Positions 1-64,000 of a stretch of DNA of 64,000 bases are shown here, one piece after another (within the stretch, counting starts at the first letter, position 1; each line of letters begins with the position of its first letter). The DNA comes from Pontibacter coccineus (GTDB taxonomy: Bacteria; Bacteroidota; Bacteroidia; Cytophagales; Hymenobacteraceae): assembly GCF_030546575.1 (NCBI RefSeq), contig NZ_JAUOTN010000009.1, positions 124,001 to 188,000 of the forward strand. The letters run 5' to 3'. The position numbers and the translations under genes are program-made. Under the pieces are notes generated by a model, which ran no database searches, was not told where the DNA came from, and saw only the letters and a program-made list of their open reading frames with translations.

Positions 1-99
1 TATCAGTTCGAGAAAGGCAAACTGGCAAATGGCCTTTACATTGCCAGACTGGTAACGGACGAAGGCGTGTCCTTTATCCGAATTGTGATGCAAAAATAA
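1..99 (+). CDS. C-terminal end of a type IX secretion system exported protein (partial)
   Basis: Frame 1 is open from the window edge to a TAA at 97-99 and gives 32 residues. They contain the pattern LANGLYIARLVTDEG followed by a basic/hydrophobic end (IRIVMQK). This is the usual shape of the Por-secretion (T9SS type A) sorting domain of Bacteroidota: L-x-x-G-x-Y, a beta strand, then a short hydrophobic strand ending in K. Such domains direct outer-membrane export and are removed at the cell surface. The enzyme or adhesin part lies outside the window, so its function cannot be named. A hairpin terminator follows. Confidence 0.6.
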   Translation, partial: YQFEKGKLANGLYIARLVTDEGVSFIRIVMQK

Positions 100-125
100 T
101 GCGTGCTTAACTTACCTAACAGGGC

Positions 126-162
126 AAGGCCGGTGATTCACTCCACCGGCCTTTGCTTTTTG
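126..162 (+). terminator. Rho-independent terminator after the T9SS-tailed gene
   Basis: A 10-bp perfect stem (126-135 AAGGCCGGTG with 144-153 CACCGGCCTT) around an 8-nt loop is followed by a T-rich run (TGCTTTTTGC). It ends the upstream + strand transcript. The spacer from here to the end of cfa carries TATACC repeats and AT-rich ATTCATTA-like low-complexity sequence, but no gene. Confidence 0.8.
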
Positions 163-339
163 CAAGACTCTATGGTGAAGGTATAGCCGATGTCTATACC
201 TGCTTCTGCTCCTATACCTATACCTATTGCCGGGTATGTAGGCCAGTACCCAAGCACTGTTTCTAATCTTCTACCACCTCGCTGTAGCACCAGCACAACC
301 ATTCATCATTACTCATTAATAATTCTTCATTATTCACTC

Positions 340-1461
340 CTAGCGTACCGCTTCGTAGCCGCCCGGTATACCTTTTTTGGAGAGCACAAACTGCCACAAC
401 TGGTTGTTGCGGGCCCGGAAAGATCCTGCGCTGGAAAGCAGGTAGTAATTCCACATGCGGTAGAAACGCTCCCCGTATTCTCCCTGCAGCTCGGGCCAGT
501 GCTGGTTGAAATTCTGGTGCCAGGCTAGCAATGTGCGGTCGTAGTCAGGCCCGAAGTTGTGGAGATCCTCCACCACAAAGACATGCTCCATGGCGGCGGT
601 GAGCTGTCGCAGCGAGGGAATCAGGCAGTTCGGGAAAATGTACTTATCAATGAAGGGGTCGGGTGAGGTTTTAGAAAAGTTGACGCCGATGGTATGCAGC
701 AGGAACAACCCCTCGTCTTTGAGGCAGCGGGCAGCCGTTTGCATGTAGGTGCGGTGGTTGCGGTAGCCCACATGCTCGGCCATCCCGATCGACACGACGT
801 GGTCAAACTGCTCGCGCACATCGCGGTAGTCCTGCAATCTGATCTCGATGGGCAGTCCTTTGCAAAGCGCACGGGCCAGCGCTGCCTGCTCCCTGGAAAC
901 GGTTATACCTACGATCTCCACGCCATACCTTTCAGCCGCATACCTGGCAAAGCTTCCCCAGCCACAGCCAATGTCGAGCACCCGTTGCCCGGGCTGCAGC
1001 CGAAGCTTGCGGCAGACGAGGTCGAGCTTGTGTTCCTGGGCCTGGTCCAGGTTGTCGGCGTTTTTCCAGTAGGCGCAGCTGTAGGCCAGGCGCCCGTCGA
1101 GCATGCGCTGGTAGAGGCCATTGCCGATGTCGTAGTGGCGCTGGGCATTGCGGGCCGCCTTGCCTTTGGGTTGTAGGTTGATTACTTTGGCCAGCAGCAC
1201 CTCCAGCACAGTGCGCCACCCGAACCGGGCATTTCTGTACAAGTCTGCCCGTATGGCTTTATTCACAAACTCGTCTATCCGGTCGCAGTCCCACCAGCCG
1301 TCCATGTACGACTCGCCCAGCCCAAGTGAGCCCTGGCTGAGCACCCGTTTATAGAAGCGAGTGTCATGCACCTGCAGGTCCCAGGGGTTAGTGCCATTGA
1401 CATTGATGCCAGCTGTTGCCAACATGTCAGACACTTGCTGCTCCAGACTGTTTTTTGCCAT
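340..1461 (-). CDS. cfa: Cyclopropane-fatty-acyl-phospholipid synthase
   Basis: Predicted to transfer a methylene group from S-adenosylmethionine to the double bond of unsaturated membrane phospholipid chains, which stiffens membranes under acid or stationary-phase stress. The product is 373 residues, close to the roughly 380 of E. coli Cfa. It has an N-terminal lipid-binding part, then a Rossmann methyltransferase core with the SAM motif VLDIGCGWGSFARYAAE. Family active-site signatures are visible: YSCAYW (cysteine), MAEHVGYRN (glutamate), LLHTIG (histidine) and the tyrosine-rich MWNYYLLSSAGSFRAR near the end. It stands alone, pointing away from tmRNA. The ATG at 1461 gives the normal family N-terminus. 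Confidence 0.93.
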   Translation of the reverse strand: MAKNSLEQQVSDMLATAGINVNGTNPWDLQVHDTRFYKRVLSQGSLGLGESYMDGWWDCDRIDEFVNKAIRADLYRNARFGWRTVLEVLLAKVINLQPKGKAARNAQRHYDIGNGLYQRMLDGRLAYSCAYWKNADNLDQAQEHKLDLVCRKLRLQPGQRVLDIGCGWGSFARYAAERYGVEIVGITVSREQAALARALCKGLPIEIRLQDYRDVREQFDHVVSIGMAEHVGYRNHRTYMQTAARCLKDEGLFLLHTIGVNFSKTSPDPFIDKYIFPNCLIPSLRQLTAAMEHVFVVEDLHNFGPDYDRTLLAWHQNFNQHWPELQGEYGERFYRMWNYYLLSSAGSFRARNNQLWQFVLSKKGIPGGYEAVR

Positions 1462-1768
1462 GGTCGTGTGGGCGTCTAAAAAGATAGAGGAAGCTCTATG
1501 TTTTCATTTTAACGACTGCCATTCACATAGGTTTTTCTTGCAGGTATAGCAATTGGGGTTGTATAGTGCCTTGACAGCCAGTGGTTAATGAAAAAGGTGT
1601 TCCGCACGAGTGGCTGGTCCTTAACTCCGATTCGCAGAAGGGAAACTAAACAGTGGAGGTAAGATGTTTTATAGACAGCTAACTGATAGGAATATGCCCG
1701 AAAAAGTGTAGTTTTGTGGCATACTTCTTGAAGTATAACGCGTAAGAATACAACGTTCTTTAACTTAT
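1462..1768. other. Intergenic region between cfa and ssrA
   Basis: No gene is supported here. It should hold the divergent promoters of cfa (minus) and ssrA (plus). A 7-bp inverted repeat with a 2-nt spacer (ATACTTC-TT-GAAGTAT, 1721-1736) sits about 33-48 bp before the tmRNA 5' end. A TTTG at about 1712-1716 could be part of a promoter, but no clear Bacteroidota -7 box is present. Confidence 0.4.
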
Positions 1769-2135
1769 GGGGTAGACTGGAATTGACAGCTTGTGCAGAT
1801 TGCGTGTAAGCATGTCGGGTGATGAACGTACCACCTGTTAAAAATCCGTTCAAACAATAAATGGCGAATCTAACTACGCCATGGCTGCTTAATCTAGGTA
1901 TTAAGCACTAGCCATAGTCTCGTGCAGGTTTCGTGAATCTGCTTGCACATCAGAGGCTTCGACTCGATTGACTAGTCTGTGTAAGGGTGCGGTGCACAGG
2001 CGAAATAACGCATCTAAGGAGTGCGCATAAGTTTGACTTATACTTGCAAGCTCCCGACAATCCGAATAAGTCTAAGCATGTAGAAAGCCCGTCGATTTCC
2101 TTGTCTGGACCAGGGTTCGAATCCCTGCTACTCCA
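1769..2135 (+). ncRNA. ssrA: Transfer-messenger RNA (tmRNA)
   Basis: tmRNA rescues stalled ribosomes and tags the unfinished protein for proteolysis. The 5' end GGGGTAG (1769-1775) pairs over 7 bp with CTACTCC (2128-2134), forming the tRNA-like acceptor stem. The T arm is CAGGG-TTCGAAT-CCCTG (2111-2127) and the 5' part reads GACTGGAATTGACAGC, close to the conserved tmRNA start. The tag frame GGC GAA TCT AAC TAC GCC ATG GCT GCT TAA (1863-1892) encodes GESNYAMAA followed by stop, the usual Cytophagales-like tag with an Ala-Ala end. CCA is not genomically encoded (the sequence continues CAT). The gene is complete although its 3' end is the island's attachment site. Confidence 0.93.
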
Positions 2136-2136
2136 C
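2115..2136. repeat. attL: left copy of the integration direct repeat, within ssrA
   Basis: The 22 bp starting GTTCGA and ending CTGCTACTCCAC form the T loop and acceptor strand of tmRNA. They match 26102-26123 with a single A/G difference. This copy keeps a fully paired T arm and acceptor stem, so integration preserved tmRNA function. Confidence 0.8.
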
Positions 2137-2149
2137 ATTTTTCTAAATT

Positions 2150-2190
2150 AAAGCGCTGTAAACTAATTGTTTGCAGCGCTTTTTTGTTTT
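2150..2190 (+). terminator. Terminator downstream of tmRNA
   Basis: The stem AAAGCGCTGTAAAC (2150-2163) pairs with GTTTGCAGCGCTTT (2169-2182), with one G-U pair and a 5-nt loop, followed by TTTTTGTTTT. It lies inside the island, so the island supplies ssrA with a replacement terminator. Confidence 0.8.
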
Positions 2191-2192
2191 CT

Positions 2193-2216
2193 TCGGACAT
2201 ATATCGGACAATTTTA
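2193..2216. repeat. Left arm-type repeat of the island
   Basis: A 24-bp sequence made of TCGGACATAT, then ATCGGACAATTTTA, recurs in the same orientation at 25966-25989 with three differences. It contains two CGGACA units. Its position just inside both att sites suggests an integrase or excisionase binding site; this function is inferred. Confidence 0.5.
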
Positions 2217-2657
2217 AAAACCATAGGCTTTAATCATTTCGCGTATTTCCTTTGGATCGTGTCCTTTTGCTTCAAATTGTTTCACTACCTTATCTGCCAA
2301 TCCATCTTTTGTTAGTTGTACAGGGGGCTCCTTGTGATCAGCATTAAGCGAATGTTGGGTTGTATTAGCATTTTGCTTAACTTTTTCATCTGGCCATGAA
2401 AAGATATCGGCAAAAGGATCCTTAGCGTCCTCTTTATACTCACGATATATTTTTATAAATGTATAGACAATACCTGATATTATGATAAATATTACCATAG
2501 AAAAGACAATCCAGGCATTCTTATTTCCCTTATACATCTCATAAAGGAAAAACCCTACCGTCATTAAGACAGATCCAAGCCAAAACATGATAAAGTATAT
2601 TGCTACTATAGCTATTAGCCATTCCCAGGCCTTTTTAAAAATCATTCTGTGATTCAT
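2214..2657 (-). CDS. Small membrane protein of unknown function
   Basis: The 147-residue product is not recognised as a known family. The N-terminal third holds two hydrophobic segments (about residues 12-38 and 48-68), separated by a short loop containing MYKGNKN. They are followed by a charged, soluble tail (EYKEDAKDPFADI..., ending KGHDPKEIREMIKAYGF). The shape is a two-helix inner-membrane protein with a cytosolic tail. It begins 13 bp after the stop of the putative secreted protease on the same strand, so the two are probably co-transcribed. Its 3' end overlaps the left arm repeat, so it is the outermost gene of the island. Confidence 0.6.
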   Translation of the reverse strand: MNHRMIFKKAWEWLIAIVAIYFIMFWLGSVLMTVGFFLYEMYKGNKNAWIVFSMVIFIIISGIVYTFIKIYREYKEDAKDPFADIFSWPDEKVKQNANTTQHSLNADHKEPPVQLTKDGLADKVVKQFEAKGHDPKEIREMIKAYGF

Positions 2658-2670
2658 TGGCTATCTGATC

Positions 2671-3231
2671 TTAAGGCTTTTGAAGTAAGATTTGTACCTT
2701 CCTGTGCCACTCTGCCTGTTGCTGTTTGTTCGTCCCATGGGAAGTTTCTACGTCATATTGTTTCGTCATTTCTACAAAAGCTGCATCTAGACTATAGTAA
2801 AGGGTTGCTACACTGTTGCGATCACAGGCATTTGGAAGTTTGGCTAACTCAGTTCTTAACTTTCGGGCATGCAACTCAGCTATATCAAAATGAAGTTGCT
2901 CGTGGGCCAGTACCTCGGGACTTTGTAACTCTGGTATAGTCCATGAGTTTGATTGTTCAAACTCAGTATAGACTTCATGATCTGCTTTCCCATTTTCGCA
3001 GCCGTAGCTTAAACTAATGGCTATCCTGCTACGTGCCGCATCTGCCTCACCTTGCTTTTTTAAGTTTATCACGGTGTAAGTTGTTTCCTTTTCAACTTTG
3101 CCTTTAAAATCCTGCCAAGTAAGTTTTCGGCTCTTGCTCCAGGTAATAATCCTATCATCCTGTGCATTACATAGCACAGGAAGGCATATGGCAGCCGCAA
3201 GGAGAATGCTGCATAGTAGGTTATTGTTCAT
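2671..3231 (-). CDS. Secreted protein with HExxH motif, DUF922-like putative zinc protease
   Basis: The 186-residue product has a signal peptide (hydrophobic residues about 4-22, then CNAQ). The mature part begins IITWSKSRKLTWQDFKGKV, a pattern I associate with the DUF922 family of predicted secreted Zn-dependent proteases. The motif VLAHEQLHFDIAELHARKLR supplies HExxH and a further histidine that could complete a zinc site. It probably acts in the periplasm. It pairs with the downstream membrane protein. A link to DNA defence is not evident, so it could be ordinary cargo. The family assignment rests on pattern recognition only. Confidence 0.6.
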   Translation of the reverse strand: MNNNLLCSILLAAAICLPVLCNAQDDRIITWSKSRKLTWQDFKGKVEKETTYTVINLKKQGEADAARSRIAISLSYGCENGKADHEVYTEFEQSNSWTIPELQSPEVLAHEQLHFDIAELHARKLRTELAKLPNACDRNSVATLYYSLDAAFVEMTKQYDVETSHGTNKQQQAEWHRKVQILLQKP

Positions 3232-3366
3232 GTAAATAGATTGCTTGTGTAATAATAGGTAGAAGAAGAAAGTTAGCTGCCACCTTACCTAGGGTTCAGC
3301 AAATATAATAACATTGGATACACATATGATACCAGATGCGTAAAAATAGTATGTGATTTTTGAAGG

Positions 3367-3603
3367 GTGAAGAATCCTTCAGGCATACAAGCATTTGGCA
3401 TCCATTTACGCAGGTTAAGAGAAGCACATGGAATGAGTCAGCAAGAACTGGCCTACGCTGCAGATGTGTCCAAATTGACCATCCAGCGTACGGAAAATGC
3501 TAAATATTCTGTGACGCTGGATGTACTTGTATCACTTGCAAAGGGATTGAGAGTCTCTTTACCTGAGCTTTTGGATTTTGAACTGCCTGAAGAGTCTGTT
3601 TAA
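3367..3603 (+). CDS. Small XRE-family helix-turn-helix regulator
   Basis: A 78-residue protein that is almost entirely one Cro/C1-type HTH domain (FGIHLRRLREAHGMSQQEL... SKLTIQRTENAKYSVTLDVL, residues about 10-70). Such proteins bind operator DNA as dimers and often control the genes of mobile elements. The start used is GTG at 3367, since no in-frame ATG lies upstream of the HTH. It is about 44% like the XRE protein at 4435-4686 by eye and may act with it. A target operator cannot be identified from the sequence alone. Confidence 0.75.
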   Translation: MKNPSGIQAFGIHLRRLREAHGMSQQELAYAADVSKLTIQRTENAKYSVTLDVLVSLAKGLRVSLPELLDFELPEESV

Positions 3604-3723
3604 CATTGATGAATAGCTTTTGCTTGCAAGTTCTTTTGCTTTATTAATCAATAGCTTTTCTAGCCAGGGCTTGCTCTTATGATTACTTTTGAGTGAAGCA
3701 CTGTAAGCAACTGTTGGATACAG

Positions 3724-4290
3724 CTATAGCTTGCCACTAGTTAATGCTTCCAACTCAGCAACTCTTTTCTTTGCCTCTTTCATTTGGGTTTCATAATAAT
3801 CCCGAAACTCTTCTAAATCCCTTATCTGGCGTCTGAAACTATTGAGCCACACCTGGCAGTCAGGGCAGAACTGCGCTTCAATATCGAACTTTGGGTTATC
3901 CAGCTTTTCCTTGATGCGTGGCAATATGATGGTGTTCAAGGTGCCTTCACATGTATGTCTATCTATGCCTAAGCCGTTTGTTTTTACATTAAATCCAAAG
4001 CCAGCATACACGGCTTTATATTCTCTGATGTAGTGTATTTCACGTTCTGTCAGCAGAGACTTATCACAGTATTCCAGCACACTGAACTCCAAATGTAAAT
4101 CCATATGCTCCTGCGCATACTCTTTCAATAGCAGGTTAATGTGATCCCATCTTAAAATGTGATTCTTATGGTAGGTGTAGCGCACAAATAAGTCTACTGT
4201 TGAACCGATATATACACGGCTATCGATTGAACTGGAAATCTTGTACACGCCGCTGGCGTTCTTGTACTCATCTGGTACGGTAAATTTCAT
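3724..4290 (-). CDS. GIY-YIG nuclease domain protein
   Basis: The 188-residue product begins with a GIY-YIG-type fold: SGVYKISSS (GIY strand), then RVYIGST (YIG strand), a following R-x-x-x-H region (VRYTYHKNH) and a glutamate further on. GIY-YIG domains cut DNA in homing endonucleases, repair enzymes and restriction enzymes. The C-terminal 60 residues include a C-P-D-C pair and a charged coiled-coil stretch (RDLEEFRDYYETQMKEAKKR). It is a stand-alone gene between two small XRE regulators inside the island. It could be a selfish nuclease or a defence effector; which one is not shown. Confidence 0.7.
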   Translation of the reverse strand: MKFTVPDEYKNASGVYKISSSIDSRVYIGSTVDLFVRYTYHKNHILRWDHINLLLKEYAQEHMDLHLEFSVLEYCDKSLLTEREIHYIREYKAVYAGFGFNVKTNGLGIDRHTCEGTLNTIILPRIKEKLDNPKFDIEAQFCPDCQVWLNSFRRQIRDLEEFRDYYETQMKEAKKRVAELEALTSGKL

Positions 4291-4434
4291 AGGAATATTG
4301 GGTTTAGGTGATGATTCTACTGTTCACATGCTTATGTTATTTGCTCTCTGTAAGAGAGCAGCCGAGCAAATGTAGAAACTTAAACACAGCACGCATGCTG
4401 TCTACGTTAAAAAATTTTATAGTGTTTTTGCTTA

Positions 4435-4686
4435 ATGGAAAGTTCTAGCGAAACATCATTTCTGAAAGCATTCGGGCACCACCTAAAGCGCCTGCGCCAG
4501 GAGCGAGGTCTTACCCAGGCGAACCTTGCTTTTGAAGCAGGTTTATCAGAATCGCAGGTGCAGCGCATAGAGTATGGCAATCATAACTTCACGATCATGA
4601 CGCTTATTTCTCTAGCTAAGGCGCTGGAACTCCATCCAAGCCAGCTACTTGTTTTCTTTCCTGAAATCGTACCACCAGCTAAATAA
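4435..4686 (+). CDS. Small XRE-family helix-turn-helix regulator
   Basis: The 83-residue protein carries one Cro/C1-type HTH (FGHHLKRLRQERGLTQANL... SESQVQRIEYGNHNFTIMTL). It lies 210 bp upstream of umuD on the same strand, so it may regulate the umuDC genes or the divergently oriented GIY-YIG gene. A recognisable SOS (LexA) box was not found upstream of umuD. This leaves control by this regulator or by the UmuD-like protein itself possible. Unlike the sister XRE gene it starts with ATG. Confidence 0.75.
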   Translation: MESSSETSFLKAFGHHLKRLRQERGLTQANLAFEAGLSESQVQRIEYGNHNFTIMTLISLAKALELHPSQLLVFFPEIVPPAK

Positions 4687-4896
4687 TAGCAACTATTGCT
4701 GCCAGATAATGCACCTATAGCTAACCTCTTCTAGTACTAAATTTTATAGTAATGCATTTATCTTTTTATCATTTCTTTACAGCTTTTGCAACCAAGCTTT
4801 AGCAGTGGCTTTGCTATAATATTCGCTTAACAAGATATTTATTTGCTAACCATTTTAGTTTTGTTTAGTATTGCTAATATTATTAGCTTTAAAACT

Positions 4897-5364
4897 ATGA
4901 GATTAGCAACACTGGAATATATAAACCACCCCCCCTTACTGGAGCTATACAGGATCCAAGGGCTGGATCTCCTAGACGTACCATTTTATGTTTCTTACAT
5001 CTCAGCGGGCTTTCCTTCTCCAGCTGACGATTACCTAGATGATAGTATCAACCTGAGTGATTACCTTGTGCGCAACCCTTCTGCCACCTTTGTGATGCGG
5101 GTGCGGGGAAACTCCATGATCGACGCTAACATTCGAGACGGCGCAGTGCTGGTGGTGGACCGTTCCGTGAAGCCTGCAGATGGACTCATTGCCGCCTGTT
5201 ACCTGGACGGTGCTTTTACGGTGAAGACCATTCGCCTGCGCGAAGGAAAGCTGTACCTGGAAGCTGCCAATGCGGCTTATCCTGACATTGAAGTTGCAGA
5301 AGAAATGGAGATGCGCGTGTTTGGAATTGTAACCTATATAATCCACCAGGCTTCCAAACGATGA
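4897..5364 (+). CDS. umuD: UmuD-like S24 family self-cleaving peptidase
   Basis: UmuD is cleaved on RecA filaments and then joins UmuC as an error-prone translesion polymerase. The 155-residue protein has the cleavage-site-like [11 protein letters not shown] near the start, the catalytic serine in [14 protein letters not shown] and the catalytic lysine in GAFTVKTIR. This gives the Ser-Lys dyad of the LexA/UmuD family. I chose the ATG at 4897; a TTG at 4843 would add an unlikely hydrophobic leader. Its stop overlaps the umuC start (ATGA), so the two are translationally coupled. Confidence 0.88.
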
Positions 5365-6629
5365 CTTCGCTATTTGCCTTAGTTGACTGCAATAACTTTT
5401 ATGCGTCGTGTGAGCGGGTGTTTGATCCTTCCCTGAATGGCAGGCCCATTGTGGTGCTTAGCAACAACGATGGATGCGTGATTGCCCGCTCCAATGAAGC
5501 CAAGGCTTTAGGGATAGCGATGGGCGAGCCTGCCTTTAAAATGCGTGATATGATCGAGCAACACGACGTGCAGGTATTCAGCAGCAACTACACGCTCTAC
5601 GGGGATATGTCCAAGCGCGTGATGAATGCACTGGCCACATTCACGCCCAGCATTGAAGTTTACTCCATTGACGAAGCATTCCTTGATTTAGGGGATTTTT
5701 ACCAAGTGGATCTGACTGCCTATTGCCGCCAGATGCGAAACACAGTATGGCGCTGGACGGGCATTCCTGTTTCGGTGGGCGTAGCGCCTACAAAGACGCT
5801 GGCAAAGTTAGCCAATCGACTGGCTAAGAAATCGGCTAAAGCAAACGGGGTACTGGTACTAACAGATTCCAAACATTTGGAAGAAGCACTGAAGCGAACC
5901 GAAGTAGGGGATGTATGGGGCGTGGGTCGCAAGTATGCTAAAAAGCTAGCTTACTATGGTATTCATTCTGCCTGGGATTTGCGCCATGCCTCTGATGCCT
6001 TTGTTAAAAAGCATATGACCGTTGTTGGCCTGCGTGTGGTTAAGGAGCTGCGTGGGGAGCCTTGTGCGGATCTGGAACAAACGATACCTGCCAAGCAGAA
6101 CATCTGCACATCGCGCTCCTTTGGCCATCCTGTGACAACGTTTTCTGAGATACAGGAAGCCACTACACTATATGCATCCCGCTGCGCTGAAAAGCTGCGC
6201 AAACAGCACTGCTGCGCAGGAGCTTTAACGGTATTTGTGATGACCAATCCCTTTGCTACTGGAGAACAGTACTACAACAGCAAAACCATCCAGCTGCCTG
6301 TTGCGACCAATAGTACCCTTGAAATGGTGCAATATGCCAGCCTGGCGTTAAGAAGTATTTACCGTGAAGGCTATCGTTACAAGAAAAGCGGAGTCATTGT
6401 TAGTGGGATCTGTCCTGCCAATCAAGTGCAGGGGGATCTGCTTGATCCGGTGGATCGGGAAAAGCACCAGCATCTGATGCAGGCGCTAGATAAACTGAAC
6501 CAGAAACTGGGCCGCGATGTACTATTCTGCGGCTCTCAAGGAACAGGTAAAGAATGGAAGCTGAAGCGTGAAAAACTATCGCCCTACTACACCACCCGTC
6601 TTTCTGATGTAGTGGAAGTATTTGTTTAA
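5361..6629 (+). CDS. umuC: UmuC-like Y-family DNA polymerase (Pol V subunit)
   Basis: Catalytic subunit for error-prone replication past DNA lesions. The 422 residues match the normal UmuC length. The palm begins [19 protein letters not shown] (first metal-binding Asp) and includes [12 protein letters not shown] (the second acidic pair, S-I-D-E). It then has [20 protein letters not shown] and the helix-hairpin-helix-like [12 protein letters not shown]. The little-finger domain follows, with a long C-terminal DUF4113-like tail ([17 protein letters not shown]). It sits in an ATGA overlap with umuD. UmuDC on mobile islands is common and may raise survival or mutation after DNA damage during transfer. 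Confidence 0.93.
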
Positions 6630-6956
6630 GAAACTTTTAGAAGACATAGCTTTTATATCAGGCAGGTGCTTTTCCAGCAGCTTGGCTGCTTTTGGGCTGC
6701 CTTTCGTTTTAGGTAAGACAGTGTATCTTCCACACATAGTTAGTAATGGTTATGATCTGTGCTATCAATTTAAGGTTGTGAGCAGATTATAGCTACTTCG
6801 ATTTTGCAGGCTCTCAGCAACTTAACTTCATAACTATAGGCCCATAAAAGTTTAAACTTGCACCCAGTATATAAATTTCACTATCTTGTTATATCTTGTA
6901 AGATTTAGCATTTCTATACCTATACCTAAGTACCTTTTATACCTACCCGCTTACCC
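6630..6956 (+). other. Intergenic region before the type I RM operon
   Basis: No gene is seen. The stretch is AT-rich in its second half and should hold the hsdM promoter. The 40 bp before the hsdM ATG repeat CTATACC/TATACCT four times (about 6913-6945), the same short motif that recurs throughout the host part of the window. Confidence 0.4.
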
Positions 6957-8534
6957 ATGTCTGAAGACCATAAACAGCAACTGAAACAACAACTCTGGAA
7001 CATTGCCAACACCTTGCGCGGCAAGATGGATGCTGACGAGTTCCGGGACTATATATTGGGCTTTATCTTTTACAAATACCTGTCGGAGAAGATGGAGCTG
7101 TACGCCAACAAGATTCTGGCAGAAGACGGCATTAAGTACCACGACATAAACGAAAGCACCGAAGTAGGGCAGGAGATGCTTGAAGCGATAAAGGAGGATG
7201 CCCTTTCCAGCCTGGGTTACTTCCTGAAGCCGACCGAGCTGTTTAGCGAGATTGCCCGCAAAGGCAACTCCAACAGCAGGGAGGAAGGCGCGAGCAACTT
7301 TATACTGGATGAGCTGACGCTGGTGCTCAAGCACATTGAGCAGAGCACCATGGGCACCGAGAGCGAAGATGACTTCAACAAGCTCTTCGAGGACCTGGAC
7401 CTGACTTCCACCAAGCTGGGCCGCACCGAAGCCGCCAAGAACGATTTGATAGCCAAAGTGCTGGGCCACCTGGATAAGATCGACTTTAAGCTGGAAGACA
7501 CCGAAGCCGATGTGCTGGGTGATGCCTACGAATACCTGATCGGGCAGTTTGCGAGTGGCGCAGGCAAGAAGGCCGGTGAGTTCTACACTCCGCAGGAGGT
7601 ATCTAAAGTGCTGGCCAAGCTGGTGACTACTGGTAAGACCAAGCTGAAATCGGTGTACGACCCAACCTGCGGCTCGGGCTCTTTGCTGTTACGCGTGGCT
7701 AAGGAAGTAGACGAAGTATCTAACTTTTACGGGCAGGAGCTCAACCGCACCACCTACAACCTGGCCCGCATGAACATGATCCTGCACGATGTGCACTTTC
7801 AGAAGTTCGACATACGGCAGGAAGACACGCTAGAGCACCCGCAGCATCTGGAGCAGCGCTTCGAAGCTATCGTGGCCAACCCGCCGTTTTCGGCTAACTG
7901 GAGCGCTAGCCCGCTGCATTTGTCCGACGACCGCTTCAGCCAGTACGGCAAGCTGGCTCCGAGCTCTAAAGCCGATTTTGCCTTTGTGCAGCACATGGTG
8001 CACCACCTGGCCGATAACGGAACGATGGCAGTGGTGTTGCCACATGGCGTGCTGTTCAGGGGAGCAGCCGAAGGGCACATCCGCCAGTACCTGATCGAGG
8101 ACCGCAACTACCTGGATGCCGTGATCGGTTTACCGGCTAACATCTTCTATGGCACCAGCATTCCTACCTGTATTCTGGTGTTTAAGAAATGCCGCGAGCA
8201 GAACGACAATATCCTGTTTATAGATGCCAGTCAGTATTACGAGAAGGGAACAAACCAATATTTCCTGCGCGACTCCGATATTGAGAAGATCATCACTACC
8301 TACCGTGAGCGTAAACCAGAACCTAAGTATAGCCATGTGGCCCGCCTGCAGGAAATACGCGACAACGACTACAACCTGAATATACCACGCTACGTGGACA
8401 CCTTTGAAGAGGAAGAAGCCATAGACCTGAATGAAGTAGCCGTTGCCCTTGGTAAGCTGGAAGACGAGATGCAAAGCACCGATCAAACTATAGCTGCGTT
8501 TTGCGATGAGCTGGGTATAGCTAAACCGTTTTAA
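6957..8534 (+). CDS. hsdM: Type I restriction-modification DNA methyltransferase subunit M
   Basis: N6-adenine methyltransferase subunit that protects host DNA, working as M2S1, and forms the restriction complex with HsdR. The 525-residue product has the HsdM N-terminal helical domain (about 8-150), the approach motif GEFYTPQEVSKVL, SAM motif I DPTCGSGSLLL (about residue 235) and catalytic motif IV NPPF (about residue 308). It is the first gene of a tight operon; hsdS starts 2 nt after its stop. Its GC-rich, host-like codon use differs from the AT-rich hsdS and nuclease genes that follow. Confidence 0.96.
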   Translation: MSEDHKQQLKQQLWNIANTLRGKMDADEFRDYILGFIFYKYLSEKMELYANKILAEDGIKYHDINESTEVGQEMLEAIKEDALSSLGYFLKPTELFSEIARKGNSNSREEGASNFILDELTLVLKHIEQSTMGTESEDDFNKLFEDLDLTSTKLGRTEAAKNDLIAKVLGHLDKIDFKLEDTEADVLGDAYEYLIGQFASGAGKKAGEFYTPQEVSKVLAKLVTTGKTKLKSVYDPTCGSGSLLLRVAKEVDEVSNFYGQELNRTTYNLARMNMILHDVHFQKFDIRQEDTLEHPQHLEQRFEAIVANPPFSANWSASPLHLSDDRFSQYGKLAPSSKADFAFVQHMVHHLADNGTMAVVLPHGVLFRGAAEGHIRQYLIEDRNYLDAVIGLPANIFYGTSIPTCILVFKKCREQNDNILFIDASQYYEKGTNQYFLRDSDIEKIITTYRERKPEPKYSHVARLQEIRDNDYNLNIPRYVDTFEEEEAIDLNEVAVALGKLEDEMQSTDQTIAAFCDELGIAKPF

Positions 8535-8536
8535 CT

Positions 8537-9778
8537 ATGGAAGCAACAGTAGAAATAACAGCAACCGTGAAAAACGTGCCTGCGATTCGCTTTCCGGAGT
8601 TTGAAGGAAGGTGGGCTTTAAAGAGATTTGGTACTATAGTAAAGCGTGTATCTGAACCTGTAAAGGTTAAACCAGATACATTATATCAACAGATAGGTAT
8701 CAGGTCACATGGAAAAGGTTTGTTTCATAAGGAGTTTGTAGATGGTAAAACTTTAGGAAATAAGCGTGTCTTTTGGGTAAAGGAAGATGCCCTTATTGTA
8801 AATATAGTTTTTGCATGGGAGCAAGCTGTAGCTAAAACAACTTCAGGTGAAATAGGGATGATTGCTTCACATAGATTCCCTATGTATATGCCAGTAAATA
8901 ATCAGTCAGATATAAACTATCTTCTATACTTCTTCCTTACAAAAAAGGGAAAATTCTTATTAGAGCTTGCTTCTCCGGGTGGAGCAGGAAGAAACAAAAC
9001 ATTAGGTCAGAAAGAGTTTGAAAATCTAAAGTTTGCTATACCTACTCTTTCCGAACAGAAAAAGATAGCTTCTTTCTTAACTATAGTTGACTATAAAGTA
9101 CAGCAGTTGAGAAAGAAGAAGGAATTGTTGGAGAAGTATAAAAAAGGGGTGATGCAACAAATTTTCTCACAGCAGATCCGCTTCAAGGACGATAACGGCA
9201 ATGAATTTCCGGAGTGGGAAGAGAAGAAGTTGGTAGAGCTTTGCGATGTAGCAAAAAGCGGTGGTACTCCTACATCAACGAAAAAGGAATATTATGATGG
9301 AGACATACCATTTTTGTCAATAAGTGATATGACTGCTCAAGGTAAATATCTTGAATATACATCTAATCAAATTTCTCAATTGGGTTTGAAAAACTCATCA
9401 GCTTGGATAATTCCTGTCAATACAATTATTTATTCAATGTATGCATCTGTAGGTTTTGTTTCTATCAGCAAAATACCGCTAGCTACGTCTCAAGCTGTTC
9501 TAAATCTTATCATCAACAAAGAATACAATACTGAATTTGTATATTATTCACTAGTTAAAATTCAGGAAAGTATAGCGAAGTTTATCACAACTGGTACACA
9601 AGGTAACTTAAATGCACAAACTGTTAAGGGGTTTCTATTAAAGATGCCGAGTATTGAGGAACAAACCAAAATTGTCAACTTTCTATCATCCATCGATAAC
9701 AAACTAAACTACACTTCTAAACAACTGAAGCAGGCGCAGCAATTCAAGAAAGGCATGCTACAGCAGCTGTTTGTGTAA
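8537..9778 (+). CDS. hsdS: Type I restriction-modification specificity subunit S
   Basis: Determines the bipartite target sequence. The 413 residues comprise two target recognition domains, each with its own conserved helix. The first half ends KYKKGVMQQIFSQQIRFKDD and the second ends with the similar QQFKKGMLQQLFV, the central and C-terminal conserved regions of HsdS. Both TRDs open with similar motifs (EFEGRWALKRFGTI and EFPEWEEKKLVELCD). The two TRDs are markedly AT-rich compared with hsdM and hsdR, as expected for exchangeable modules. The start is 2 nt downstream of hsdM and the stop overlaps the next ATG by one base. Confidence 0.95.
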   Translation: MEATVEITATVKNVPAIRFPEFEGRWALKRFGTIVKRVSEPVKVKPDTLYQQIGIRSHGKGLFHKEFVDGKTLGNKRVFWVKEDALIVNIVFAWEQAVAKTTSGEIGMIASHRFPMYMPVNNQSDINYLLYFFLTKKGKFLLELASPGGAGRNKTLGQKEFENLKFAIPTLSEQKKIASFLTIVDYKVQQLRKKKELLEKYKKGVMQQIFSQQIRFKDDNGNEFPEWEEKKLVELCDVAKSGGTPTSTKKEYYDGDIPFLSISDMTAQGKYLEYTSNQISQLGLKNSSAWIIPVNTIIYSMYASVGFVSISKIPLATSQAVLNLIINKEYNTEFVYYSLVKIQESIAKFITTGTQGNLNAQTVKGFLLKMPSIEEQTKIVNFLSSIDNKLNYTSKQLKQAQQFKKGMLQQLFV

Positions 9779-10992
9779 TGATGGTAAGTGCAGAAAAACT
9801 AGGCTATCTATTGGCTGACACCAAAAGGATAATTGCTCACCAAAAGGAGGTGGCGGGGTTGCGTGGCGAAACATTCAATGTTTTTTCTATCCTGAAGATG
9901 GAGCGCCTGGAGAACAGTACCCATTCCGCTTTCATAACAGAGCTTTTAAATCCAGACGGAACGCACCTGAAGGGCAACATCTTTTTAAAGCTTTTCCTGG
10001 AAACACTCGACGAGGTTACGCTAACGCTCGACTTAGTTACTGCTAAAGCAAAGCCAGAACACCATATAGGTGGCCGTGATATAGATGCAAAGTCAGGTGG
10101 TAGGATTGATATTTATATCTCTGATGATTTTAATAATTGCATCTCCATTGAGAACAAGATAGATGCCGGAGACCAGGAAGCACAGATTGAACGCTATTGC
10201 AACCATAATAAGGGTAAAAATACAGTGTTATACCTGACCTTACACGGTTCGGAGCCATCTATAGGTAGTAAAGGAACTTTAGAGTCTGGTGCAGATTTTC
10301 ATAACATATCATACCGCAAACACATCCTTGTGTGGCTGGATATGTGTTTAAAAGAAGCGGCTGATTCACCAATCCTTCGCGAAACCATCAAGCAATACAA
10401 GATCCTTATTCAAAAGCTTACAGCAACTATGGCTGAAAAACAAACACAGCAACTAATCAACCTGATGCTCTCGCATTATAAAGAGGCAGAATATATCGCT
10501 GCAAACTTTAATAGGGTTACTATAGAATTAAGGGAAGAAATAAGGCAAAGTGTGATTAAAAAGCTACAGGAACACGTTGGAGTTAATTATACTATAACCG
10601 CTCAGAATGCTTTTAATAATCCTTATACACTTATTTGGATAAAGCTAAAAGGCATGGAGGATAAACCAATATTCTTTATTGTAGAGACTTTTAGTGGATT
10701 ACCAAAAGGGCATTTTGGTGGTGCCTTATTTGTTGGTACTGTTGATGTGAGTAAAGACGAAAGTGAGTTTATGAGAAATAATGATCACCATATTCACAGA
10801 TGGTATAACGCACATAAGTTAAACGATTTTGAGCAGTATGAGCTGAAGCTTAGCAATTCAGATTTACTACAAAAAATCAATTCTAATAGTAATTTCAAAA
10901 ATAATCTTGTAGATCACATTGTAAGTGAAATAGAAGCATATTTAGCAAAAGAAACTGATAAGGTGCGGTTTTACCTAAACAAGCTGAGCTAA
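9778..10992 (+). CDS. PD-(D/E)XK nuclease superfamily protein inserted between hsdS and hsdR
   Basis: The 404-residue product has a nuclease signature in its first half: GRIDIYI (Asp), then SIENKIDAGDQEAQIERY (E-x-K, followed by the Q-x-x-x-Y typical of motif IV). This fits the PDDEXK_4-type family. The C-terminal half has no recognisable domain and may sense or bind something. It overlaps hsdS by one base and hsdR by one base, so it is an integral operon member rather than a chance insertion. It could be an accessory nuclease that adds a second cleavage mode to the RM system, or a separate abortive effector. Its codon use is AT-rich like hsdS. Confidence 0.75.
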   Translation: MMVSAEKLGYLLADTKRIIAHQKEVAGLRGETFNVFSILKMERLENSTHSAFITELLNPDGTHLKGNIFLKLFLETLDEVTLTLDLVTAKAKPEHHIGGRDIDAKSGGRIDIYISDDFNNCISIENKIDAGDQEAQIERYCNHNKGKNTVLYLTLHGSEPSIGSKGTLESGADFHNISYRKHILVWLDMCLKEAADSPILRETIKQYKILIQKLTATMAEKQTQQLINLMLSHYKEAEYIAANFNRVTIELREEIRQSVIKKLQEHVGVNYTITAQNAFNNPYTLIWIKLKGMEDKPIFFIVETFSGLPKGHFGGALFVGTVDVSKDESEFMRNNDHHIHRWYNAHKLNDFEQYELKLSNSDLLQKINSNSNFKNNLVDHIVSEIEAYLAKETDKVRFYLNKLS

Positions 10993-13856
10993 TGGGAACA
11001 CAACCGGAGCAGGTACTCGAAGACAACCTGGTAAAGCAGCTGCAGGGGCTGGGCTATAGTTACGTAACTATAAAAGACGAGCAGGCCCTGCTAGCCAACC
11101 TGAAAACCCAGCTGGAAAAGCACAACCAGGTATCCCTGACCGAAAAGGAATTTGAACGCATACTGAACCACCTGAACAAAGGCAATGTGTTCGACCGCGC
11201 CAAAGTGCTCCGCGATAAAATGCAGCTCACCAAGGACGACGGCACGAGCGTGTACCTGGAGTTTCTGCAGCAGGAACACTGGTGCAAGAACCTGTTCCAG
11301 GTAACCCAGCAGGTAACGATAGATGGCACCTACAAAAACCGCTACGACGTAACGCTGCTGGTAAACGGCCTGCCGTTGGTGCAGATCGAGTTGAAGCGCC
11401 GCGGCCTGGAGCTGAAAGAAGCCTTTAACCAGGTGAACCGCTACCACCGCCATTCCTTCGGGGCATCGCATGGCTTGTTCCAGTACGTGCAGCTGTTTGT
11501 GATCAGCAACGGCGTCAACACCAAGTACTACGCCAACAATAAAAAGCAGAATTTTAAACAAACCTTCTACTGGGCCGATACCAACAACAAGCTCATCACC
11601 CAGCTCGAAGCCTTTACCAAAGCGTTCCTGGAGCCCTGCCACCTGGCCAAAATGGTAACCAAGTATATTGTGCTGAGCGAGACGCACAAGATCCTGATGG
11701 TGCTCAGGCCCTACCAGTACTACGCCACCGAAGCTATCATCGAGCGTGTAAAGAACTCGGATAAGAACGGCTACATCTGGCACACCACTGGCTCGGGCAA
11801 AACGCTCACATCCTTTAAGGCTAGCCAACTGCTCATGCAGTTGCCCAAGGTGCACAAAGTCGTGTTTGTAGTAGACCGCAAGGACCTAGATTACCAGACC
11901 ACCAAAGAGTTCAACAGCTTTTCGGCAGGCAGCATCGACGGCACCGACGACACCCGCGCCTTGGTTGGTCAACTCTCCGGCGATACCAAACTCATCGTTA
12001 CCACTATACAGAAACTGAACAACGCCATCGGCAGCGCCCGTTTTTCCGGCAAGCTTGAGCATTTACGGGAAGAACGCGTGGTGTTTATTTTTGACGAGTG
12101 CCACCGCAGCCAGTTCGGCGAGACGCACAACCGCATCAAGAGCTTCTTTGCCAAAGCCCAACTATTCGGCTTTACCGGCACGCCTATCTTTGCCGAGAAC
12201 GTGATCAAAAACGATTTGGGCAAGCGCACCACTAGAGATTTGTTCGACGAGTGCCTACACAAGTACCTGATCACCGATGCCATCAAAGACGAAAACGTGC
12301 TCAAGTTTTCTGTAGAGTACGTGGGCAGGTACAGGGAGAAGGCAGGCAGCAATACGGAGATAGACATAGAAGTAGAAGACATCGACACCAAAGAGCTGCT
12401 GGAAGCCCCGCAGCGCCTGGAAAAGATCGTGGACTACATTATTGAGCACCACCCGCGCAAAACGCACGGCAAAGAGTTTACCGGCATGTTCTGCGTGAGC
12501 AGCGTGGATGTGCTGATCCGCTATTACGAACTGTTCCAGAAGCGCAAAGCCGAAGGCAAGCACAACCTGAAAATTGCCACCATCTTCAGCTATACCGCCA
12601 ACGAAGAAGACAAAGGCGCTACCGGCGACTACATGCTGGAAGACGAAGAAATTGCCGTAGCCGCAGAACCAACTATAGCTTATACTGCCAATAGCCACAC
12701 CCGTGAGAAACTGGACGCATTTATAGTTGACTATAATACGCTATTCAATACCAAGTTCTCGACCAAAGACAGCCAGTCGTTCTACAACTACTACAACGAC
12801 ATCTCGAAGCGGGTAAAGAATAAGGAAATAGACCTGTTGCTGGTCGTGAACATGTACCTGACCGGCTTTGACTCGCCGCCACTCAGTACGCTCTACGTAG
12901 ACAAGAACCTGAAATACCACGGCCTGATACAAGCCTACAGCCGCACCAACAGGCTTTATACAGAGCAGAAATCGCAGGGCAATATTGTGGTCTTCCGTAA
13001 CCTGAAACAAGCCACCGACGATGCCATTGCACTTTTCTCGAACAAGGATGCCAAAGACATTATCCTGGTAGAACCTTACGAGGACTATGTTACCAAATTC
13101 AACATTGCTTTTGGCGAACTGCTGAAGATAGCACCCACCGTAGGCAGCGTAGACAGCCTGCCCAGCGAGGAAGAAGAGCTGACGTTTGTGAAAGCCTTCC
13201 GGGAGTTGATGCGCATCAAGAACGTGCTCACCACCTTCGCCGACTTCAGCTTTGCTAACCTGGCCATGTCGGAACAAAGCTTCGAAGACTACAAGAGCAA
13301 GTACCTCGATCTGTACGACAAGGTAAAGACAGACACCGCCAAAGAGAAAGAATCTATACTCAATGACGTGGACTTCGAGCTGGAGCTGATTCACCGCGAC
13401 GAAATTAACGTCTCCTACATCCTGAAATTGCTGGCCAAGCTCAACAGCGCTAAACCGGAAGACAAGGAGAAGCAGAAAAAGCAGATCATCGACATCCTGA
13501 CTGGCGAGACCACACTTCGCAGCAAACGTGAGCTCATTCGCAAGTTCATAGAAGAGAACCTGCCCCACATAGAAGACGCTGACGACGTGCCTGAAGCCTT
13601 CGAAAGCTTCTGGCAGCGCGAGCAGATAGCCGCCTTCGAGAAGATGAGCAAAGAAGAACAGCTAGACCCGGTTAAGTTACAAGCCGTGCTTGGCAACTAC
13701 CTGTTCACTGAGCGCACACCGCTCCGCGAAGAGGTACTTGACATGCTACCTGCCAAGCCAAAACTTCTGGAACGTAAGCCCATTGCCGAGCGGATAACAG
13801 CTAAGATGCTGACCTTTGTAGAGACGTTTATTAATGGGATTGGAGCAAGAGTGTAA
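10992..13856 (+). CDS. hsdR: Type I restriction enzyme subunit R
   Basis: Translocates DNA with ATP and cuts unmodified DNA. The 954-residue product shows the N-terminal PD-(D/E)XK nuclease (RYDVTLLVNG... QIELKRRG, about residues 118-137). It then has the SF2 motor with Walker A HTTGSGKTLTS (about 260-270), DEAH-like box FIFDECHRSQFGE and motif III GFTGTP. Motif VI is QAYSRTNRL. The length and C-terminal helical domain are usual for HsdR. With hsdM and hsdS it forms a complete, apparently intact system. Base composition is again host-like and GC-rich. Confidence 0.96.
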   Translation: MGTQPEQVLEDNLVKQLQGLGYSYVTIKDEQALLANLKTQLEKHNQVSLTEKEFERILNHLNKGNVFDRAKVLRDKMQLTKDDGTSVYLEFLQQEHWCKNLFQVTQQVTIDGTYKNRYDVTLLVNGLPLVQIELKRRGLELKEAFNQVNRYHRHSFGASHGLFQYVQLFVISNGVNTKYYANNKKQNFKQTFYWADTNNKLITQLEAFTKAFLEPCHLAKMVTKYIVLSETHKILMVLRPYQYYATEAIIERVKNSDKNGYIWHTTGSGKTLTSFKASQLLMQLPKVHKVVFVVDRKDLDYQTTKEFNSFSAGSIDGTDDTRALVGQLSGDTKLIVTTIQKLNNAIGSARFSGKLEHLREERVVFIFDECHRSQFGETHNRIKSFFAKAQLFGFTGTPIFAENVIKNDLGKRTTRDLFDECLHKYLITDAIKDENVLKFSVEYVGRYREKAGSNTEIDIEVEDIDTKELLEAPQRLEKIVDYIIEHHPRKTHGKEFTGMFCVSSVDVLIRYYELFQKRKAEGKHNLKIATIFSYTANEEDKGATGDYMLEDEEIAVAAEPTIAYTANSHTREKLDAFIVDYNTLFNTKFSTKDSQSFYNYYNDISKRVKNKEIDLLLVVNMYLTGFDSPPLSTLYVDKNLKYHGLIQAYSRTNRLYTEQKSQGNIVVFRNLKQATDDAIALFSNKDAKDIILVEPYEDYVTKFNIAFGELLKIAPTVGSVDSLPSEEEELTFVKAFRELMRIKNVLTTFADFSFANLAMSEQSFEDYKSKYLDLYDKVKTDTAKEKESILNDVDFELELIHRDEINVSYILKLLAKLNSAKPEDKEKQKKQIIDILTGETTLRSKRELIRKFIEENLPHIEDADDVPEAFESFWQREQIAAFEKMSKEEQLDPVKLQAVLGNYLFTERTPLREEVLDMLPAKPKLLERKPIAERITAKMLTFVETFINGIGARV

Positions 13857-14182
13857 AGCCTGTGTTTTTCTACTCTGGAAAGGGATCATATTGTTTTGAG
13901 GAGCAGGCTACGAGGTGATGAACGCACTCATGCAGTCCCCTGAAAAAAAATTAAAAATAGATACTTGGGTTTCAGGAGCTTGTTTATAAAGGGTGGGGGT
14001 AGCAGGGGCAAATGGAAACGATTTTGGTCAGACTGGGTGGGTCTGTTTTGTATAGGCGCAATCTTTTTTTAGCGGATGCTATAGGCTCATACCTTCCAGT
14101 ATTGTAAAGAAAAGTGAATCGGAAGTCTTTGTTGAAATGTTCCTTCTGGCATGTTTACAGTAAAGGAGTTATGAGCCAACCC
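13857..14182. other. Intergenic region between convergent hsdR and the serine recombinase
   Basis: No gene or convincing terminator is visible. The stretch includes A-rich and G-rich runs (13944-13961 and 13991-14036) but no long reading frame with family features. Confidence 0.4.
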
Positions 14183-14815
14183 TTAGACCAACTCTGCTAG
14201 TATTCGCTTCACCTTCATCACGGTGTTTGGTGACACAGAACACAGCTTGGCGATCTCCCTAACAGAGCATCGGCCTTCCCTAAGATATTCAGCTACTTTC
14301 CTGTTCTCTTCCAGTAATTTGGCTGCAGACTTCACTGTGCCTTTAGGCCTGGCAATATGCTTGCCCTGGCGCTTGGCTTCCTGCTGACCCGAAATAATGC
14401 GCTCCACCAGCGATTCCCGCTCCATCTGCGCTAGGTCTGCCAGTATGCCCAGTACCATCATAGTCACAGAATCTTTCCTGCGTTGTTTATCTAAGGACTT
14501 AAGATTGCGGTTTACTACATGCGTGCAGACGCCTAGCTCAGCCAGTTCCAGAATGATTTGGCGGACATCCATGTTATCCCTGCCTAGTCTGGACAGCTCC
14601 AGGCAAATAACTTCCGAAATCTCCTTCTTTCTGGCCAGTTCAAATATCTCCTCCATTCCTGGGCGCTCATACTTGTTACGGGTACCTGATACAGTCTCAC
14701 AAGAAGTATAGACCACTTCAAAACTATGACGCTTGGCGTAGTCGTTAAGTTCGGTTACTTGTCGGTCGGTGTTCTGCCTAGAGGTAGAGACACGGGTGTA
14801 AAGGGCAGCTTTCAT
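14183..14815 (-). CDS. Serine recombinase (resolvase/invertase family)
   Basis: The 210-residue product begins AALYTRVSTSRQNTDRQ, where the serine after TRV is the catalytic nucleophile. ELSRLGRDNMDVRQ carries the family arginines. After the E helix a Hin-type HTH follows at the C-terminus (SVREIAKLCSVSPNTVMKVKRIL). Family members resolve or invert DNA between short sites. It lies alone next to a 390-bp spacer that contains a pair of direct repeats, a possible recombination site. It may be a relic of a plasmid or transposon within the island, or may resolve multimers of the excised form. Confidence 0.9.
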   Translation of the reverse strand: MKAALYTRVSTSRQNTDRQVTELNDYAKRHSFEVVYTSCETVSGTRNKYERPGMEEIFELARKKEISEVICLELSRLGRDNMDVRQIILELAELGVCTHVVNRNLKSLDKQRRKDSVTMMVLGILADLAQMERESLVERIISGQQEAKRQGKHIARPKGTVKSAAKLLEENRKVAEYLREGRCSVREIAKLCSVSPNTVMKVKRILAELV

Positions 14816-15205
14816 CTTCTAGTTTTGTAGGGGTGAAACATAGTGTGCTGCAAATATAGTAATTGTGTTATAAAAAGCTACTGCTTTATTTGATACAGTT
14901 GCTGCCCTTTAAATATTTGATTGGTGATGGATGAAGGCAGCTTTATCAAAGCAGACTTATTTTGATACAGTACCTAATCTAGTACCAGATCAAATCACTT
15001 CTCCATGCATGCATTTTTAGCAGTAGCTTCATCATTTTCTTATATCCTGTAATATCCTATAAACAAACCATCAGGCATTATCATATTTACAGGATTAAAT
15101 AGGTCAATTACTCAGCTAAGACAGCATTTGATATTTCTGAGTGGCAGCTACTAATTGTTACTCCTAAGCTACATATTAGATTCTAGGGTGGTCAAGACCT
15201 CCTTT
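14816..15205. other. Spacer with direct repeats upstream of the serine recombinase
   Basis: No gene is seen. The sequence TTTGATACAGT occurs twice in direct orientation (about 14889-14899 and 14961-14971), 72 bp apart. AATCA/TGATT-like half sites lie between and after (TTGATTGG, GATCAAATCA). A resolvase res site or operator is possible but not shown. Confidence 0.35.
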
Positions 15206-16162
15206 CTACCAATCATTACTTGGCAGGTCATATCCATATGTAGCAGTATATTTATTCAAATAAGTTAAAAATGTAGAAAATTCATCTTCGTGATCTGCAG
15301 CTAGAAAATAAGAAACTACTTTTTTGATAGGACTTTTAGTCGTTGATGAAATGACTTCATCGATGTAGGCTGTAAAGCTGGCTAGAATCTCTCTCTCATC
15401 AAACCTTTCAAACAACTTGTATAGCCTAAACTTATCATTATTAGTGAATGCAAGTTTTGTCAAGGGCTTTCCCCTTTTGCCTTTAAGATTATGCAACGCT
15501 ACTCTTTGACTATAGAGCTCATTTAATAGCTGCTGGTGCTCAATTGATTTTTCTAATTGACGCGTTTCTTCCTCTTGTATACTTCTCAATTTCTGCTGGT
15601 CATTCTCATTCTGTATAGCTTTTGCCTCAGCTGAGTTTATGTTACTTTCAGCAGTATCTAAATCCAAAAAGGGGCCGCTGTCCGAAAATTCTTTTTCGGA
15701 TAGCAGTCCCTTCTTTTCTTCTATTATATCTTCTTCACTATTCTTATAGTATTCTTTATGCTTGCTTTTTTCAGGCAGTTGTTTGTTGAAAAAGGTAAGT
15801 AGTTTGTCTTTTTCGGATAACTTATAAATCAATGGAAGGTGCTCCAGTACCCTGTTTTTATTTACCTGGAAGTGGTGTTGTTTGGGCATACCCTTGGTCG
15901 TGAAACTGATTATGCCTAGTTCGGAAAACCTACTAAGAATGGTGTCTAGCCTTGCCTTCTTGATGAATGTTTCTTCACAAATCCGCCTGATGGAATAGTA
16001 AAACTCATTGTATTTCTTAAATGAGTTTGCCTTGACCATGAACCATTCAAACACAACGATTTCTTGCAAATCGAAATAGCCGCTATAGTTTTTTTGAAGA
16101 TGTATTATGTTCACAGCTAATGGATAAAAACCTGTAGGTTTCTTAGATAGTTGCTGACTCAT
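15206..16162 (-). CDS. Putative winged-helix DNA-binding protein of the island
   Basis: The 318-residue product is not firmly recognised. The first 115 residues look like a winged-helix domain of the kind found in replication or mobilisation proteins of Bacteroidota elements. The supporting stretches are IVVFEWFMVKANSFKKYNEF, then FIKKARLDTILSRFSELGII, then a wing with TTKGMPKQHHFQV. A long, charged, probably coiled-coil linker follows (about 165-225, rich in E and Q), then a basic C-terminal domain. It starts 11 nt after the stop of the HTH gene at 16174-16536 on the same strand, so they likely form an operon. Plasmid-style replication initiator is a possible role, unproven. Confidence 0.5.
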   Translation of the reverse strand: MSQQLSKKPTGFYPLAVNIIHLQKNYSGYFDLQEIVVFEWFMVKANSFKKYNEFYYSIRRICEETFIKKARLDTILSRFSELGIISFTTKGMPKQHHFQVNKNRVLEHLPLIYKLSEKDKLLTFFNKQLPEKSKHKEYYKNSEEDIIEEKKGLLSEKEFSDSGPFLDLDTAESNINSAEAKAIQNENDQQKLRSIQEEETRQLEKSIEHQQLLNELYSQRVALHNLKGKRGKPLTKLAFTNNDKFRLYKLFERFDEREILASFTAYIDEVISSTTKSPIKKVVSYFLAADHEDEFSTFLTYLNKYTATYGYDLPSNDW

Positions 16163-16173
16163 TTTGTCAAGAT

Positions 16174-16536
16174 CTAGAAATCAGTGGATGCCTTTGCTGA
16201 AGCTATCAAATCATCCTTCTTAAAATATAGTTTTCGACCTGAGCTATAGTATTTGAGCTCGCCGCTTTTCATCCTATTTCTAATCGTTGACTTGCTGCAG
16301 TCCATAAACACGGCAGCTTGCTTAAGATTGAGAAACTGTTCATTTGGCTCAATTGGAGATGGCGACTGATTTGGGATAGCTTCTTTTACAGCCTCTTTAA
16401 TAACCGGAATGATTAAGCTCAGAAATGACTTTATTGCTTTACCTACTGTGCTTTCAGCTATTTGCTGTATTTGATGTTCTGTATGTTCAGCATTAGATGT
16501 TTGATTATCTACACGCCTTCTCGTTGCTTTCTGCAT
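16174..16536 (-). CDS. Excisionase-like helix-turn-helix protein
   Basis: The 120-residue product has a MerR/excisionase-type HTH_17 domain at its C-terminus (FLNLKQAAVFMDCSKSTIRN followed by RMKSGELKYYSSGRKLYFKK, residues about 67-112). Bacteroidota integrative elements usually carry such a protein, which acts as recombination directionality factor or regulator. The N-terminal 60 residues are helical with no known domain. It precedes the winged-helix gene by 11 nt. Its distance from the integrase (about 8 kb) is unusual for an excisionase, so a regulatory role is equally possible. Confidence 0.65.
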   Translation of the reverse strand: MQKATRRRVDNQTSNAEHTEHQIQQIAESTVGKAIKSFLSLIIPVIKEAVKEAIPNQSPSPIEPNEQFLNLKQAAVFMDCSKSTIRNRMKSGELKYYSSGRKLYFKKDDLIASAKASTDF

Positions 16537-16939
16537 ACTCTTACTTATTGTACTGTTTCGTATATGATATTTTCAGAATCACTTTAAAATTGGTGATTTG
16601 CTGCTGAATGATTATACAAATTTGAATAATAATAAGATTCCTTATGTCTAAAGAGTTATATTCTGCTGATTCTTATCAAACAACAAAAAGGATTGTCGCC
16701 TCAAAAGAGCGTTCATGTTTATTTTCCAAAAAATTAAGTTATTTTATATTTTAAGGACAGGCTAATTGAATGTGGCGTGACGATGTAATTTGACTTATAG
16801 AATAAATGTAAACACTTTGTTTGCTACCTATTTTATGTTTTGTTAATCATGTTAAAATGAAAAATACTTAATAAAGTACAAGTAATCAATATGGTAAGTG
16901 GCTTTCCTTTGTTGATTAATAAAGTTTTAAAATAGGACT
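16537..16939. other. AT-rich intergenic region
   Basis: No gene is seen in these 403 bases. The composition is strongly AT-rich, with runs such as TTATTTTATATTTTAAGG near 16739-16756. It must hold the promoter of the HTH/winged-helix operon. An origin-like function was considered, but no iteron series was found. Confidence 0.4.
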
Positions 16940-17208
16940 TTATAGCTTCGCCGCTGCCACCTGTGCATACAACTCCTTCCAGTTTGGTCTGTATTTGGCC
17001 AGCACTGCCTACAACTCCTTATTGTAGTCCCTTACTTTGGTATAGCACAGCTCATGCACGATCAGGCAATCGATAAGCTGGTGACATCGCAGTTGAAGGT
17101 AAGCTGATTGCTCGCTGTACAACTGGCCCAGGGCTTCTCCATTTTAGGCACCTTTATATCAGTGTAAATAAGCCCTGTCAGCTTCTCTAATTTATTTAAA
17201 CGTGGTAA
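16940..17208 (-). pseudogene. Decayed YgjP/DUF45-type M48 metallopeptidase
   Basis: Read on the minus strand, two frames together give the hallmark order of the YgjP family. First comes KMEKPWASCTASNQLTFNCD (the K-x-G-S-C region), then, after a shift into another frame near 17065, LIDCLIVHELCYTKVRDYNK (HExxH zinc motif). An in-frame TAG follows, then AVLAKYRPNWKELYAQVAAA. So at least one frameshift and one stop break the gene, and the 5' part is missing. Intact relatives often sit beside type I RM genes in Bacteroidota. Together with the HsdM fragment just upstream, this suggests a dead restriction locus. Confidence 0.7.
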
Positions 17209-17230
17209 ACTGCTTATCTTTTGATTTAGC

Positions 17231-17569
17231 TCAGTAAAAGGCCTCTAATACATCCAGAATGGAAGATTGTGCGACCAAACCAAGGTCAATAATAATCCCT
17301 AACTGGAAGTGGTTAGACTGAATGTTTACACACTGCTGATCGGAACTGTATACCACCTCAGCATCATGGCTCTTGCCCAAGTTGAGGATGCGGGATCTCT
17401 TGTTGCTTAGCTCAAGCTTAATGTGTTGCACAATTAGTTTTACCACCCCTCTTGGTGTATAAAATTCGCCTCCTTTCTTATCAACATCGTTAAGTATGGG
17501 CCTTTTATAAAAGGCTGCAAAAGTATGACGGGGATATAGAGGTAGGACCTTGTTTTTTGCCATTAACAT
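17231..17569 (-). pseudogene. Fragment of a second type I RM methyltransferase (HsdM remnant)
   Basis: A 112-residue open frame contains DKKGGEFYTPRGVVKLIVQH, the signature that precedes the SAM-binding domain of HsdM. The DPxCGSGx motif and NPPF motif expected downstream are absent, and the rest of the frame is not HsdM-like. It therefore cannot be a working methyltransferase. It differs from the intact hsdM (which has KAGEFYTPQEVSKVL), so it derives from another RM system. It is followed on the same strand by the decayed YgjP gene. It could be read as a novel small protein, but loss of all catalytic motifs makes a relic more likely. Confidence 0.6.
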
Positions 17570-17669
17570 TAAAAAAAGACTTCTTTCTATTAAGCAAAAT
17601 TCAATTTTAACCTTTAAGCTTTATAAAAATACTTTTTATATATTCGTTGATTACTATCTAACTCAATAT

Positions 17670-19763
17670 ATGTATATATCCGAAGTTGCCATAAAAAACT
17701 ATAGGAACTTTCAGGACAACAAAGTAATATTTACTCCTGGATTGAATGTACTTATAGGCCACAATAACGCTGGGAAAACAAACTTAATAAAGGCCTTACA
17801 ACTAGTGTTTGAACGTAAGCAGAGATCTAAACCTACAATCGAGGACTTTAACTCAGCTTATACAGATTTCTCTGTCCCGCCTTCAATAGAGATAACAGTC
17901 ACTATCACTGAACATGATGATGAAGAAGAAGATAAGAACATTGTCTATGACTGGTTATTACAAGATGGGAGCCCATATTCTGCTCAATTAACTTATATAT
18001 TCGCCCTTCCTGCAAAGTATTGGGCATCTTATTCTGCAGAGGTTGAGCTGCATAAAAATGATGCAGATGGGTTTGACAAAACTGCATGTTTCAAGCTTAT
18101 AGAAAAGAAGTATCTACAAAAGTATGTGTCACATATTTACGGAGGAGACCCTGCAAGACAAGAGAAAGCAGATCCTGATCTTCTAGATAAGTTTGACTTT
18201 CAATTCTTAGATGCTATCCGTGATGCAGAACGGCAAATGTTCTATGGGAATAACACGCTGTTGAGAGATGTGCTAAACTATTTTCTTGATTATGATATAA
18301 CGGAAGGTAAAGGATATGAAGCTCTAGAGCAGACTGATAAGGCAGAACTTATAAGAAGGGAAAATGAGTTCAGCGAAAAATCAACAGAGCTACTTCAAAC
18401 ATTGATAGATAGAATATCAAGAGATCAAATCCTAGAGTATTCTGAAGAGACTGGTGCAACTAAAGGAGGGAGACCTGATTTTGATGCTAAAGTTTCGGAG
18501 CTTGAACTGCTGTTTGCCTTACGACTTATAGTAGAGAAGCAGGGGTTTAAGTTACCTATTAAGAACAACGGTCTTGGTTACAACAACCTTTTATTTATTG
18601 CCTTGATACTTGCTAAGATGCAAATGGAACGCTCTAGCTTTATGGGCGATAACGCTAAGGTATTTCCAATTTTAGCTATAGAGGAACCTGAAGCGCATCT
18701 TCACCCTTCCATGCAATACAAATTCCTGAAGTTTTTGAATAAGAACTTAAGTGAGAAAAAGCAGGCCAGGCAAGTATTTATCACTTCCCATTCTACACAA
18801 ATAACCTCAGCTGTAGAGCTTGATTCTATTATTTGTTTCTATGAGGATCATGAACAAAACCAAAGAGTGGCTTATCCTGCTAAAACGTTTTCTGATTCTG
18901 CAGAGGATCAGGATTCGAAGGCCTACGTTAAAAGGTTTTTAGATGCTACTAAGTCTAATATGCTTTTTGCTGATAAAATAGTCTTTGTAGAAGGGCTGGC
19001 GGAACAACTACTCTTACCATGTTTTGCAGCTTATTTAGATAAAGAACAGGTATTAGTGGATAGCCATGTGGCGATAGTGAGTGTAGACAGTCGCACATTT
19101 AAACATTTCTTGAAAATATTTGCTTTCCACGAAGAGAATAGCCCATTCTGTATCAAAAGAAAAGTAGTATGTATAACAGATGCTGATCCATCCCACAAAC
19201 TAAAGGAGCCAGAGGGTAATGATAAAAAGCGATGGAAAAGCTGCTATCCAGTTGAGCTTCATCTCAAAAGTAATGAATATGAATATAAGCCTTTAGCCAC
19301 ACATGCCGAAGACTTATTCGCTAACTTCTCTGATTACGACAATATAAAGATATGTACTCCAGTAAGTGGAGTTGGTAAGACGTTGGAGTATGAACTGGCG
19401 ATATCTAATCCTGGCAATCCCTTATTACTGACTGACGCCTTCCCAGGCAGAGGCAAAAATAAGAAAGTTTTTTTTGAACAGTTAATGCAAAAGTTTACTG
19501 AAGGAAAAAGTCTTGAAAATTTATTAAATGATTCAGAGCATGAGTATCTAAAATCGGTAGTTGTTGCTTGTGCGTGGGATGAACCTGCTAAAAGGAAAGC
19601 GTTTATTGCTTCTGTTTATCATGGTGCAGTCGAGAGTGCAAAGGGTGAGCACGCGTTTTATTTAGAGAGGCAGTTAAGAGATAATCTTGCTAAGGGTGAT
19701 GCGAGAGTTGAGTTTACAGTACCAACTTATATTGCGGATTCTATCACCTTTATTTCTGAGTAA
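17670..19763 (+). CDS. gajA: OLD-family ATP-dependent endonuclease (GajA-like)
   Basis: Paired with a UvrD-like helicase, this resembles Gabija anti-phage nuclease GajA, which nicks DNA when nucleotides fall during infection. From the ATG at 17670 the protein has 697 residues. It has Walker A GHNNAGKTN (about 30-38), a GLGYNN signature (301), Walker B ILAIEEPEAHLHP (about 334-346) and switch histidine TSHST (about 372). The TOPRIM domain has FVEG (Glu about 441) and TDAD (about 503-506). Known GajA proteins are nearer 580 residues, so this one is longer. An upstream TTG at 17550 would add 40 residues that do not look like a domain. gajB starts 2 nt after the stop. Confidence 0.8.
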   Translation: MYISEVAIKNYRNFQDNKVIFTPGLNVLIGHNNAGKTNLIKALQLVFERKQRSKPTIEDFNSAYTDFSVPPSIEITVTITEHDDEEEDKNIVYDWLLQDGSPYSAQLTYIFALPAKYWASYSAEVELHKNDADGFDKTACFKLIEKKYLQKYVSHIYGGDPARQEKADPDLLDKFDFQFLDAIRDAERQMFYGNNTLLRDVLNYFLDYDITEGKGYEALEQTDKAELIRRENEFSEKSTELLQTLIDRISRDQILEYSEETGATKGGRPDFDAKVSELELLFALRLIVEKQGFKLPIKNNGLGYNNLLFIALILAKMQMERSSFMGDNAKVFPILAIEEPEAHLHPSMQYKFLKFLNKNLSEKKQARQVFITSHSTQITSAVELDSIICFYEDHEQNQRVAYPAKTFSDSAEDQDSKAYVKRFLDATKSNMLFADKIVFVEGLAEQLLLPCFAAYLDKEQVLVDSHVAIVSVDSRTFKHFLKIFAFHEENSPFCIKRKVVCITDADPSHKLKEPEGNDKKRWKSCYPVELHLKSNEYEYKPLATHAEDLFANFSDYDNIKICTPVSGVGKTLEYELAISNPGNPLLLTDAFPGRGKNKKVFFEQLMQKFTEGKSLENLLNDSEHEYLKSVVVACAWDEPAKRKAFIASVYHGAVESAKGEHAFYLERQLRDNLAKGDARVEFTVPTYIADSITFISE

Positions 19764-19765
19764 AT

Positions 19766-21529
19766 ATGCCAAGCCCAGACACTATCCCTCATATTGATAC
19801 CTTTTCTAACATAGAATCACATTTTAAGGTGTTTGCAGGACCAGGTGCAGGTAAAACAACTTGGCTTGCCTCACATCTAAAAAGAGTCTTGACAGAGTCA
19901 GAAAGACTTGGAGTAACACGAAAAATAGCTTGCATTACTTATACGAATGTAGCTGCTGAAGAAATACTGAAGAAGTTAGATTGTGATAAAAGCAGGTTTG
20001 AAATATCTACTATTCATGGTTTTCTGTACCACAATATTGTTAAGCCTTTTGCTTACTTAATCAATAAAGGAGAGGCTACAGAGTTATTTGATATTAATGA
20101 GCTTAGTGGCCATGAAGAGCACATTCCAAGGCTAGATAAAATAAATTCATGGATATCAACTCTTGGGGCTGAAAGAGGAAGAGATTACAGTTACCTTATT
20201 CGTGCATCTAATAAGGCAACTTTGATTAAGTGCTTATCAGATTTGCATTGGAAATTGGATACAAATGGCGTTGGACTTAAATTCAAGAATAGCTATAGAA
20301 ATAGAGATGCAAGTGCTATACGGCTGCCAACAACGGGCCTAATGGGTTATAAGCAAAAGTATTGGCAAAAAGGCACTATGCATCATGAAGACGTTCTATA
20401 CTTTTCATATCAGATAATAAACAAGTCTCCACGAGTGCTCGATTTTATTCGGAACAAATATCCTTACATATTTATAGACGAGTTTCAGGATACTACAGAG
20501 CTTCAGACGTGGATTATTAAAAAAATTGCTAACCCAGTTACAAAGGTTGGTGTGATTGGAGACTTAGCTCAATCCATTTATAAGTTTGCAGGTGCAAACC
20601 GTTCTGATTTTGAAAGGTTCACCTTAAATGGTTTGACAACCTATGAGTTAAATACAAATAGGCGTTCTACACAAAATATAATAAAATTTCTAAATGAACT
20701 GAGATCAGATATCCAACAAGGTTGGTCTGAAGCTGCTTCAGTTGGTAACCCTGTAAAGGTACTTGTTGGGCCTATAACTGAAGCATTACAATGGCTGAAC
20801 ATGAATGGTTTTGACCAAATTTATATTCTAACCCACCGAAATGAAAGTGTCGAATCTATAAAAGCTCAAAATAGTGGGGGTGGCAGTGATAAACTTAAAG
20901 AACTTTTTAGTACTGACTCCAATCCGAGTAGAGCTAAATCCTTGTACTCAATACTTATGGGGTATAGATTGTATAAGAAAGGATACCCAAAGGAGGGGCT
21001 AAAAGAAATTTCTAAGCCTGTTAAAAAAGAAGGAAGCATTAGCTCTACACTTTTATTGCGCAGGGTTGCCATTAGAATATTAGAAATTCTAAAACTGGAA
21101 GATTGGCGGAGGAAAAGTTTATATGATTTCTACATGAATCTATTGGATCTGCTAAATCAGGAGTATAGATTTAAAATTGGAGCAAGATTGGCAACTGGAA
21201 GTATAAAAACTTTTTATCAAAGTATTACGGTCGAAGAGCTCCTGCCATATATAAAAGTAGATACAAGATCTGAAGATACGGTCAGAACAATTCATAGTGC
21301 TAAAGGCACAGAGTTCGATAATGTGCTTGTACACTTTGAAACGGCAAGTGATTTTGAGCAAAATGTGCTAAACGCAAAAACTAAAATTGCAGGAGTCAGT
21401 GATGATGCCAGGCTGTACTATGTGGGATTAAGTCGAGCTAAAGAGAATCTCTTTATTAATATTCCTGAAATAGAGGACACTTTGCTAGAAAAAATCTGCG
21501 AACTAAATCTAGAAGCAGTAGTGCTATAA
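19766..21529 (+). CDS. gajB: UvrD/PcrA-like superfamily 1 helicase (GajB-like)
   Basis: The 587-residue helicase shows Q/Walker A region FAGPGAGKTTWLAS (about 24-37), motif Ia CITYTNVAAEEI and motif Ib STIHGF. The DEXQ box is FIDEFQDTTELQ, motif III is GDLAQSIYKFAGAN and motif IV is LNTNRRS. Motif V is TIHSAKGTEFDNVLV and motif VI is LYYVGLSRAKENLF. In Gabija, GajB works with GajA and is thought to respond to DNA ends produced during infection. The 2-nt spacing after gajA and the shared AT-rich composition mark a two-gene unit. A stand-alone OLD/UvrD pair of class 2 OLD proteins is the same thing under another name. Confidence 0.82.
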   Translation: MPSPDTIPHIDTFSNIESHFKVFAGPGAGKTTWLASHLKRVLTESERLGVTRKIACITYTNVAAEEILKKLDCDKSRFEISTIHGFLYHNIVKPFAYLINKGEATELFDINELSGHEEHIPRLDKINSWISTLGAERGRDYSYLIRASNKATLIKCLSDLHWKLDTNGVGLKFKNSYRNRDASAIRLPTTGLMGYKQKYWQKGTMHHEDVLYFSYQIINKSPRVLDFIRNKYPYIFIDEFQDTTELQTWIIKKIANPVTKVGVIGDLAQSIYKFAGANRSDFERFTLNGLTTYELNTNRRSTQNIIKFLNELRSDIQQGWSEAASVGNPVKVLVGPITEALQWLNMNGFDQIYILTHRNESVESIKAQNSGGGSDKLKELFSTDSNPSRAKSLYSILMGYRLYKKGYPKEGLKEISKPVKKEGSISSTLLLRRVAIRILEILKLEDWRRKSLYDFYMNLLDLLNQEYRFKIGARLATGSIKTFYQSITVEELLPYIKVDTRSEDTVRTIHSAKGTEFDNVLVHFETASDFEQNVLNAKTKIAGVSDDARLYYVGLSRAKENLFINIPEIEDTLLEKICELNLEAVVL

Positions 21530-21604
21530 GTATTATATATATCTTATATAACATTGCAACTGAATACTTATGGAAAACTTAAATAGCATTTAGGAAGTTT
21601 GAAT

Positions 21605-23548
21605 ATGACATACTTAGAACTCCAGCGTCACTTTTTTGAACACTTATATAAGCGTTATCAAGAAGATAACACATTTACTTTTTCTGTTAGAAGAGCCTTT
21701 ACAGCAAATGCAAAACAGAACTATTTCATAGGCACAGAGAAATCAAACTATTTTGCTTTTACCCTATGGAGTTTACCTTGCTACTATAGGGGTGCCTCAA
21801 TTGATGCAGCTGTGTTTATTATCAATAGAATTGAGAAAGATCACTTCCGATTAGGATTCCAGTTTAATACAAAGCGAGAACCCGTTGATAATCAAAATGA
21901 AGCAACACTTGCGCTCGGGCCACTTATCTATCAGAAGGCAAAAGCTAGTGGCATGGAGGTTCATACAAACGAACCAAGCAACAAGATGTTCTGGTTAGGC
22001 ATCTATAAGGAGAAAGTGCCATTAAATGAGTTTGGATCTACTCTAGATAAATTTATAGCTGAGGTCAGAGCTATTGTTGATCCTGCTGTCGATAAGATTA
22101 AATCCGAATATAAAGACTGGAGTGGGTCCTTTATCAATCAGACAGACTTTAATACAAGTATTCAAAAGCTCTATTCAAAGCTAGGTAAACCTTATCCCCC
22201 AGTGTTTGAGAGCCCTAAAATATCTAGAGATCCTGAAGAGCCAAAAGAGAAAGTGAACTACTGGTGGTTAAACTGCAACCCAGGTATCTGGAAAATAGAG
22301 AATCATCAGGTAGGAGATGAGCAAACTTATACCTCTCATAATGAAAGTGGCAATAAGCGGAATATTTACGAAAACTTTAAACTAGTAAAGCCAGGTGATC
22401 TTGTTATTGCTTATGAAGCTACTCCAACTAAGAAAGTAAAGGCGGTATTAGAGATAACGCATTCCTTGCACTATGACGACGATGAAGGAGAAGTAATAAG
22501 CTTCAAGATTAAAGAGTTTGTGCCAAGTCAGGTTTCATGGGAGCAGTTAAAGAAAACCGATAGCCTTGAGGGCTGCCGTGTTCTGAAAAATAATCAAGGT
22601 AGTCTATTTTCTCTTGAAGAGGCTGATTATCTCATTATTTATGATCTATGTAAAGCTGTAGAAGATGATTCTGAAAGCTATACCATAGATGATGCTGATA
22701 AAGACTTATTCCTGGAGCGGGAGGAAATTGAGCGCATGATGCTATCCCTGAAGCGCAAGAAGAACATAATTTTACAAGGCGCGCCAGGTGTTGGTAAAAC
22801 ATATTTAGCTAAACGTCTAGCCTTTTTACAAATTGGCAAGAAAGATGATAATCGTGTTGAGATGGTCCAGTTCCATCAATCATATGCCTATGAAGATTTT
22901 ATTAGAGGGTTTAGGCCAAATGACAAAGGCAAGTTTACTTTAGCTAACGGGATATTCTTTGACTTCTGTAATAAGGCATTAAGAGATCCGGATAATGGAT
23001 ACTTCTTCGTTATTGATGAGATTAACAGGGGGAATCTTAGTAAGATCTTCGGGGAATTGTTAATGCTTATTGAAAATGACAAACGAGGACCCGAGTATGC
23101 AGTACCACTAACCTATAGAAGAGAGGGAGAAAGCAAATTTTATGTTCCAGAAAACGTGCATATAATTGGAACAATGAATACAGCTGATCGGTCTCTCGCA
23201 ATCGTAGATTACGCTCTTCGCCGCCGATTTGCGTTCTTCGATGTTGAGCCAAAGTACAAGGAGAAGTTTAGAAAATACCTTGAGGATGCTTCTATTAGTA
23301 CAGATATGGCAGTTAAGATAGCAATGAAACTACATGAACTCAATAACAGAATCAGGCAAGACAAAGATCTTGGTGCGGGGTTCATGGTAGGCCATAGTTA
23401 CTTTTGCCAAGTCCCTCAGGATGTTACAACTGCAGCAGACTGGTACACGGAAATTGTTGACCAAGAGATAAGACCACTACTTAATGAGTATTGGTACGAC
23501 AATGAAAGCAAGGTGACTGATGCTATAAATGAGTTGTACTTAATCTAA
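21605..23548 (+). CDS. mcrB: McrB-type AAA+ restriction GTPase with an EVE domain
   Basis: Motor subunit of a type IV restriction system that attacks modified DNA. I place the start at ATG 21605, preceded by AGGAAG at 21592-21597; a TTG at 21599 is too close to that site. The 647 residues have three parts. An N-terminal domain (1-190) is not clearly classified. An EVE/PUA-like modified-base reader follows (about 217-350: NYWWLNCNPGIWKIENHQ... KPGDLVIAYEATPTKKV). The AAA+ module (about 380-600) has Walker A LQGAPGVGKTYLAKRL, Walker B FFVIDEINRGNLSKIFGELL and the McrB signature IGTMNTADRSLAIVDYALRR. It overlaps mcrC by one base. Confidence 0.9.
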   Translation: MTYLELQRHFFEHLYKRYQEDNTFTFSVRRAFTANAKQNYFIGTEKSNYFAFTLWSLPCYYRGASIDAAVFIINRIEKDHFRLGFQFNTKREPVDNQNEATLALGPLIYQKAKASGMEVHTNEPSNKMFWLGIYKEKVPLNEFGSTLDKFIAEVRAIVDPAVDKIKSEYKDWSGSFINQTDFNTSIQKLYSKLGKPYPPVFESPKISRDPEEPKEKVNYWWLNCNPGIWKIENHQVGDEQTYTSHNESGNKRNIYENFKLVKPGDLVIAYEATPTKKVKAVLEITHSLHYDDDEGEVISFKIKEFVPSQVSWEQLKKTDSLEGCRVLKNNQGSLFSLEEADYLIIYDLCKAVEDDSESYTIDDADKDLFLEREEIERMMLSLKRKKNIILQGAPGVGKTYLAKRLAFLQIGKKDDNRVEMVQFHQSYAYEDFIRGFRPNDKGKFTLANGIFFDFCNKALRDPDNGYFFVIDEINRGNLSKIFGELLMLIENDKRGPEYAVPLTYRREGESKFYVPENVHIIGTMNTADRSLAIVDYALRRRFAFFDVEPKYKEKFRKYLEDASISTDMAVKIAMKLHELNNRIRQDKDLGAGFMVGHSYFCQVPQDVTTAADWYTEIVDQEIRPLLNEYWYDNESKVTDAINELYLI

Positions 23549-24639
23549 TGAGTATCCCTATTCAGAATATTTATTACATGCTAGCTTATGCATGGGATAA
23601 ACTGGAAGAGGCAGAAGTGCTTAATGTTGGCACAGATAAATTTGATGACGTTTTTAATCTATTAACCAAGGTATTGGTAAATGGTGTTAATCATCTTTTA
23701 AAGCGTGGCCTTGATAGGGATTATCTGGAAAATGAGGATCTGACAAACAGGCTAAGAGGCAAAATACTGTTTCAGCCTTCTATTAAGCAGAATACCTTTC
23801 AACAGGCTCTTGCGTACTGCGCCTACGATGACCTAAGCTACAATGTGCTGCATAACCGCTTAATAAGAGCGATGCTGGAGAAGATAAGAAATGCTGCTGA
23901 CTTGGATAATGAACTTCAGCATGAGGTAAGACAGATTCTTGCAAGATACCCTGCTGTCAGTACACAGGGTTTAGGCTTAGCTTCCTTTAAGCAGGTGCGT
24001 CTACATCGAAATAATAGCAACTATAAGCTGTTACTCTCTATTTGTAAGCTAATTTGGGAAGAGTTGTTGTTGATAGAAGAGGTGGGAGAGAGGCCCTTTA
24101 AGAACTTCGTTCAAGATAAGAGAAAGATGGCTTATCTCTTTGAGAGCTTTCTGCTCAACTTTTATAAAAAGCATCTGGATAGGAATGAATGGGAGGTTAA
24201 ACGTGAGGGCATATGTTGGCTGTTGTCATCACTCAATTTGGATAGTGATGCTGATTTTATTCCTAGTATGGGGACAGATATAAGCCTTATTTCTAATAAA
24301 AGGCATATCATTCTCGATGCTAAATTTTATCCTGAAGCACTTAAGTCTAGATATGATAAAAAGAAGCTGATATCCTCAAACTTATATCAAATCTTCTCCT
24401 ATGTGCAGAACCTTCGCGATAATAGTAAGGAAATAGAAGGGGTTTTAGTTTATCCAGAGGTGCAACAGAGTCTCTCCCTTGCTTATAAATTTCAACGATG
24501 GGACAAGCCGCTTATAAGAGCAGTTACAGTCAATTTAAACCAAGATTGGAGGTTGATTGAGAATGATCTTCTAGATTTAGTACTTAAAAGCCCATCTGTT
24601 AGATTACAAAAAGAATCTTCATTTGTGAGCGTAGGTTAA
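23548..24639 (+). CDS. mcrC: McrC-type nuclease subunit
   Basis: Nuclease partner of McrB that cuts DNA when the McrB ring translocates. The 363 residues begin IPIQNIYYMLAYAWDKLEE, the classical McrC N-terminus. The PD-(D/E)XK core lies in the C-terminal half: DISLISNKRHIILDAKFYPE supplies Asp, then D-A-K. ISSNLYQIFSYVQN supplies the following Q/Y motif. The one-base overlap with mcrB indicates coupling. The length is usual for Bacteroidota McrC. It ends the defence cluster, converging on the integrase gene. Confidence 0.92.
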   Translation: MSIPIQNIYYMLAYAWDKLEEAEVLNVGTDKFDDVFNLLTKVLVNGVNHLLKRGLDRDYLENEDLTNRLRGKILFQPSIKQNTFQQALAYCAYDDLSYNVLHNRLIRAMLEKIRNAADLDNELQHEVRQILARYPAVSTQGLGLASFKQVRLHRNNSNYKLLLSICKLIWEELLLIEEVGERPFKNFVQDKRKMAYLFESFLLNFYKKHLDRNEWEVKREGICWLLSSLNLDSDADFIPSMGTDISLISNKRHIILDAKFYPEALKSRYDKKKLISSNLYQIFSYVQNLRDNSKEIEGVLVYPEVQQSLSLAYKFQRWDKPLIRAVTVNLNQDWRLIENDLLDLVLKSPSVRLQKESSFVSVG

Positions 24640-24689
24640 AAGTCTTACATGTCCTTTAACCTACGCTGTAATTGCTTACTAACCAAAGC

Positions 24690-25904
24690 TTATTTGCTCC
24701 AAGCAGAGTTCATGGCTATATCAACAACATTATTATCTAGATCAATGTACCTTCGGAAGGTTCTATAGTCCTTGTGGCCAGATATTTTCATTACAATTTC
24801 TGGCAACATTCCCTTTTTAAGAGATATGGTGCAAAATGTTCTTCTAGCTGTGTGCGTTCCTAGGAATTTGTATTTTGGTCTTGTTTTTTGTATTCTCTTC
24901 GCTCCTTGGTATCTCACATGAGTTTTCAAATCCTTTATGCCAGCAAGTTTTCCCAATTCCTTTAGATACTCATTCGTTTTTTGATTGGAAACAGCTGGTA
25001 GCTTTTTACCTTTACTAGTGTACTTCTCTAATATTTCAAGAGCAAATACATTTAGCGGTATAGACAAAATATCCTTTGTCTTTTGAGTATGTAAGTGCCA
25101 TTTATCACCTTTGATATGCTCTGGCTGCAAAGCAGCAATATCTGAGAACCGCTGGCCAGTGAAACACCCAAAGCAAAAAACATCTCTTACTCGTTCCAAT
25201 TTTGGTTTTTCGGTTAAATCCAGGTTGTACAAGGACATTAACTCATCATAACTCAAGGTTACTATATCTACTTTCTCTTCCTTCTGTTTAAATTTTCTAT
25301 AGTCCGACTTGGCATTGTATCCTCTTTCTGTAGCCCAATGGAGGAAGGTCTTGAGAAACTTTAATTTTCTTGCAATGGTATTGTTCGTTAGCTTAGCCTG
25401 ATGTACTAAGTATGCGACAAAGTTTTCCTGAAAGGCAGCATCAATTGTTTCAAAAGAAAGCTTTGTGCGCTTATGTGCTGCAAAGCTCTCAAGGTGATTT
25501 TTAATAGTTTTGTACTTCTTGACTGTTGCCTCTGATCGTGTAGCTTTATATACATCTAGAAATTGATCATATGCTTGAAGGAAATCTACTTTCGTTTCTT
25601 GCAAGTCTTTGCCCGCTACTATAGTAGCGATTTTATCTTTGGCCTCTTCAAGTGTAGTGATGCCTTTCTGTACTAGGTCTTCTATCGCATTAATAACATC
25701 TGTTTTTAGGTTAGTCAGATATACATTTAGCTTAGTACGTGATGGATATCCCTTTTTTGGCTCCTGTTCACTAATATCCCAGTATTTGGGGTGAATTTTA
25801 CGTCCGGTATTAAATTTTAGCTTTTTCTTTCCATTGCGTACAAAAAGGTAGATGGCGGTTTCGTTTGTAGCGTTTGGTTTATCTATGTAATATCTTATGT
25901 TCAT
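24690..25904 (-). CDS. int: Tyrosine recombinase (integrase) of the island
   Basis: Catalyses site-specific integration and excision, here at ssrA. The 404-residue product has an N-terminal Arm-DNA-binding domain (about 1-90), a SAM-like core-binding domain (about 105-200) and a catalytic domain. In the catalytic domain I see the first Arg in CFTGQRFSDIAAL, a Lys in HTQKTKDILSIPL, the H-x-x-R pair in GTHTARRTFCT, the second His in SGHKDYRTF and the nucleophile Tyr in RRYIDLDN. It is typical of the Bacteroidota phage-integrase SAM-like type. It reads inward from the right end, with attR and arm repeats about 45-220 bp upstream of its start. Confidence 0.95.
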   Translation of the reverse strand: MNIRYYIDKPNATNETAIYLFVRNGKKKLKFNTGRKIHPKYWDISEQEPKKGYPSRTKLNVYLTNLKTDVINAIEDLVQKGITTLEEAKDKIATIVAGKDLQETKVDFLQAYDQFLDVYKATRSEATVKKYKTIKNHLESFAAHKRTKLSFETIDAAFQENFVAYLVHQAKLTNNTIARKLKFLKTFLHWATERGYNAKSDYRKFKQKEEKVDIVTLSYDELMSLYNLDLTEKPKLERVRDVFCFGCFTGQRFSDIAALQPEHIKGDKWHLHTQKTKDILSIPLNVFALEILEKYTSKGKKLPAVSNQKTNEYLKELGKLAGIKDLKTHVRYQGAKRIQKTRPKYKFLGTHTARRTFCTISLKKGMLPEIVMKISGHKDYRTFRRYIDLDNNVVDIAMNSAWSK

Positions 25905-25951
25905 ATTAGCTGGTAGTTATTACTCAGTTTTTACACTATTGTAGGCTAAAA

Positions 25952-25989
25952 GTTGTCCGAAAATATCGGACATATCTCGGACAACTTTT
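25952..25989. repeat. Right arm-type repeat with inverted CGGACA units
   Basis: The element holds GTTGTCCGA (25952-25960) facing TCGGACAAC (25977-25985), a 9-bp inverted repeat with a further TCGGACA in the middle. Its right 24 bp (25966-25989) match the left-end repeat at 2193-2216 at about 21 of 24 positions. It lies 48 bp before the integrase start codon. It may therefore act as arm site, operator of the integrase gene, or both. Confidence 0.5.
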
Positions 25990-26101
25990 GTGTAATTGGT
26001 TACTGCTAATTGCTCTTGGATATGCGGTTGTTGGCCTATAAGGCGTGTTAAAGCTGGATTAGCAAGCAATGAGAGTTAAAGAAACTTAAGGAGGGACAAG
26101 A

Positions 26102-26123
26102 GTTCGAGTCCCTGCTACTCCAC
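26102..26123. repeat. attR: right copy of the integration direct repeat
   Basis: This 22-bp copy of the ssrA 3' end has one mismatch to attL. The upstream bases (ACAAGA) do not complete a proper T-arm stem with CCCTG, so this is not a functional RNA end. It marks where host sequence resumes; the 50-bp palindromic terminator beginning 6 bp later may be the original ssrA terminator. Confidence 0.75.
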
Positions 26124-26128
26124 TTAGT

Positions 26129-26178
26129 AAAACAAAAAAGGCCCTGCAGGTATATACCTGCAGGGCCTTTTTTGTTTT
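26129..26178. terminator. 50-bp perfect-palindrome bidirectional terminator
   Basis: Positions 26129-26153 are the exact reverse complement of 26154-26178. The GC core GGCCCTGCAGG lies on each side of the TATA centre, and A-rich and T-rich arms flank it. As RNA it gives a hairpin with a U-tract in both directions, so it can end transcripts from the left and from nhaA on the right. Confidence 0.85.
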
Positions 26179-26218
26179 AGGTAATCTGGTCGTGATGACC
26201 GACATCCTGAGAAAGCGC

Positions 26219-27511
26219 TTATGCCATAGGCGTGCCTTCTTGTGACACTGCCTCTTCCCGGGTTATAGGCACTTCCGTAAGTTCGTTCTTGGCACCCATT
26301 CTATTCAGGAACAAATATCCTGACACACCCGCAATAATGGATGTTACAAGTATGGCAAATTTAGCCTGAGTCTGGAAAGCAGGATCGTCGAATGAGAGCA
26401 AGGCGATAAAGATGGACATGGTAAACCCGATACCTGCCAGTAAGCCTAGGCCTACGAACTGCAACCATCTGGTGCCTGTAGGAAGCGAGCTTATACCTAA
26501 CTTCACTGACAGCCAGGAGAAAAAGACAATGCCAATCGGTTTGCCTACCAACAGACCGAAGATAATGCCCAGGCCCAGGGTGCTGGTTAAGCCATCCAGC
26601 ATGCTCGACTCAAACGTGATATTTGTGTTGGCCAGGGCAAAGATGGGCATGATCAGGAAGTTGACAGGCTTGACCAAGGCGTGCTCCAGTTTCTCCAGCG
26701 GAGATTCCGTTTCGTCGGGTGTGGTAGGCAGGGTCAGCGCGGTCAGTACGCCTGCAATGGTGGCGTGTATACCTGAATGATGGATAAAGTACCAAATCAC
26801 AACACCTGGCAGCAGGTATAGCCATATATTCTTCACCCCCATCCGGTTAAAGACGATCAACAGAGCGAATACCCCAGCTGCATACAAAAGGTAGTTCAGG
26901 TGCATCTCGGTTGTGTAGAACAAGGCGATAACCACAATGGCGCCTAAGTCATCGACAATGGCCAGTGCGGTTAAGAACACTTTTAAAGAGAGCGGTACTC
27001 TCTTGCCCAGAAGCGTTATCACGGCTATAGCGAAGGCAATATCGGTTGCCATGGGGATGCCCCAGCCATTCGCAGAAGCTGTACCTTGGTTGAAAAGGGC
27101 ATAAATAAGGGCTGGCACCAGCATTCCACCGATGGCGGCAAATACAGGTAGTGCGGCCTGCCTAAAAGAAGACAGTTCCCCTTCTACCAGTTCCCGTTTT
27201 ATTTCCAGTCCTACCAGCAGGAAGAATATAGCCATCAGGCCGTCATTGATCCATAACAGGATAGGATATCGCAATTGAAGCGCTTCTGACTCATACCCGA
27301 TTTGCTGAGCAAGAAATTGCTCAAAGCCCGGGCCAAGGGGAGAGTTTGCGATAAGTAAAGACAATACAACACAGGCCATTAAGATAAAGCCGCCTGCTGA
27401 TCCGGATTTTAAAAAGTCTCTGAGAGGAGTGAGGTTGATTCTTTGTAGCATGTTTAAAACTACAAAATTCATCCTAGGCATGCTAGTCTGGGGCACGTCT
27501 TCTGCAGACAT
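26219..27511 (-). CDS. nhaA: Na+/H+ antiporter NhaA
   Basis: Exchanges protons for sodium across the inner membrane for pH and salt homeostasis. The 430-residue product has about 12 hydrophobic segments. The family motifs are clear: PMATDIAFAIAVITLLGKR, and ALAIVDDLGAIVVIALFY with the ion-binding Asp-Asp pair. FFLLVGLEIKRELVEGEL and GIGFTMSIFIALL are also family motifs. The C-terminal 30 residues form a polar tail. An internal ATG at residue 13 (MPRMNF) is an alternative start. It is a single gene that ends at the palindromic terminator just outside the island. Confidence 0.95.
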   Translation of the reverse strand: MSAEDVPQTSMPRMNFVVLNMLQRINLTPLRDFLKSGSAGGFILMACVVLSLLIANSPLGPGFEQFLAQQIGYESEALQLRYPILLWINDGLMAIFFLLVGLEIKRELVEGELSSFRQAALPVFAAIGGMLVPALIYALFNQGTASANGWGIPMATDIAFAIAVITLLGKRVPLSLKVFLTALAIVDDLGAIVVIALFYTTEMHLNYLLYAAGVFALLIVFNRMGVKNIWLYLLPGVVIWYFIHHSGIHATIAGVLTALTLPTTPDETESPLEKLEHALVKPVNFLIMPIFALANTNITFESSMLDGLTSTLGLGIIFGLLVGKPIGIVFFSWLSVKLGISSLPTGTRWLQFVGLGLLAGIGFTMSIFIALLSFDDPAFQTQAKFAILVTSIIAGVSGYLFLNRMGAKNELTEVPITREEAVSQEGTPMA

Positions 27512-27804
27512 ATGAATTATTTTCTTGTTTTAGGACAAGCCTTACTGTGATAAGTCCAGATGCCGCGGTGGCGAATTTCAGAATAAGTTCGGGCGCTTTC
27601 GCCACTGGGCTCCGCTTTTAGTGAGTGGGAAGGTGGAGCAACCTGTCATCTGATAAGAAGGTTAAACGCACAAGGAAAAGTTTTAATATAACGGAGGTAA
27701 AAGCCACCGGCCGCTATACGCGCCTGAAGGGATTTACATTGTAATTTTTTAACATCTTCAGCTTGAAAGGCCGTATACTTTATAGTATTTTTTATAAAGG
27801 TCCT

Positions 27805-29571
27805 ATGCAGCAGGATATCCCCACCGCCGTGGCTCCATCGCACCCGCCAAAACTAAAAGAGCTGGCGGCCACCGCCATCTGCGGGAACGATATAACCTCC
27901 TCCTGTCTGTATGTATCCGCGCTGGCCATCATTTATGCCGGGCAGTACGCCTGGATCGCTTTGCTGATGGTTGGCGGCGTGCTGTTCCTGTTCCGGGCTA
28001 TTTACGGGGAAGTGGTCGGCGCCTTGCCCCTGAACGGCGGCGCCTACAACGCGCTGCTCAACACCACCAGCAAGTCCACGGCCTCTTTGGCGGCTTGTCT
28101 CACGCTTCTTTCCTACATGGCTACCGCTGTTATTTCGGCAAGCGAGGCCATGCATTACGTGCACCATCTTTGGGCGGCCCTTCCCATTTTATATGCTACC
28201 ATCGGCCTTTTAGCCCTCTTCATGGGGTTGACCATCATGGGCATCGGCGAGTCGGCTATCGTGGCGATCATCATTTTTATCACGCACATTTCCACGCTCA
28301 CACTTTTGGTGTTGGTTGGCCTCTTCTACCTGTTCAGCCATGGGTTTGGCACGCTGGCCCTCAATTACAGCCAGCCGCTGGAGGGGAGTATCTGGAAGGC
28401 GCTATTTTTTGGCTTTGCGGCCGCCATGCTGGGGATTTCAGGTTTTGAGAGTTCGGCCAATTTTGTGGAGGAGCAGGCACCGGGCGTTTTTCCCAAGACC
28501 CTGCGCAACATGTGGTTGGCGGTCACCATCTTTAACCCGCTCACTGCTTTTTTGGCCATCGCCATCATCCCCATGGCGGCCGTGGCCGAAAACCAGACCG
28601 CCTTGTTGGCTTACTTGGGAGAGGTTGCCGGCGGCAACTGGCTCGCCGTGGTTGTCTCCGTAAATGCAGCCATGGTACTGAGCGGGGCCGTGCTGACCTC
28701 CTATGTCGGAGTGACAGGGCTGGTGCAACGCATGACCCTGGACCGCTGCCTGCCCCAGTTTTTGTTGAGAATGAACAAGAGAGGCTCTGCTTACCTGATC
28801 ATCATCAGTTTTTTCCTGCTGTGCGTTTCCATCCTGTTCATCACGCGTGGCGATATCGGGGCCTTGGCAGGTGTGTATACCATCTCTTTCCTGTCCGTGA
28901 TGGCCCTGTTCGGCCTGGGCAACATCCTGCTGAAGTTCCGCAGGAACCGACTCCCTCGTCCGGTACGAGCCTCGGCCCTGGTCCTGTTTGTGGCTATTGC
29001 TTCGGTTGTGGCGGCTCTGGTTGGCAATGCCGTCTTAAACCCGGCTTATGTGTGGGTTTTCCTGGAGTATTTCATCCCGACGGCTTCCGTGGTCTTCATC
29101 ATGCTTTACCGAATCGAATTGCTCATCTTTGTCAGCTACCTGCTGCGGCAGATAGAGCGGCCGCTGAGGAAAATACTACCGATTTCTTCCCGCAACGTCG
29201 TCCGCCTTATCCATAGCATCCGGGCACAACAGTTTGTCTTTTTCACCAAGGGCGACAACATTGCCAACATCAACAAAGTGATGCGTTACATTGTGGAAAA
29301 TGAGCATACCAACCGGATCAAAATCGTAAACGTGTTGCAGGAGGGGGAGGTGGCGCCTAAAAAACTGATGCATGAGGTGGAAGTCCTGGACCTGGCTTAC
29401 CCGGAGCTGGAGGTAGACTTCGTTATTCTGAGAGGACACTTCGGGCCAGACCTGATCCAGGAACTCTCGCTCAAGTGGGGGATTCCGAAGAACTTCATGT
29501 TCATTGGCTCACCCAGCGACCGTTTCCCATACGGCTTGCAGGAACTGGGTGGCGTCCGGCTGGTTATCTGA
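27805..29571 (+). CDS. APC-superfamily amino acid permease-like transporter
   Basis: The 588-residue product starts with a short cytosolic lead, then about 12 transmembrane segments. The early signature ICGNDITSSCLYVSAL, GALPLNGGAYNALLNTTSKS and GFESSANFVEEQAPGVFPKT are typical of the amino acid-polyamine-organocation family. After the membrane part a soluble C-terminal domain of about 130 residues (from RAQQFVFFTKGDN, ending ELGGVRLVI) may be regulatory. The start is ATG 27805, with AAAGG four bases upstream; an upstream TTG at 27763 seems too long. The substrate cannot be told from the sequence. The gene is GC-rich and host-like. Confidence 0.85.
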   Translation: MQQDIPTAVAPSHPPKLKELAATAICGNDITSSCLYVSALAIIYAGQYAWIALLMVGGVLFLFRAIYGEVVGALPLNGGAYNALLNTTSKSTASLAACLTLLSYMATAVISASEAMHYVHHLWAALPILYATIGLLALFMGLTIMGIGESAIVAIIIFITHISTLTLLVLVGLFYLFSHGFGTLALNYSQPLEGSIWKALFFGFAAAMLGISGFESSANFVEEQAPGVFPKTLRNMWLAVTIFNPLTAFLAIAIIPMAAVAENQTALLAYLGEVAGGNWLAVVVSVNAAMVLSGAVLTSYVGVTGLVQRMTLDRCLPQFLLRMNKRGSAYLIIISFFLLCVSILFITRGDIGALAGVYTISFLSVMALFGLGNILLKFRRNRLPRPVRASALVLFVAIASVVAALVGNAVLNPAYVWVFLEYFIPTASVVFIMLYRIELLIFVSYLLRQIERPLRKILPISSRNVVRLIHSIRAQQFVFFTKGDNIANINKVMRYIVENEHTNRIKIVNVLQEGEVAPKKLMHEVEVLDLAYPELEVDFVILRGHFGPDLIQELSLKWGIPKNFMFIGSPSDRFPYGLQELGGVRLVI

Positions 29572-29589
29572 TAAAAACAGGGGTCGGGG

Positions 29590-29856
29590 TTGTGGAGTAT
29601 AGTGCGGAGCGTTTAAAGAATGTGGCTATACCCAATTTACCGCCTTCATACCTGCGAAATCTCTTTTTGCTCAATTACTCCAGAGCAAAGTCTGCGTTTG
29701 TCCCTGCCTTCCAATACTCCGACGTGAGCTCGGAAAAACCTTAACAGGCGATCACCAAGGGCGATACGCACCTGTATGTGGCGGCAGATCCGCAAAGCAT
29801 AACCATTGGGGAAGTCAAAAACGGTCAGCTTCTGTGGCCACCCTCAGCAACAGCGA
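29590..29856 (+). pseudogene. Possible remnant of a broken gene, identity unknown
   Basis: Protein-like sequence appears on the + strand: NYSRAKSAFVPAFQYSDVSS to a stop at 29742-29744. In the same frame GDTHLYVAADPQSITIGEVK then follows, and near 29832 a shift of frame would continue VATLSNSDHFIFLSLR. The style suggests the middle of a Bacteroidota protein broken by a stop and a frameshift, but no start is present and I cannot name the family. It may be chance. Confidence 0.3.
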
Positions 29857-30510
29857 TCACTTTATATTTCTGTCGCTCCGATCCGTATCAACCGGGTTTA
29901 GAAAAGGAAGCTGGATATGGTATCGTACTGCCACTACCCGGATCAGGATGACAGTAAGGGCTGCCAGCAGTTCAGTTATGGAGATGGACAGGTTGTACCG
30001 ATAGCTGATCATGTAAACGATGCCGCCCATGATGCATGCCAGGGCGTAAATGTCTTTCCGGAACAGAAGTGGCACCTCGTTGAGCAAAACATCCCGGATA
30101 ACGCCGCCTACAGAGCCGGTGATGGCACCCATCATGATGCATACCCAGAAGGGCAGCCCCGCTTCCAGGCTTTTTCCTACCCCGACCACCGTAAACAACC
30201 CCAGCCCGATGGAGTCGAACAGAAACAGCGCCCTGCCCCAACGGAAAAGCTGCTTTCGGAACACGACCGTGGCGAGCAGCGCTATACCTGTCACGATCAG
30301 GTAACTGGCATTCTGCATCCAGAAAGGCGGAATGTTGAGCAGCAGGTCCCGGGTTGTGCCCCCACCGATGGCTGTCACCAATCCAATCACATAGGCGCCA
30401 AACCAATCGAACTGCTTGTTAGCGGCCCAGCGGATACCGCTCACGGCAAATGCGAACGTCCCCAGAAGGTCCAGAATGGTTGTGAAGTCTTGTGCCGAGA
30501 GCGCTATCAT
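29857..30510 (-). CDS. TRIC-like trimeric cation channel family protein (YadS/UPF0126)
   Basis: The 217-residue membrane protein has two repeats of three helices. Each has the family glycine-rich RD motif: TAIGGGTTRDLLLN in the first and GSVGGVIRDVLLNEVPL in the second. FDSIGLGLFTVVGVGKSLEA lies between them. Bacterial homologues of TRIC channels conduct monovalent cations across the inner membrane; their physiological role is unclear. I chose ATG 30510 (MIALSAQDFTT) because the 24 extra residues of the longer frame (from 30582) are polar and not family-like. It is a single gene on the minus strand, divergent from the urease operon. Confidence 0.88.
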   Translation of the reverse strand: MIALSAQDFTTILDLLGTFAFAVSGIRWAANKQFDWFGAYVIGLVTAIGGGTTRDLLLNIPPFWMQNASYLIVTGIALLATVVFRKQLFRWGRALFLFDSIGLGLFTVVGVGKSLEAGLPFWVCIMMGAITGSVGGVIRDVLLNEVPLLFRKDIYALACIMGGIVYMISYRYNLSISITELLAALTVILIRVVAVRYHIQLPFLNPVDTDRSDRNIK

Positions 30511-30879
30511 AATCTTGCCTATGCCATTAGGTGCGGTAGGATTGCCTGCTTTCCTGGAGGATACAGGTGCATTCAAACACACGAAGATAAGGTGGTTTAG
30601 GCTACATAGCTAAAACAGGTTATATGATTTATTCGATCTCTGCAGGCGGATCCAAAAATAAGAAGCGCTGACTTCTACCCATCGGTTTGGAAAGCAATGT
30701 GCCATCTCCGGCCTGGCAGGCAGAGAGCAACTTCAAGGTCTCTGATCTACTGCTTAAAACCGCCTGTCATGCTACGCCCGCATATGCCCTGAATAGGTGT
30801 CATTCGGCTCCGGAACCTTTTATGGATTAGATAAGTAAAACTCAATTAAGTGCATGTTAATAGTAATATAGTAAAATTT
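30511..30879 (+). other. Upstream region of the urease operon
   Basis: No gene is supported. The 369 bases separate the divergent TRIC gene from the urease operon and should contain the operon promoter. The last 60 bases are AT-rich. No metal-responsive operator could be recognised. Confidence 0.4.
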
Positions 30880-31305
30880 ATGTTTATACGTTTAACAGGT
30901 ATATTTCTTTTAATTGCACTAAGCCCCCCCTCGGCCATACCTCTCCATGCACAGAAAGCACCCGACTACGATTGCTGCCTCAAGCTGAATACCAATGGCA
31001 TAGAAGCCACTTCTCCACGATCTATGGGCCGGAGCCAGGTATGGGTAGCCGTAACAAAGAATTCCCCCGGCACATTGGGCATCGATCATACACAAAACAC
31101 CCCTTTTGACATAAGCCCGCGCCGCCTACAGATGCTGGACCAGGCGCAGCTATCGACCCGCGCCTGTAAAATAGACAAAGCACTGCTTCAACCTTTCTTC
31201 ACCTATACCAGGATAAGCCTGAATTCACAGACCACAGTCGACAAGTACTGGAAAATTGATGGGCAGCGGGGGGCGCTCACCGCTCAGTCTCCAACGTTTC
31301 TGTAA
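30880..31305 (+). CDS. Small predicted secreted protein heading the urease operon
   Basis: From ATG 30880 the protein has 141 residues, with a signal peptide (FIRLTGIFLLIALSPPSAIP, then LHAQ). The mature part is polar, with a Cys-Cys pair near its start (DYDCCLKLN) and one further Cys. No known domain is recognised. It ends 24 bp before ureA and runs in the same direction, so it is probably the first gene of the urease operon. A GTG at 30850 gives a longer but less signal-like N-terminus. A periplasmic role connected with urease or nickel is possible but only suggested by position. Confidence 0.55.
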   Translation: MFIRLTGIFLLIALSPPSAIPLHAQKAPDYDCCLKLNTNGIEATSPRSMGRSQVWVAVTKNSPGTLGIDHTQNTPFDISPRRLQMLDQAQLSTRACKIDKALLQPFFTYTRISLNSQTTVDKYWKIDGQRGALTAQSPTFL

Positions 31306-31329
31306 TCATTCATATTAACAAGCATTTAT

Positions 31330-31635
31330 ATGCACTTAAATCCTGTAGAACACGAAAAGCTGATGCTCCACCTGGCGGGGGAGTTAGCAGCAAAAAGGCT
31401 TAAAAGAGGCGTAAAGCTAAACTACCCTGAGTCTATCGCCTATATCTGCGGCAACCTGATGGAGGAAGCGCGCGATGGGAAGAAAACCGTAGCGCAACTG
31501 ATGGAGCATGGCACTACGCTCCTGAAAAAGAACCAGGTGATGGAAGGCGTGTCCGAGATGATACACTTTATACAGATAGAAGTGACATTCCCCGACGGCA
31601 TGAAACTGATCACCGTTGACAACCCCATCCGCTAG
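31330..31635 (+). CDS. ureA: Urease gamma subunit
   Basis: Structural subunit of urease, which hydrolyses urea to ammonia and carbamate. The 101 residues match the usual 100. The sequence begins [20 protein letters not shown], close to the family start, and includes [20 protein letters not shown] and VEGVSEMI-like [20 protein letters not shown]. It has no signal peptide. It is followed by ureB after 32 bp. The three-subunit arrangement (separate gamma, beta, alpha) is that of most bacteria, unlike the fused subunits of Helicobacter. Confidence 0.96.
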
Positions 31636-31667
31636 CACACCAAAAGGACAATTAAAACACTTTTTAT

Positions 31668-32075
31668 ATGAGACCAGGTGAATACATCCTGCAAAAGGGG
31701 CAGATAAAGGCGAATGATAAGCGAAAGATAGCGCGCATAACGGTAGCTAATACCGGAGACCGACCCATTCAGGTAGGCTCACATTACCATTTCTTCGAGA
31801 CCAACAAGGCGCTCGAGTTTGACCGGGCGGCTGCCTTCAGCATGCGACTTAACATTCCGGCCAGCACGGCCGTGCGCTTTGAGCCAGGAGAGAAGAAAGC
31901 GGTCATCCTGGTGGAGTTCGCCGGCAACAAAGTGATCAAGGGCTTCAATAACCTGACGGAAGGGGATGTGTCGAAGAAGAATGTACGGGACGCTGCACTT
32001 CAGAAGGCCCAGAAAGAAGGGTATAAGGGAGCTGGAGGAACTGCCGCGCCTGCCAAGAAAAGGAATAGAAAATAA
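31668..32075 (+). CDS. ureB: Urease beta subunit
   Basis: The beta subunit caps the alpha active-site domain in the (UreABC)3 complex. The 135-residue protein starts [11 protein letters not shown], close to the family MIPGE start. It has the conserved [19 protein letters not shown] and [15 protein letters not shown] stretches, and GFNNLTEG near its usual end. A tail of about 30 residues, rich in Lys, Ala and Gly (ending APAKKRNRK), extends beyond typical UreB. Similar basic tails occur on UreD in this operon. No signal peptide is present. Confidence 0.95.
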
Positions 32076-32098
32076 CATCACCAATAAATCAGGAAACC

Positions 32099-33934
32099 AT
32101 GGCAAACTGGAACAGACGCGAATGGATAAAGGTAGTGGGGCTTTCTACGGCCGGACTCTCACTGCTTGGCTTCGAGGGGTTGGGAGGTGACTCCTCTTCG
32201 GTGATGTACGTAGATGGGGAACTCTTTATACCACGAGACCGCTATGCGGCGCTCTTTGGCCCTACCACGGGTGATAAGGTGCGACTGGCAGATACAGAGC
32301 TCTTCATCCAGATTGAGAAGGATTTTAACGTATACGGCGACGAAAACAAGTTCGGCGGTGGCAAAACCATCCGCGACGGCATGGGCCAATCGGCCGGGGC
32401 CACACAGGACGAAGTGCTGGATTTGGTGATGACCAACGCCATCATCATCGACCACTGGGGAATCGTGAAGGCCGATATCGGCATTAAGAATGGCAAAATA
32501 GTGGGGATTGGAAAAGCCGGTAACCCGGACACCCAGCAGGGGGTAACCAAGGGGATGATCATTGGGGCCGCCACAGAGGTGCAGGCCTGTGCAGGTAAAA
32601 TCGTGACGGCAGGCGCCATCGACACGCACATACACTTCATCGTGCCCGAGCAGATAGAGGTAGCACTCTACAGTGGCGTTACTACCCTGATTGGTGGGGG
32701 TACAGGACCTTCGGACGGCACACTGGCCACTACCGTAACGCCAGGCAAGTGGTGGATCGAGCGCATGCTGGAGGCCTCTGAGAATACCCCAATGAACCTT
32801 GGCTTCACAGGAAAAGGCAACACCTCATCCTTCAAAGCGGCTGCCGAGCCCGTTGAGGCTGGGGCCCTTGGTCTGAAAGTTCACGAAGACTGGGGTGCCA
32901 CGCCTTCGGCTATCGATATAGCCTTGCAGGTGGCCGACAAGTATGACGTGCAGGTGGCACTTCATGCCGACAGCCTGAACGAGGCAGGCTACCTGGAAAA
33001 TACAGTAAAAGCCATCAATGGCCGGGTCATCCATTCTTACCATACCGAGGGTGCCGGTGGCGGACACGCGCCGGACATCATCAAGATCGCCATGTACCCG
33101 AACGTGCTGCCCGCCTCCACCAACCCGACCAAGCCCTATACGATCAACACGGTGGATGAGCACCTGGACATGCTCATGGCGGTACACCACCTGGACAAGA
33201 GCATCCCGGAGGACGTGGCCTTTGCCGAATCCCGTATCCGCCCGCAGACCATTGCGGCAGAAGATATTCTGCAGGACATGGGCGTGCTCAGCATCATGTC
33301 GTCTGACAGCCAGGCCATGGGCCGCATTTCTGAAACCATTCTGCGAACCTGGCAGACGGCGCACAAAATGAAAGTACAGCGCGGCCCGCTACAAGATGAC
33401 AAAGGCAAAGACAATGACAACTACCGGGTGAAGCGCTACATCGCCAAGTATACCATTAACCCAGCTATAACGCACGGTATCAGTGGGTATGTTGGCTCGG
33501 TGGAGGTCGGCAAATACGCGGACCTGGTGCTGTGGGACCCGGGCTTTTTCGGGGTGAAGCCGGAGATCATCTTTAAGAACGGGATGGCGGTGGGTGCCCG
33601 TATGGGTGACCCGAACGGGGCCATCTCCCTGCCGCAACCTGTTATCTACCGCCCCATGTACGGTTACTATGGCAGGGCGATACAAAGGAATGGCTTCAAC
33701 TTCGTTTCAGGTATCTCACTCGAGAATGGCAATATAGAGCGCCTGGGACTGGCCAAAGGCGCACTGCCCGTGAAAGGCTGCCGTAACATCTCCAAAAAAG
33801 ACATGATCCATAACAGCGCCACGCCGAAGCTGGAGGTGAACCCGGAAACCTTTGTGGTGACAGCCGATGGCCAGGTACTGACCTGCGAGCCTATGAAAGT
33901 TTTGCCAATGGCACAGCTATACTTCCTGTTCTAG
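32099..33934 (+). CDS. ureC: Urease alpha subunit with Tat-like N-terminal extension
   Basis: Catalytic subunit. All nickel-site residues are visible: DTHIHF (two His), [12 protein letters not shown] (bridging Lys and a His), [10 protein letters not shown] (His), [16 protein letters not shown] (His) and SSDSQAMGR (Asp). At 611 residues it is about 40 longer than usual. The extra first 35 residues read [20 protein letters not shown], then SLLG, matching a twin-arginine signal (RR then a hydrophobic run). No clear A-x-A cleavage site follows. The start at 32099 has AGGAAACC upstream and lies 23 bp after ureB. An internal ATG at 32204 would restore the usual length but has no such site. The flap reads AVHHLD, so the usual Cys before HH is Val (residue 362). 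Confidence 0.95.
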
Positions 33935-33949
33935 ATCTTTTAAAATCGT

Positions 33950-33983
33950 GCTGCCGGCGCCGGGCTATACCTGTGCCGGCAGC
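33950..33983 (+). other. Hairpin between ureC and ureE
   Basis: The stem GCTGCCGGC (33950-33958) pairs perfectly with GCCGGCAGC (33975-33983) over 9 GC-rich base pairs with a 16-nt loop containing TATACC. No T-run follows, so it is not a simple terminator. It could stabilise the ureABC message or lower expression of the accessory genes downstream; this is inferred. Confidence 0.6.
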
Positions 33984-33996
33984 TCGATAACCCCTT

Positions 33997-34476
33997 ATGC
34001 TACTAATAGAAAAGGTCATCGGAAACCTCGCAGGTATAGCAACAGGCGGCCGCTTGATTGATTTGCTGGATCTGGATTGGTTTGATACAGGCAAAACAAT
34101 TTTACGGAAACGAACAAGAGCGGGCAATGAAGTAGGTATACGAAAAGACTCGACCCCGCTGGAAGATGGTGACATCCTGTACATGGACGCGGAGCAGGTA
34201 ATCGTGGTCAACATAATCCCCTGCGAATGCATCGTGTTTAAACCCGACAGCTTCAAAGACATGGGTACCGTTTGTTTCGAGATCGGCAACAAACACATTC
34301 CCATTTTCATCAACGAGGAAGCCGAGGTACTGGTGGAGTTTGAGAATCCGCTCTATAGGTTGCTGGAGCGCTCGGGTTACGAGCCACGGCGGGAGGTACG
34401 CAAGCTGCTGAAAACACACGCGCTGATCGTGCGCCGGCATGGAAATAACTACACCAGGAAAATAACCATTAAATAA
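33997..34476 (+). CDS. ureE: Urease accessory nickel chaperone UreE (first copy)
   Basis: Delivers nickel to the UreDFG-apourease complex. The 159 residues have an N-terminal peptide-binding domain (to about 75) and a metal-binding domain. The metal-binding domain has FEIGNKHIPIF, with the conserved metal-binding His after G-N-K. A C-E-C motif (NIIPCECIVF) lies just before it. The C-terminus lacks the His-rich tail of enterobacterial UreE and instead is basic (RRHGNNYTRKITIK). It lies between ureC and ureF. A paralogue is present at 37909-38406. Confidence 0.93.
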   Translation: MLLIEKVIGNLAGIATGGRLIDLLDLDWFDTGKTILRKRTRAGNEVGIRKDSTPLEDGDILYMDAEQVIVVNIIPCECIVFKPDSFKDMGTVCFEIGNKHIPIFINEEAEVLVEFENPLYRLLERSGYEPRREVRKLLKTHALIVRRHGNNYTRKITIK

Positions 34477-34485
34477 GGGACCGCT

Positions 34486-35172
34486 ATGCAACCACTGTTA
34501 ACCCTTTTACAGATTAACGACTCGATGTTTCCGATCGGGAGCTTCACCCATTCCTATGGACTGGAGTCTTACGTGAGCCAAGGTATAGTGAAAGACACGC
34601 CTTCGGCTACCGTGTATGCCAGAAACATGCTGCGTCACAGCATATACTACAACGACGCTGCCTTTTTGCAGAAGACATGGGTCTTGCTGGAGGCCAGAAA
34701 GTCGGTGCGGGAACTGCAGAAGCTGGACGAACTGATCACGGCGCTCAAGGTCCCTTTTGAGATAAGGGATGCCAGTAGGAAGCTGGCGATCCGTTTTCTG
34801 AAGCTGACACAGGAACTGCACCCGGTGAAAAGGTGCAGTAACTACCTGGCCAAAATTCAGGAGGGCGAGCTGCACGGGCACTACGCCGTGGCCTTCGCCC
34901 TCTATGCGCATGCCAGCGGCATCACCCTAAAAGACGCCCTGCTCGCCTTCTACTACAACATGCTCAACGGCATTGTGACCAATTGCGCCAAACTGGTGCC
35001 CATCGGCCAGGGCGATGCGCAGAAGATCCTCTTCGACCTGCAGCCAACCATCATGCAATTGGTGGATGAGCAGGAAAACATGGATGAGGAGATGGTCGGG
35101 CTTTGTTGCATCGGGCAGGAGATCCGCTGCATGCAGCACGAAAAGCAATATTCAAGACTATACATTTCATAA
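34486..35172 (+). CDS. ureF: Urease accessory protein UreF
   Basis: UreF binds UreD and UreG and gates nickel insertion. The 228 residues show the all-helical family pattern: the N-terminal [20 protein letters not shown] with the conserved G-x-F-x-x-S-x-G-L-E, and [20 protein letters not shown]. They also have [20 protein letters not shown], with the family Gly/Gln region. The length is normal. It begins 9 bp after ureE and is followed by ureG after 28 bp. Confidence 0.94.
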
Positions 35173-35200
35173 AGCAAACCATCACCTAAGCAGATACTTT

Positions 35201-35827
35201 ATGTCGAAGAAACATGTAAGAATTGGGGTAGCAGGTCCCGTCGGATCGGGAAAGACGGCTTTGATCGAGCGGCTGACCCGGAAGATGAGTGGAGAGTACA
35301 GCATCTGTGTCGTGACCAACGACGTGTACACCCGCGAGGACGCTGAGTTTTTGACCAAAAACTCCTGCCTGCCCGCCGACCGCATCATGGGTGTAGAGAC
35401 AGGGGGCTGCCCGCATACCGCTATACGCGAGGATGCCTCCATGAACATTGAGGCGGTGGAAGAACTGGTGGAGCGCCACCCTGACACCGAAATCGTTTTT
35501 GTGGAGAGTGGTGGCGATAACCTGTCTGCCACCTTCAGCCCGGACCTGGCCGACGTGACCATTTTCGTGATTGACGTGGCTGAAGGCGACAAGATGCCCC
35601 GCAAAGGAGGCCCCGGCATCACCCGCTCCGATCTGCTGATCATCAACAAAACCGACCTGGCCCCCTACGTGAACGCTGACCTGGCCATGATGGACCGTGA
35701 CTCGAAGAAGATGCGTGGCGAGCGCCCATTCATCTTCACGAACCTGATGAAGCTGGAAGGCCTGGATGAGGTGATCAACTGGATCAAGACGTATGCTCTA
35801 CTAGAAAAAACGGAGGCGCATGCATAG
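35201..35827 (+). CDS. ureG: Urease accessory GTPase UreG
   Basis: SIMIBI-class GTPase that carries nickel to the activation complex. From ATG 35201 the product is 208 residues, the usual length; the frame is open further upstream inside ureF but that part is not UreG. Motifs: P-loop [17 protein letters not shown], the nickel-binding C-P-H in [16 protein letters not shown], switch region [14 protein letters not shown], and the guanine-specificity NKTD ([11 protein letters not shown]). Its 3' end overlaps ureD by 8 bases. Confidence 0.96.
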
Positions 35828-36806
35828 TACTATCAAAGTAAACGCGGAGCGGGAAGGGAAGCGAACGGTCCTGAAAGGGAGCAGCTGTAATGCCCCCTAT
35901 AAAGTGCTCCATTATGGCTCCCGGCATTTCCACGAGCACCTGGAGCTGATCATGATGAGTGCCTCTCCGGGTATCATGGATGGGGATGCGATTGACATCG
36001 AGGTAAATGTGCATGAAGGGGCGCATCTGAAATTTTTCACCCAGTCGTTTGGTAAGCTGCACCCCATGGAGAAGGGGGCGATCCAGCGAACGAACGTGCA
36101 GGTGAAGAAGGATGGCATTTACAAGTACACGCCCTTCCCGGTTATCCCTTTCGCAAACTCCAGGTTCAAGCTGTACAACGAGATCCACCTGGCTGAAAGT
36201 GCTACCCTGATCTGGGGGGACATCATTGCTTCGGGGCGGGTGCACTCGGGGGAGTCGTTTAAGTTTACGCGCCTGCACAGCGTCACCAAGGTATACTGCA
36301 ACAAAAAGCTCGTGCTGCTGGATAACCAATTGCTGGAGCCCGGCACCCAGCCTTACGACTCCATTCTGTTCTACGAACACTATACCCACCAGGCCACCCT
36401 GCTCTATGTGTCGCCTTTTGCCGCTGAGTTGAAAGTGGAGTTGGATGAGATACTGGCTGTCAGGTATGAGGAAATCACCTTCGGCTTTACGCAGTGCGCG
36501 CCCAATGCGGTCATAATTAGAGCATTGGGGCATGAAGGAGGGGCCATGCACGACTGGCTGAATGCCATTGGGCAGCTGTGCTGGGAGTTTACGCTGCACA
36601 AGCAGTGGCTTGACGAAAGCGAGCCGGAGGAGCAAACACCTAAACGGCAAGCTGCAGAAGAAAGCCCTGTTGAGAAGAAGCGGCCAAAGCGCGTGAAAAA
36701 AGAAGTGACCGCAAAAGGAGCTGCCAAAAAAGCAAAGGCTATACCTGAGGCACCTGCTGAGGAAGGGTTGAAAGAAGTGCTAGCCGAAGCTGTGATTGAG
36801 AAGTAA
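35820..36806 (+). CDS. ureD: Urease accessory protein UreD with a basic C-terminal tail
   Basis: UreD (UreH) is the scaffold that docks UreF and UreG on apourease and may conduct nickel. The first 270 residues are family-like: [20 protein letters not shown], and the GD-x-I-D-I-x-V region ([15 protein letters not shown]). [13 protein letters not shown] and [14 protein letters not shown] are also family-like. After about residue 268 comes a 60-residue tail rich in Lys, Glu, Ala and Pro ([20 protein letters not shown]), which is not part of the usual family and is probably disordered. It overlaps ureG by 8 bases and hypA follows after 9 bp. Confidence 0.92.
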
Positions 36807-36815
36807 GCAGGAGCC

Positions 36816-37160
36816 ATGCACGAGATCTCGATTGTACGAAACGTCTTTGAAACACTGCAGCAAACCTACCCCGACAAGTTTGAGCGGATCACGAAGGTGC
36901 AGATCGAGGCGGGGCTGCTCAGCAACATTCAGCCCATCCTGATCCAGAACGCTTTTGAGGCGCTGATCATGGAAGAGCCGGGACTGGCAGATATCGAGTT
37001 GGAGGTGCTGTTGCTGCCCATTATTGCCCACTGTGCTGCCTGCAACAGAGACTTTGAGGTGAAGCGGCACAAGTTTGTATGCGACTGCGGTACTCCCACC
37101 AAGAACATTGTGCAGGGGCAAGAACTGCAGATCAGCCGGATTGAATTTTTAGAAAAGTAA
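36816..37160 (+). CDS. hypA: Nickel metallochaperone HypA
   Basis: HypA binds nickel at its N-terminal Met-His and passes it to hydrogenase or, in Helicobacter, to urease. The 114 residues start MHEISIVRNVFETLQQ, with the required MHE. The zinc site is formed by C-A-A-C (HCAACNRDF) and C-D-C (FVCDCGTP); the second pair is C-x-C instead of the common C-x-x-C. It lies between ureD and hypB. No hydrogenase genes occur in the window, so a role in urease activation is the best reading. Confidence 0.92.
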   Translation: MHEISIVRNVFETLQQTYPDKFERITKVQIEAGLLSNIQPILIQNAFEALIMEEPGLADIELEVLLLPIIAHCAACNRDFEVKRHKFVCDCGTPTKNIVQGQELQISRIEFLEK

Positions 37161-37185
37161 CCACCAGGCCAAACCTATAAACGAT

Positions 37186-37902
37186 ATGAGTACACCATCC
37201 ACACCTAAAAGCAACAGAATGCCCGTTGGGGCTGTACAGTGCGACAACACTACCCTGAATTTGTTAAAAGCCAACGACTTCGTAGCCAAGGCCATTCGCG
37301 ACCGGCTGCCCGAAGTGCTGGTGATCAACGTGTGTTCCTCTCCCGGGAGCGGCAAAACCACTCTGATGCAGGAAACCGGCAAGCGCCTGAGCGACAAGCT
37401 GAACCTGGCCGTGCTGGTGGGCGACCCGGAAACGGACCGCGATGCCGTGCGCATGAAAGAAGTGGGCATCAACGCGCTTCAGATCGTAACGGGCGGCATG
37501 TGCCACATCGAGGCCCAGATGATCCTGCAGGCACTCGACCACATTGATTTAACGGGCGTGGACCTGCTCTTCATCGAGAACGTAGGCAACCTGGTGTGCC
37601 CGGCCGCCTTCGATCTGGGTGAGGACATCCGCGTTACGGTGCTGGCCGCCACGGAAGGGGACGATAAACCGAAGAAGTACCCGCGCATGTTCCTCACCAG
37701 CGAGCTGATGGTGGTGTCCAAGGCGGACCTGCTCCCTTACGTACCCTTCTCGGTAGAGGCCGTTACGCAGGATGCCCGGGAGGTAAACCCCACTATTGAG
37801 GTAATGACCATCAGTAGCCTGAAAGGCGACGGGATGGACGAATGGTGCGACTGGCTGCTTTCAAAGGTCGCGGAAAAGAAAGCCAGGCTGGCAACTGCTT
37901 AA
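37186..37902 (+). CDS. hypB: Nickel GTPase HypB
   Basis: SIMIBI GTPase working with HypA in nickel delivery. The 238 residues include P-loop NVCSSPGSGKTTLMQET, the metal and switch motif IVTGGMCHIEAQMI (C-H), LLFIENVGNLVCPAAFDLGE and the specificity motif VVSKADLLPYV. The N-terminus has no His-rich nickel-storage stretch. It starts 25 bp after hypA and ends 6 bp before the second ureE. HypAB embedded among urease genes supports a shared nickel route. Confidence 0.94.
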   Translation: MSTPSTPKSNRMPVGAVQCDNTTLNLLKANDFVAKAIRDRLPEVLVINVCSSPGSGKTTLMQETGKRLSDKLNLAVLVGDPETDRDAVRMKEVGINALQIVTGGMCHIEAQMILQALDHIDLTGVDLLFIENVGNLVCPAAFDLGEDIRVTVLAATEGDDKPKKYPRMFLTSELMVVSKADLLPYVPFSVEAVTQDAREVNPTIEVMTISSLKGDGMDEWCDWLLSKVAEKKARLATA

Positions 37903-37908
37903 TCCGGC

Positions 37909-38406
37909 ATGGCGACCGACCGCTCCAAACTGGCGGAGCCCCTTGTCGTAACGGAGGCGCTTGTAAATGATCAGGAACTGGGTGGCCGCACGATCGACTT
38001 TTTCGAGATAGAGTGGTACGAGGCTTCCAAGTCCCGCATGAAAAAGAAGACGCAGGCAGGTATAGAAGTGCTGGTGGACAAGGTGAACAGAAGTGCTTTT
38101 GAAGACGGGGACTTGCTATACCTGTCCGAAAGCCGGGCTATCCTGTTGAAGATAAAGCCCTGTGACTGTGTGGTGCTGCGTCCCCGAAGTCTGCAGGAAG
38201 TGGGCACCATCTGCTTTGAGATCGGCAACAAGCACGTGCCAATTTTCATCACGGATGAGAATGAGGTATGTGTAGCCTACGATGCCCCGCTGTACCAGTT
38301 GTTGCAGAGCGGCGGCTTCAAGATGGAGATAGAAGAGCGGGTGCTGCACCCTTCGCAAATGATCAAGGCCTATGGCAACAATCGGCGGGAGCGGGCAGCA
38401 ATTTAG
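37909..38406 (+). CDS. Second UreE-like nickel chaperone
   Basis: The 165-residue protein is a clear paralogue of the UreE at 33997-34476. It has GTICFEIGNKHVPIF with the same metal-binding His, preceded by C-D-C in IKPCDCVVLRP, and the same length of peptide-binding domain (FFEIEWYEASKSRMKKKTQA). The C-terminus is basic and lacks a His-rich tail. It starts 6 bp after hypB. The pair may serve two nickel routes (UreG and HypB), or one may hand nickel from the adjacent importer; the division of labour is not shown by the sequence. Confidence 0.88.
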   Translation: MATDRSKLAEPLVVTEALVNDQELGGRTIDFFEIEWYEASKSRMKKKTQAGIEVLVDKVNRSAFEDGDLLYLSESRAILLKIKPCDCVVLRPRSLQEVGTICFEIGNKHVPIFITDENEVCVAYDAPLYQLLQSGGFKMEIEERVLHPSQMIKAYGNNRRERAAI

Positions 38407-38416
38407 TGAAGCGTAT

Positions 38417-39451
38417 ATGACGTATTTAAATGAAATGATAGCTGTTCGACTTGTCGTGGCTGTGTGTGCGAGTTTGCTGCTGAACGCCTGTAATAGCGAG
38501 CACGGAGAAGGTATGGCAACAGCGGCTGACGCGATTGTCGTGACAGATATACGGGGCAAAGAGGTGCGGCTGGGCGAACCTGCCAAACGGGTGATCGTGC
38601 TATACCAGGGAGCGCTGGATGGCATGTACATGCTGAACGCGGAGCATACCGTGGTAGGTATACAGAACAACATCTACACCAATCCCGAGACCTTTAAGTA
38701 TTTCAGCAAACTGGACCCCCGCATCGCCAGAAAAGAAATGCCCGCCCCGGGTAACTGGGAAACCTCCACCAACATCGAAAGTGTGCTGTCGCTCAAGCCA
38801 GACCTGGTGATCATTGCCTCGGGGCAGACCGACGCCATCCGCTTGCTGGAAAGCCTGGGCATTCCGGTGTTTGCGGTGTCGCCGCAGAACAACGAGCAAT
38901 TGTTCAAAGAGATCGGAAACATCGGCAAACTGACCGGTACGCAGGAGCGGGCAATGGAATTGCTGGCCTATACCCGCCGCAAGCTCGACGAGATAGCGGA
39001 AGCGACAGATCACATCAAGCAGAAAAAATCGGTGTACTATGCCTGGTCAGGGGGCCGGATCTATTCTACCTCGGGACAGAACAGCCGCATGGCGGAGTGC
39101 TTTCTGCTGGCGGGGGTCAACAACGCCTGCACCTTTGAGATAGACCAGCCCAACATCAACCCGGAAACGCTGATTTCGTGGGACCCGGACCTGATTTTGC
39201 TTTGGAGCACCGACCCGCAGGAGCTGTATGACAAAAAAGAACTGGCAGTGCTCCAGGCGGTCAGAAACAAAAACGTGCACGTGCTCGAGCCGCCCTTTTT
39301 CTACGACCCGCATACCTTAAAAATTATGTACGCCGCCATCGAGCTGCACAACGTCGCTTATGGCACAAACAAGAACTTCGACCTCGAAGAGAACCGAAGA
39401 GACATCATGACAAACTTGTACGGCGCCAAAGCCACTGTCTTACTCGAATGA
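38417..39451 (+). CDS. Metal (probably nickel) ABC transporter substrate-binding lipoprotein
   Basis: The 344-residue product has a lipoprotein signal (VVAVCASLLLNAC, lipobox LNAC). A class III periplasmic binding fold of the BtuF/FepB type follows: VTDIRGKEVRLGEPAKRVIV, and LSLKPDLVIIASGQTDAIRL. YYAWSGGRIYSTSGQNSRMA and WDPDLILLWS are further motifs. The start is ATG 38417, 10 bp after the second ureE; 38435 is an alternative. It overlaps the permease by 4 bases. Position in a nickel-enzyme operon suggests nickel, as free ion or chelate; the fold alone would also fit iron-siderophore or cobalamin. Confidence 0.85.
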   Translation: MTYLNEMIAVRLVVAVCASLLLNACNSEHGEGMATAADAIVVTDIRGKEVRLGEPAKRVIVLYQGALDGMYMLNAEHTVVGIQNNIYTNPETFKYFSKLDPRIARKEMPAPGNWETSTNIESVLSLKPDLVIIASGQTDAIRLLESLGIPVFAVSPQNNEQLFKEIGNIGKLTGTQERAMELLAYTRRKLDEIAEATDHIKQKKSVYYAWSGGRIYSTSGQNSRMAECFLLAGVNNACTFEIDQPNINPETLISWDPDLILLWSTDPQELYDKKELAVLQAVRNKNVHVLEPPFFYDPHTLKIMYAAIELHNVAYGTNKNFDLEENRRDIMTNLYGAKATVLLE

Positions 39452-40455
39452 GAAACGTACTGACCGGCTTCCTGATTTACGGCCTGCCCATACCGCTGCT
39501 GCTGTATTCCCTGACGGTGGGCCCGTCGCAGGGGCTGGTGTTCGCGGACTATTGGGACTGGGGCAGGGCGGCGCTGCACGGCGACATCCACGAGAGCTCG
39601 ACCAAGGTATACATGCTCAACAACATCATCGGGAATGTGCGCCTGCCCAGGGTCTTGCTCACGTTCATCATCGGGGCGGGCTTGGCATCTTCGGGTGGCG
39701 CCTTGCAAGGTATTTTCCGGAACCCGCTCGTAGACCCCTATGTGCTGGGCATTTCGTCTGGTTCGGCATTCGGGGCGGCGCTGGCCATTGCCTTTCCGCT
39801 TCTGCACATCAACGTGATGGCCTTTGTGCTGGGGGTGGCCTCTGTGGTCATGACCTATTCCTTCGCCTTCAGCAACAACAAGTCCTCTATCGTGGCGGTC
39901 ATCCTGTCGGGCATGATCGTGTCGGGAATCTTCACGGCCTCCCTGACGGTGGTGCAGTACATAAGCGACCCCTACAAGCTGCAGGCCATTGTGCAGTGGA
40001 CGATGGGCAACCTGCACCACGCCTCCTGGGACAAGCTCAACACGGCCGCGCTGCCGGTAGGTATAGGTATAGTGGGCATGTACCTGATGCGCTGGCGCCT
40101 TAACCTGCTGGCCCTGGGAGAAGAGGAGGCAAAGGCGGTGGGCGTGAACCCCACCGCCGACAAAGCCACCTTGGTCGCTCTGGCCACCCTCACCACCTCC
40201 ACCTCGGTGGCAGCTGCGGGCGTCATCAGCATGTACGGGCTTTTTATACCGCACCTCACCCGCATGATGGTGGGTCCGGACAACCGGAAGGCCATGCCGG
40301 CCAACATTCTCTTCGGCGGGTCCTTTCTTGTCATCATCGACAATTTCTCGCGCTCGCTGATGGACTTCGAAATACCGATCGGCATTTTCACGATGCTGCT
40401 GGGGGCTCCTTTCTTTCTCTTTTTAATGAAGAAAAACAAAATCAACTGGGTATGA
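39448..40455 (+). CDS. FecCD/BtuC-type ABC transporter permease
   Basis: The 335-residue inner-membrane protein has about 9-10 helices and the family signature GASLASSGGALQ-like GLASSGGALQGIFRNPLVDP, followed by YVLGISSGSAFGAALAIAF. The coupling region near the end is YGLFIPHLTRMMVGPDNRKA. It forms the channel for the importer between the binding lipoprotein and the ATPase, with 4-base overlaps (ATGA) on both sides. The start used gives a normal first helix. Confidence 0.92.
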   Translation: MRNVLTGFLIYGLPIPLLLYSLTVGPSQGLVFADYWDWGRAALHGDIHESSTKVYMLNNIIGNVRLPRVLLTFIIGAGLASSGGALQGIFRNPLVDPYVLGISSGSAFGAALAIAFPLLHINVMAFVLGVASVVMTYSFAFSNNKSSIVAVILSGMIVSGIFTASLTVVQYISDPYKLQAIVQWTMGNLHHASWDKLNTAALPVGIGIVGMYLMRWRLNLLALGEEEAKAVGVNPTADKATLVALATLTTSTSVAAAGVISMYGLFIPHLTRMMVGPDNRKAMPANILFGGSFLVIIDNFSRSLMDFEIPIGIFTMLLGAPFFLFLMKKNKINWV

Positions 40456-41219
40456 CAGAGGCAGCGATAGAAGTAGAAAACCTCAGCTTCGGGTATGGCA
40501 AAACGCCGATACTGGAGCAAGTGCAGGTGGCTTTTCCGAGTAATCGCTTTTCGGTGCTGTTGGGCCGTAACGGGAGTGGCAAGTCCACGCTCTTCAACAT
40601 CATGGCGGGCCTGCAGAAGTACCGGCACGGCTCCGTGAAACTGATGGGGAAGGAGCGCAGTAACATGTCTTTCTCGGACTGCGCCCGCGTGCTCGGGTTT
40701 CTGCCGCAGTTCCATAAATCGGTGTTTCCCTTCCAGGTAAAGGATGTAGTGCTGACCGGAAGAGCCGCTTTCTCCGCCTTCAGCCCCAGAAGGAGCGACA
40801 TGGAAAAGGTAGGGCAGGCCCTGGAAGAGCTGGGCATCAGCCACCTGGCGGAAAGACCCTATACCGAGCTCTCGGGCGGAGAGCAGCAACTGGTGATGAT
40901 CGCACGGGTGCTGGTGCAGAATCCCCGCATTATTCTCCTCGACGAGCCCACCAACCACCTCGACATCTATTACCAGACCTATGTGCTGGAGAAGCTCAAA
41001 AAACTGACGGAGAACAACCTGACGGTTATCGCCATCATGCACGACCCGAACATGGCCTTCCTGTATGCCGACCATTGCTACTTCATGAAAGACAGAACCG
41101 TGTTGACGCCCGGCGATACCTTTGACTACCAGAACGGCGCCTTTCTGGAGCATGTGTATGATGTTCGCTTTACCACTGTGCAGGTAAACGATAAAATGGT
41201 GGTGGTACCTGGCCGATAG
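40452..41219 (+). CDS. ABC transporter ATPase of the metal importer
   Basis: The 255-residue ATPase has Walker A LLGRNGSGKSTLFNIM, Q-loop LGFLPQFHKS, signature ELSGGEQQLVMIARVL, Walker B IILLDEPTNHLD and switch His IAIMHDPNMAF. This is the FepC/BtuD layout. It overlaps the permease by 4 bases and closes the operon that begins upstream of ureA. No terminator hairpin is evident directly after it. Confidence 0.94.
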   Translation: MTEAAIEVENLSFGYGKTPILEQVQVAFPSNRFSVLLGRNGSGKSTLFNIMAGLQKYRHGSVKLMGKERSNMSFSDCARVLGFLPQFHKSVFPFQVKDVVLTGRAAFSAFSPRRSDMEKVGQALEELGISHLAERPYTELSGGEQQLVMIARVLVQNPRIILLDEPTNHLDIYYQTYVLEKLKKLTENNLTVIAIMHDPNMAFLYADHCYFMKDRTVLTPGDTFDYQNGAFLEHVYDVRFTTVQVNDKMVVVPGR

Positions 41220-41906
41220 GCTGCCTCATACCATCATCAAATTGCTCTGGCTTTTGAGGGAGCCTTATACCTTTTGAAACCGATTTCTCTGTCAAGCAGC
41301 CTTACGATCTCTATACCAACTGCGGGCTAGGCAGGGAGGCTTTTGGCGGAGGCGCTGAATAAGAAAAGTATAACAGATTCTGTTTGCAGCTGCAGGCGCT
41401 CCGGTTTTGGTGGGTGGGCGGCACGCTATACCTGCAGTATAGGCGGTAAAGCGGTTGTTTTCTTGCTTTTATGGGGTTTCTTCCGTTACTTTGAAAGAAT
41501 ACTATCAGAACCGTGCTGCCATATTTCAGGACAATTCATCTCTTTTCAAAGCCCCTCACAGGCTTTGTTGCGGCATCGCATCACGTATCTCAAAGTGATG
41601 TGCTGAATGGCTATTGCCTTTTCTTTTATACAGCCCCTAAGGCCTTCATTAACTAAGCCGGAAACCTCCGGCCCCGGGCGCAAGCCACCAACCCTTGCTA
41701 CAGGCTGTACCTGTTCAAACCTCCAGGAATCGTTATTTCACAAGACACCTCTACGCAGCGCAATGGCCGCAGGCAGGGGCGTTTTGTGTGTTTAGGTTTT
41801 TGATCTGCCTCCGCGCCTCGTGCGCCGGAAGCTTAGCGTCCGCCTCCGGGGCCAGGCACGGCGCTATACCTGCATGATTTTATAACGCTTTAAAAATTTA
41901 ACATAT
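41220..41906. other. Long intergenic region after the urease/nickel operon
   Basis: No gene is supported in these 687 bases. Several copies of TATACC/GGTATA occur (41262, 41314, 41427 and 41868 regions), including CTATAC-CTGCA-GTATAG, a small inverted repeat near 41426-41442. The last 30 bases before 41907 are AT-rich and may hold the promoter of the next gene. Confidence 0.4.
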
Positions 41907-42311
41907 ATGAACCCGATTTATCTAACCGAAAAGGATTTCCAACGACTGCACAGCCTCGTTCAGGCGCAGCGTGCGGTAAGCGGCGCGCATACCGTAGAGG
42001 CGCTCAGCCAGGAACTGAAGCGCGCCAAGGTGGTGGCCTCCGAAGAGATTCCGGAAAATGTAGTGACCATGAACTCGCTGGTGAAACTGACAGAGTTGAA
42101 GAGCGGAGCCCAGATGGAACTGACTGTGGTATACCCAAAAGACGCGGACCTTTCCAAGTTCAAAATTTCGGTATTGGCGCCTGTAGGCACGGCCATACTG
42201 GGCTGCAAAGTCGGCGATAAGGTAGAGCGGCCGGGGCCAAAAGGCACCATGAAGTACGAGGTGATGGAGGTGTTGTATCAACCTGAAGCCGCAGGCAATC
42301 TTAACCTGTAG
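41907..42311 (+). CDS. Rnk/GreA C-terminal domain protein
   Basis: The 134-residue protein resembles Rnk-type regulators (nucleoside diphosphate kinase regulator). A short N-terminal helix pair (to about residue 45) is followed by a GreA/GreB C-terminal FKBP-like domain. In that domain, VVTMNSLVKLTELKSGAQME, SVLAPVGTAILGCKVGDKVE and the final beta strands around KYEVMEVLYQP match the family pattern. Rnk-like proteins bind RNA polymerase without the transcript-cleaving coiled coil. The next gene, an MreB homologue, begins 45 bp later on the same strand. Confidence 0.8.
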   Translation: MNPIYLTEKDFQRLHSLVQAQRAVSGAHTVEALSQELKRAKVVASEEIPENVVTMNSLVKLTELKSGAQMELTVVYPKDADLSKFKISVLAPVGTAILGCKVGDKVERPGPKGTMKYEVMEVLYQPEAAGNLNL

Positions 42312-42356
42312 TCTGCCGGCCGGGTTTGTTGGAGAAGAATTTTTACACCATAGAGA

Positions 42357-43379
42357 ATGGGTTTTTTAGATTTTTTTAGAGAGGATATTGCCATTGATTT
42401 GGGTACGGCCAACTTTCTGGTCATGCAGGGCGACAAGGTAGTGGTGGACGAGCCGTCCATCGTAGCCTACAGCAGGTCATCGGGCAAAGTGTTGGCGATT
42501 GGCCGGAAGGCGATGCAGATGGAGGGGAAAGCGCATGAGGACATCCGCATTGTGCGCCCCATGAAGGACGGGGTGATCGCCGACTTTCATGCGGCAGAAC
42601 ACATGATGAAAGGTATGCTCGAGCTGATCAATGGAGGGAAAAGAAAATTTGGGTCCTCGTTCCGGATGGTGATTTGCGTGCCCTCCGGTATAACCGAAGT
42701 AGAGAAACGCGCCATTCGCGACTCCGCCGTTATTGCCGGGGCAAGGGAGCTATACCTGGTGCACGAACCGATCGCCGCTGCCATTGGCATCGGGTTGGAT
42801 GTGGAGGAGCCGAACGGGCACATGATCGTCGACATTGGCGGCGGCACCACCGAGATCGCCGTCATTGCCCTGAGCGGCATTGTCTGCGACCAATCCCTGA
42901 AGGTGGCGGGCGAAAGCTTTACCGCTGACATTGTGCACTACATGCGCAAGCACCACAACCTGCTGATCGGGCAGTCCACCGCCGACCGGATTAAGCTGGA
43001 GGTAGGGGCAGCCCTGCCCGAACTGCAAAATCCGCCGCAGGACGTGGGCATCAAGGGCCGCGACCTGTTGACCGGCTTGCCGAAACAGGTACACGTTTCT
43101 TACACAGATGTCGCTTTCTTCCTGGACCGCTCACTGGCCAAGATAGAGGAGGCCGTGATGAAAACCCTGGAGATGACCCCACCCGAGCTCTCGGCCGACA
43201 TACACCAGACAGGCATCTACCTGACCGGCGGCGGCGCCTTGCTGCGCGGCCTGGACAAAAGGATCTCCGCCAGAACGAAACTACCGACCCATGTGGTGGA
43301 AGACCCGCTCCGCGCGGTGGTGAGGGGCACAGGCATTGCCACGCGGAACATTGAACGCTTCCGGTTTTTGATGCGCTAA
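42357..43379 (+). CDS. MreB-like actin homologue, orphan copy
   Basis: Bacterial actin of the MreB family, which polymerises on the inner membrane and steers cell-wall synthesis. The 340 residues show phosphate-1 motif DIAIDLGTANFLVM, the MreB signature DGVIADFHAAEHMMKGML, phosphate-2 IVDIGGGTTEIAVIAL and adenosine motif GIYLTGGGALLRGLDKR. No mreC, mreD, pbpA or rodA is adjacent, unlike the main shape operon of Bacteroidota, so this is probably a second copy. The N-terminal FLDFFRED resembles the membrane-binding helix. A terminator follows. Confidence 0.88.
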   Translation: MGFLDFFREDIAIDLGTANFLVMQGDKVVVDEPSIVAYSRSSGKVLAIGRKAMQMEGKAHEDIRIVRPMKDGVIADFHAAEHMMKGMLELINGGKRKFGSSFRMVICVPSGITEVEKRAIRDSAVIAGARELYLVHEPIAAAIGIGLDVEEPNGHMIVDIGGGTTEIAVIALSGIVCDQSLKVAGESFTADIVHYMRKHHNLLIGQSTADRIKLEVGAALPELQNPPQDVGIKGRDLLTGLPKQVHVSYTDVAFFLDRSLAKIEEAVMKTLEMTPPELSADIHQTGIYLTGGGALLRGLDKRISARTKLPTHVVEDPLRAVVRGTGIATRNIERFRFLMR

Positions 43380-43436
43380 ATCTACCGCCATAGGGTGCAA
43401 CCTCCTGGCAGCTAGTGACTTTTAATACCATAAGAG

Positions 43437-43472
43437 CCCCGCTGGAGACAAACCGGTGGGGTTATTTTTATG
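43437..43472 (+). terminator. Terminator after the MreB-like gene
   Basis: A 9-bp stem (CCCCGCTGG with CCGGTGGGG, two G-U pairs), a 7-nt loop and the trailing TTATTTTT. It ends the Rnk/MreB transcript. The rest of the 347-bp gap to the TetR gene holds TATACC repeats and an AT-rich promoter-like stretch at about 43559-43600. Confidence 0.65.
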
Positions 43473-43726
43473 GGTAAGAAGTAAGGTATAAGTCACAGGC
43501 AGGTGGATGGACAGGTATAGGATAGCAGGTATAAGGCACGTTTACTCACAGTCTTGGTGTACTTTATTATTAAATAATCTTTAAATTTATTCTTCTCACA
43601 GGCGTCGGGCTTTTAGTTTGCCTGGTAAGCCCTTATTTTTGCATAAAATCAATTCAGGTGCTTTCAGATTGCGCAGCCGTGCATTTCTGTTTGCATTCCC
43701 TTAGAAACCATTAGTCCTTCACCAGA

Positions 43727-44263
43727 ATGTCTAAGTCAAAGAAAGAGCATATTTTAGAAACAGCTTTAGACCTGTTTGCCGATAGGGGGTACGAGGCCAC
43801 TCCTACAAGCCTCATCGCCAGGGAAGCCGACGTGTCCGAAGGGCTTATTTTTAAGCACTACATCAACAAGGCAAACTTACTGGAGGAGGTGATCAAGGCG
43901 GGTTACAGGCGCATTACGGACAAAAGCAAGGGCCTGGCCATGGAAAATGACCCGTTGAAGCTGATCAACAGTGTGCTGGACATGCCCCAGCGTTTGGTCG
44001 AAGACGAACGGAATTTCTGGCGGATGCAGTTTCGCCTTGTAGATGAGGAGATCGCCCAGAAGCACCACAACCGCTATACCCATTCGGTGATGCAAAAGCT
44101 GGTGGAGGCATTCAGGGAGTTGGGCTATGAAGATCCCGAAATGGAATCAGAAGTGCTGATGCTGCTTGTGGAAGGGCTCTGGCGACTTTTCGTGACCAAT
44201 GGTGACAAGGAGCACTGCAGGAAAATGGTGGAGTTGATAAAATCCAAGTACGCCACGCGATAA
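43727..44263 (+). CDS. TetR-family transcriptional regulator
   Basis: The 178-residue repressor has the N-terminal TetR HTH: KEHILETALDLFADRGYEAT, then SLIAREADVSEGLIFKHYIN with the recognition helix and the K-H-Y end. The C-terminal ligand domain is unique. It precedes, in the same direction, a YceI protein, a ring-cleaving dioxygenase and an esterase. It is separated from them by a terminator and a 235-bp gap holding a perfect 12-bp palindrome, a likely operator. The inducer is probably an electrophile or quinone, judged from the neighbours only. Confidence 0.9.
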   Translation: MSKSKKEHILETALDLFADRGYEATPTSLIAREADVSEGLIFKHYINKANLLEEVIKAGYRRITDKSKGLAMENDPLKLINSVLDMPQRLVEDERNFWRMQFRLVDEEIAQKHHNRYTHSVMQKLVEAFRELGYEDPEMESEVLMLLVEGLWRLFVTNGDKEHCRKMVELIKSKYATR

Positions 44264-44297
44264 AACGTGGCTATGGTGCTAAAGCATAACAGGTATA

Positions 44298-44323
44298 GGG
44301 AGCTTACAAGGCTCCCTTTTTTT
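44298..44323 (+). terminator. Terminator after the TetR gene
   Basis: The stem GGGAGC (44298-44303) pairs with GCTCCC (44311-44316), with a 7-nt loop followed by seven T. It separates the regulator from the downstream YceI-dioxygenase-esterase group. Confidence 0.8.
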
Positions 44324-44416
44324 GTGTTTGACGACAGGAGGGGACTACCTTATACTGCAACCAGTGATCTGTATTCCAGAAAAATCACCCAAAGAGAAAC
44401 CTTTTTAAAATAATTG

Positions 44417-44457
44417 ATGTATATACATTTAAAGTCTATACATTTGTTGTAGATTTG
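44417..44457 (+). promoter_or_regulatory. Putative operator and promoter of the YceI-led group
   Basis: A perfect 12-bp palindrome ATGTATATACAT (44417-44428) is followed, 22 bases after its end, by TAGATTTG (44450-44457). That matches the Bacteroidota -7 consensus TAnnTTTG. The start codon of the YceI gene is 42 bp further on. The palindrome overlaps the -33 zone, so binding of the TetR repressor there would block transcription. Both roles are inferred. Confidence 0.5.
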
Positions 44458-44498
44458 TAACAGAGAATCATTCAAACTAAACCAATAGAATTAAGATT

Positions 44499-45035
44499 AT
44501 GGCAAACGTAAAATGGTCAGTAGACCCAACGCACAGCGAAGTACAGTTTAAAGTAAAGCACCTGATGATCACGACCGTAACTGGTTATTTCCAGAAGTTC
44601 ACGGCTGAGGCAGAGAGCGAAGACGAGAATTTCAACGGTGCCCGTAACATTGTGTTCACAGCCGATGTGAACTCGATCAGCACCAACAACGAGCAACGCG
44701 ACACGCACCTGAAGTCAGCTGACTTCTTTGATGCGGACAACCACGGCGAAGTGCGCTTTGTGGGCACAAGCTACGAGAACGTAGGCGGCAACGACTACAA
44801 ACTGCACGGCGACCTGACTATCCGCAACATAACCAAGCCCGTGACAGTGGATGTGGAGTTTGGCGGCACTGTAGTAGACCCATACGGACAGCATAAAGCA
44901 GGTTTCACAGTAACGGGCAAGATCAGCCGCAAAGAGTTTGGCCTGACCTGGAACGCGGTTACCGAAGCCGGTAGCGTGGTGGTAAGCGACGAGATCAAGC
45001 TGCAGGCTGAAGTGCAACTGGTGAAGCAGTCTTAA
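44499..45035 (+). CDS. YceI family lipid-binding protein
   Basis: The 178-residue protein has the YceI lipocalin-like pattern. It starts KWSVDPTHSEVQFKVKHLMI and continues VTGYFQKF, SISTNNEQRDTHLKSADFFD, HGDLTIRNITKPVTVDVEFG and ISRKEFGLTWN. YceI proteins bind isoprenoid quinones or other amphiphiles. No signal peptide is seen, so this copy appears cytosolic, as for many Bacteroidota YceI proteins. It follows the probable TetR operator and leads a group with an extradiol-type dioxygenase and an esterase. Confidence 0.92.
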   Translation: MANVKWSVDPTHSEVQFKVKHLMITTVTGYFQKFTAEAESEDENFNGARNIVFTADVNSISTNNEQRDTHLKSADFFDADNHGEVRFVGTSYENVGGNDYKLHGDLTIRNITKPVTVDVEFGGTVVDPYGQHKAGFTVTGKISRKEFGLTWNAVTEAGSVVVSDEIKLQAEVQLVKQS

Positions 45036-45045
45036 GGCCATCAAG

Positions 45046-45119
45046 TGTCATCTCGAAGGTTAGTGGGAAATCCGGATAAACAATAACCTTCAGATTCCTT
45101 ACTACCGTTCGAGATGACA
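45046..45119. repeat. REP-like inverted repeat
   Basis: TGTCATCTCGAA (45046-45057) and TTCGAGATGACA (45108-45119) form a perfect 12-bp inverted repeat. The imperfect pairing continues inward (GGTTAGTGGGAAATC against GATTCCTTACTACC). GTCATCTCGAA-type palindromes are common intergenic elements in Bacteroidota. It sits between the YceI gene and the dioxygenase gene and could also act as an mRNA hairpin. Confidence 0.65.
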
Positions 45120-45170
45120 TCTATCACCTGCTCCCGCGTATACCTTAACACCAGCTAATTATTTAATACC

Positions 45171-46106
45171 ATGGAAGACAGAATCTTAGGACTCCACCAT
45201 ATCACAGCCATTGCCGATTCGGCAAAAAGCAACCTGGACTTTTACACCAAAGTGCTGGGCTTGAGGCTGCTCAAAAAGACAGTCAATTTTGATGATCCCG
45301 GCACTTACCACCTCTATTATGGCGACGAGGTGGGTAGCCCGGGCACCATCCTGACTTTCTTCCCCTACCAGGGCGCGCGTCGTGGCAAGGCTGGTGCAGG
45401 TATGGCCACGCACATCGGCTACGCTGTACCCGAAGGAAGTTTCGACTTCTGGATGAAGCGCTTCGAAGAGCACAAAGTGAGTTACGGCCGGCCTTCGGAG
45501 AAATTCGGGGAGCAATACCTGCCTTTCCAGGACCCGGACGGACTGCTGTTGGAATTGGTAATTCCTAAAAATGCTGACAGCCGCACTCCTTGGGAAACAG
45601 ACGAAGTGAAAGCCAACGTGGCTACGAAAGGATTTCACAACGTGACCCTGACTTTGCAAAAGGCCGAAAAGACGGCCGCCATCCTAACCGATATCCTGGG
45701 CTATACCTTGCAGGACCAGACAGGCAGCAGCTACAGGTATAGCACCGATGCGGTGGAAGGCGCCAGCATCATCGATATTGTGGAGAATCCGAACATCGGG
45801 CGGGGCGAAGGCGGCGCGGGCACGAACCACCACATCGCTTTCCGGGTGAAGGATGAGGAAGTACTGATGCGATTCCGTGAGAAAATAGCGGGCAAAGGCT
45901 ACAACATCACCGAGAAGATAGACCGCAATTACTTCTACTCCCTCTACTTCCGTGAGCCAGGCGGCGTACTGTTCGAGATCGCCACCGACAACCCGGGCTT
46001 CGCGATAGACGAGTCGGTAGAGGACTTAGGCAAAAAGCTCTTGCTCCCACCGCAGTACGAACAGCACAGGGCCAAAATAGAAGCTGTGCTGCCAAACCTA
46101 GATTAA
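45171..46106 (+). CDS. Ring-cleaving dioxygenase of the glyoxalase/VOC superfamily (MhqO-like)
   Basis: The 311-residue protein has two VOC modules: LGLHHITAIADSAKSNLDFY (first metal His) and THIGYAVPEGSFDFWMKRFE in the first. In the second are GFHNVTLTLQKAEKTAAILT and GTNHHIAFRVKDEEVLMRFR (second His), with the Glu in GGVLFEIATDNPGF. Homologues such as MhqO open hydroquinone or catechol rings in quinone defence. A carboxylesterase gene like MhqD follows 33 bp later, as in the Bacillus mhq cluster. Confidence 0.9.
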   Translation: MEDRILGLHHITAIADSAKSNLDFYTKVLGLRLLKKTVNFDDPGTYHLYYGDEVGSPGTILTFFPYQGARRGKAGAGMATHIGYAVPEGSFDFWMKRFEEHKVSYGRPSEKFGEQYLPFQDPDGLLLELVIPKNADSRTPWETDEVKANVATKGFHNVTLTLQKAEKTAAILTDILGYTLQDQTGSSYRYSTDAVEGASIIDIVENPNIGRGEGGAGTNHHIAFRVKDEEVLMRFREKIAGKGYNITEKIDRNYFYSLYFREPGGVLFEIATDNPGFAIDESVEDLGKKLLLPPQYEQHRAKIEAVLPNLD

Positions 46107-46139
46107 GGCGATCATTTGAAACTGAACGAAAGGTATACC

Positions 46140-46763
46140 ATGTACACACACGAAAAGGAAGTACACAAGCAGGGTAAATCCCTGGCAGAAACTGGCAAGG
46201 CCTTGGTCCTGATCCATGGGAGAGGGGCTACGGCGGCCAGCATACTGCCCCTGGCGCAGGAACTGGGAGCCGAAGATTTCACACTTTTTGCACCGCAGGC
46301 CACCAATAACACCTGGTATCCCTACAGTTTCATGGCGCCGGCAGATCAGAACCAGCCTGCCCTGGACTCGGCCCTGGAGCTGATCGACGAAACTGTGCAA
46401 GGTATACTGGCGCAAGGTATAGCGAGCAAGGATATCTACCTGCTTGGCTTCTCGCAGGGTGCCTGCCTCACGGCAGAGTATGCGAGCCGGCATGCCCAGC
46501 GCTTCGGTGGTCTGCTGATCTTCACGGGTGGACTGATCGGGCAGGAACTGAACACAGGCAACTACAAAGGCAACTTCGAAGGTACCCCCGTGCTCATCAC
46601 GACCGGCGATCCGGACCCACACGTGCCGGTCAGCAGGGTGGATGAGACGGTGAAGCAACTCGAAAGCATGGGCGCCAACGTGACACGCAAGGTATACCCA
46701 GGCCGCCCGCACACCATATTGGATGAAGAAATAGAACTAGCCAAAAAGATACTGGCTTCCTAA
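46140..46763 (+). CDS. Phospholipase/carboxylesterase family hydrolase (MhqD-like)
   Basis: The 207-residue alpha/beta hydrolase has the oxyanion region LIHGRGATAASILPLAQEL and nucleophile elbow LLGFSQGACLTAEYAS (Ser). The acid is TTGDPDPHVPVSR (Asp) and the His is in YPGRPHTI. I chose ATG 46140, with AAAGG seven bases upstream, over the TTG at 46116. In mhq clusters this esterase accompanies the ring-cleaving dioxygenase. It is probably co-transcribed with the two preceding genes and ends at a hairpin terminator. Confidence 0.9.
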   Translation: MYTHEKEVHKQGKSLAETGKALVLIHGRGATAASILPLAQELGAEDFTLFAPQATNNTWYPYSFMAPADQNQPALDSALELIDETVQGILAQGIASKDIYLLGFSQGACLTAEYASRHAQRFGGLLIFTGGLIGQELNTGNYKGNFEGTPVLITTGDPDPHVPVSRVDETVKQLESMGANVTRKVYPGRPHTILDEEIELAKKILAS

Positions 46764-46787
46764 AAATAAGTTTGGCTAAAAGCAAAG

Positions 46788-46827
46788 AAGCTGAAAGCAC
46801 CGTAATGGTCTGCGTTCAGCTTTTTTT
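46788..46827 (+). terminator. Terminator after the esterase gene
   Basis: AAGCTGAA (46788-46795) pairs with TTCAGCTT (46815-46822), followed by further T residues to 46827. It ends the YceI-dioxygenase-esterase transcript. Confidence 0.7.
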
Positions 46828-47554
46828 GTTTTCAGTGAGCGAGCAATCAGTTAGAGCAATTCAAGTTAAAGGTGCTCAGCACTTCGGAATTGGTTTTTCA
46901 TTCAAGAGCAGTGGGAACGATTGTGATCCTTCTTCCCCTTCTTTGTCGAGGGCCCCTACCCACAAGGGGGACTTTCTTCTATTACAATAGTCAGGTATAA
47001 GCCCTGCAGTTTCTGCAATTTATAATGCTAACTCCTGCCCCTCTCAAGAGAGGGGAATATAGTAGCTGCCAACTTGCAGGCATAGGCGATGTTGTTTTTG
47101 TTTTGCTGTCCCGGGTCCAACCACCCCAGACCCCTCAGAGCTACGCTCGCTACTTTCGAACTCTCGTTCTCAGCAGTCCAAGGTGGGGAATCTGTAACTA
47201 CCATTAGTCAGGTATAAGCTCCCTGGCACTTGTCACAGGCCGCTGGCAGGTATTGCAAGACTAACTTGCCCCATGCACTATGAAACAGACAGCTCTAGCC
47301 CGGTGCACCAATGACGATTTTGTGTCTGAGCGGTCAGCGAGTTTAAAAGCGTCTTGATTTTTTTGCTTACTTTTTTCATCAAGGAAAAAAGTAAGGCCCG
47401 CCCGGCCAGGGCAAGCCATACAACAAATTAGCTTAAGGTATAGAAAGGCTGAAGCTACGCCAAGTATAGGATAGGTATACCCAGGCCAGAGGCCCCACCA
47501 AACCCGTTACGAGTGAGGACACTCCCGCCAGAAACCTCCCTCTGCTTTACCTGC
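46828..47554. other. Long non-coding stretch with intergenic repeat debris
   Basis: No gene is supported. It contains a CCCCTCT-CAAG-AGAGGGG hairpin (47039-47056) and partial CCCCTAC...AAGGGGG repeats near 46952-46971. Two copies of CAGGTATAAGC lie at about 46993 and 47211. Such pieces look like worn copies of dispersed Bacteroidota intergenic elements. Confidence 0.45.
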
Positions 47555-47591
47555 AACAAAAAAGCCCTGTTGGCAAAACACCAACAGGGCT
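47555..47591 (-). terminator. Terminator of the Ig-like repeat protein gene
   Basis: Read on the minus strand, AGCCCTGTTGG pairs with CCAACAGGGCT around a 7-nt loop, then six T follow. It lies 54 bp past the stop of the minus-strand gene. Confidence 0.85.
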
Positions 47592-47644
47592 CTTCAAATC
47601 CTTTAAAAAATCACTTTACAAAAAGCAACTTACTATACCCTCTC

Positions 47645-49228
47645 CTAATTCTGGCTCTCGTAGCCGAAGTCCTTGAACGTCTTGGCGATGTTCTCGTCGC
47701 TTGCCTTACTCTTGTTCTTCCAACCGGCGTCCAGCTCCAGCGCTACCAGGCCCTTCAGGTTCATCACCGCTACAAAGTCATCCACATCCTTTATAAACTC
47801 CGGTCTGCGGCGCGACGACTTGAGCGCATATTTACGGGCGAAGACGTCGCCTTTGGTCTGCAGTTCGTTTCGCTTCTCGATGATGTAATTCAGGCGCTCT
47901 ACCAGGTCTTTGGTGGAGCGGCCAATCACCTCCGTCGCCTCCAGCGTGCCGATGGTCATAACGGTGGTGCCGCCAATGGTCGTGATCTTTTTGCTGGTGG
48001 CGGGCTCATCAATGATCACGGGAGCGATGCCCGTCACCGCACCCATGGAAGCATTGGCCAGCGAACGACCTTTTTTGCCTTTGCGGGCACGGTTATACTT
48101 TTTCTTCAGATCTTTTTCGGTTTCCTTGAGTTGCTCCATCAGGTCCCAGGCGCGCACCAGCGAGGCGCGGTACTCGTTGTAGAGTTTCTGGTCCTTTTCG
48201 CCTTCGTTCACGGCGTTGAGTATGGTAAACGAGACAGTGCGCTCGTCGCGCTTATTCGACTTGTCCAGCACGAAGAAGGTCATTTCAAAAGCCACAGAGT
48301 CGAGTGGGTCGCGCACAAAATCGTAGCCAGGTCGCCAGATGAATTCGTACTGCGACGGCGTGTTTTTAACCAGGGCGGTGGCCGGCACTGTGGTGTTCGT
48401 CGAAATAAAACTGAACGCGGCGATGTCGGGCTCACCGTTCGGGTCATAGATCTGGAACTTGATGTTCACGGTGGCGTCCTCTTTGTACACAAAGCGCTTC
48501 TGGGAGGGGATCATCTGCAGGGTAGGGGGCAGGTCCTGCTGCGTCACCTCCACCTTAAAAGCACCCTTCGTGCGCGCCTTGGCCGGCTGGTCCTCTACAT
48601 AAAACTCTACTAAAATCGGTTTGTTACGCAGACGGTTGAACTGCGTGAGCGAAGGCTTCCAGGTAAACTCGCCCTGCGCCGACAGTTTGGCTCCCTCAGG
48701 CATGCCATCAGCGATGGCGACAAACACAATCGGATCCTCGTCTTCGTCCTGTACAGCCGCCGACTCGATGGTATAGGTATTCTGGGCGTTGTAGCGCACG
48801 TAGAGCGGTTTCAGTTCACCTACCACGGGCGGGCGGTTCACGTGCTCTACTTTAAAGTCCACCACCTGGCTGGTACTTTCGTCTTTCTCGTTGCGGACCT
48901 CAAAGATCACCTGTAGCACGCGTCCGCCGCTCAGGCGGTCTACAAAGTCGTAGCTGGGCGTCCAGGAGAAATAGCCGAGCGAGTCGAAGACCATGCCATC
49001 GACTTTGCCTTGCTTGATGCTATACCTGAACTTCGTGCCGGTGCCGCCACTGGCCTGCACCTCAAACTCAAGTTGCTGCCCTTCTTTCAGCACGTTCCAG
49101 CCGGGCTCAGTCGGGAATTGCAGTTTGATGGCAGCTGGCCTGGAAGATTTGCCGGAGGGTGCGTCCTGGGCAATTGCTTGGTTGATAAGGAGTATCAGAA
49201 GAGAAAAAAGAAGTAGACTCTTTTTCAT
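47645..49228 (-). CDS. Secreted protein with three Ig-like repeats, function unknown
   Basis: From ATG 49228 the product is 527 residues with a clear signal peptide (KKSLLLFSLLILLINQAIAQ). About residues 30-350 form tandem beta-rich modules. Each ends in an aromatic W-x-P motif: LGYFSWTPSYDFVDR, QGEFTWKPSLTQFNR and YEFIWRPGYDFVRDP, as in cadherin or putative Ig domains of Bacteroidota. The C-terminal 170 residues are different: charged and helical, with a Lys-rich stretch (KKKYNRARKGKKGRS). No T9SS sorting domain is seen at the end, so a periplasmic location is likely. It is a single gene, and a role in envelope structure is only a guess. Confidence 0.7.
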   Translation of the reverse strand: MKKSLLLFSLLILLINQAIAQDAPSGKSSRPAAIKLQFPTEPGWNVLKEGQQLEFEVQASGGTGTKFRYSIKQGKVDGMVFDSLGYFSWTPSYDFVDRLSGGRVLQVIFEVRNEKDESTSQVVDFKVEHVNRPPVVGELKPLYVRYNAQNTYTIESAAVQDEDEDPIVFVAIADGMPEGAKLSAQGEFTWKPSLTQFNRLRNKPILVEFYVEDQPAKARTKGAFKVEVTQQDLPPTLQMIPSQKRFVYKEDATVNIKFQIYDPNGEPDIAAFSFISTNTTVPATALVKNTPSQYEFIWRPGYDFVRDPLDSVAFEMTFFVLDKSNKRDERTVSFTILNAVNEGEKDQKLYNEYRASLVRAWDLMEQLKETEKDLKKKYNRARKGKKGRSLANASMGAVTGIAPVIIDEPATSKKITTIGGTTVMTIGTLEATEVIGRSTKDLVERLNYIIEKRNELQTKGDVFARKYALKSSRRRPEFIKDVDDFVAVMNLKGLVALELDAGWKNKSKASDENIAKTFKDFGYESQN

Positions 49229-50000
49229 ATAAGGTGAATTGTGCAATACAGTGCTTAGAGAATGCTTAAACTTTAGGAGCCCTTGAGGGCGGACAGGAGC
49301 AGTACTTCGGAATGGTACTAAAGTCGCCTGCCAGCAGGGTTCGTCCTGAGGTAGCGAATGGCGGCTTCCGCTGCAAAGTGAGTGCTATATGAGACACAAA
49401 GTTTGAACATGCTCTATTAGAAGCCTCTAAGTTAGCAAAGACTTCTGCGTTTATCAAAGCAGGTTTTCCGCTAAAATTTCAAACCACCTTATTCTGAATA
49501 CTGGCTGGGAGAAATACAACACAGAATTGCACTGTGGCTAGTGTTCAGGTATCGCCCGCATGCTCCGGTGTAAAATAAAGGCAGTATGCTATACCTCGCG
49601 GACTTCAGGTGCCGATCCGGTTCAGCGAAGGCGCCCGTTGTTCAGCGCCGGTATGATCGATCACGTTGCTCGTTTTGCCCTTGCCCCGTACCCGACCGGC
49701 ATCTGACGTTACTTTCTGGTAAACCAATAACGAGGTGGCGCTTTTAAAGGACAGGTAGGGCAAAAGCTATACCTGCCCTCTGCTTTTAGGGTTTATCAAA
49801 ATGATAATAGAGAACAGGTTTGGCTGCATGTTTTTGCGGATTTAATAAAAAAATATGCATAAAATTTGGTATATAGAAATATAAATGAGTTAATTAGTGA
49901 AGGAAAAAGCAGGAATGCCGATTTGAGTTGCATAAAACTGCGTATTTCGCTTCTTGCCCGACCTTGCGTAAGGTAAGGCTGTCAAAGTAATAAAGCTACT
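49229..50000. other. Long intergenic region between divergent genes
   Basis: No gene is supported in these 772 bases. The final 200 bases are AT-rich and should carry the namZ promoter. Isolated TATACC copies occur at about 49590 and 49768. Confidence 0.4.
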
Positions 50001-51269
50001 ATGTATACTTCCTTCAAAGTGAAAATGCTGATGAATGGTGCGCTGGCACTGCTGCTGGCGGCCACCTCATGCAAAGCACCGCAGCAGCAAGAGACGGCGC
50101 CGGTCGCGCAAAGCACCGCAGCAAAACCCGAGACCGCTCAGGCTCCCATCATCACGGGCGCTGACCAAACCGCGGCCTACCTGCCTTACCTGAAGGGCAA
50201 GCGTGTGGGCATGGTGGTGAATCCGACCTCTATTATCGGCAATAAGCTGAGCGTGGACAGCCTGCATGCGATCGGGGTGAACATCGTGAAAGTGTTTGGT
50301 CCGGAGCACGGTTTCCGGGGCGATGCCCCTGCCGGTATAAAGGTGGACGACAGCATAGACCCTAAAACAGGTATAAAAGTGGTATCGCTTTACGGCAAGC
50401 GCAACAAGCCAACCAAAGAAGACCTGGCCGATGTGGACCTCATGATCTTTGACATACAGGACGTCGGCACCCGTTTCTATACCTATACCATCACACTGCA
50501 CCGCGTGATGGAAGCCTGCGCCGAGAATGGAGTAGAGCTGATGGTACTGGACAGACCCAACCCCAATGGCTTTATGGTAGACGGCCCTATTCTGGAGCCG
50601 GAGAATAAATCAGGGATCGGCATCCATCCTATACCTATTGCGCATGGCCTGACAGTGGGCGAGTTTGCCCAGATGATAAACGGCGAAAAGTGGCTGGCAA
50701 ACGGCATACAGTGTAAACTCAAGATCGTGCCGGTGAAAAACTATACCCACGACATGCCTTACGACCTGCCCGTGTGGCCTTCCCCTAACCTGAACACGCA
50801 ACAAGCGATTCTGCTATACCCGTCTACCTGCCTTTTTGAAGGTACCATTTTTAACCACGGTCGCGGCACCATGTTCCCGTTCACTGTGATGGGGCATCCG
50901 GACATGAAAGACAAATATTCTTTCAGTTACACGCCTACAGGAATAAAAGGGATGGCCGAAACGCCGCTGCACCAGGACAAGGTATGTTACGGCCTGGACC
51001 TGCGCAATTATGATGTGAGCACTTTCCGGAAGACAGGCAGAATTAACTTGAGCTGGATGATCGAACTGTACCAGGCTTACCCGGATAAGGAACGCTTCTT
51101 CGATTTCAAGCAGAGCAACCAGATCGGGAACATCGACAAGCTGGCCGGCACCAAAAAGTTTAAGGAGCAGATCATCGCCGGTGTTTCGGAGGAGGAGATC
51201 CGCAAAAGCTGGGAGCCGGGGCTGAGCCAGTACAAGCAGAAGCGCCAGAATTACCTGCTGTATCCCTGA
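50001..51269 (+). CDS. namZ: Exo-beta-N-acetylmuramidase NamZ-like lipoprotein (DUF1343)
   Basis: NamZ-type enzymes release terminal N-acetylmuramic acid from peptidoglycan fragments. The 422-residue protein has a lipoprotein signal (ALALLLAATSC, Cys about 24). A DUF1343 catalytic domain with a Rossmann-like N-terminal part follows: YLKGKRVGMVVNPTSIIGNK, VFGPEHGFRGDAPAGIKVDD, MIFDIQDVGTRFYTYTITLH and LDRPNPNGFMVDGPILEPEN. The C-terminal domain includes LYPSTCLFEGTIFNHGRGT. The C-terminal third is repeated as a fragment at 58887-59258. It lies upstream of susC, susD, a hydrolase and two amidases, consistent with cell-wall salvage. Confidence 0.88.
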   Translation: MYTSFKVKMLMNGALALLLAATSCKAPQQQETAPVAQSTAAKPETAQAPIITGADQTAAYLPYLKGKRVGMVVNPTSIIGNKLSVDSLHAIGVNIVKVFGPEHGFRGDAPAGIKVDDSIDPKTGIKVVSLYGKRNKPTKEDLADVDLMIFDIQDVGTRFYTYTITLHRVMEACAENGVELMVLDRPNPNGFMVDGPILEPENKSGIGIHPIPIAHGLTVGEFAQMINGEKWLANGIQCKLKIVPVKNYTHDMPYDLPVWPSPNLNTQQAILLYPSTCLFEGTIFNHGRGTMFPFTVMGHPDMKDKYSFSYTPTGIKGMAETPLHQDKVCYGLDLRNYDVSTFRKTGRINLSWMIELYQAYPDKERFFDFKQSNQIGNIDKLAGTKKFKEQIIAGVSEEEIRKSWEPGLSQYKQKRQNYLLYP

Positions 51270-51394
51270 TTTTAATCAGACATTAGCTGTCTGTGTAATA
51301 TGCTTTCAAAATTGACCGGGAGAAAATGCAACCCAGGTTTCTGGCCATTTTTGACCATCATTTTTATTTTATCTAAACCTTTATTTTGTCTTTT

Positions 51395-54300
51395 ATGAAG
51401 AAAAAATTACAGTGTTTATTATGGGGAGTGTTCTTCCTTCTGTTTCACTTTCAAAGTATTGCCCAAGGCACAGCGGTAAGTGGGACAGTGACCTCGGCAG
51501 CAGATAAGTCGGCGCTACCTGGAGTTTCTGTTGTTGTTAAAGGCAAGACTAGAGGAACGGTAACTGATATTAGTGGAAAGTACACGATTGAGGCTGCGCC
51601 ATCTGATGTGCTTGTATTCAGCTTTATTGGGATGAAGCGGGTTGAGCGAACAGTAGGCAACGCCACTACAATAGATGTGATGCTGCAGGATGATACCAAA
51701 AGCCTGAGCGAGGTAGTGGTGACGGCATTTGGCGTTGAACAAGAAAAAAGAGCACTTGGTTACTCCGTTCAGGAAGTACAGTCCAGAGAGATAACCGAAA
51801 CGCAGCAGGCAAATATTGTGAATGCCATGCAGGGTAAAGTTGCTGGTGTTCAGATTACAAACTCTGGTGGTGCTCCGGGTGCCTCAGCCATCATGATGAT
51901 CCGTGGTGGTACTTCCCTGAGCGGTAACAACCAGCCGCTGTATGTGGTGGACGGTATACCTGTAGACAACTCGACAGCTGTGAGCCAGGGAGGTCTATCT
52001 GCCGGAACAGCACCTGCTTCTAACAGGGCAATTGACATTAACCCTGAAGACATTGAAAGTATATCTGTATTGAAAGGACCTGCTGCGGCGGCCCTGTATG
52101 GTTTGCGTGCAGCTGAAGGTGTGGTTGTGATCACTACTAAGAAAGGAACTGCTGGAAAAGCCAAGATAAACTACTCTAATAGTTTCTCATTTGACAAAGT
52201 AAACAGACTGCCAACACTCCAATCAGAATATATGCAGGGGGAGCAGGGGGCATTTGACCCTGCTTCAATCGGCTCTTGGGGCCCGCGGTTCGAGTCTGGG
52301 CAAACCATTTACGATAACCTGGAAAGTATCTTCAAGACAGCCTTTACCCAAAAACACGACGTGTCTGTAAGCGGTGGAACTGAACGCTCTACTTTCTATG
52401 GCTCTGCCTCACGATTTGATCAGGGTGGTATTGTAGACAACACAAACATGGAGCGTAATTCATTCCGTTTGTCTGCTGATACAAAAGTGTCTGACAAACT
52501 TAAAGTAGGTGGCTCTGCTAATTACATAAAGTCGAGCAGAAGCTATGTGCCGCAGGGGAGTGCAAGTGGCGTAATGGGAGCCGTATACTGGCCAAGAAAT
52601 GATGATATGCGCAACTACCTGACTCCGGAAGGGATACAGCGAAATATCGCCGTTAATGATAACCCGCACTGGAGCATACAGAATAAGCCTATTACCAGTG
52701 ATGTAGACCGTGTGATAGCGATCGGTAGTGTGATTTACGATCCTTTCGAATTTCTGAATGTAACCTACCGCTTGGGTACGGACTATTTTACTGATGATTT
52801 CAAGAGTGTCAGAATGCCGGGGACAACTACAGTAGGCGAAGGTAAAGGAGCCCTTTCCCAATCTACTACCAGTAACCAAATTACAACATCTACCCTGTTG
52901 GTTACTGCCAAGAAAACCTTTGCGAATGATTTTAACACAAGCCTGACATTAGGTAACAACGCGGAAGATTCGCGCAGACAAACTACCTCCTGGTACGGCA
53001 GAAACTTTATTGACCCTGACTTTGCCAATATCAACAACGTTGTGCAGACAGACCGTACGATTTCACAGAATGTGTCTCAGCGTAGAATCGTCGGAGCTTT
53101 TGCTGATTTGAACCTGGACTGGAAAGGTATCGCGTTTGTTAATTTCCGCGGTAGAAACGATTGGTCATCTACCTTGCCAGTAAAGAATCGTTCATTCTTT
53201 TACCCTTCGGTGAGCGGCTCTCTTGTAGTAACCGATCTGCTGGAAGAGATGGGCGCCACGTCCGGCGGTGATATTCTTTCATTCGGTAAAATCAGAGCAT
53301 CGTGGGCCAGAGTAGGTAAAGATGCGCCTCCACACGTGTTGGCAACAACACTGGCAACTGCTACAAACTCATTTACAATTGCCCCCCGCGGTTTTATTTC
53401 CAACGCCAATGATTACTATGGCAACCCGGCTCTAAGACCAGAGTTTACGAATTCCTTTGAGATTGGCGCTGATGTCCGCTTCTTCCGAAACAGAGTAGGT
53501 CTTGATGTTACTTATTATAAGACGAGCACAGACGATCAGATTCTGGGGACTCGCACCCCTCCATCTTCCGGTTCATTCCTGGCATACCTGAATGGTGGCC
53601 GAATTGACAATGAAGGTGTGGAGGTTATGCTGAACATGCAGCCGGTTACAAACGAGAACTTTACTTGGTCTGTAGACTTTAACATAGCCAAAAATAAGGC
53701 TACTGTGAAAGAATTGCCGGGTACCTTGGATCGCGTTGAGCTGTCAGATGCCTTAGTATCGGGTTCAGTGGCACAGGGCGCTGCATTCCTGGGAGGCTCT
53801 CTGTTTGGTATCAATGGAAACGTATGGAAGCGCAACGATGCAGGCCAGTTACTACTTGATAACAACGGCTATCCGCAAGTAAACTCTACAAACCAGTATA
53901 TCGGAGATCGTAATCCGGACTGGACCGGTGGTATTACCAACACACTTACCTACAAGACATTTTCTTTCTCATTCTTGTGGGATATTCGCGTGGGAGGAGA
54001 CATATACAATGCAACAGAAAACACGCTGGTACGCTCCGGTCTGAGCACCAAAACGCTTGACCGCGGCCAGACCCGTGTCTTTGAGGGTGTCATAGAGTCT
54101 ACCGGCGAGGCAAATACCAAAGAGGTTGTTCTGGATCAGAATTATTACCAGACAATCTATCCTTTCCAAGGTTATGATTTTGTAGAAGATGGAAGCTGGT
54201 TGAGACTACGCTACATTACATTGACCTACAACTTGCCAACACGCATGCTTGGCAAAACACCAATCAGCAACCTGCAGGTCTTTGGTACCGGACGTAACCT

Positions 54301-54445
54301 TTTACTGTTCACAAACTATTCAGGCGTTGACCCTGAAGTTTCTGGTAGTGGTGCAGGTGTAGGAGGCTCTGGCTCTTTCGGCTTCGATAACCTCGGTATC
54401 CCTGCCACTCGTGGCTTTGATATCGGACTAAGATTAACACTCTAA
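51395..54445 (+). CDS. SusC/RagA family TonB-linked outer membrane transporter (first copy)
   Basis: The 1016-residue transporter has a signal peptide, then a carboxypeptidase-regulatory-like domain (VSGTVTSAADKSALPGVSVV, about 27-105). The plug follows, with the SusC signature NQPLYVVDGIPVDN and INPEDIESISVLKGPAAAAL. A 22-strand beta barrel ends in GLRLTL with the usual terminal hydrophobic residue. The start is ATG 51395; the TTG nine bases upstream is less likely. It works with the SusD lipoprotein that starts 14 bp after its stop. The context of peptidoglycan-degrading genes suggests muropeptides or glycan fragments as cargo. Confidence 0.95.
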   Translation: MKKKLQCLLWGVFFLLFHFQSIAQGTAVSGTVTSAADKSALPGVSVVVKGKTRGTVTDISGKYTIEAAPSDVLVFSFIGMKRVERTVGNATTIDVMLQDDTKSLSEVVVTAFGVEQEKRALGYSVQEVQSREITETQQANIVNAMQGKVAGVQITNSGGAPGASAIMMIRGGTSLSGNNQPLYVVDGIPVDNSTAVSQGGLSAGTAPASNRAIDINPEDIESISVLKGPAAAALYGLRAAEGVVVITTKKGTAGKAKINYSNSFSFDKVNRLPTLQSEYMQGEQGAFDPASIGSWGPRFESGQTIYDNLESIFKTAFTQKHDVSVSGGTERSTFYGSASRFDQGGIVDNTNMERNSFRLSADTKVSDKLKVGGSANYIKSSRSYVPQGSASGVMGAVYWPRNDDMRNYLTPEGIQRNIAVNDNPHWSIQNKPITSDVDRVIAIGSVIYDPFEFLNVTYRLGTDYFTDDFKSVRMPGTTTVGEGKGALSQSTTSNQITTSTLLVTAKKTFANDFNTSLTLGNNAEDSRRQTTSWYGRNFIDPDFANINNVVQTDRTISQNVSQRRIVGAFADLNLDWKGIAFVNFRGRNDWSSTLPVKNRSFFYPSVSGSLVVTDLLEEMGATSGGDILSFGKIRASWARVGKDAPPHVLATTLATATNSFTIAPRGFISNANDYYGNPALRPEFTNSFEIGADVRFFRNRVGLDVTYYKTSTDDQILGTRTPPSSGSFLAYLNGGRIDNEGVEVMLNMQPVTNENFTWSVDFNIAKNKATVKELPGTLDRVELSDALVSGSVAQGAAFLGGSLFGINGNVWKRNDAGQLLLDNNGYPQVNSTNQYIGDRNPDWTGGITNTLTYKTFSFSFLWDIRVGGDIYNATENTLVRSGLSTKTLDRGQTRVFEGVIESTGEANTKEVVLDQNYYQTIYPFQGYDFVEDGSWLRLRYITLTYNLPTRMLGKTPISNLQVFGTGRNLLLFTNYSGVDPEVSGSGAGVGGSGSFGFDNLGIPATRGFDIGLRLTL

Positions 54446-54459
54446 TTTTTTGCAGCATC

Positions 54460-56022
54460 ATGAAAATTACATATTCTAAAATAAAGCTCTTTCTTGTTGC
54501 TACGCTGTTGTTCAGCACCTCCTGCGAGAGCTATCTGGATATCAACGAAGATCCTAACTTACCCACAATCGTACCGGCACATACTCGCTTGGTAGGAGCT
54601 ATTACTACTACCAATGGAGCGTCTATGTGGCGTGGTTCGCGCGAAGTCGCCGGCATTACGCAATATGCTTCCACGGCACTCACTACTGGCTCGAACAGGA
54701 ATGCGGAGACCTGGCGCTTTACTGCCAGCTACTTTTTCTGGCAAAACGCTTATGTGTTTACAATGCCTAACTGTGTGGACCTGATCGTGCTGGGGGAGAA
54801 AGAAGGAAACCCTCATTTTGTAGGAGCCGGCAAAACGCTCTTAGCCCTTAACTACGGCATGCTCACCGACCAATATGGAGCTATTGTGGTGGATGACTAC
54901 TACGATGGGACGTCGCAAATTAAGCTTACTCCAAAGTTCAATACACAGGAAGAGGTGTATCAGAAGATAGATCAATTGTTGGATGAGGCGATTGAAGCGT
55001 TTAACAACCCGAACAACAAGGTGTCGCTGAACTTTAGTGGCGGAGACATTATGTATCAGGGCAATGTGGATAAATGGCGTAGGCTGGCATGGTCGCTTAA
55101 GGCAAGGTATGCTAACCACCTCTCAAAGAAAGGTAGTTTGTATAACTCAGCGAAAATAATTGAGGCTGCCCAAAATGGATTTAATGCAGACGGTATGGAT
55201 GCTGAGTTTGCTTACATGGCAGGAGCACAGCAGACGGATGAGAACCCTTGGTATAGCTGGGGTGGTTTTACATCTGTAGATCCGGTAAATGATCGCTACT
55301 TCGCCTGGACTCAGTTTTTCGTGGACCTGCTTCAGAACCTGCCGGTAACGGAGACAGATTATCAGGATCCACGCATCAGTCGCATCATGAACCCGGCGCC
55401 TTCAGATGGTCAGTACCGTGGTCTTCGCTCCGGATTAGGCCTGGCAGGTGGTCAGGGTGGTTCAGGTAAATTTACCTCGGTGTCAGACTACGGACTGTTT
55501 AAAAACAGTGGCTATTATACAAAGGCAACCTCTCCGTTCCCCTTCATTACCTACTCTGAAGTTAAGCTAATCGAAGCGGAGGCTAAATTAAGGTCTGGTG
55601 ACGCGGCAGGTGCCTTAGTTGCTTTTGAAGAAGGTGTTAAAGCTAATATGCGCAAGCTTGGGGTAACTTCTGCCGAGATTAACGCTTATTGGGCAGCACT
55701 GTTGGCAGATGGGGTAGCAGCTCATTTCTCTAACCAGACGCGGGGCCTGAGTCATATCATGCGCCAGAAGTATATCACGCAGTGCCTGAACCCTGAAACA
55801 TGGGTCGATATGCGCCGCATGGACTTCAGTCAGGAGATCTACGGTCCTTCGCTGAAGCGCCCTGAGAACATTAATACCGTTGTGTTCAATGCCAATGATC
55901 CGAGTCAGTGGATTCAGGGTATGGTATATGAAACGAATGAGCAGAACCGTAATGGGGAGCAGATAGGTGACAACTCTGAGCGGTATCGCCTGCTCACACC
56001 GCTTTGGTGGAACCGTCCCTAA
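54460..56022 (+). CDS. SusD/RagB family surface lipoprotein (first copy)
   Basis: The 520-residue lid protein for the SusC barrel has a lipoprotein signal (LFLVATLLFSTSC). The family start is SYLDINEDPNLPT. Helical TPR-like parts include DQLLDEAIEAFNNP and KWRRLAWSLKARYANHLSKK. The C-terminal region has EVKLIEAEAKLRSGDAAGAL and MRQKYITQCLNPETWVDMRR, diagnostic of SusD-like_2 proteins. It follows susC directly, and a strong hairpin terminator lies just after it. Ligand specificity is not predictable from sequence. Confidence 0.94.
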   Translation: MKITYSKIKLFLVATLLFSTSCESYLDINEDPNLPTIVPAHTRLVGAITTTNGASMWRGSREVAGITQYASTALTTGSNRNAETWRFTASYFFWQNAYVFTMPNCVDLIVLGEKEGNPHFVGAGKTLLALNYGMLTDQYGAIVVDDYYDGTSQIKLTPKFNTQEEVYQKIDQLLDEAIEAFNNPNNKVSLNFSGGDIMYQGNVDKWRRLAWSLKARYANHLSKKGSLYNSAKIIEAAQNGFNADGMDAEFAYMAGAQQTDENPWYSWGGFTSVDPVNDRYFAWTQFFVDLLQNLPVTETDYQDPRISRIMNPAPSDGQYRGLRSGLGLAGGQGGSGKFTSVSDYGLFKNSGYYTKATSPFPFITYSEVKLIEAEAKLRSGDAAGALVAFEEGVKANMRKLGVTSAEINAYWAALLADGVAAHFSNQTRGLSHIMRQKYITQCLNPETWVDMRRMDFSQEIYGPSLKRPENINTVVFNANDPSQWIQGMVYETNEQNRNGEQIGDNSERYRLLTPLWWNRP

Positions 56023-56040
56023 TTAGTTTTCTTTTTCTGA

Positions 56041-56075
56041 AGATCCCCCTGTGGAGGAGGGGGATCTTCTTTCAT
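56041..56075 (+). terminator. Terminator after the first susD
   Basis: AGATCCCCCT (56041-56050) pairs with AGGGGGATCT (56058-56067) over 10 bp around a 7-nt loop, followed by TCTTTC. The T-run is weak, so some read-through into the downstream hydrolase and amidase genes is likely, as in SusCD operons where transporter genes are more strongly expressed. Confidence 0.7.
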
Positions 56076-56089
56076 TAGGGTTACTTCAT

Positions 56090-57010
56090 ATGCATAAGCT
56101 TCTACTCTTACCTTTTGTCTTTTTTCTTTCTATCATGGCTAAAGATGTGGTTGCGCAAGCACCGATTGAAAAAGAGCTACGACAAAAGACATTTGAACGG
56201 TTGCGAACTATTATCGAGAGCTCTCCGGCACTCACAGGCATGGTCGCAGTTGACCTCTCCAATGGCGACACGTTCGCTTTCAATCAAAACGAAATTTTTC
56301 CACAAGCCAGCGCCATCAAGATTCCTATTCTGATGGAGGTATACAGTCAGGCATATAAGAAAAAAATTGCCCTAAAAGATATGCAGCCGATAGACCCAGC
56401 CGCTGTGGTTGGGGGTACAGGCGTCATTAAGGATTTACAGGGGCCTGTTTCGCTGAGTATACAGAACCTGGCGGTACTGATGATTACCTTAAGTGATAAC
56501 ACCGCTACTAATATCCTGATCGACCTGGTCGGTATGTCTGAGGTTAACAAATCACTACAGGCACTGGGCTTGCAACAAACCCGACTTCAACGCAAAATGA
56601 TAAATGCAGCGGCCTCGGGCCGTGGGGAAGAGAATATCGCTACTCCTGCTGAGGCGGCCCGTATCATGCAAATGTTATACAAGGGAGAATTCCTGAATAA
56701 AGCTACTTCAGCGGATATTGTTTCGATTCTGAAAAAGACAGATCGCAGGACCAGCCGATTAGCTCCTGGCATACCCTCAGAGGTTCCCATCGCCTTCAAG
56801 CCCGGTTCCTTAAACGGGGTATCAACTGAATGGGCCATTATATTGCTGCCAGAGCGGCCTTATGCGGTAGCTATCATGGAAAGCTATAAGATTGATGGAC
56901 AAGCGCCACAGGTCATGGAAGAAATCTCAGAAACACTCTACCAATACTTCTGGCGAGTCGGGAATGCTACCCGGTACGGCACCTATGTAGACCCGAAAAT
57001 GATAAAGTAA
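56090..57010 (+). CDS. Class A beta-lactamase-fold serine hydrolase, exported
   Basis: From ATG 56090 the product is 306 residues with a signal peptide (LLLLPFVFFLSIMAKDVVAQ). It has S-x-x-K in FPQASAIKIPIL, S-D-N in ITLSDNTATNIL, and a Glu in a region like the omega loop (SGRGEENIATPAEAA). In place of the K-T-G triad it has FKPGSLNGVSTEW. Such proteins include beta-lactamases and peptidoglycan-active hydrolases. The changed third motif and the neighbours (muramidase, amidases) favour a cell-wall or muropeptide substrate over antibiotic resistance. The alternative, a genuine beta-lactamase, cannot be excluded. The amidase gene starts 83 bp later. Confidence 0.8.
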   Translation: MHKLLLLPFVFFLSIMAKDVVAQAPIEKELRQKTFERLRTIIESSPALTGMVAVDLSNGDTFAFNQNEIFPQASAIKIPILMEVYSQAYKKKIALKDMQPIDPAAVVGGTGVIKDLQGPVSLSIQNLAVLMITLSDNTATNILIDLVGMSEVNKSLQALGLQQTRLQRKMINAAASGRGEENIATPAEAARIMQMLYKGEFLNKATSADIVSILKKTDRRTSRLAPGIPSEVPIAFKPGSLNGVSTEWAIILLPERPYAVAIMESYKIDGQAPQVMEEISETLYQYFWRVGNATRYGTYVDPKMIK

Positions 57011-57093
57011 GTGTTCTATCAATAGCTGTATCAGAGCTCTTTGTTAATGCTTTTGTATATGAATGTCTTTACTTCCAAGAAACACTTCATGAT

Positions 57094-58098
57094 ATGACGA
57101 TATCAAAACGCCCACTTTTCCTGCTGCTGGTTTTGCTCTGCCTGTATCATACAAATGCGCTTTGTCAGCGGAAGAGCAGTCCTTTAGCAGGTAAGACCAT
57201 TTGCCTGGATGCGGGTCATGGTGGTACCGCGCTCACTGATAGTTATCGGGTTGGCCCGACCGGTGAGCGGGAAGAGTGGATAAATCTGCGGGTGGCGCTG
57301 CTGTTACAGAAAATGCTGGAAGAAAGTGGAGCTACTGTGCTGATGACACGTCTGACTGACGAGAATGTTCCCTTTGATGATCGCATTCAATTAGCTACTG
57401 AGAACAAAGCCGATGTCTTCATCTCTGTGCATCACAATGCCACGGCTGATACCGCGGTAAATTTCCCCATCATCTACTATCATGGCAATGCTTCCGAAAA
57501 CAAGGGGAGTATTGCGCTGGGCAAGCTGCTGGCCAAAGAACTTTCAAATCATTTGTATACTGAGGCACCTCCGGCAACCTTGGTTTCTGACCATGCTATC
57601 TTCCCATCTGCTGGAGCGAAAGTGCTGCGCGGAACCTACGGCATCCCTGGTGTAATCGCTGAGGCATCCTTTTTTACAAACCCTGCTGAGGAAAGCCGTC
57701 TTAAAGATGACGCACATAACCGGAAGGAAGCGCAGGCTTACGTAGCGGCACTGGAGATCTTCTTCTCAAAACCTGTCCCAGGTATAGCATCTAAAAATTC
57801 AATAGTGACCCTTCCTCCGTTCAAAGTTTTTCAGGAGGCTGAGCGAGTAGATGGTACAGCCCTGCTCTGGCACCAGGATTATGTAAAAGGTAGTGAGCTG
57901 ATGAAGAGCAAGGATAAGCAAACGCTGCAACAGGCCTACGATCTGCTTACCCGCTCTGTCCGCTCTTTTCCCGACTCGTACCTTGCTGCACAATGCCACC
58001 TGAACCGCGCGCATGTACTCAAAAAATTAGGAAACCGGAAGGAAGCGAATGAGGAGAGAAGGCGGGCTAAAGAGTTTTATGTCGTGTTGGGTAAGTGA
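57094..58098 (+). CDS. N-acetylmuramoyl-L-alanine amidase (Amidase_3, AmiC type)
   Basis: Zinc amidase cutting the bond between MurNAc and the stem peptide. The 334 residues have a signal peptide. The catalytic domain shows ICLDAGHGG (zinc His), REEWINLRVALLLQKM (zinc Glu), VFISVHHNA (zinc His) and GVIAEASFFTNP (catalytic Glu). The C-terminal 85 residues after KPVPGIASK form an extension with a helical, TPR-like end (QTLQQAYDLLTRSV, HLNRAHVLKKLGNRKEANEE), not found in standard enzymes. It lies between the serine hydrolase and a second amidase of a different family. Confidence 0.92.
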   Translation: MTISKRPLFLLLVLLCLYHTNALCQRKSSPLAGKTICLDAGHGGTALTDSYRVGPTGEREEWINLRVALLLQKMLEESGATVLMTRLTDENVPFDDRIQLATENKADVFISVHHNATADTAVNFPIIYYHGNASENKGSIALGKLLAKELSNHLYTEAPPATLVSDHAIFPSAGAKVLRGTYGIPGVIAEASFFTNPAEESRLKDDAHNRKEAQAYVAALEIFFSKPVPGIASKNSIVTLPPFKVFQEAERVDGTALLWHQDYVKGSELMKSKDKQTLQQAYDLLTRSVRSFPDSYLAAQCHLNRAHVLKKLGNRKEANEERRRAKEFYVVLGK

Positions 58099-58184
58099 AT
58101 ACCCACTGACCGCAGGTATAACAGCTTCTACTTCTACATGTAACCAAATAAAAACCTCACCCTTTCAAATACTATAAACGAGTA

Positions 58185-58871
58185 ATGAGATTTAATTCCG
58201 GACAACTAAGAAACATTGCCCTCAGATGTGCTGTACTGGGTCTGCTACTTTGTAGCGCCTGTGCCTCACCCACTTTCAGGACACATTACAAACCTGTTGT
58301 CTTTGATGCCGAAAGAAAGAAGCTATCCCTTGAATATATGGAGAAGAGGCACGGCTTGGTGCAGGACTCGCCCTATATAAAACCCAAAATGATCGTGTTG
58401 CACTGGACAGCTATACCTACTCTAGAGCAGTCCTTCGACGCGATGAACCCTGTGCACTTGCCCGGCTCCCGCAGCAACCTGGGGGCTGTTAGTGCTCTGA
58501 ATGTATCAGCTCAGTTTCTGGTAGACCGTGATGGTACGATCTTCCAGCAGCTGCCTGATACCGCCTTTGCCCGCCATGTGATTGGTTTGAATCACAGTGC
58601 CATAGGGGTTGAAAATGTAGGTAGCGCAAAATCTCCTCTGACGAAAGCACAACTAAAGGCAAATGAGGAGTTGATCAGGTATCTGACAAAAAGGTATGGC
58701 ATCGAGTACCTGATTGGTCATTATGAGTACAAGCTGTTCATCGGTCACGAATTGTGGAAAGAAAGTGACCCTAACTATCTGACAGAAAAAACGGATCCGG
58801 GGGAATCTTTTATGCAAAAAATAAGAAAAAGAACGAAAGACCTTGAATTAAAGGGGCCACCGGCACGGTAA
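58185..58871 (+). CDS. N-acetylmuramoyl-L-alanine amidase lipoprotein (Amidase_2, AmpD type)
   Basis: The 228-residue product has a lipoprotein signal (VLGLLLCSAC). Its catalytic domain has MIVLHWTAIPT (zinc His), FARHVIGLNHSAIGVENVG (second His and Glu) and the zinc-binding end TEKTDPG (Asp). Its fold is unrelated to that of the preceding Amidase_3 enzyme. AmpD-type lipoproteins act on soluble anhydro-muropeptides in the periplasm. Only 21 bp beyond its stop begins the NamZ fragment, so the end of this gene is near a rearrangement point. Confidence 0.9.
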   Translation: MRFNSGQLRNIALRCAVLGLLLCSACASPTFRTHYKPVVFDAERKKLSLEYMEKRHGLVQDSPYIKPKMIVLHWTAIPTLEQSFDAMNPVHLPGSRSNLGAVSALNVSAQFLVDRDGTIFQQLPDTAFARHVIGLNHSAIGVENVGSAKSPLTKAQLKANEELIRYLTKRYGIEYLIGHYEYKLFIGHELWKESDPNYLTEKTDPGESFMQKIRKRTKDLELKGPPAR

Positions 58872-58886
58872 CCTCTTCAGTCTACA

Positions 58887-59258
58887 GTGCTTGGTCATCC
58901 GGACATGAAAGCCAAATACGCCTTCAGCTACACGCCTACAGGTATAAAAGGGATGGCCGAAACGCCGCTGCACCAGGACAAGGTATGTTACGGGCTGGAT
59001 CTGCACAATTACGATGTGAGCACTTTCCGGAAAACCGGCCGAATTAACCTGAGCTGGATGATCGAACTGTACCAGGCTTACCCGGATAAGGAACGCTTCT
59101 TCGATAACCAGATCGGTAACATCGACAAGCTGGCCGGTACCAAGAAGTTTAAGGAGCAGATCATCGCCGGTGTTTCGGAAGAGGAGATCCGCAAAAGCTG
59201 GGAGCCGGGGCTGAGCCAGTACAAGCAGAAGCGCCAGAATTACCTGCTTTATCCCTGA
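58887..59258 (+). pseudogene. Truncated duplicate of NamZ (C-terminal third only)
   Basis: The frame aligns with residues about 296-422 of the NamZ at 50001-51269. It shares LHQDKVCYGLDL-NYDVSTFRKT, GRINLSWMIELYQAYPDKER and the final KQKRQNYLLYP, with very few substitutions. A 12-nt deletion removes FKQS. The N-terminal catalytic part is absent and there is no signal peptide, so the product cannot be a working exported enzyme. It is followed, like the intact gene, by a SusC gene. It is probably the stump of a tandem duplication. Confidence 0.85.
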
Positions 59259-59853
59259 TAAAGGAGGCGTGTCAGATTGAAGATTTTCAGGACTTGATTT
59301 TGGGGATCAGGAATATAAACAGGAACATGCAGAATGTGTTATGTCCCGCGCTGTAACTGGAAAAAGCCGCATCAATACAGTTTATGCCTTCCGGTGTCTG
59401 CATATTTGAAAAGATTGACTTTGCCGGATTGTGCGCGTTTTGTTTGCTGTCACAACATTGGATTTTGGGGCAATTGCAGCTTTAAAATCAATAGAAGCGG
59501 TTGTTAGTCGGCAAAAGGATTAAATTAAAATAATTATTTAAAAATATATTAAATAAGTTTAATTTTATATGCGTGATTCTGCGTTATTTTGTATAGATTA
59601 GCATTGCTGCTTTTTTCTTTTTTAGCTAAAATGATTGCAATAACCTGTGCGCTATAAGCCTTTTTTACTAGTTTTAATGTGAGTTTAATATATACCCGAA
59701 TAGAGAAGGTCGAATGTTGCTGGCTAAATTGTATTATACAAAGTTATTTTGCCAGAGCGCCCGGCCAGCGTCCTGAGGAGAGTTAATTCTATGTTTTACC
59801 AATAACCAATAACCAATCTACCCACAATAATCTTAACCAATAGCCACGTAGTT
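59259..59853 (+). other. AT-rich upstream region of the second susC
   Basis: No gene is supported. The 595 bases are strongly AT-rich between 59520 and 59700 and end with a cluster of ACCAAT(A/C) direct repeats (59797-59845, at least four copies) just before the susC start. This long leader contrasts with the 125-bp leader of the first susC and may carry the promoter or regulatory sites. Confidence 0.45.
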
Positions 59854-62800
59854 ATGATGAAAAAATTACAGTGTTACCTATGGGGGATATGCTTCCTTCT
59901 GTTTCACTTTACAGCCAATGCTCAGAGCACGACTGTAACCGGCACGGTAACTGCCGCCTCCGACAATTCCCCGCTGCCTGGAGTTACGGTAGCCGTTAAA
60001 GGTCAGCCGCGTGGTACGAATACCAGCACGGATGGCAAGTTTTCTATTTCGGTAGCACCATCCGATGTGTTGGTGTTCAGTTTCATAGGCATGAAGTCTG
60101 TTGAGAAGCCTGTTGGCACGAACACAGTAATCAATGTGGCCTTGCAGGCAAACGAGCAGAGCCTGAGTGAAGTAGTAGTAACCGCCCTCGGTATCAAGCA
60201 GGAAAAGAAAGCCCTGGGTTATGCCGTAACAGAGGTTAAAGGTTCCACCATCGCCCAGACACAGCGCGAGAACTTCGTGAACGGCCTTGCCGGTCGTGTG
60301 GCGGGTGTGGAAGTGAACGCTTCTTCCGGTCTGCCAGGTTCGTCTTCTTCTATCGTGATCCGTGGTATCAGCTCCCTGAGCGGCAGCAACCAGCCATTGT
60401 TCGTAGTAGACGGTCTTCCGATTAGCAACAACACCACTTCTACCGGTGTGTTTGCTTCTTCTATCGGTGCCGGTTCCCGTTCATTCGAGAACAGAGGCGT
60501 TGACTTTACCAACCGTGCCGCCGACATCAACCCGGAGGACATTGAGAGCATCACCGTACTGAAAGGTCCTGAAGCGGCCGCTCTTTATGGTATAGAGGCT
60601 GCCTCTGGTGCCATCGTGATCACCACCAAGCGCGGTCAGGTAGGAAAGCCACGTATTAACTACAGCAACAGCTTCCGTATCGACCGCATCGTGCGCTACC
60701 CTGAGATCCAGCAGAAGTACGACAGAGGTGCCAACGGTTATACCACCGAAGGTGACGAAAGCCTTTCTTACTTCGGTGCCCCATACTCTTCTGAAGTGCA
60801 GTTTTACGACAACGTGAAGAACTTCTTTGATGATGCCTTCACACAAAAGCACAACCTGGCCTTCACAGGTGGCAACGAAGCCGCGCAATACCGCATCTCT
60901 GGTTCTTATACCGATGCACAGGGTTTCATCCCGAACACGGGTCTGGAGCGTATCACGCTTTCCTCAGCCATCACAGCTAAGTTGAGCAAGCGCCTTTCAA
61001 CAGACGTAACGTTCGACTATACCCGTTCTGACAACGACCAGGCCTTTAGAGGTGCCGGTGGTCCTTTGCTGCAGCTGCTGCGCTGGCCATCCACTGACGA
61101 CGCCAGCAACTACCTGACGCCAACTGGCAACAGAAGAGACTTCGGCGCTTACTCAACTGCTATTGAGAACCCGTTCTTCAACGTGAACAAGAACATCTTC
61201 AACTCCCTGACCGACCGCTACAGACTGAATGCCAGCTTAACAGCTGACGTGACGGACTGGATGAAACTCGTAGGCCAGGCAGGTGTTGACTACTACACAG
61301 AGAAAAACACGATCGTGCGTCACCCAGAGTCAAATGCAGGCCGCTCTTTTGGCGGTATCTTCGACCAGGCCGTGATCACGAACCGTAACCTGACGTTCCA
61401 GTACTATGCTCAGTTCACAGCCCCTACGCTGTTCAATGACAAACTGCGCACTGACCTGAAGCTGGGTAGCACGGTATATGACTACAACACCTTCAGTGCA
61501 GCCGCTACAGGTGAGCAGTTTATGGCCCCTAACCTGTACTCCATCAACAACACCACCCTTGCCACGCAGCGCGCTTACAACAACCTGACACAGCGTCGTT
61601 TGGTAGGTGCATGGGGTAGCTTCAACGCCAGCTACAACGACATCCTCTTCCTGACCTTGACAGGCCGTAACGACTGGAGCTCGACGCTGCCAGTGCAGAA
61701 CAACTCGTTCTTCTATCCATCTGCCGGTCTGAGCTTTGTGTTCACCGAGCTGGAGCCATTCCAGGGTATCAAGAATGTGCTGTCTTATGGTAAGTTGAGA
61801 GGCTCTATTGCCCAGGTAGGTAAAGATGCCCGTCCATACAGCATCCGTCCGTTCTACGAAACGGCTATGACAACGGGTGGTGGTTTCCGCTATGGTTTCA
61901 CTGGTCCAAGCCTGAACCTGCGTCCGGAAATGACAACTTCTTACGAATTCGGTACAGAGTTGAAGTTCTTCAACGATCGCTTCGGTATCGATGCGACTTA
62001 CTTCAAGAAGAAGTCAGTTGACCAGATCGTGCAGAACCTGCGTCTGAGCTATGCAACTGGTTTCGTACTGATGACCTTCAACGCCGGTGAGATGGAGAAC
62101 TCAGGTATAGAGCTTCAATTGAACGGTACGCCTGTGGAGAACAGCAATTTCAGATGGGATGTGTTGTTGAACTACACGAAGAACAACAGCAAGCTGACCA
62201 AACTTCCTGGCGATGTGCAGGAGTTCTACAACTCTGACACCTGGTTGTACGGCAACGTGCGTGTAGGCTCACGTGTAGACGGTCCGTTGACTACCTTCAC
62301 TGGCTACGACTACCAGCGCAACGATAATGGTGACGTGCTGATCAACCCTTCAACTGGTCTTCCTATCCTGAACACCAGCGAGTGGGCCATTGTAGGTGAC
62401 CGTAACCCGGACTTCAACATCGGCCTGACGAACACCTTCGCTTACAAAAACCTGTCACTCAACTTCCTGCTTGACATCCGCAAAGGCGGTGACGTGTACA
62501 ACGCCACAGAGCACTTCCTGACCACAACTGGTTTGAGCAAGCGCACGCTGAACAGAGAAGAGCCACGCATTGTGACAGGTGTGTTGAAAGACGGTCTGGA
62601 AAACACTGCCAGCCCAACACAGAACAACATTCCGATCGACCTTTACAGAAACTCTACTTACTGGGCATCTATCTACCCGCACCAGAGCTTCATTGAGAAG
62701 GACGTGAACTGGGTACGTCTGCGTGACGTGACACTGAACTACCGCATGCCGACCAGCATTATGGAGCGTGTTAAGTTCATCGAAGACCTGAACGTGTTTG

Positions 62801-62961
62801 TAACAGGCACTGACCTGTTCCTGATCACAAACTACTCTGGTCTGGATCCGGTTGCGAATGGTAACTCTGCTGCAGTAGGTGGTGCCGGTGGTTCCGGCCT
62901 TGATTACGGTAACTTCCCGTTGCCTAGAGGAATTAACTTTGGTATTAGAGCAGGATTTTAA
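59854..62961 (+). CDS. SusC/RagA family TonB-linked outer membrane transporter (second copy)
   Basis: The 1035-residue transporter is paralogous to the first copy, with a nearly identical signal region (KLQCYLWG versus KLQCLLWG). It has the carboxypeptidase-regulatory domain VTGTVTAASDNSPLPGVTVA, the signature NQPLFVVDGLPISN and INPEDIESITVLKGPEAAAL, and a barrel ending NFGIRAGF. Codon use is strikingly uniform and GC-rich compared with the first copy, which suggests high expression. The SusD partner starts 5 bp after the stop. Barrel loops differ between copies, so a distinct ligand is likely. Confidence 0.95.
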   Translation: MMKKLQCYLWGICFLLFHFTANAQSTTVTGTVTAASDNSPLPGVTVAVKGQPRGTNTSTDGKFSISVAPSDVLVFSFIGMKSVEKPVGTNTVINVALQANEQSLSEVVVTALGIKQEKKALGYAVTEVKGSTIAQTQRENFVNGLAGRVAGVEVNASSGLPGSSSSIVIRGISSLSGSNQPLFVVDGLPISNNTTSTGVFASSIGAGSRSFENRGVDFTNRAADINPEDIESITVLKGPEAAALYGIEAASGAIVITTKRGQVGKPRINYSNSFRIDRIVRYPEIQQKYDRGANGYTTEGDESLSYFGAPYSSEVQFYDNVKNFFDDAFTQKHNLAFTGGNEAAQYRISGSYTDAQGFIPNTGLERITLSSAITAKLSKRLSTDVTFDYTRSDNDQAFRGAGGPLLQLLRWPSTDDASNYLTPTGNRRDFGAYSTAIENPFFNVNKNIFNSLTDRYRLNASLTADVTDWMKLVGQAGVDYYTEKNTIVRHPESNAGRSFGGIFDQAVITNRNLTFQYYAQFTAPTLFNDKLRTDLKLGSTVYDYNTFSAAATGEQFMAPNLYSINNTTLATQRAYNNLTQRRLVGAWGSFNASYNDILFLTLTGRNDWSSTLPVQNNSFFYPSAGLSFVFTELEPFQGIKNVLSYGKLRGSIAQVGKDARPYSIRPFYETAMTTGGGFRYGFTGPSLNLRPEMTTSYEFGTELKFFNDRFGIDATYFKKKSVDQIVQNLRLSYATGFVLMTFNAGEMENSGIELQLNGTPVENSNFRWDVLLNYTKNNSKLTKLPGDVQEFYNSDTWLYGNVRVGSRVDGPLTTFTGYDYQRNDNGDVLINPSTGLPILNTSEWAIVGDRNPDFNIGLTNTFAYKNLSLNFLLDIRKGGDVYNATEHFLTTTGLSKRTLNREEPRIVTGVLKDGLENTASPTQNNIPIDLYRNSTYWASIYPHQSFIEKDVNWVRLRDVTLNYRMPTSIMERVKFIEDLNVFVTGTDLFLITNYSGLDPVANGNSAAVGGAGGSGLDYGNFPLPRGINFGIRAGF

Positions 62962-62966
62962 TTAAG

Positions 62967-64000
62967 ATGAAAATGAGAAAGATATTAGTTGCTTCTCTTA
63001 TAGCGGCCAGCGTGTTTTCGGCATCTGGCTGTAAAGATTACCTCGACGTAAACACAAACCCGAACGGTCCGGATGCCTTGCTGCAGCCGGAGTTGTTCCT
63101 CCCGCAAATACAGTCTGAAATGGCAGTAGCGGTGCAATGGGACGGTCGTTTTGCTGGTCAGTATGTGCAGAACTGGGCTTCTACAGCCGCTGACAACGCC
63201 ATTGACCTGCACGGCAACCCGCTTTCTGATACTTACGCGCAGCTCTGGAGAGCCGTGTATTGGAGCATGGGCTATAACCTTTCGGATATGATCGAAAGCG
63301 GCGAGCGCAGCAAGAAATACGACTTTGTAGGCGTAGGCCACATCATGCGTGCGTACGGCTGGCAAACCCTCACCGACTATCATGGTCCAATCATCATGAC
63401 AGAGGCCTTCAATACTGACAAACGCGTGTTTGGCTACGACGATCAGCCGGTTGTTTACCCTGAAATTCAGCGTTTGCTGGTAGAAGGTGTGAAAAGCCTG
63501 GAGCGTACAGACGGATTGGATGCCGCCAGTTCTGGCTTGAGCAAAAGCGACCTGATCTACGCAGGTAACAGGGACAAGTGGAAAAAGTTTGCATACGGTA
63601 TGATGGCCATTAACGCCCACCGCCTGACAAACAAAGGCTCTTACGACCCGAACAAAGTGATCGAGTATGTGAACCAGTCGCTTGCCAGCAATGCTGACAA
63701 CGCTATGATCCGTTTCCAGGGAGAAGTAAGTGCTAACACAAACTTCTTCGGGCCGATCCGTAACAACCTCGCTACTACCCGCCAGACCGACTACATCGTA
63801 GGCCTGCTGGATGGTACCAACCCATCGCTGCGCGACGAGAAACTGGCAGGAACAGATCCTGTATTTGCCGGACAGCATTTGAAAGACCCACGTCTGACAG
63901 CTATGCTGGCTCCTTCGCCGGACGGTCAGTACAGAGGCCTACGTTCTGGAAAAGGCATCACAGGTATACCTGCCGCCGAGATTCCGAACAACCTGTGGGG
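62967..64000 (+). CDS. SusD/RagB family surface lipoprotein (second copy, cut by window edge)
   Basis: Open from ATG 62967 to the last base (344 complete codons). It has a lipoprotein signal (ILVASLIAASVFSASGC), then KDYLDVNTNPNGPDALLQPE, the SusD-like start. Helices include LIYAGNRDKWKKFAYGMMAI. The stretch PSPDGQYRGLRSGKG matches PAPSDGQYRGLRSGLG of the first SusD. It is the lid of the second SusC. The 3' end and any further genes of the unit lie outside the window. Confidence 0.92.
   Translation, partial: MKMRKILVASLIAASVFSASGCKDYLDVNTNPNGPDALLQPELFLPQIQSEMAVAVQWDGRFAGQYVQNWASTAADNAIDLHGNPLSDTYAQLWRAVYWSMGYNLSDMIESGERSKKYDFVGVGHIMRAYGWQTLTDYHGPIIMTEAFNTDKRVFGYDDQPVVYPEIQRLLVEGVKSLERTDGLDAASSGLSKSDLIYAGNRDKWKKFAYGMMAINAHRLTNKGSYDPNKVIEYVNQSLASNADNAMIRFQGEVSANTNFFGPIRNNLATTRQTDYIVGLLDGTNPSLRDEKLAGTDPVFAGQHLKDPRLTAMLAPSPDGQYRGLRSGKGITGIPAAEIPNNLW

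Follow-up and report, generated by a model that had tools for sequence, protein, structure and literature searches.

The urease operon in the 64,000-nucleotide stretch of Pontibacter coccineus DNA analysed here (the window) is likely to encode an enzyme that is put together and receives its nickel in the cytosol before the Tat pathway carries it, folded, to the periplasm, with UreA and UreB hitchhiking on UreC. The sequence evidence comprises a conserved signal on UreC, a single clade of signal-bearing ureases, a TatC gene, partner subunits without signals, an association with porins and the lack of an adjoining urea transporter (UT). From these we infer export itself, its orientation, cleavage or anchoring of the signal, the assembly state during export and the physiological role. 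Bacterial ureases are generally regarded as cytosolic.

The operon runs in the order ureA, ureB, ureC, ureE, ureF, ureG, ureD, hypA, hypB and ureE2, followed by a predicted ABC importer:

31330..31635, + strand: ureA (gamma subunit), no signal peptide on inspection of the N-terminus (PF00547)
31668..32075, + strand: ureB (beta subunit), no signal peptide, Lys/Arg-rich C-terminal tail by tail comparison (PF00699)
32099..33934, + strand: ureC, urease alpha subunit with an N-terminal Tat-like signal, 611 aa, catalytic residues conserved
33997..34476, + strand: ureE copy 1 (PF02814 over cut-off, PF05194 at cut-off, NCBIfam UreE models below cut-offs)
34486..35172, + strand: ureF (PF01730)
35201..35827, + strand: ureG (PF02492 CobW/HypB/UreG domain; position between ureF and ureD)
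35820..36806, + strand: ureD/ureH (PF01774)
36816..37160, + strand: hypA, nickel chaperone (PF01155 over cut-off; TIGR00100 54.6 bits, below the cut-off of 88.1)
37186..37902, + strand: hypB, nickel GTPase (TIGR00073 242.8 bits, cut-off 121.2)
37909..38406, + strand: ureE copy 2 (PF05194 and PF02814 over cut-offs)
38372..39451, + strand: binding protein of a predicted metal/chelate ABC importer (PF01497)
39448..40455, + strand: permease of the predicted importer (PF01032, FecCD)
40452..41219, + strand: ATPase of the predicted importer (PF00005)

The operon thus holds two different ureE genes, and two ureE matches were present at 24 of the 29 extended-type loci compared. The last 30 residues of UreB contained on average 8.8 Lys plus Arg at these 29 loci; the mean at the 28 plain loci, where some proteins are UreA-UreB fusions, was 4.7. 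Here, as in every comparison of extended with plain loci, the loci are related and hence not independent, and Fisher and rank tests, though calculated, were given no weight. Since the end of UreB runs into the start of UreC in fused ureases, the basic UreB tail may, by analogy, lie near the UreC signal. Plain ureases of another clade in the family (L156, L202-L207) carry UreA and UreB as one open frame of ~250 aa. The computed mass is 92 kDa for UreABC and 276 kDa for a (UreABC)3 trimer, which is large for a Tat cargo.

The ORF at 32099-33934 scored 932.4 bits against TIGR01792 (curated cut-off 680) and was also matched by Pfam Urease_alpha; it scored 811.7 bits to 1ejw, of the K. aerogenes type. 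It was compared with extended UreC proteins from Pontibacter, other Cytophagales, Sphingobacterium, Pedobacter and Chitinophagaceae, amounting to 28 distinct full-length sequences and, in a larger set, to 54 sequences (47 distinct, window included). Chitinophaga sp. E66 (L104, CP079103), in which ureC, ureE, ureF and ureG are fragmented, probably by sequencing error rather than decay, is not included in the totals of 28, 29 and 54 but is one of the 23 extended-urease genomes searched for TatC. Alignment revealed H177, H179, K260, H262, H289, H315, H363, H364, R379 and D403 in 28/28 extended UreC, residues that we take to be the Ni ligands, the carbamylated lysine and the catalytic residues. 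Residue 44 of window UreC aligns to residue 3 or 4 of most solved bacterial UreC chains, which makes its N-terminus about 40 residues longer than that of normal UreC. The original prediction had described a 35-residue extension; the extension exists, but its length is about 40, and 35 is the distance to an internal ATG at 32204. The following parts were distinguished:

32099..32131, + strand: n-region of the signal, residues 1-11, with RR in 54/54 sequences and never Lys
32114-32119, + strand: twin Arg codons of the UreC signal, inside the n-region
32132..32170, + strand: h-region of the signal, residues 12-24, best 15-mer hydropathy 1.5
32171..32200, + strand: variable c-region/linker, residues 25-34, possible cleavage region
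32201..32242, + strand: residues 35-48, a conserved stretch that follows the signal, with V35, G40, L42, I44 and R46 in 28/28 and variation among some added Sphingobacterium sequences

Trp4, Arg6, Arg7, Glu8, Trp9 and Lys11 were invariant across the 28 sequences, and the window motif NRREWIK follows an S/T-R-R-x-F-L-K-like twin-arginine pattern, in which RR precedes hydrophobic residues at +2 and +3 and Lys at +4, with Trp at +2 instead of Phe. According to the accessible parts of PMC7317946, the Tat motif outside the arginines is semi-conserved and not essential, and the Phe position needs hydrophobicity. The motif was also found at 26 further loci of the genus of S. multivorum, 22 of one form and four reading WNRRDWIKIVG. 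Across the 54 sequences the first arginine was always encoded by AGA and the second by CGC, AGA, CGT or CGG. Conservation of the extension in related UreC proteins had been proposed as a check on the signal, and the twin arginines were kept in all 54 extended sequences examined, from several families. Among 14 Cytophagales, pN/pS was 0.079 for residues 2-24, 0.237 for residues 25-34, 0.087 for residues 35-48 and 0.131 for the remainder (core); among all 28 the corresponding values were 0.260, 0.426, 0.169 and 0.173, so that across this broader set the core is under stronger constraint than the signal, and the c-region is still the loosest part. Indels among the 28 were confined to the n-region and the h/c-region, and two added sequences also showed a one-residue length change past the signal. 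The looser c-region and the placement of the indels indicate the layout of a signal peptide. The Tat-like signal predicted ahead of the normal UreC start is therefore real, as judged from twin arginines retained in 54/54 sequences and purifying selection on residues 2-24.

The h-region showed the weak hydrophobicity expected of Tat signals, with a hydropathy of 1.1-1.86 in the 28 extended UreC versus 1.17-1.76 in four control Tat-like signals of the same genome. We also applied a Tat-like rule of our own (RR-x, two hydrophobic residues and K/R/N/Q, followed by a run of low hydrophobicity that carries no more than one charge), which matched one of the 53 window ORFs, UreC, and 29 of 746 urease-neighbourhood ORFs, comprising 28 UreC and one GFO_IDH_MocA oxidoreductase; 16 of 200,000 shuffles of the UreC extension matched it. 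TIGR01409 gave no match at E 10 to eight extended UreC N-termini in an NCBIfam search, in which the plain UreC N-terminus of L137 served as an additional control, and PF10518 gave none to five extended UreC N-termini in a Pfam search; both models matched a Tat signal from this genome that was used as a control. PF10518 matched (E up to 1) in 50/50 genus genomes and exceeded the cut-off in 40, and the Tat pathway looks, from these matches, to be in use across the genus. A TatC gene was located in the window's genome (G000:C7:394941-395642). TatC was present in 23/23 extended-urease genomes but also in 17/18 comparison genomes, and its co-occurrence was discarded as a test for export because nearly all relatives have it. 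From the features of the signal, the UreC extension is most likely a functional Tat signal.

Extended UreC proved common to Cytophagales, Sphingobacteriaceae and Chitinophagaceae. A same-genus sample of 50 genomes contained UreC matches in 17, with the full extension at 11 loci in nine genomes. Wider overlapping samples of the family (204 genomes), order (390) and class (395), where order and class were each sampled from a larger set, added G180 (two copies), G433 and G444, and the 395 genomes of the class sample held no further extended UreC. A scan of named genomes yielded at least 17 extended loci among at least 49 UreC loci listed, the former including two of P. chinhatensis (the same as G011), nine of Sphingobacterium (one at a contig end), three of Pedobacter and one each of Chitinophaga eiseniae, Pseudoflavitalea and Chitinophaga E66; among the named-genome matches listed, L105-L136 were ordinary UreC without extension. 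Of 93 genomes from the genus to which S. multivorum belongs, 51 had a UreC match, and 40 had the extended type (39 whole, one across two contigs). In a UreC tree of 114 rows from which the extension had been trimmed, a single branch (SH-aLRT 99) set all 28 extended UreC apart from the rest, with 19 plain Bacteroidota ureases adjacent to them; within the clade, Cytophagales stood apart from Sphingobacteriaceae plus Chitinophagaceae. A 45-row tree with eight plain UreC concurred (support 100/100). This single clade in an extension-free tree suggests that the signal was probably gained once. G011, G019 and G180 (L089, L141 and L148) carry two extended-type ureases per genome, and one of the two copies in each genome belongs to a separate subclade with an intact gene for a 465-aa porin-like protein and regulators upstream.

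The surroundings of the two urease types differed. A porin, usually accompanied by a two-component system, lay directly upstream of ureA at 16/29 extended-type loci versus 0/28 plain loci; 12 of these porins were of a PF07396-related type, with L091 and L102 over the cut-off when tested and the other members assigned by homology to these two, and four were of the 465-aa type. Counted within the flanks examined, which are short at L092, L098, L145, L152 and L156, an intact porin was near the urease at 22/29 extended-type loci (16 directly upstream, five downstream and one divergent upstream) and at 4/28 plain loci, never directly upstream of ureA. These flanks contained no intact porin at 7/29 extended-type loci, the window among them, where a decayed gene precedes ureA:

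30850..31305, + strand: decayed porin-like gene, 151 codons, the counterpart of the gene found ahead of ureA in relatives; it matches the N-terminal part of a porin-like protein of 465 aa (36% over 135 aa)

Porin remnants of various lengths also lie by the extended urease in G003, G023, G029, G030, G039 and G180. The 465-aa protein had no match in Pfam and no PDB sequence match in a profile search; its name as a porin rests on gene context and a sub-threshold match to the ExtI porin model (31.9 bits, cut-off 150). Predicted structures, with a mean pLDDT of 44.6 for UreC (18-sequence alignment) and 35.5 for the 465-aa protein, were set aside as too poor. A response regulator and a histidine kinase were found upstream in 20/29 extended-type loci, and neither was found beside the urease in the window.

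Searching for UT (PF03253) in 38 chosen genomes, 23 with extended urease and 15 plain-only, we found it in 11. In nine of these (G138, G276, G497, G511, G894, G895, G896, G897 and G902) UT begins 5.0-6.5 kb downstream of the plain ureC start, the copies of G138 and G895 containing stops, and five of the nine also carry an extended urease elsewhere without UT beside it. In G455 and G901, the latter with extended urease only, UT lies near neither urease type. No UT was found beside extended ureC in the flanks examined at 29 loci, nor anywhere in the window's genome. The figure of 9/28 plain loci with UT is a biased rate, seven plain loci having been chosen after UT was seen there, and since 10 of the 15 plain-only genomes lacked any UT, its absence alone proves little. 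Taken together, the UT and porin pattern fits a periplasmic enzyme that would need passage of urea across the outer but not the inner membrane. Because the window's genome has neither UT nor an intact porin by the urease, urea there would have to take other outer-membrane routes.

The window's genome also encodes a second, plain urease (L137, G000:C8:77394-79103), whose UreC is 68% identical to window UreC. It differs from the latter in having no extension and in keeping the flap Cys described below, and its locus contains ureABC, ureF and ureD with no ureE or ureG in the 20 kb examined. L139 (G003) and L149 (G180) likewise have ureABC, ureF and ureD without ureE and ureG, and these three plain loci may borrow both from the extended-type operon.

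The export of UreABC by Tat, as originally predicted, is supported as the best reading by the invariant RR, the tripartite conservation of the signal, TatC, the unsignalled partners, the porins and the UT pattern, and the anatomy of UreC together with its genome context points to action in the periplasm. UreDEFG with HypA and HypB insert Ni and carbamate in the cytosol. In the mechanism we propose, UreABC would be assembled and loaded with nickel there, and the folded urease would cross the inner membrane via the Tat translocase, with the twin-arginine signal on UreC alone and UreA and UreB as hitchhikers. Once exported, UreC may either lose its signal by cleavage or, as originally suggested, stay anchored in the membrane; the hydropathy of the signal lies in the range of the other Tat-like signals of this genome. 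Urea would enter the periplasm through outer-membrane porins, making an inner-membrane urea transporter dispensable, and its periplasmic hydrolysis would provide ammonia for uptake and raise the periplasmic pH.

Among other explanations, the one that survives best, though unlikely, is that the extension stays uncleaved and serves as an N-terminal tether that docks UreC at the inner membrane, perhaps via TatC or lipids, with the enzyme facing the cytosol. It draws on the cleavage site, for which the original prediction had noted the lack of a clear A-x-A: none is visible in the window copy, as stated, and none was found in the Sphingobacterium copies, and the basic UreB tail could likewise bind lipid. 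By eye, however, AxA-like sites occur in 3/28 extended UreC (Chitinophaga eiseniae AYA-Q, Pseudoflavitalea AFA-Q and G444 ALA-K), tethering has no need of an RR that is strictly kept and never replaced by Lys, and the five genomes with both types have UT beside the plain urease only. A hydropathy of 1.1-1.9 is also weak for a stable membrane helix by the generally known threshold. Distinctly less probable is another conserved role, in which the extension binds UreD/F/G or a maturation chaperone and export is not its purpose; some Tat signals do bind maturation chaperones (accessible parts of PMC3316669 and PMC3712460), but such a role leaves the porin association and the UT pattern unexplained. 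A Sec rather than a Tat signal is very improbable: the n/h/c layout is common to Sec signals, but the invariant RR and the low hydropathy with Gly/Ser/Thr speak against it, and a folded enzyme that contains Ni and carbamate and whose partner subunits lack signals would presumably be hard to build from UreC threaded through unfolded. That UreC truly begins at the in-frame ATG at 32204, which the original prediction held out as a refutation, is next to impossible on comparison, since this codon (Met36) is Met in one of the 28 aligned extended UreC, that of the window, and Lys in 25, Arg in one and Trp in one, since each of the 11 extension-bearing loci of the genus Pontibacter has Met1 as its sole in-frame start upstream of the UreC match, and since residues 2-24 are under purifying selection.

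The flap of the active site also set part of the extended-type lineage apart:

33182..33184, + strand: Val362 of window UreC, at the flap site that Cys319 occupies in K. aerogenes (UreC alignment)

Cys occupied this position in 86/86 plain UreC, whereas extended UreC had Val in 15/28, these being the Cytophagales clade, and Cys in 13/28; because of the latter, the flap Cys was not taken as defining a urease alpha subunit. Val was also found in five of 26 added extended UreC, and the distribution requires at least three changes on the UreC tree. The accessible parts of PMC7433671 review kinetic and structural work on the K. aerogenes flap Cys and state that later structures ruled it out as general acid, a further reason for not taking it as defining. 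The lower total of Cys in extended UreC (mean 4.5 versus 8.7 in plain UreC) was dropped as evidence, some plain UreC having four to seven. We tentatively raise the possibility, itself rather doubtful, of a periplasmic Bacteroidota urease lineage in which Tat moves a Ni-loaded heteromer, possibly a 276-kDa (UreABC)3 with three signals, into oxidising surroundings that led to repeated loss of the flap Cys.

Compared with known systems, the window operon resembles the cytosolic UreABC plus UreDEFG of the Klebsiella aerogenes type in its subunits, catalytic residues and accessory proteins, and differs from it by the Tat-like N-terminus of about 40 residues, the flap Val, the Lys/Arg-rich UreB tail and the lack of an adjoining UT. 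Tat-exported [NiFe] hydrogenase and formate dehydrogenase offer a parallel, as they combine one signalled subunit, a hitchhiking partner and a cofactor inserted in the cytosol (accessible parts of PMC10924467); these are redox enzymes, whereas urease is a hydrolase, and no sequence relation is expected. Helicobacter pylori urease with UreI is likewise linked to urea entry and pH, but that enzyme is cytosolic and supplied by an inner-membrane urea channel (accessible parts of PMC7801526). Among titles, abstract openings and best matches in open-access PMC, we found no report of a Tat-exported urease; subscription literature lay mostly outside this scope, and earlier notice cannot be excluded. 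The portions available of PMC11327836, PMC11126151, PMC13215605 and PMC8115276 contain no mention of one, and that of PMC11126151 terms a mycobacterial UreC secreted with no mention of a Tat signal.

Current models of how urea enters, nickel is loaded and pH is controlled centre on the inner membrane, and an exported urease would separate these steps. It would also add a large nickel hydrolase to the list of Tat cargoes and raise the question of how maturation and trimer assembly relate to the size limits of Tat. Sphingobacterium includes many urease-positive species. As the extended urease is the commoner type in the Sphingobacterium genomes searched (40 of the 51 with a UreC match), nitrogen use and ureolysis in this genus may need re-reading.
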